Positions 1-12,247 of a stretch of DNA of 12,247 nt are shown here, in pieces. The position numbers and the translations under genes are program-made. Source of the DNA: Verrucomicrobia subdivision 3 bacterium UBA7542 (GTDB taxonomy: Bacteria > Verrucomicrobiota > Verrucomicrobiia > Limisphaerales > UBA11358); the NCBI GenBank assembly GCA_002479245.1, contig DLMG01000201.1, forward strand, positions 15,824 through 28,070, read 5' to 3'. The notes under the pieces were generated by a model. That model ran no database searches, had not been told where the DNA came from, and worked only from the letters and a program-made list of their open reading frames with translations. The first letter of the stretch is position 1; each line of letters starts with the position of its first letter.

Positions 1-1037
1 CGTTTGTGAACCGAATTGATCGCGCTTAAAAAGGCGTACAGCGACGTGGATTTGCCCGAACCGGTCGGGCCGGTGACGAGGAAAATGCCGTGCGGTTTGA
101 TGATGATTTCGCGGATCATCGCCTCGTCGTTCGGCGCAAAACCCAGTTTGTCGAGACTCAGGAATATTTTCCCGCGCGTCAGCAAACGCAGTGAAACGCT
201 TTCGCCGTAAACCGTCGGTACCGTCGAAACGCGGATGTCAATCTCCTCGCCCTTGATGCGGACGTTGATGCGGCCGTCCTGCGGCAGGCGTTTTTCGGAA
301 ATGTTCATGCCGCTCATCACTTTGATGCGCGAAATGAGCGCGGCCTGATAGCGTTTCAACTGCGGCGGCATCGGCGTCTGATGCAAAATGCCGTCAATGC
401 GGTAGCGAATGCGCAGTTCATCCTCCGCCGGCTCAAAGTGTATGTCCGTCGCGCGGTCCTTGAACGCCTCCCAGATGACCTGGTTGACGAATTTGATGAC
501 GCTGGCCTCCTGATCGTCCTCGGTGATTTCCTTGTCGTTGGCGATTTCCAGCTCCATCGGTTCGTCAACGCCCATTTCATCGAGCGTTTCGGCGCCGACG
601 CCATAGTATTTCTTCAGCGCCTTTTCGATTTCAGCCTTTGGCGCGAGCGCGAACTGCACCGGCATCCGCGCATCGAACCGCACGGCATTCATCATCGCGG
701 CATCGAACGGATCGCTGACGACCACCTGGAGCGTGCCGTCGTTCACGTCCGTGGGCAGCACGGAATACTGAAACGCGATCTTCGTGGAAATTTTGTTCCG
801 CGCCTCCGGCGGAGTTGTGTGCTTGGGCAAATCCAAAAATGGCCAGCCAAGCGTTTGCCCCAGCTTTTGGAGAAAAGCGTCCTCGGCCAGGCCGCGCTCG
901 CGGGCGATGAACCCCAGCAGCGGCTCCGCCGAGCCGTTGTTCGCGGCGGTGCGCCACGCCTTGCGCCAGTCGTCAAACTGGACGGGCGTCGTGTCGGCGA
1001 CCGATGCGACCAGATGTTTTACCGGGCTAAAACCCAT
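1..1037 (-). CDS. GspE/PilB-type secretion/pilus assembly ATPase, N-terminal part (runs off left edge)
   Basis: Hexameric ATPase of the GspE/PilB family, which powers type II secretion or type IV pilus extension at the cytoplasmic face of the inner membrane. 345 codons are visible from the ATG at 1037. Residues about 30-150 look like an N-terminal MshEN/T2SSE_N domain. The ATPase core then shows RATDIHFEP (about 195-203), RYRIDGILHQ (211-220), SRIKVMSGMNISEKRLPQDG (236-255) and the Walker A GPTGSGKS (323-330). The Walker B, the Asp/His boxes and the tetracysteine zinc site would lie beyond the edge. The start is favoured by a GAAGGAAG Shine-Dalgarno at 1041-1048, 3 bases from the ATG (close spacing). 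It is transcribed away from purU. GspE and PilB cannot be told apart without the neighbouring genes. Truncation is due to the window only; the frame is intact. Confidence 0.93.
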   Translation of the reverse strand, partial: MGFSPVKHLVASVADTTPVQFDDWRKAWRTAANNGSAEPLLGFIARERGLAEDAFLQKLGQTLGWPFLDLPKHTTPPEARNKISTKIAFQYSVLPTDVNDGTLQVVVSDPFDAAMMNAVRFDARMPVQFALAPKAEIEKALKKYYGVGAETLDEMGVDEPMELEIANDKEITEDDQEASVIKFVNQVIWEAFKDRATDIHFEPAEDELRIRYRIDGILHQTPMPPQLKRYQAALISRIKVMSGMNISEKRLPQDGRINVRIKGEEIDIRVSTVPTVYGESVSLRLLTRGKIFLSLDKLGFAPNDEAMIREIIIKPHGIFLVTGPTGSGKSTSLYAFLSAINSVHK

Positions 1038-1096
1038 GTGCTTCCTTCAGTTCAGGTTCCCTTCGTTTAACAGCGAAAAGCCGGGAAAGTTGCGGT

Positions 1097-1126
1097 TTGA
1101 CGCGAACAATTCAAGCGAACAATATG
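1097..1126 (+). promoter_or_regulatory. Possible sigma-70-like promoter for purU
   Basis: In the 140-base divergent spacer, TTGACG (1097-1102) matches the -35 consensus at five of six positions. CAATAT (1120-1125) sits 17 bases downstream as a poor -10. This would give a leader of roughly 45 bases before the ATG at 1178. The -10 is weak, so this is a tentative call. I saw no equally good promoter for the leftward ATPase gene. Confidence 0.3.
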
Positions 1127-1177
1127 CCACCTTAATTCGTGCACTTGGGGCGAAAATTCGCTATTTCCTGCTCCAAT

Positions 1178-2023
1178 ATGAGACAGTTCGCCACCCTCAC
1201 TGTTATTGGCCGGGACAAAACCGGCGTCATTGCGCGCGTCACCGCCTTTCTGTTCGAGCAACACGCCAATATCGAGGCGCTGGAGGAACAAGTCACCCGC
1301 GGCCAGTTCAGCATGACCCTCCAGGCCTCGTGGCGTCCGGCGGATTGCAACGCCGCGAGCCTGCGCGCCGGGCTGGACGCCATCGCCCGCCGGCTCGGCA
1401 TGGAAATCAAGGTGCGCTTCACCGAACCCAACCGCCGCCAGCGTTTTGCCATCCTGGTGACGAAGGAAACGCATTGTTTCGACGCGCTCCTGGCCGCGCA
1501 CCACCGTCGCCAATTCAAAGCCGATCCCGTGCTCGTGATTTCCAACCGCCCGGACCTCGCGCCGCTCGCGCGAAAAAACAAATTGCCGTTTGCGCACATT
1601 CCGTGGAACGACCGCGCACAGGCCGAGAACCGGGCGTTGCGACTGCTCGAAGAATACCAGATTGATTTTATCGTGCTCGCGCGCTTCATGAAAATTCTCT
1701 CGCCGAACTTCGTGTGGCGTTACAAAAACAAGATCATCAACATTCATCCGTCGTTGCTGCCGAGTTTCCCCGGCCCGCAGGCGTATCGTCAGGCGTATGA
1801 AAACGGCGTGAAGATTGCCGGCGTCACCGCGCACTTCGTTTCGATGCGGCTGGACGAAGGGCCGATCATCGCCCAAGGCTCGTTCCGAATCCGGCCCGGC
1901 ATGGCGCTCAAGGAACTCGTCGCGCGCGGCCAGCAACTCGAAGCCGGCGTGCTTGTCAAGGCCGTGAAACTTTATCTCGGCAAACGGCTCGATGTTTATT
2001 GGGGTGTGGTGAAGGAGGTTTGA
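1178..2023 (+). CDS. purU: Formyltetrahydrofolate deformylase (PurU family)
   Basis: Hydrolyses 10-formyl-THF to THF and formate in the cytoplasm, balancing one-carbon pools and supplying formate (known for the family). The product is 281 residues. Residues 5-80 are an N-terminal ACT domain (TLTVIGRDKTGVIARVTAFL) and residues 88-275 are a formyltransferase fold. The active site motif INIHPSLLPSFPG (187-199) and RLDEGPII (224-231) supply the Asn188, His190 and Asp226 triad expected for glycinamide-ribonucleotide-transformylase-like enzymes. The ACT domain separates it from PurN. Length matches PurU. A GTG at 1139 would add 13 residues that do not look like the family, so ATG 1178 is preferred; neither start has a clear Shine-Dalgarno. 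It is a single gene, divergent from the ATPase. Confidence 0.93.
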   Translation: MRQFATLTVIGRDKTGVIARVTAFLFEQHANIEALEEQVTRGQFSMTLQASWRPADCNAASLRAGLDAIARRLGMEIKVRFTEPNRRQRFAILVTKETHCFDALLAAHHRRQFKADPVLVISNRPDLAPLARKNKLPFAHIPWNDRAQAENRALRLLEEYQIDFIVLARFMKILSPNFVWRYKNKIINIHPSLLPSFPGPQAYRQAYENGVKIAGVTAHFVSMRLDEGPIIAQGSFRIRPGMALKELVARGQQLEAGVLVKAVKLYLGKRLDVYWGVVKEV

Positions 2024-2416
2024 AAAATTATTGGAGACAGAATGGACAGAGTTCCAATTTTCAACGCTCGACGATGAACGCAAAACGAAAGGCTGCTTTC
2101 TTCAAAGAGACACGTCAGACAGCGTAGGCAACATCAGGGGCATTGACTGCCGCGATGACTTGGAATGGGGCACGTCCACCAAATTTTTTGGGGGGAGTTG
2201 TTCACTTGATTGAACTGATTTCGTGCCGCCCTGTCAGAGAGGCAAAGGAAACGTTGTATAAACGCCATCGCAACGCATGAAGAACGATTGTTTAAAATGA
2301 CGCTGAAAACAGCGGTCATCAACGAATAAAATTTGTTTGCCGTTTGCGTTGTCGCGGCTTCGGACTAAGATTGGATCAGGGCTTGGAGTTTGCGGCCCTT
2401 GGAAAGGAAAAAAGTT
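2024..2416. other. Intergenic region, no supported gene
   Basis: 393 bases between purU and the CBM48 gene. Short open frames exist on both strands (about 60 residues each) but have no recognisable family, Shine-Dalgarno or coding-like codon use. Base composition is lower in GC than the flanking genes. The only clear structure is the hairpin at 2297-2319. A weak promoter-like pair, TTGCGT (2344-2349) and TAAGAT (2366-2371) with a 16-base spacer, could drive the downstream gene. Confidence 0.6.
2297..2319. repeat. Inverted repeat / hairpin upstream of CBM48 gene
   Basis: ATGACGCTG (2297-2305), an AAAA loop, then CAGCGGTCAT (2310-2319) pairs over nine positions with one bulged G. There is no long T run on the plus side. 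On the minus side the stem is followed by TTTTAAA, so a weak terminator in that direction is conceivable, but no leftward gene is present. Function unknown. Confidence 0.45.
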
Positions 2417-2710
2417 ATGGCAAAGAAAACGAACTCAAGGAACGGCGGCCGTGGTCAAAAACAAGTCTTCGCGTTCTCCGCACCCGGCGCGGTGAGCGTG
2501 CAGTTGGTGGGTGATTTTACGCATTGGCAGGAGCGTCCCATCAATTTGCAAAAAAGCGCGGACGGCCTGTGGCGGACAACGGTGGAATTGGAACCGGGCA
2601 CGCACCACTACCGTTTCCTCGTGGACGGCGAATGGCGCGACGACCCCGAATGCGTTCTTCGCACACAGAATCCTTACGGCAGTGAAAACATGATGCGGCA
2701 AGTGGCGTGA
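2417..2710 (+). CDS. Small stand-alone CBM48/AMPK-type glycogen-binding domain protein
   Basis: A 97-residue protein. After a basic, polar leader (residues 1-15) almost the whole chain is one early-set, immunoglobulin-like carbohydrate-binding fold. Visible are VQLVGDFTHWQ (28-38), a DGLWRTTVELEPG strand-turn (49-61), HYRFLVDGEWRDDPE (63-77) and an NPYG turn (84-87). This is the pattern of CBM48/AMPK-beta glycogen-recognition modules and isoamylase N-terminal domains, which bind alpha-glucans through the conserved Trp residues. No catalytic domain or signal peptide is present, so it is likely a cytoplasmic binding or regulatory module; the partner is unknown. ATG 2417 is chosen because GGAAAGGA (2401-2408) lies 8 bases upstream; a TTG at 2390 would bury that site. 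Monocistronic by spacing. Confidence 0.85.
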   Translation: MAKKTNSRNGGRGQKQVFAFSAPGAVSVQLVGDFTHWQERPINLQKSADGLWRTTVELEPGTHHYRFLVDGEWRDDPECVLRTQNPYGSENMMRQVA

Positions 2711-2904
2711 ACGTCATCGCATTCGTCTGACGTAAGATGGAGAACCGGATTTTCGCAGCGCGCTGGTGAAAGATTCATTGGCGCGCAAGGGTGGGATTTA
2801 ATTTTAGTTGCCGCCGCGCTGATATCGAAGAACGGAAGCAGTGGAAGCATTACACGAAGGCCCGTGAAGCATGTCTGAGCGCAGCGGAAGGAATTGCCGG
2901 CCAT

Positions 2905-2925
2905 TTTCGCAAACAGCTTGCGAAA
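2905..2925. repeat. Perfect 8-bp hairpin
   Basis: TTTCGCAA (2905-2912), a 5-base loop ACAGC, and TTGCGAAA (2918-2925) pair perfectly. No T tract follows, so a standard intrinsic terminator is unlikely. It abuts the larger palindrome at 2927-2986 and may be part of the same element. Confidence 0.6.
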
Positions 2926-2926
2926 T

Positions 2927-2986
2927 GAACTGTAGCGTGCGCTGTCCTCGGCGCATTTCCGCCTGAGACAGACGACGCTATAGTTC
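2927..2986. repeat. 60-base imperfect palindromic element (REP/MITE-like)
   Basis: Outer arms GAACTGTAGCGT (2927-2938) and ACGCTATAGTTC (2975-2986) match as inverted repeats at 11 of 12 positions; the mismatch is a G-T wobble. Inside, CTGTC pairs with GACAG and GGCG with CGCC around a small central loop, with a 3-by-3 internal loop between. The 9-mer CTGAGACAG (2963-2971) is the reverse complement of the REP core in the trpE insertion (5417-5425), so the two may belong to related repeat families. It is non-coding. No transposase is nearby. Confidence 0.6.
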
Positions 2987-3045
2987 AAGCCAGGCGCCAC
3001 TTGCTTGCACCTCGACTCATTCTTCCAAACTGATACATTGTTCGC

Positions 3046-4053
3046 GTGAACGAACTTCTCATCGGTCTGGTTGGCGCGTTGATCACCACGAATCAACCGC
3101 TGGCCGTCAGTAATTTGATTCAGCAGAACGCCGGCGTCTCGGTCACAATTGTGAATACCAACGACCCGGCGGAGAAGGAACTGGCGCAGTTGATGGCCGA
3201 GGACGACGCGGCGGTGACCGAGGTGGATAAATGGATTCAAGGCAACAACGCCTTTGCCGCACAGGGCGCGGGCGAATCGAAGGAGGCATTGAACCGGCGC
3301 ATCCGTGCGCGCCTTGAGCCGGTGCGCAAAGACTACGAGGATTTTCTGCGGCGTTATCCGGATTTCGCGCGCGGGCATCTGGCCTATGGCAGCTTCTTGA
3401 ACGACATCGGGGAAGAGGACGCAGCGGTGGCGCAATACGGGAAAGCCGCGCAGCTCGACCCGAAAAATCCGGCGGCGTGGAACCAGCTCGCCAACTATTA
3501 CGGCGAACATGGCCCGGTCACCAACGCCTTCGTGGATTACACCAAAGCCATCGACTTGAATCCAGCGGAGCCGGTGTATTACCAAAATCTCGCGGCAATG
3601 GTTTATCTTTTCCGCAAGGACGCGGAGGCGTTTTACGGCATCAGCGAGGAGCGGGTTTTCGACAAGGCGCTTGCGCTGTATCGCAAGGCCGTCCAGCTTG
3701 CGCCGGATAATTTCCCGCTGGCGACCGATTACGCGCAGACTTATTACGGCATCCGCCCGCTCCGCACCAATGACGCGCTCGGGGCCTGGACGAATGCGCT
3801 CCAAATCGCCCACGACGACAACGAGCGCGAAGGCGTTTACCTCCATCTGGCGCGAATCAAAATAGCCGCCGGTCGTTTCGCCGAAGCCCGCGCGCATCTG
3901 AATGGCGTGACCAATGCGGCATTCGCCGACCTCAAGCACCGGCTCGAACACAATCTCGCCGAACGCGAAAACACCGCGACAAACACCCATGCCGCCGGCG
4001 TTTTCACAAATGCGCCGGTCGTTCCCACCAACGCATCAAATCCTGGGCCATAA
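3046..4053 (+). CDS. Tetratricopeptide repeat (TPR) protein
   Basis: A 335-residue protein, probably a protein-protein interaction scaffold; no specific partner can be named. Residues 1-25 (GTG start) contain a short hydrophobic stretch, [10 protein letters not shown], that could be a weak signal or anchor. TPR units follow at about 95-138 ([20 protein letters not shown] ... AAQLDPKNP), 142-174 ([12 protein letters not shown] ... AIDLNPAEP), 178-222 (broken by an extra 15-20 residues; [16 protein letters not shown]) and 223-300 (more divergent; [20 protein letters not shown]). The last 30 residues are a low-complexity Asn/Thr/Pro/Ala tail. No Shine-Dalgarno precedes the GTG. Position 3046 is the first start codon that keeps the hydrophobic N-terminus, so the start is uncertain. 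Confidence 0.8.
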
Positions 4054-4114
4054 AATTTTTTCATGGTTTGCCGCGAAATTTCTGCTACCTTGCCAAGCAC
4101 AATTTGCACAAACC

Positions 4115-4507
4115 ATGAGCTTTTACGACAAACTGAAATTTGATTCGACCGGCCTGCTTCCGGCCATTATTCAGGAACAAAAAACTGGTCGCGTCGTAAT
4201 GATGGCGTGGATGAACCGCGCCTCGCTTGAAAAAACCATTGAGACCGGCAAGACGCATTTCTGGAGCCGGTCGCGCCAGAAATTCTGGATGAAAGGCGAG
4301 GAAAGCGGCCACACGCAAACGGTCAAGGACATCGCGTTCGATTGCGATGGCGACACGCTGTTGATCCAGGTGGACCAGATCGGCGCGGCCTGTCACGAAG
4401 GCTACCAGTCGTGCTTTTTCCGCTCGGTGGAAAAGGACGGCCAATCGTTCAAAATCACCGAGTCGCAACTCGAAACGCCGGAACAGATTTACGGAAAGAA
4501 AAAGTGA
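4115..4507 (+). CDS. hisI: Phosphoribosyl-AMP cyclohydrolase
   Basis: Third step of histidine biosynthesis: hydrolytic ring opening of N1-phosphoribosyl-AMP to ProFAR in the cytoplasm. The product is 130 residues, the usual size for a stand-alone HisI with no HisE pyrophosphohydrolase domain fused. Motifs in order are VVMMAWMN (27-34), the [21 protein letters not shown] region (48-68), DCDGDTLL (76-83) with Asp76, Asp78 and Asp80 as magnesium ligands, and [11 protein letters not shown] (92-102) with Cys93 and Cys100, which with Cys77 form the zinc site. ATG 4115 fits the family N-terminus; an upstream open extension overlapping the TPR gene is not conserved-looking. The stop overlaps the ATG of the next gene by one base, so translational coupling is likely. 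No Shine-Dalgarno is visible. Confidence 0.96.
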
Positions 4508-5127
4508 TGGATGACACGGTGACATTTGCCAGCCGCGATTACTGCCTTTACCTGTTGCTGCTGATTTTTGCGCGGGGAATGGATTTTCTCAGCACGTGGA
4601 TCGCAACGCCGAACCTCGTGCTTGAAGGCAATCCCCTCGCGAAAAAACTCGGCTGGAAATGGGGTTTGGCGCTCAACGTTGTGCTGTGCGGGGCGCTGGC
4701 GGCGTGGCCGCTGTCGGCCATCGTCGTCGCCACCGCAAGCGTGCTGGTGGCCGCGCGTAATTTTCAGTCCGCGTGGCTCATGCATTCGCTGGGTGAGGAA
4801 ATTTACCGCCAGTGGCATGTCGAGCGCGTGCGGGAAACACGCATTACGATTTACCTGTTGTGTCTGGCCGGCAACACGCTATTGACCGCCGGCGTTGGAA
4901 CGACGCTGATTTATTTCAGCGACGTGCGCCGGGTACCGTTTGCCATCGGCATGGGCATGGTGGCCTACGCGGTCGCCGTGGCGTTCTATACGCTGCTGGC
5001 GATCTGGCGCATTCGGCGCGCGGCAAAAAAATTGGAAGCGCGGCAAAATTCAGCAACGAATGGCAAAAGTTTGACGGTTGACACCTGGGTTCGCGTCGAA
5101 AGTCGCTCGCCTGACAAAATCATTTAG
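4507..5127 (+). CDS. Multi-pass membrane protein of unknown function between hisI and trpE
   Basis: A 206-residue inner-membrane protein that I cannot assign. Hydrophobic segments lie at about 11-33, 52-83 (long enough for two short helices), 113-137 and 144-166. A basic cytoplasmic tail follows (RIRRAAKKLEAR, 168-179), then a polar C-terminus. The loop after the first helix has DFLST (26-30) and LEGNPLAKKLG (39-49). This D..ST...E.NP pattern is reminiscent of DUF5658-like small membrane proteins, but that is a loose resemblance. The start ATG 4507 shares its A with the hisI stop (TGATG) and the stop is 3 bases before trpE, so it is co-translated with two amino-acid biosynthesis genes. Hydrophobic codon pattern and intact frame support a real gene. 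Confidence 0.8.
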   Translation: MDDTVTFASRDYCLYLLLLIFARGMDFLSTWIATPNLVLEGNPLAKKLGWKWGLALNVVLCGALAAWPLSAIVVATASVLVAARNFQSAWLMHSLGEEIYRQWHVERVRETRITIYLLCLAGNTLLTAGVGTTLIYFSDVRRVPFAIGMGMVAYAVAVAFYTLLAIWRIRRAAKKLEARQNSATNGKSLTVDTWVRVESRSPDKII

Positions 5128-5130
5128 CCA

Positions 5131-6729
5131 ATGCATTCACCGACACTGGATGAATTTTTGAAACTGGCCGCGCAGGGCAACATGATTCCCGTCACGCGCC
5201 GACTGCTGGCCGACATTGAAACACCGCTTTCGGCCTACCGAAAAATCCGCGGCCAGGGCGAATCGTTCCTTTTTGAATCCGTCGAAGGCGGCGAGCATCT
5301 CGGACGCTATTCGTTCGTCGGTTGCAATCCGCGCGCGGTCATCAAGCAAACCGGCAATCGCGTGGAAGTTATTGAAAATGGGAAGGTCATGGAGAAATTC
5401 GAAGTTCGGAGCGCGGCTGTCTCAGCCGCAGCAGGCACGCAATCGCAACAGCCTCACGAACTCCAGAGTCCCACAGCCGGCGGCAGTGCTGCGGCTGGGA
5501 TAGCCGCGCTCCACGTCCGCGATGGCCTCGAAGTCGTCGAGCACGTGATGAAAAAATATCGCGCGGTCCTGCTGCCGGGTTTGCCGCGTTTCACCGGCGG
5601 CGCCATCGGTTTCATCGGCTACGAATTTATTCACGACGTTGAACCGGTCGTGCCGCGCCCGCCCAGGGACGAATTACAAACGCCCACCATGGTTTTTCTC
5701 ATCGCCGACCAGTTGCTGATTTTCGACCGCGTGGCGCAGACCATCACCGTCCTGGTCAACGCCTTTCTCGATGGCGCAGCGGGGCCGGCCGAGGTTTACG
5801 AAGATGCCGTCGGCGAAATTGAGCGGCTGGTTTCGTTGCTCGAACAGCCGAGCGAACATCATCCGGTCAGCCTGCCGGGCGAAGTGCCCCCGGTGCCATT
5901 TGAGTCGAACATCACCCGGGAAAAGTTTTTTGCGAACGTGCTCAAGGCCAAGGAATACATCACCGCCGGCGACATCATCCAGGTCGTTGGTTCACAACGG
6001 TTTTCCACGCCGGTGAAGGCGTCGCCGATTGATGTTTATCGCGCCGTGCGCTCGGTGAATCCGTCGCCCTACATGTTTTTGCTGGAATTGGACGGCTTTT
6101 CGCTCGTGGGCGCTTCACCGGAAATTCACGTGCGTTGCGAGGATGGCCGGGTGGAAATCCGCCCCATCGCCGGCACACGGCAGCGCGGCAAAACACCGGA
6201 GGAAGACGCCGCGCTGGAAAAGGAATTGCTGGCTGATCCGAAGGAACGTGCCGAGCACGTGATGCTCGTGGATCTGGCGCGCAACGACATCGGGCGCGTG
6301 TGCGATTTCGGCAGCGTGCGGGTGAAGGACCTGATGATCATCGAGCGTTACAGCCACGTCATGCACATCGTGTCGGAAGTGGAAGGGAAATTGTCCGCCG
6401 ATAAAACGCTTTACGATTTGATGCGCGCGACGTTTCCGGCGGGCACGGTCAGCGGCGCCCCGAAAATCCGCGCGATGCAGATTATTTCCGAGCTTGAACA
6501 GACCGCGCGCGGCCCCTACGCCGGCTGCGTCGGTTATTTTTCGTTCAATGGCAATCTCGACACCTGCATCACCATCCGCACCGCGTTGCTCAAGGACGGC
6601 AAGGCTTACGTGCAGGCCGGCGGTGGCTGGGTCAGCGATTCGACGCCCGAGGGCGAATTTCAGGAGACCGTCAACAAATCCAAAGCCATGCTCAAAGCCG
6701 TGGCGATGGCGGAAGGTTTTGGGCGTTAA
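5131..6729 (+). CDS. trpE: Anthranilate synthase component I, with an in-frame palindromic insertion
   Basis: Converts chorismate to anthranilate using ammonia from TrpG, the first committed step of tryptophan synthesis; cytoplasmic. The product is 532 residues. The N-terminal domain has SFLFESVEGGEHLGRYSFVG (45-64), the ESVE region of the tryptophan feedback site, and GAIGFIGYEFIHDVEP (157-172). The chorismate-binding domain has PIAGTRQRGKT (345-355), KERAEHVMLVDLARNDIGRV (371-390), FPAGTVSGAPKIRAMQIISE (435-454) and GYFSFNGNLDTCITIRTA (468-485). All the expected core motifs are present. Residues about 92-129 have no counterpart in ordinary TrpE and are encoded by the repeat at 5408-5512; the flanks (FEV ... 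RDGLEVV) join naturally without them. The start is 3 bases after the previous stop and lacks a Shine-Dalgarno. No trpG is in the window. PabB is an alternative but less likely. Confidence 0.95.
   Translation: MHSPTLDEFLKLAAQGNMIPVTRRLLADIETPLSAYRKIRGQGESFLFESVEGGEHLGRYSFVGCNPRAVIKQTGNRVEVIENGKVMEKFEVRSAAVSAAAGTQSQQPHELQSPTAGGSAAAGIAALHVRDGLEVVEHVMKKYRAVLLPGLPRFTGGAIGFIGYEFIHDVEPVVPRPPRDELQTPTMVFLIADQLLIFDRVAQTITVLVNAFLDGAAGPAEVYEDAVGEIERLVSLLEQPSEHHPVSLPGEVPPVPFESNITREKFFANVLKAKEYITAGDIIQVVGSQRFSTPVKASPIDVYRAVRSVNPSPYMFLLELDGFSLVGASPEIHVRCEDGRVEIRPIAGTRQRGKTPEEDAALEKELLADPKERAEHVMLVDLARNDIGRVCDFGSVRVKDLMIIERYSHVMHIVSEVEGKLSADKTLYDLMRATFPAGTVSGAPKIRAMQIISELEQTARGPYAGCVGYFSFNGNLDTCITIRTALLKDGKAYVQAGGGWVSDSTPEGEFQETVNKSKAMLKAVAMAEGFGR
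5408..5512. repeat. REPIN-like palindromic repeat inserted in frame in trpE
   Basis: Two 26-base arms (5408-5433 and 5487-5512) are inverted copies with 24 of 26 identities, and the two differences would be G-U pairs in RNA. Each arm is itself a small hairpin: GCGGCTG TCT CAGCCGC on the left (5413-5429) and GCGGCT GGGAT AGCCGC on the right. The arms flank a 53-base spacer. Two REP-like hairpins in opposite orientation around a spacer is REPIN architecture. It has no stop in the trpE frame and is read through as an Ala/Ser/Gln-rich segment (RSAAVSAAAG ... GGSAAAGIAAL). Confidence 0.85.
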
Positions 6730-6796
6730 GTGTAGCAGGCGAAATTGTTTGCTGTGGCCGTGTTTTTTGTTAATGTGGAATTTGACTGGGAAAGTT

Positions 6797-8074
6797 ATGA
6801 AGCGTTGGCAATTCATCGCAATGGCAGGACTGCTTCTGGGCGCGGCAACAATTCCAGCCGCACAGGTGGGGCTGATCAAAATTGACGGCGCCATCGGTCC
6901 GGCCACGGAGAGCTATATCGCCCGCGCCATCAATGAAGCCGCGGTGCAGAACGACGAGTGCCTCATCATTCAACTCGACACCCCCGGCGGCCTGCTCGAA
7001 TCCACCAAACTAATCGTCCAGACGTTTTACGCCTCCAAAGTGCCGACCGTGGTCTATGTCGCGCCGTCCGGCGCGAGCGCGGGGAGCGCGGGTGTTTTCA
7101 TCACTCTGGCCGCCGATGTGGCCGCGATGGCGCCCAACACCAGCATCGGCGCGGCCCATCCGGTCGAGATCGGCACCACTGGCAGCGTGGAAAAGACCGA
7201 TGACGTGATGAAGCAAAAAATCGAGAACTACGCCTCCAGCTTCATCGAAACCATCGCGGACAAACGGCACCGCAACGTCGAATGGGCCAAATCCGCCGTC
7301 ACTGAAAGCAAGGCGACGACTGCGGAGAAAGCGCTGGATATCGGCGTCATTGATCTCATCGCGGATGACATGCCGGATTTGCTCAAACAACTCGACGGAC
7401 GCGAAATCGGCGACAAATCGCTCCACACCGCGAATGCCCCGGTCGTTGAAATCCCCATGAACCCTTGGGAGCGATTTTCCCAACTGTTCCTGCGGCCGGA
7501 AGTCATGTTCATCCTGATGTTGCTGGTGATTTACGGGATTATCGGCGAGCTAAGCAGTCCCGGGGCGATCCTGCCGGGCATTGTGGGGGCGATTGCGCTG
7601 ATCCTGGTGCTTTACATGTCGTCCATCCTGCCGGTCAACGTCACCGGGTTGGTCTTGATCGGGCTGGCGATCGGGTTGTTCATCGTGGACGTTTTTTCAC
7701 CGACCCACGGCATATTGACGGCCGGCGGCATTGTGGCCTTTTTCCTCGGCGCGATGATGCTGTTCAGTCACGCCGCGCCGGGTTTTGGATTGCCGCTGTC
7801 CTGGATCATTCCGGCGACGGTTGTCACGGCGGCGTTTTTTGTGTTTGTGGTCGGCAAGGGCATTCGCGCGCAGTTCATGCCCGTTCGCGCCGGCAGGGAA
7901 ACGATGCTCGGCCAGACGGTCAACGCGCTTTCCCGCATTGACTCGCAGGGCGGCAGGGTGTTTATCGAGGGCGAAACTTGGAATGCCGTGAGCGAAACGC
8001 CGGTCGAAGCCGGACAGCCTGTCGAAGTCACCGGCATCGAAGGATTGACGTTGAAAGTGAAACCAAAAAACTAA
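6797..8074 (+). CDS. nfeD: NfeD-family membrane-bound ClpP-class serine protease
   Basis: Long-form NfeD, 425 residues: a membrane protein with a ClpP-like serine protease domain that works with stomatin/slipin partners in membrane quality control (family knowledge). Residues 1-23 are a signal peptide or N-terminal anchor (FIAMAGLLLGAATIPAAQ). The protease domain spans about 24-215 with QLDTPGGLLEST (59-70), GASAGSAGVFI (92-102) carrying the candidate nucleophile Ser97, and MAPNTSIGAAHPV (111-123). The family's Ser-Lys dyad lysine is probably Lys141, possibly Lys139. Hydrophobic helices follow at about 236-252, 258-280, 283-299, 304-325 and 336-353. The C-terminal OB-fold (370-424, GQTVNALSRI ... 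GGRVFIEGETW) is complete. ATG 6797 has GGGAAAG just upstream. An open extension overlapping trpE is antisense-like noise in another frame. The slipin gene follows 12 bases later. Confidence 0.95.
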   Translation: MKRWQFIAMAGLLLGAATIPAAQVGLIKIDGAIGPATESYIARAINEAAVQNDECLIIQLDTPGGLLESTKLIVQTFYASKVPTVVYVAPSGASAGSAGVFITLAADVAAMAPNTSIGAAHPVEIGTTGSVEKTDDVMKQKIENYASSFIETIADKRHRNVEWAKSAVTESKATTAEKALDIGVIDLIADDMPDLLKQLDGREIGDKSLHTANAPVVEIPMNPWERFSQLFLRPEVMFILMLLVIYGIIGELSSPGAILPGIVGAIALILVLYMSSILPVNVTGLVLIGLAIGLFIVDVFSPTHGILTAGGIVAFFLGAMMLFSHAAPGFGLPLSWIIPATVVTAAFFVFVVGKGIRAQFMPVRAGRETMLGQTVNALSRIDSQGGRVFIEGETWNAVSETPVEAGQPVEVTGIEGLTLKVKPKN

Positions 8075-8080
8075 CGGAGA
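8075..8080 (+). promoter_or_regulatory. Ribosome binding site of the slipin gene
   Basis: CGGAGA lies 6 bases before the ATG at 8087, inside the 12-base gap after nfeD. It is one of the few clear Shine-Dalgarno sites in the window and fixes the slipin start. Confidence 0.6.
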
Positions 8081-8086
8081 AAAATT

Positions 8087-8869
8087 ATGGAACAACTCAT
8101 CGGTGGACTGATTAAATTATTTGGCGCGCTCGGCCCAGTCGTGGTCATCCTTGTCATCCTGGCAATTATCATATTGCCGCAGGCGCTGCGCATTTTGCGC
8201 GAATATGAGCGCGGCGTCATTTTCCGGCTCGGCAAACTGGTCGGCGCCAAGGGGCCGGGACTGATTTTCCTCATTCCCGTCGTAGACAAGATGGTGCGAA
8301 TGGATCTGCGCGTTGTGACCATTGACGTTTCCAAGCAGGAAATCATGACCAAGGACAACGTGCCGGCCACGGTGGACGCCGTGGTTTATTTCCGCGTCGT
8401 CAATCCAATGGACGCCGTGGTGAAGGTGGAGAATTTCTGGAAAGCGACTTCGCTTATCTCGCAGACGACGTTGCGCAGCGTGCTGGGGCAGTCGCCGTTG
8501 GACGACCTGCTTTCGCAACGCGACATCATCAACCAGAAGTTGCAGGAAATCATTGATCGCCAGACCGAACCGTGGGGCATCAAAGTCACGGCGGTGGAGG
8601 TGAAGGACGTGGCGTTGCCCGACAGCATGAAGCGTGCAATGGCCAAACAGGCCGAGGCCGAACGCGAACGCCGCGCGAAGATTGTGAACGCCGAAGGCGA
8701 ATTCCAAGCCGCCGAGAAAATGGTGCAGGCCGCCTCCTTGATCAGTAAGGAGCCGATTGCACTGCAATTGCGCTATCTCCAGACCATGCGCGAGATGGCC
8801 AGCGAACACAACACGACCACGTTCCTGCCGCTGCCGATAGATTTGTTCAGCGCGTTTTTGAAGAAATAA
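8087..8869 (+). CDS. Slipin / stomatin-like SPFH-domain protein
   Basis: A 260-residue membrane scaffold protein that oligomerises in the inner membrane and is the usual partner and substrate of NfeD. One N-terminal hydrophobic hairpin or helix (14-33, GALGPVVVILVILAIIILPQ) is followed by the SPFH/Band 7 domain (about 36-190): EYERGVIFRLGKL (39-51), GPGLIFLIPVVDK (56-68), RMDLRVVTIDV (71-81), ATSLISQTTLRSVLGQSPLD (120-139) and GIKVTAVEVKDVALPDSMKR (164-183). A charged Ala/Glu-rich coiled coil (184-225) and the short hydrophobic C-terminal motif TFLPLPIDLFSAF (245-257) complete the stomatin pattern. Length is normal for bacterial slipins. It forms an operon with nfeD. Confidence 0.95.
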   Translation: MEQLIGGLIKLFGALGPVVVILVILAIIILPQALRILREYERGVIFRLGKLVGAKGPGLIFLIPVVDKMVRMDLRVVTIDVSKQEIMTKDNVPATVDAVVYFRVVNPMDAVVKVENFWKATSLISQTTLRSVLGQSPLDDLLSQRDIINQKLQEIIDRQTEPWGIKVTAVEVKDVALPDSMKRAMAKQAEAERERRAKIVNAEGEFQAAEKMVQAASLISKEPIALQLRYLQTMREMASEHNTTTFLPLPIDLFSAFLKK

Positions 8870-8872
8870 AAG

Positions 8873-8889
8873 GGCGAAGCCGATTCGCC
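8873..8889. terminator. Short hairpin just after the slipin stop, possible weak terminator
   Basis: GGCGAA (8873-8878), loop GCCGA, TTCGCC (8884-8889) pair perfectly, starting 3 bases after the stop, with one more G-T pair outside. There is no T run, so intrinsic termination is doubtful. It may simply be an mRNA 3'-end stabiliser. Confidence 0.3.
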
Positions 8890-8897
8890 TGACCAAG

Positions 8898-8941
8898 CAC
8901 GCCTGCAAGCGCCGGCAAAACAAATAAACGTCGCAGGCGTG
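8898..8941. repeat. 9-bp inverted repeat downstream of slipin
   Basis: CACGCCTGC (8898-8906) and GCAGGCGTG (8933-8941) are exact inverted copies separated by 26 bases, of which the second part is A-rich. No T tract. Function unknown. Confidence 0.45.
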
Positions 8942-8968
8942 GCATCTTTGAAGAATGTGGGAGCAAAA

Positions 8969-8994
8969 ATGCCCAAGCTCCATCGGAGCGGCAT
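8969..8994. repeat. Palindromic repeat unit (GCTCC-ATC-GGAGC core)
   Basis: ATGCC-CAA-GCTCC (8969-8981), loop ATC, GGAGC-GGCAT (8985-8994) folds as a 10-bp stem with a 3-base bulge. It resembles, from memory, the short GGAGCGACAT-type intergenic palindromes dispersed in Verrucomicrobia and Planctomycetes genomes; this recollection is not verified here. Confidence 0.5.
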
Positions 8995-9007
8995 AAAGGT
9001 AGATGTC

Positions 9008-9033
9008 GCGCACAAGATAAGAAAATTGTGCGC
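9008..9033. repeat. Perfect 8-bp inverted repeat upstream of tcmP
   Basis: GCGCACAA (9008-9015) and TTGTGCGC (9026-9033) are exact inverted copies around a 10-base purine-rich loop. It lies 51 bases before the tcmP start, so it could be an operator or leader hairpin, or the end of the repeat cluster. No choice can be made from sequence alone. Confidence 0.5.
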
Positions 9034-9083
9034 ATACAAAATGAATTTTTCTTGATCCTTCCTGTTATATCGGTGGCGGGTTT

Positions 9084-10358
9084 ATGAACGCATTCGAGTG
9101 GACAGATTGGAATTCCGGCAAACTTCCAGAATTGGAACGTCACAGCGAAGCCAAGCTCAATGTCCTTCGCAATTACGTTACGGATTATATCTGTATTTTG
9201 TGCTCTGACAGCTACGGTCGCGATGCATTCAGAATTACAATGGTTGACGGCTTCGCGGGAGGTGGGGCATATCGTGATGGCAAGTTTGGTTCTCCTTTTG
9301 TATTCCTCGAAGCCGTTGCGGCCGCAGATTCAAAGATAAATGCTAACCGCCACAAGCCGCTTTTAATTGATTGCCATTATTATTTTGTCGAGGAAAAACG
9401 AGAGGCATTTGAATGCCTTCAGGCGCAGTTGCAGCATTCGATTTACAAAAATCAGATTGGGAAAACGATTTTTTTGAAGCACGGCAGCTTTCACCAATGC
9501 CAAACGCAGATTGTCGCCGAAACAAAGGCCCGTTTTATACGGGGCGGTTCACGAGCGATTTTTTTCTTAGACCAATGCGGTTACACAGATGTGCATCCGC
9601 GGATGCTGAATTCGATTTCAACCGAACTTAATAACAAGGCCGAATTTATCATCAACTTCGCCGTCAATTGGTTAATCGATTTTGTGAGCAATACAGATCA
9701 GTTTCGGCAAATGCTCAAAAGCTTAGGCCTTGATTCAGAGTTATCAGTTGAGCAACTCATTCGTGTGAAGGAAAAATCCGGCTCAGACTGGCGATATGTA
9801 ATCGAAGCAATGATTGGTCCGGCGTTTAGAAAAGCTGCCGGAGCACAATTCTTTTCACCTTTCTATATCGCTCCCATTGATAATCACCGTGGTTATTGGC
9901 TTTTGCATTTGGCTCCACACATTCGCGCGCGTTCAGCGATGCTCGATGTGTACTGGCGTAATGCGAACGGACACCGACACTTTGGCCACCTTGGGCTGAA
10001 CATGTTGTCGTACAAACCGGATGCAAAACAAGAAGGTTACTTGGATGGTTTCGCATTTGATGGTTTCACCAAGAACGCGGCAATGGAACTATTGAAAACC
10101 GACTTCGCCCGTGTCATTCGCGACAGTCACACAGAAGGCATTTCATTTCGCAATTTCGCCACGAAATACTGCAATCAGACAATCGCCAATGAATCCCTAA
10201 TCGCAGAAACCATTAAAGAACTCTCACGCGCCGGAGAAATCATCATCCTTGGACCGAAGGGAAGTCCGAAACGCAGTGAGGCCATCGGAGCAAATGATAT
10301 TGTTCTTCCGTGTAATCAACTCTTTTTTGAAACGTTGAGGGCCGGCAGAGAACAATAA
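9084..10358 (+). CDS. tcmP: Three-Cys-motif partner protein, TcmP family
   Basis: A 424-residue protein matching the TcmP pattern. The biochemical role is not known; families of this type are found next to a protein with a three-cysteine (radical-SAM-like) motif, which is the case here. Residues 17-38 are a helix of the HSEAKLNVLRNYV type. MVDGFAGGGAYRDGKFGSPF (53-72) is a D-x-F-x-G-x-G nucleotide- or SAM-binding-like loop as in methyltransferase motif I. IFFLDQCGYTDVHP (159-172) corresponds to the family's DPFG-like element. YWLLHLAPHIRARSAMLDVYW (271-291) matches the conserved Y-x-L....H motif. Residues 345-415 look like a winged helix (FRNFATKYCNQTIANESLI). The start has GGTGGCGGG upstream. 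One 60-base stretch (9361-9420) is only 33 percent GC, far below its neighbours, which suggests transfer. It lies 44 bases upstream of the radical SAM gene. Confidence 0.8.
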   Translation: MNAFEWTDWNSGKLPELERHSEAKLNVLRNYVTDYICILCSDSYGRDAFRITMVDGFAGGGAYRDGKFGSPFVFLEAVAAADSKINANRHKPLLIDCHYYFVEEKREAFECLQAQLQHSIYKNQIGKTIFLKHGSFHQCQTQIVAETKARFIRGGSRAIFFLDQCGYTDVHPRMLNSISTELNNKAEFIINFAVNWLIDFVSNTDQFRQMLKSLGLDSELSVEQLIRVKEKSGSDWRYVIEAMIGPAFRKAAGAQFFSPFYIAPIDNHRGYWLLHLAPHIRARSAMLDVYWRNANGHRHFGHLGLNMLSYKPDAKQEGYLDGFAFDGFTKNAAMELLKTDFARVIRDSHTEGISFRNFATKYCNQTIANESLIAETIKELSRAGEIIILGPKGSPKRSEAIGANDIVLPCNQLFFETLRAGREQ

Positions 10359-10402
10359 AGAGGATTTTTGTTTGCGTTTGTGCCAATTTCTTTGGTGTTA
10401 AC

Positions 10403-11497
10403 ATGACTGAGCTAATAACCATCGAAGCAACGCCGAAATTTGTTTCTCCAGAAACAAGTTTCGAACTTGTTGACATGTGGCAGTCCCCGGCGGTGATTGC
10501 CGAAAACAATTTCATTTACAAAAGCCTGTCGAATTGGGCGTTCAACGTCGCGGTCGGGTGCTCGCACGCCTGCCGGTTTTGTTACGTGCCCAGTGCGGCC
10601 ACGATCAAGCAAGGGCCGAAGCTGGCGGAATACGGCGTCAAGGATCCGGACGCCGAGTGGGGCGATTACCTTTTGCTCCGTCCGTGGGATGAACAGAAGT
10701 TCCTTGCTTCACTGCGCGCCGCCGAGAACACGCCCCGCAAGCAACTCAAGCCCGATGGCAATCGCGCGGTGATTTATTGTAGCACGACCGATCCTTACCA
10801 GGTCATCCGCCATCCCGACCCGGCGCGGCAGCGGGAACTGGCCGAGCACGCACGTTTTCTCGTGCATCGTTCACTCGAACTCATCCGCGACCAATCCACC
10901 CTCAACGTCCGCGTCCTCACGCGCAGTCCTCTGGCGCGGGCGGACTTCGATTTGTTCCGCAGTTTCGGCAAACGGCTGGTCTTTGGCATGAGTCTGCCGA
11001 CGCTTCGCAACGATTTGGCCAAGGTTTATGAGCCGAAAGCGCCTGCGCCGTCGCAGCGACTGGCCACGTTGCGCGCCGCAAAGGAAGCCGGCCTGCATGT
11101 CTTTGTGGCCATGGCACCGACGTATCCCGAATGTGAGGAAACCGATTTACGCGCAACGCTGAAAGCCGTGGCTGAACTGGAACCCATCACCATTTTCCAC
11201 GAACCCATCAACATCCGAGCTGAAAACGTGTCGCGCATCGAGGCGCAGGCGGCGGACATGGGTATTCGCTTACGGACAGAAGTTTTCACCACGCGTGAAA
11301 GTTGGCAGAATTATGCGGTGGATGCGTTGCACACCGTTTCCGAAATTGCCAGGGAACTCGGCATTGAGGATCACCTGCATTTGTGGCCGGACAAATCACT
11401 TGGCAGTCAATTGCTGGCCGACCGGATGCCAAATCCAAAGAGATATTTGAGGCGGCTCGAACATTGGTGGCACCGCATCAGCGAGTGGCCGAAGTAG
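10403..11497 (+). CDS. SPL-like radical SAM protein
   Basis: A 364-residue radical SAM enzyme of the spore-photoproduct-lyase-like / Rv2578c-like group; substrate unknown. The iron-sulfur motif GCSHACRFCYVP (52-63) gives the canonical CxxxCxxC with Cys53, Cys57 and Cys60. AVIYCSTTDPYQ (122-133) follows at the second barrel strand, as is typical of this group. Then come TLNVRVLTRSPLARADFDLF (about 165-184), RLVFGMSLPT (190-199), GLHVFVAMAPTYPE (about 230-243) and ITIFHEPINIRAENV (about 258-272). The frame is intact and strongly GC-rich (10801-10860 is 70 percent GC), unlike tcmP. No good Shine-Dalgarno lies before ATG 10403. The 44-base gap to tcmP suggests co-transcription, and the cysteine motif makes it the likely three-Cys partner. 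Confidence 0.88.
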   Translation: MTELITIEATPKFVSPETSFELVDMWQSPAVIAENNFIYKSLSNWAFNVAVGCSHACRFCYVPSAATIKQGPKLAEYGVKDPDAEWGDYLLLRPWDEQKFLASLRAAENTPRKQLKPDGNRAVIYCSTTDPYQVIRHPDPARQRELAEHARFLVHRSLELIRDQSTLNVRVLTRSPLARADFDLFRSFGKRLVFGMSLPTLRNDLAKVYEPKAPAPSQRLATLRAAKEAGLHVFVAMAPTYPECEETDLRATLKAVAELEPITIFHEPINIRAENVSRIEAQAADMGIRLRTEVFTTRESWQNYAVDALHTVSEIARELGIEDHLHLWPDKSLGSQLLADRMPNPKRYLRRLEHWWHRISEWPK

Positions 11498-11537
11498 AAG
11501 ATTCTGCAAAATTTGAATAATGAATTGGGGCAAAAAA

Positions 11538-12247
11538 ATGCCGGATACCAATCAATGGAAACCTCGCGAAGACGCGAAAGAGAGGTTGTCCAAATTATTC
11601 TTCAAGCGTTGTCACGAGATTGAAGAACGGATTGTGTCGCGCGCCAAAGTGGAAAAAGAGACGCGGGTTGACAATTATGATTCCGGTCTTGGAATCGAAG
11701 ACATTTTTCGTGAGGAGCTTTCCAACTTGCTTCCCAAGCGGTATTCCGTGCGAACCGGTGTTCTAGACGACCGTTACGGCAAGACAGCCGGTGAATGTGA
11801 TGTCATTATTTTCAACGAGCAATGGTTCCCGGTTGTTCATGCAGGCGCTACAGAAGCTTCGAGGAAGTTTCATTTCCCAATTGAAGGCACATACGCAGTT
11901 GCCGAGGTCAAATCCTCGCTCGACTTCAAGAGTTTGGATGATGCGATGGGAAAACTTGTTACGTGCCATCGGCTACATCGACCCGTTACTCAAAGCGATC
12001 GAATCGTGGAAAACAGACGCGTTGATGGTTGCCCTCACAGTGTTTTGAATCCGCTTTATTCGGCGGTTGTGGCAATAGGCTTGACACCAAATATTGGCTT
12101 TGAAGATTTAATCAATCGCTTCTTCGCCATTAACAAAACACTCAAGCGCCATGAGGTTGTTCGTGCGCTATGTGTGTTTGGGAGTGGAACGGTTACATGG
12201 GGATTGCGCAATGAACGAACAAAACGGCGCGTTTTTGAATCAATGAC
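11538..12247 (+). CDS. DUF6602-like protein with a D...ExK nuclease-type signature, 5' part (runs off right edge)
   Basis: 236 codons are visible with no stop. Order of elements: a helical N-terminal region (10-45), GIEDIFREELSNLLPKRYSV (52-71), then TGVLDDRYGKTAGECDVIIF (73-92) and YAVAEVKSSLDFKSLDDAMG (119-138). Asp88 at the end of one strand and Glu123-x-Lys125 in the next strand are the spacing expected for a PD-(D/E)xK restriction-endonuclease-like core. The overall layout resembles DUF6602 proteins, whose function I do not know. Start ATG 11538 is preferred because TTGGGG lies 8 bases upstream; an in-frame ATG at 11520 would add six residues without a Shine-Dalgarno. It is 40 bases after the radical SAM gene in the same direction. 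Composition is intermediate (11641-11700 is 48 percent GC). Nuclease activity is inference. Confidence 0.72.
   Translation, partial: MPDTNQWKPREDAKERLSKLFFKRCHEIEERIVSRAKVEKETRVDNYDSGLGIEDIFREELSNLLPKRYSVRTGVLDDRYGKTAGECDVIIFNEQWFPVVHAGATEASRKFHFPIEGTYAVAEVKSSLDFKSLDDAMGKLVTCHRLHRPVTQSDRIVENRRVDGCPHSVLNPLYSAVVAIGLTPNIGFEDLINRFFAINKTLKRHEVVRALCVFGSGTVTWGLRNERTKRRVFESM

Follow-up and report, generated by a model that had tools for sequence, protein, structure and literature searches.

How does an enzyme gene come to carry, and to translate, a palindromic repeat, and is that repeat of use to the cell? The question is raised by trpE in the window, a stretch of 12,247 nucleotides from the draft genome of Verrucomicrobia subdivision 3 bacterium UBA7542 (G000 in our set; 4.4 Mb, 428 contigs, 69.8% complete). 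An earlier note on the window described two 26-base inverted arms, each itself a mini-hairpin, within the open trpE frame, and the coordinates in Table 1 bear this out. Elsewhere in the window, two adjacent open reading frames (9084-10358 and 10403-11497) may encode a partner protein of the TcmP type and a radical SAM protein.

Table 1. The element in trpE (window coordinates) and the kinds of insert found at the same turn of TrpE.
Feature	Coordinates	Strand	Genomes	Basis or remark
trpE, anthranilate synthase component I, 532 aa, carries insert	5131..6729	+	G000	ORF; Pfam Anth_synt_I_N and Chorismate_bind
Left arm (REP), 26 nt, with mini-hairpin 5413-5429	5408..5433	+	G000	inverted-repeat search; repeated in genome
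Inter-arm spacer, 53 nt	5434..5486	+	G000	
Right arm (inverted REP), 26 nt, with mini-hairpin 5491-5507	5487..5512	+	G000	inverted-repeat search; repeated in genome
Complete REPIN-like element, 105 nt, trpE codons 93-128	5408..5512	+	G000	arms, fold, genome copies, shuffles; absent from G218 and other same-genus relatives
Class A			G000, G108	
Class B (GAPVSDPA..GSETGAP)			G001, G221	
Class C (RRTGVAPV..DRRDACPT)			G101	
Class D (GRDALPRVQ and kin)			G226, G094	seen by peptide
Class E (GRAGSPLPAA..RRARSDAP and kin)			G099, G102, G126	
Class F (LTPSLSPSDGERVAKPGEG and kin)			G020, G027, G045, G127, G092, G043, G097	
Compound element, 157 nt			G216	

The two arms are 92% complementary, and the inverted repeat of the trpE loop was matched by none of 100 dinucleotide shuffles. 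The RNA of positions 5400-5520 is predicted to fold at -68.4 kcal/mol (z -6.33 against 200 shuffles), and an Rfam scan of the window gave no match at gathering thresholds. The earlier note counted about 38 extra residues at 92-129. The insert is real, but its extent has to be corrected to about 35 codons, and the net gain over same-genus relatives with an empty site is 33 residues (48 versus 15 in the compared segment). One of these relatives is G218, whose TrpE is 95% identical over residues 129-532; like most of the same-genus relatives read, it has a 15-codon segment at the site (e.g., ..VGKDVKDGL). In other words, close relatives show the clean gap that the earlier note had proposed to look for, and those that lack the palindrome also lack the extra residues.

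The element is also not confined to trpE. A 121-base query gave 64 BLAST rows in G000 (E up to 10), of which many represent one place on both strands, and a pattern for the arms matched 48 times (21 forward and 27 reverse) where the reversed control matched 0 times, so that the other genomic copies expected by the earlier note do exist. Among 30 genomes, the arm pattern is present in 17, G000 included, and the reversed control matches once each in G011 and G025. The distance within the arm pair is 80-83 nt in trpE and at three further G000 loci (L004-L006). Neither a GTAG nor a CGTC tag is found at the REP end: the A arms of the window and the copies that were read begin GGAGCGCGG. Of the 17 G000 loci examined, trpE included, 3 have the element 90 codons or more within a long open frame, and the remaining 14 do not. 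The other two of the three are single A-type arms in long frames, one in a NuoL-like gene (L007:1501-1526) and one in a gene for a DEAD helicase with DUF3516 (L020:1501-1529).

A REPIN consists of two inverted REP hairpins with a spacer, is present in many copies per genome, and is linked to a RAYT, which is a Y1 transposase. Matches to Y1_Tnp (PF01797) were found in 26 of the 30 genomes, with 12 in G000. At one of these 12 (L339), a Y1_Tnp open reading frame (897-1508, E 1.4e-11) lies between A-type arms at 742-770 and 1615-1643; the patterns used detected no arms at the other 11, nor at five more loci in G001. In G008, two direct copies of the arm enclose a Y1_Tnp open reading frame (L340, E 8.2e-9); in G002, two arms enclose an open reading frame that has no Pfam match (L341); and in G001 one A-type arm adjoins an open reading frame (L357). 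Another G001 locus (L330) has a Y1_Tnp match with three B elements: at the match, within it, and beyond it. The stem of the arm covaries in a sample of 38 distinct 25-base arms, in which the outer four stem pairs were fixed by the search pattern: 30 cells show double changes against 11.5 in shuffles (0/500), and all three variable pairs are affected. The REPIN-like identity that the earlier note proposed is therefore well supported, based on (i) the inverted hairpin arms with their spacer; (ii) the dispersed copies; (iii) the flanked RAYT-like gene; and (iv) the covariation of the stem. Such a REPIN is a non-autonomous element and would presumably be moved by the RAYT (Y1/HUH transposase) of the same genome.

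Different elements were found at the same turn in other relatives. The DNA of the trpE loop was sought in 150 genomes, taken from the best-scoring rows and not as a random sample; 138 of them gave a loop, and the 12 that failed the extraction pattern enter no count. Six classes of insert peptide occur at the TrpE turn, and for five of these (A, B, C, E, and F) the DNA is repeated throughout the host genome. Apart from class A, the element of the B loop recurs in 64 rows in G001 and 96 in G221 (E up to 10), and at E up to 0.001 that of the C loop recurs in 99 rows in G101 and 84 in G216, that of the E loop in 49, 53, 46, and 15 rows in G099, G102, G126, and G226, and that of the F loop in 9 to 80 rows across seven genomes. 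The right part of the compound element has 18 further places in G216 and none in G218 beyond trpE. Because relatives carry different mobile palindromes at the same spot, the TrpE loop looks like a repeated landing place. In other words, unrelated mobile palindromes enter this one turn of TrpE repeatedly.

Counting a loop of 84 nt or more as long, and as palindromic when at most 1 of 100 shuffles reaches it, 13 of 35 long loops are palindromic versus 1 of 103 short loops. Twenty-two long loops are without a palindrome beyond shuffles by this measure (e.g., those of G136, G137, G138, and G264). The class D loops do not reach the mark (4/100 in G226 and 13/100 in G094), nor do one E loop (G099, 3/100) and two F loops (G027, 2/100; G092, 22/100). 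Some TrpE loops of 52-62 residues have no palindrome: L201 (G137), L206 (G138), and L207 (G136). It should also be mentioned that a stretch in G099 covering the trpE end and what follows it (L192:1760-1900, contig C21) recurs nearby on the same contig, that a similar recurrence is seen in G126 and G102, and that the TrpE match of G229 (C218:4085-5293) contains one in-frame TGA.

All of these inserts are placed between a strand ending in V or I and a helix starting with DGL, with junctions no more than about 12 nt apart. When a profile of 77 TrpEs is aligned to solved chains, the insert likewise falls between a strand and a helix, here beginning DPL; at this position, 5kck has no residues and 5cwa and 7bvd have few. 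The loop probably lies at the surface of the protein.

Is trpE exceptional among genes? The earlier note regarded in-frame palindromic inserts in enzymes as rare, which is not supported in this lineage. In G001, the B element lies 100 codons or more within a single long open frame at 10 of 15 fetched loci, trpE apart, and an eleventh (L328) is ambiguous, with long frames on both strands. Eight of the 10 frames have Pfam matches (L325 has none, and L331 was left out of the scan): an M16 peptidase, CysS, RecQ, a short-chain dehydrogenase, an Eco57I-like methylase, a DUF455 protein, CstA, and a PMT_2 protein. In the first four, domains span the insert or flank it on both sides. In the zinc-binding domain of RecQ, the B-family palindrome sits between two cysteine pairs (L320:1503-1566, G001:C9). 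PabB, a relative of TrpE, carries a B-family palindrome in its inter-domain linker in G221 (L319:1501-1571, G221:C13). The idea that the family keeps one frame open on purpose also had to be given up: each of 28 B elements has three to six of its six frames free of stops, and the trpE element has three. The longest frames through B elements use at least three readings, and the length of the element modulo 3 is 2 in most of the 28. The GC-rich composition of the elements is sufficient to explain their open frames, and selection by the host explains why the copies in genes are in frame.

Variation is mainly at one loop each in the 120 nearest CysS and the 120 nearest PabB proteins. Assigned by peptide, with DNA read for the G001 CysS and G221 PabB copies, CysS carries class B in 8, class D in 7, and class C in 2 of the 120, and PabB carries class E in 14 of the 120, one of which (P0285) is at another place. 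Looser patterns give 20 of 120 PabBs for class B and 12 of 120 for class F; the looser class E pattern falsely matches CysS (SLLPA), and the counts given first come from stricter patterns. Both proteins were chosen for carrying B and so give no measure of the frequency of such loops.

Returning to trpE, how fast do the inserts change? In the 120 best of at least 8000 scored proteins, the loop differs widely whereas the rest of TrpE has 447-450 residues in 118. By pattern, class A inserts occur in 33 of these 120, and their length and frame are constant across many TrpEs down to 82% identity, a constancy that could reflect selection; shortened A inserts are found in P0015, P0020, and P0072. On a tree of 165 rows built without the loop, the insert class changes at least 69 times, the tree being a quick build with many weak branches in which 14 rows of unclear class were pooled as “?” and from which P0101 and P0105 (G216-like insert in the loop, misread by the class pattern) and two duplicate rows were excluded. 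Shuffled class labels give a mean of 109 changes and a minimum of 100 (200 shuffles), and so inheritance of the class is also visible. One example, drawn from rows picked for long contigs, is a pair of TrpEs with 98.7% identity across the 467 columns compared outside the loop: P0025, on a 50 kb contig, has a class C insert and P0026, on a 117 kb contig, has a class D insert.

What these changes mean depends on the way in which one insert replaces another. There may have been few insertions per family, spread by homologous recombination of a short stretch of trpE, in which case most class changes are exchanges of alleles; we give this about an even chance. All 36 of the A rows in the tree share their frame and junction type, RDGL follows the insert in 35 of 36 and EKF-E/D-V/I precedes it in 28 of 36, and the class differs between near-identical TrpEs, all as exchange would have it. 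The flanking residues -2, +1, and +5 are also class-dependent (z 11.5, 16.6, and 9.1), but this signal is weak because distant columns depend on class too (e.g., +93, z 15.5), as common ancestry would give. Exchange would belong to the best explanation rather than oppose it, but it alters the meaning of the 69 changes: since alleles may be exchanged, these do not count insertions, of which there were at least as many as there are families.

The second alternative moves the cause from the protein to the DNA, supposing that the DNA of the turn fits the targets of several transposases and that protein tolerance is not the cause. Class D and E inserts begin with GGTAGGG, a GTAG tag, empty sites read V-G-R/K-D, in some genomes GGC AGG GAC, one base from GTAG, and the entry points of the different classes fall within about 12 nt. 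On the contrary, the A, B, C, and F elements start without GTAG, and CysS and PabB loops of other sequence have also been entered, and we consider such a hotspot unlikely. It is quite unlikely, to our minds, that the TrpE turn and the CysS and PabB loops form a true cassette site, in which palindromes are continually supplied and swapped and variety of the loop is favored; if it were so, that variety might, for example, act on feedback or on the contacts between subunits, or make homologous exchange of trpE harder from strain to strain. The earlier note spoke of a domesticated palindrome. A further alternative is accordingly an insert that is useful to the cell, through an mRNA hairpin that tunes trpE translation or a loop that tunes feedback or subunit contacts. 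The strength of the hairpin and the constancy and number of the A inserts would suit such a function, but among TrpEs whose identity outside the loop reaches 98.7%, some have an empty allele, some a shortened insert, and some an unrelated peptide. We found no sign of use by the cell, unrelated elements occupying the position in near-identical TrpEs, and regard a cellular function as very unlikely. Lastly, an assembly or binning artefact, to which draft genomes such as G000 are open and which repeats favor, is hardly credible given that many proteins from separate assemblies have an A insert of identical length and frame and that contigs of 50 and 117 kb carry different classes.

Most likely, then, these are selfish insertions that are tolerated in a permissive turn and often replaced. 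A REPIN would have inserted itself into trpE without breaking the frame, at a turn between strand and helix in the N-terminal domain that tolerates extra residues. The element is GC-rich and has several open frames, and TrpE stayed intact. In related bacteria, the same turn has received no fewer than four other families of palindromic repeats (B, C, E, and F), as well as class D, seen by its peptide, and one compound element. The present alleles turn over quickly, presumably by new insertion, by internal deletion, or by recombinational exchange, and the insert itself is probably neutral. Taken together, a REPIN moved by a RAYT, a tolerated turn entered by several families, and fast-changing alleles make up a reading that we consider quite probable.

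Intragenic REPs may in this way turn from scattered curiosities into a comparative system, since different elements, empty sites, deletion derivatives, and near-identical neighbors can all be compared at one turn. Such a system lends itself to asking at which places mobile DNA is accepted in proteins, how fast inserts are gained and lost, and whether the enzyme is affected by them. It is also a caution, as odd loops in proteins of the Verrucomicrobia may be mobile DNA and not domains.

Among the known systems, the REPIN/RAYT system is like ours in its inverted REP hairpins with a spacer, its many copies, its arms beside a Y1 transposase gene, and, in G000, its position mostly outside long frames; the trpE copy differs in lying within an enzyme gene and being translated, and the arm copies read here bear no GTAG or CGTC tag. 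In a literature search, with subscription papers mostly outside reach, we recognised no report of trpE, cysS, or pabB as a recurrent landing site, nor any paper combining “Limisphaerales” and “palindrom”. As described in the passages on them in PMC10969869 and PMC2229807, the Rickettsia palindromic elements (RPEs) are palindromes of about 100-150 bp that are translated in frame in unrelated genes. By that description they resemble the B element with its in-frame copies in the M16 peptidase, CysS, RecQ, short-chain dehydrogenase, PabB, and others. The present elements, in contrast, are found in another phylum, have ties to RAYT-like genes, use several frames, and reuse one position. The translated RU-1/2/3 repeats of enterobacteria are also short palindromic mobile units with open frames within genes (Delihas 2007, PMC2759123), but they are other elements in other hosts, and the passages on them give no repeated use of one position. 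A further precedent is the section on intragenic REPs in Di Nocera et al. (2013, PMC3733652), which describes REPs in frame within genes, most of the GTAG ones in Opitutus terrae, likewise of the Verrucomicrobia, and two Xanthomonas recB genes that hold different REPs at about the same site. That section does not name trpE. Compared with the GTAG/CGTC intragenic REPs as described there, what is seen here is at least five repeat families in one turn of TrpE, within one bacterial order, and frequent change among close relatives.
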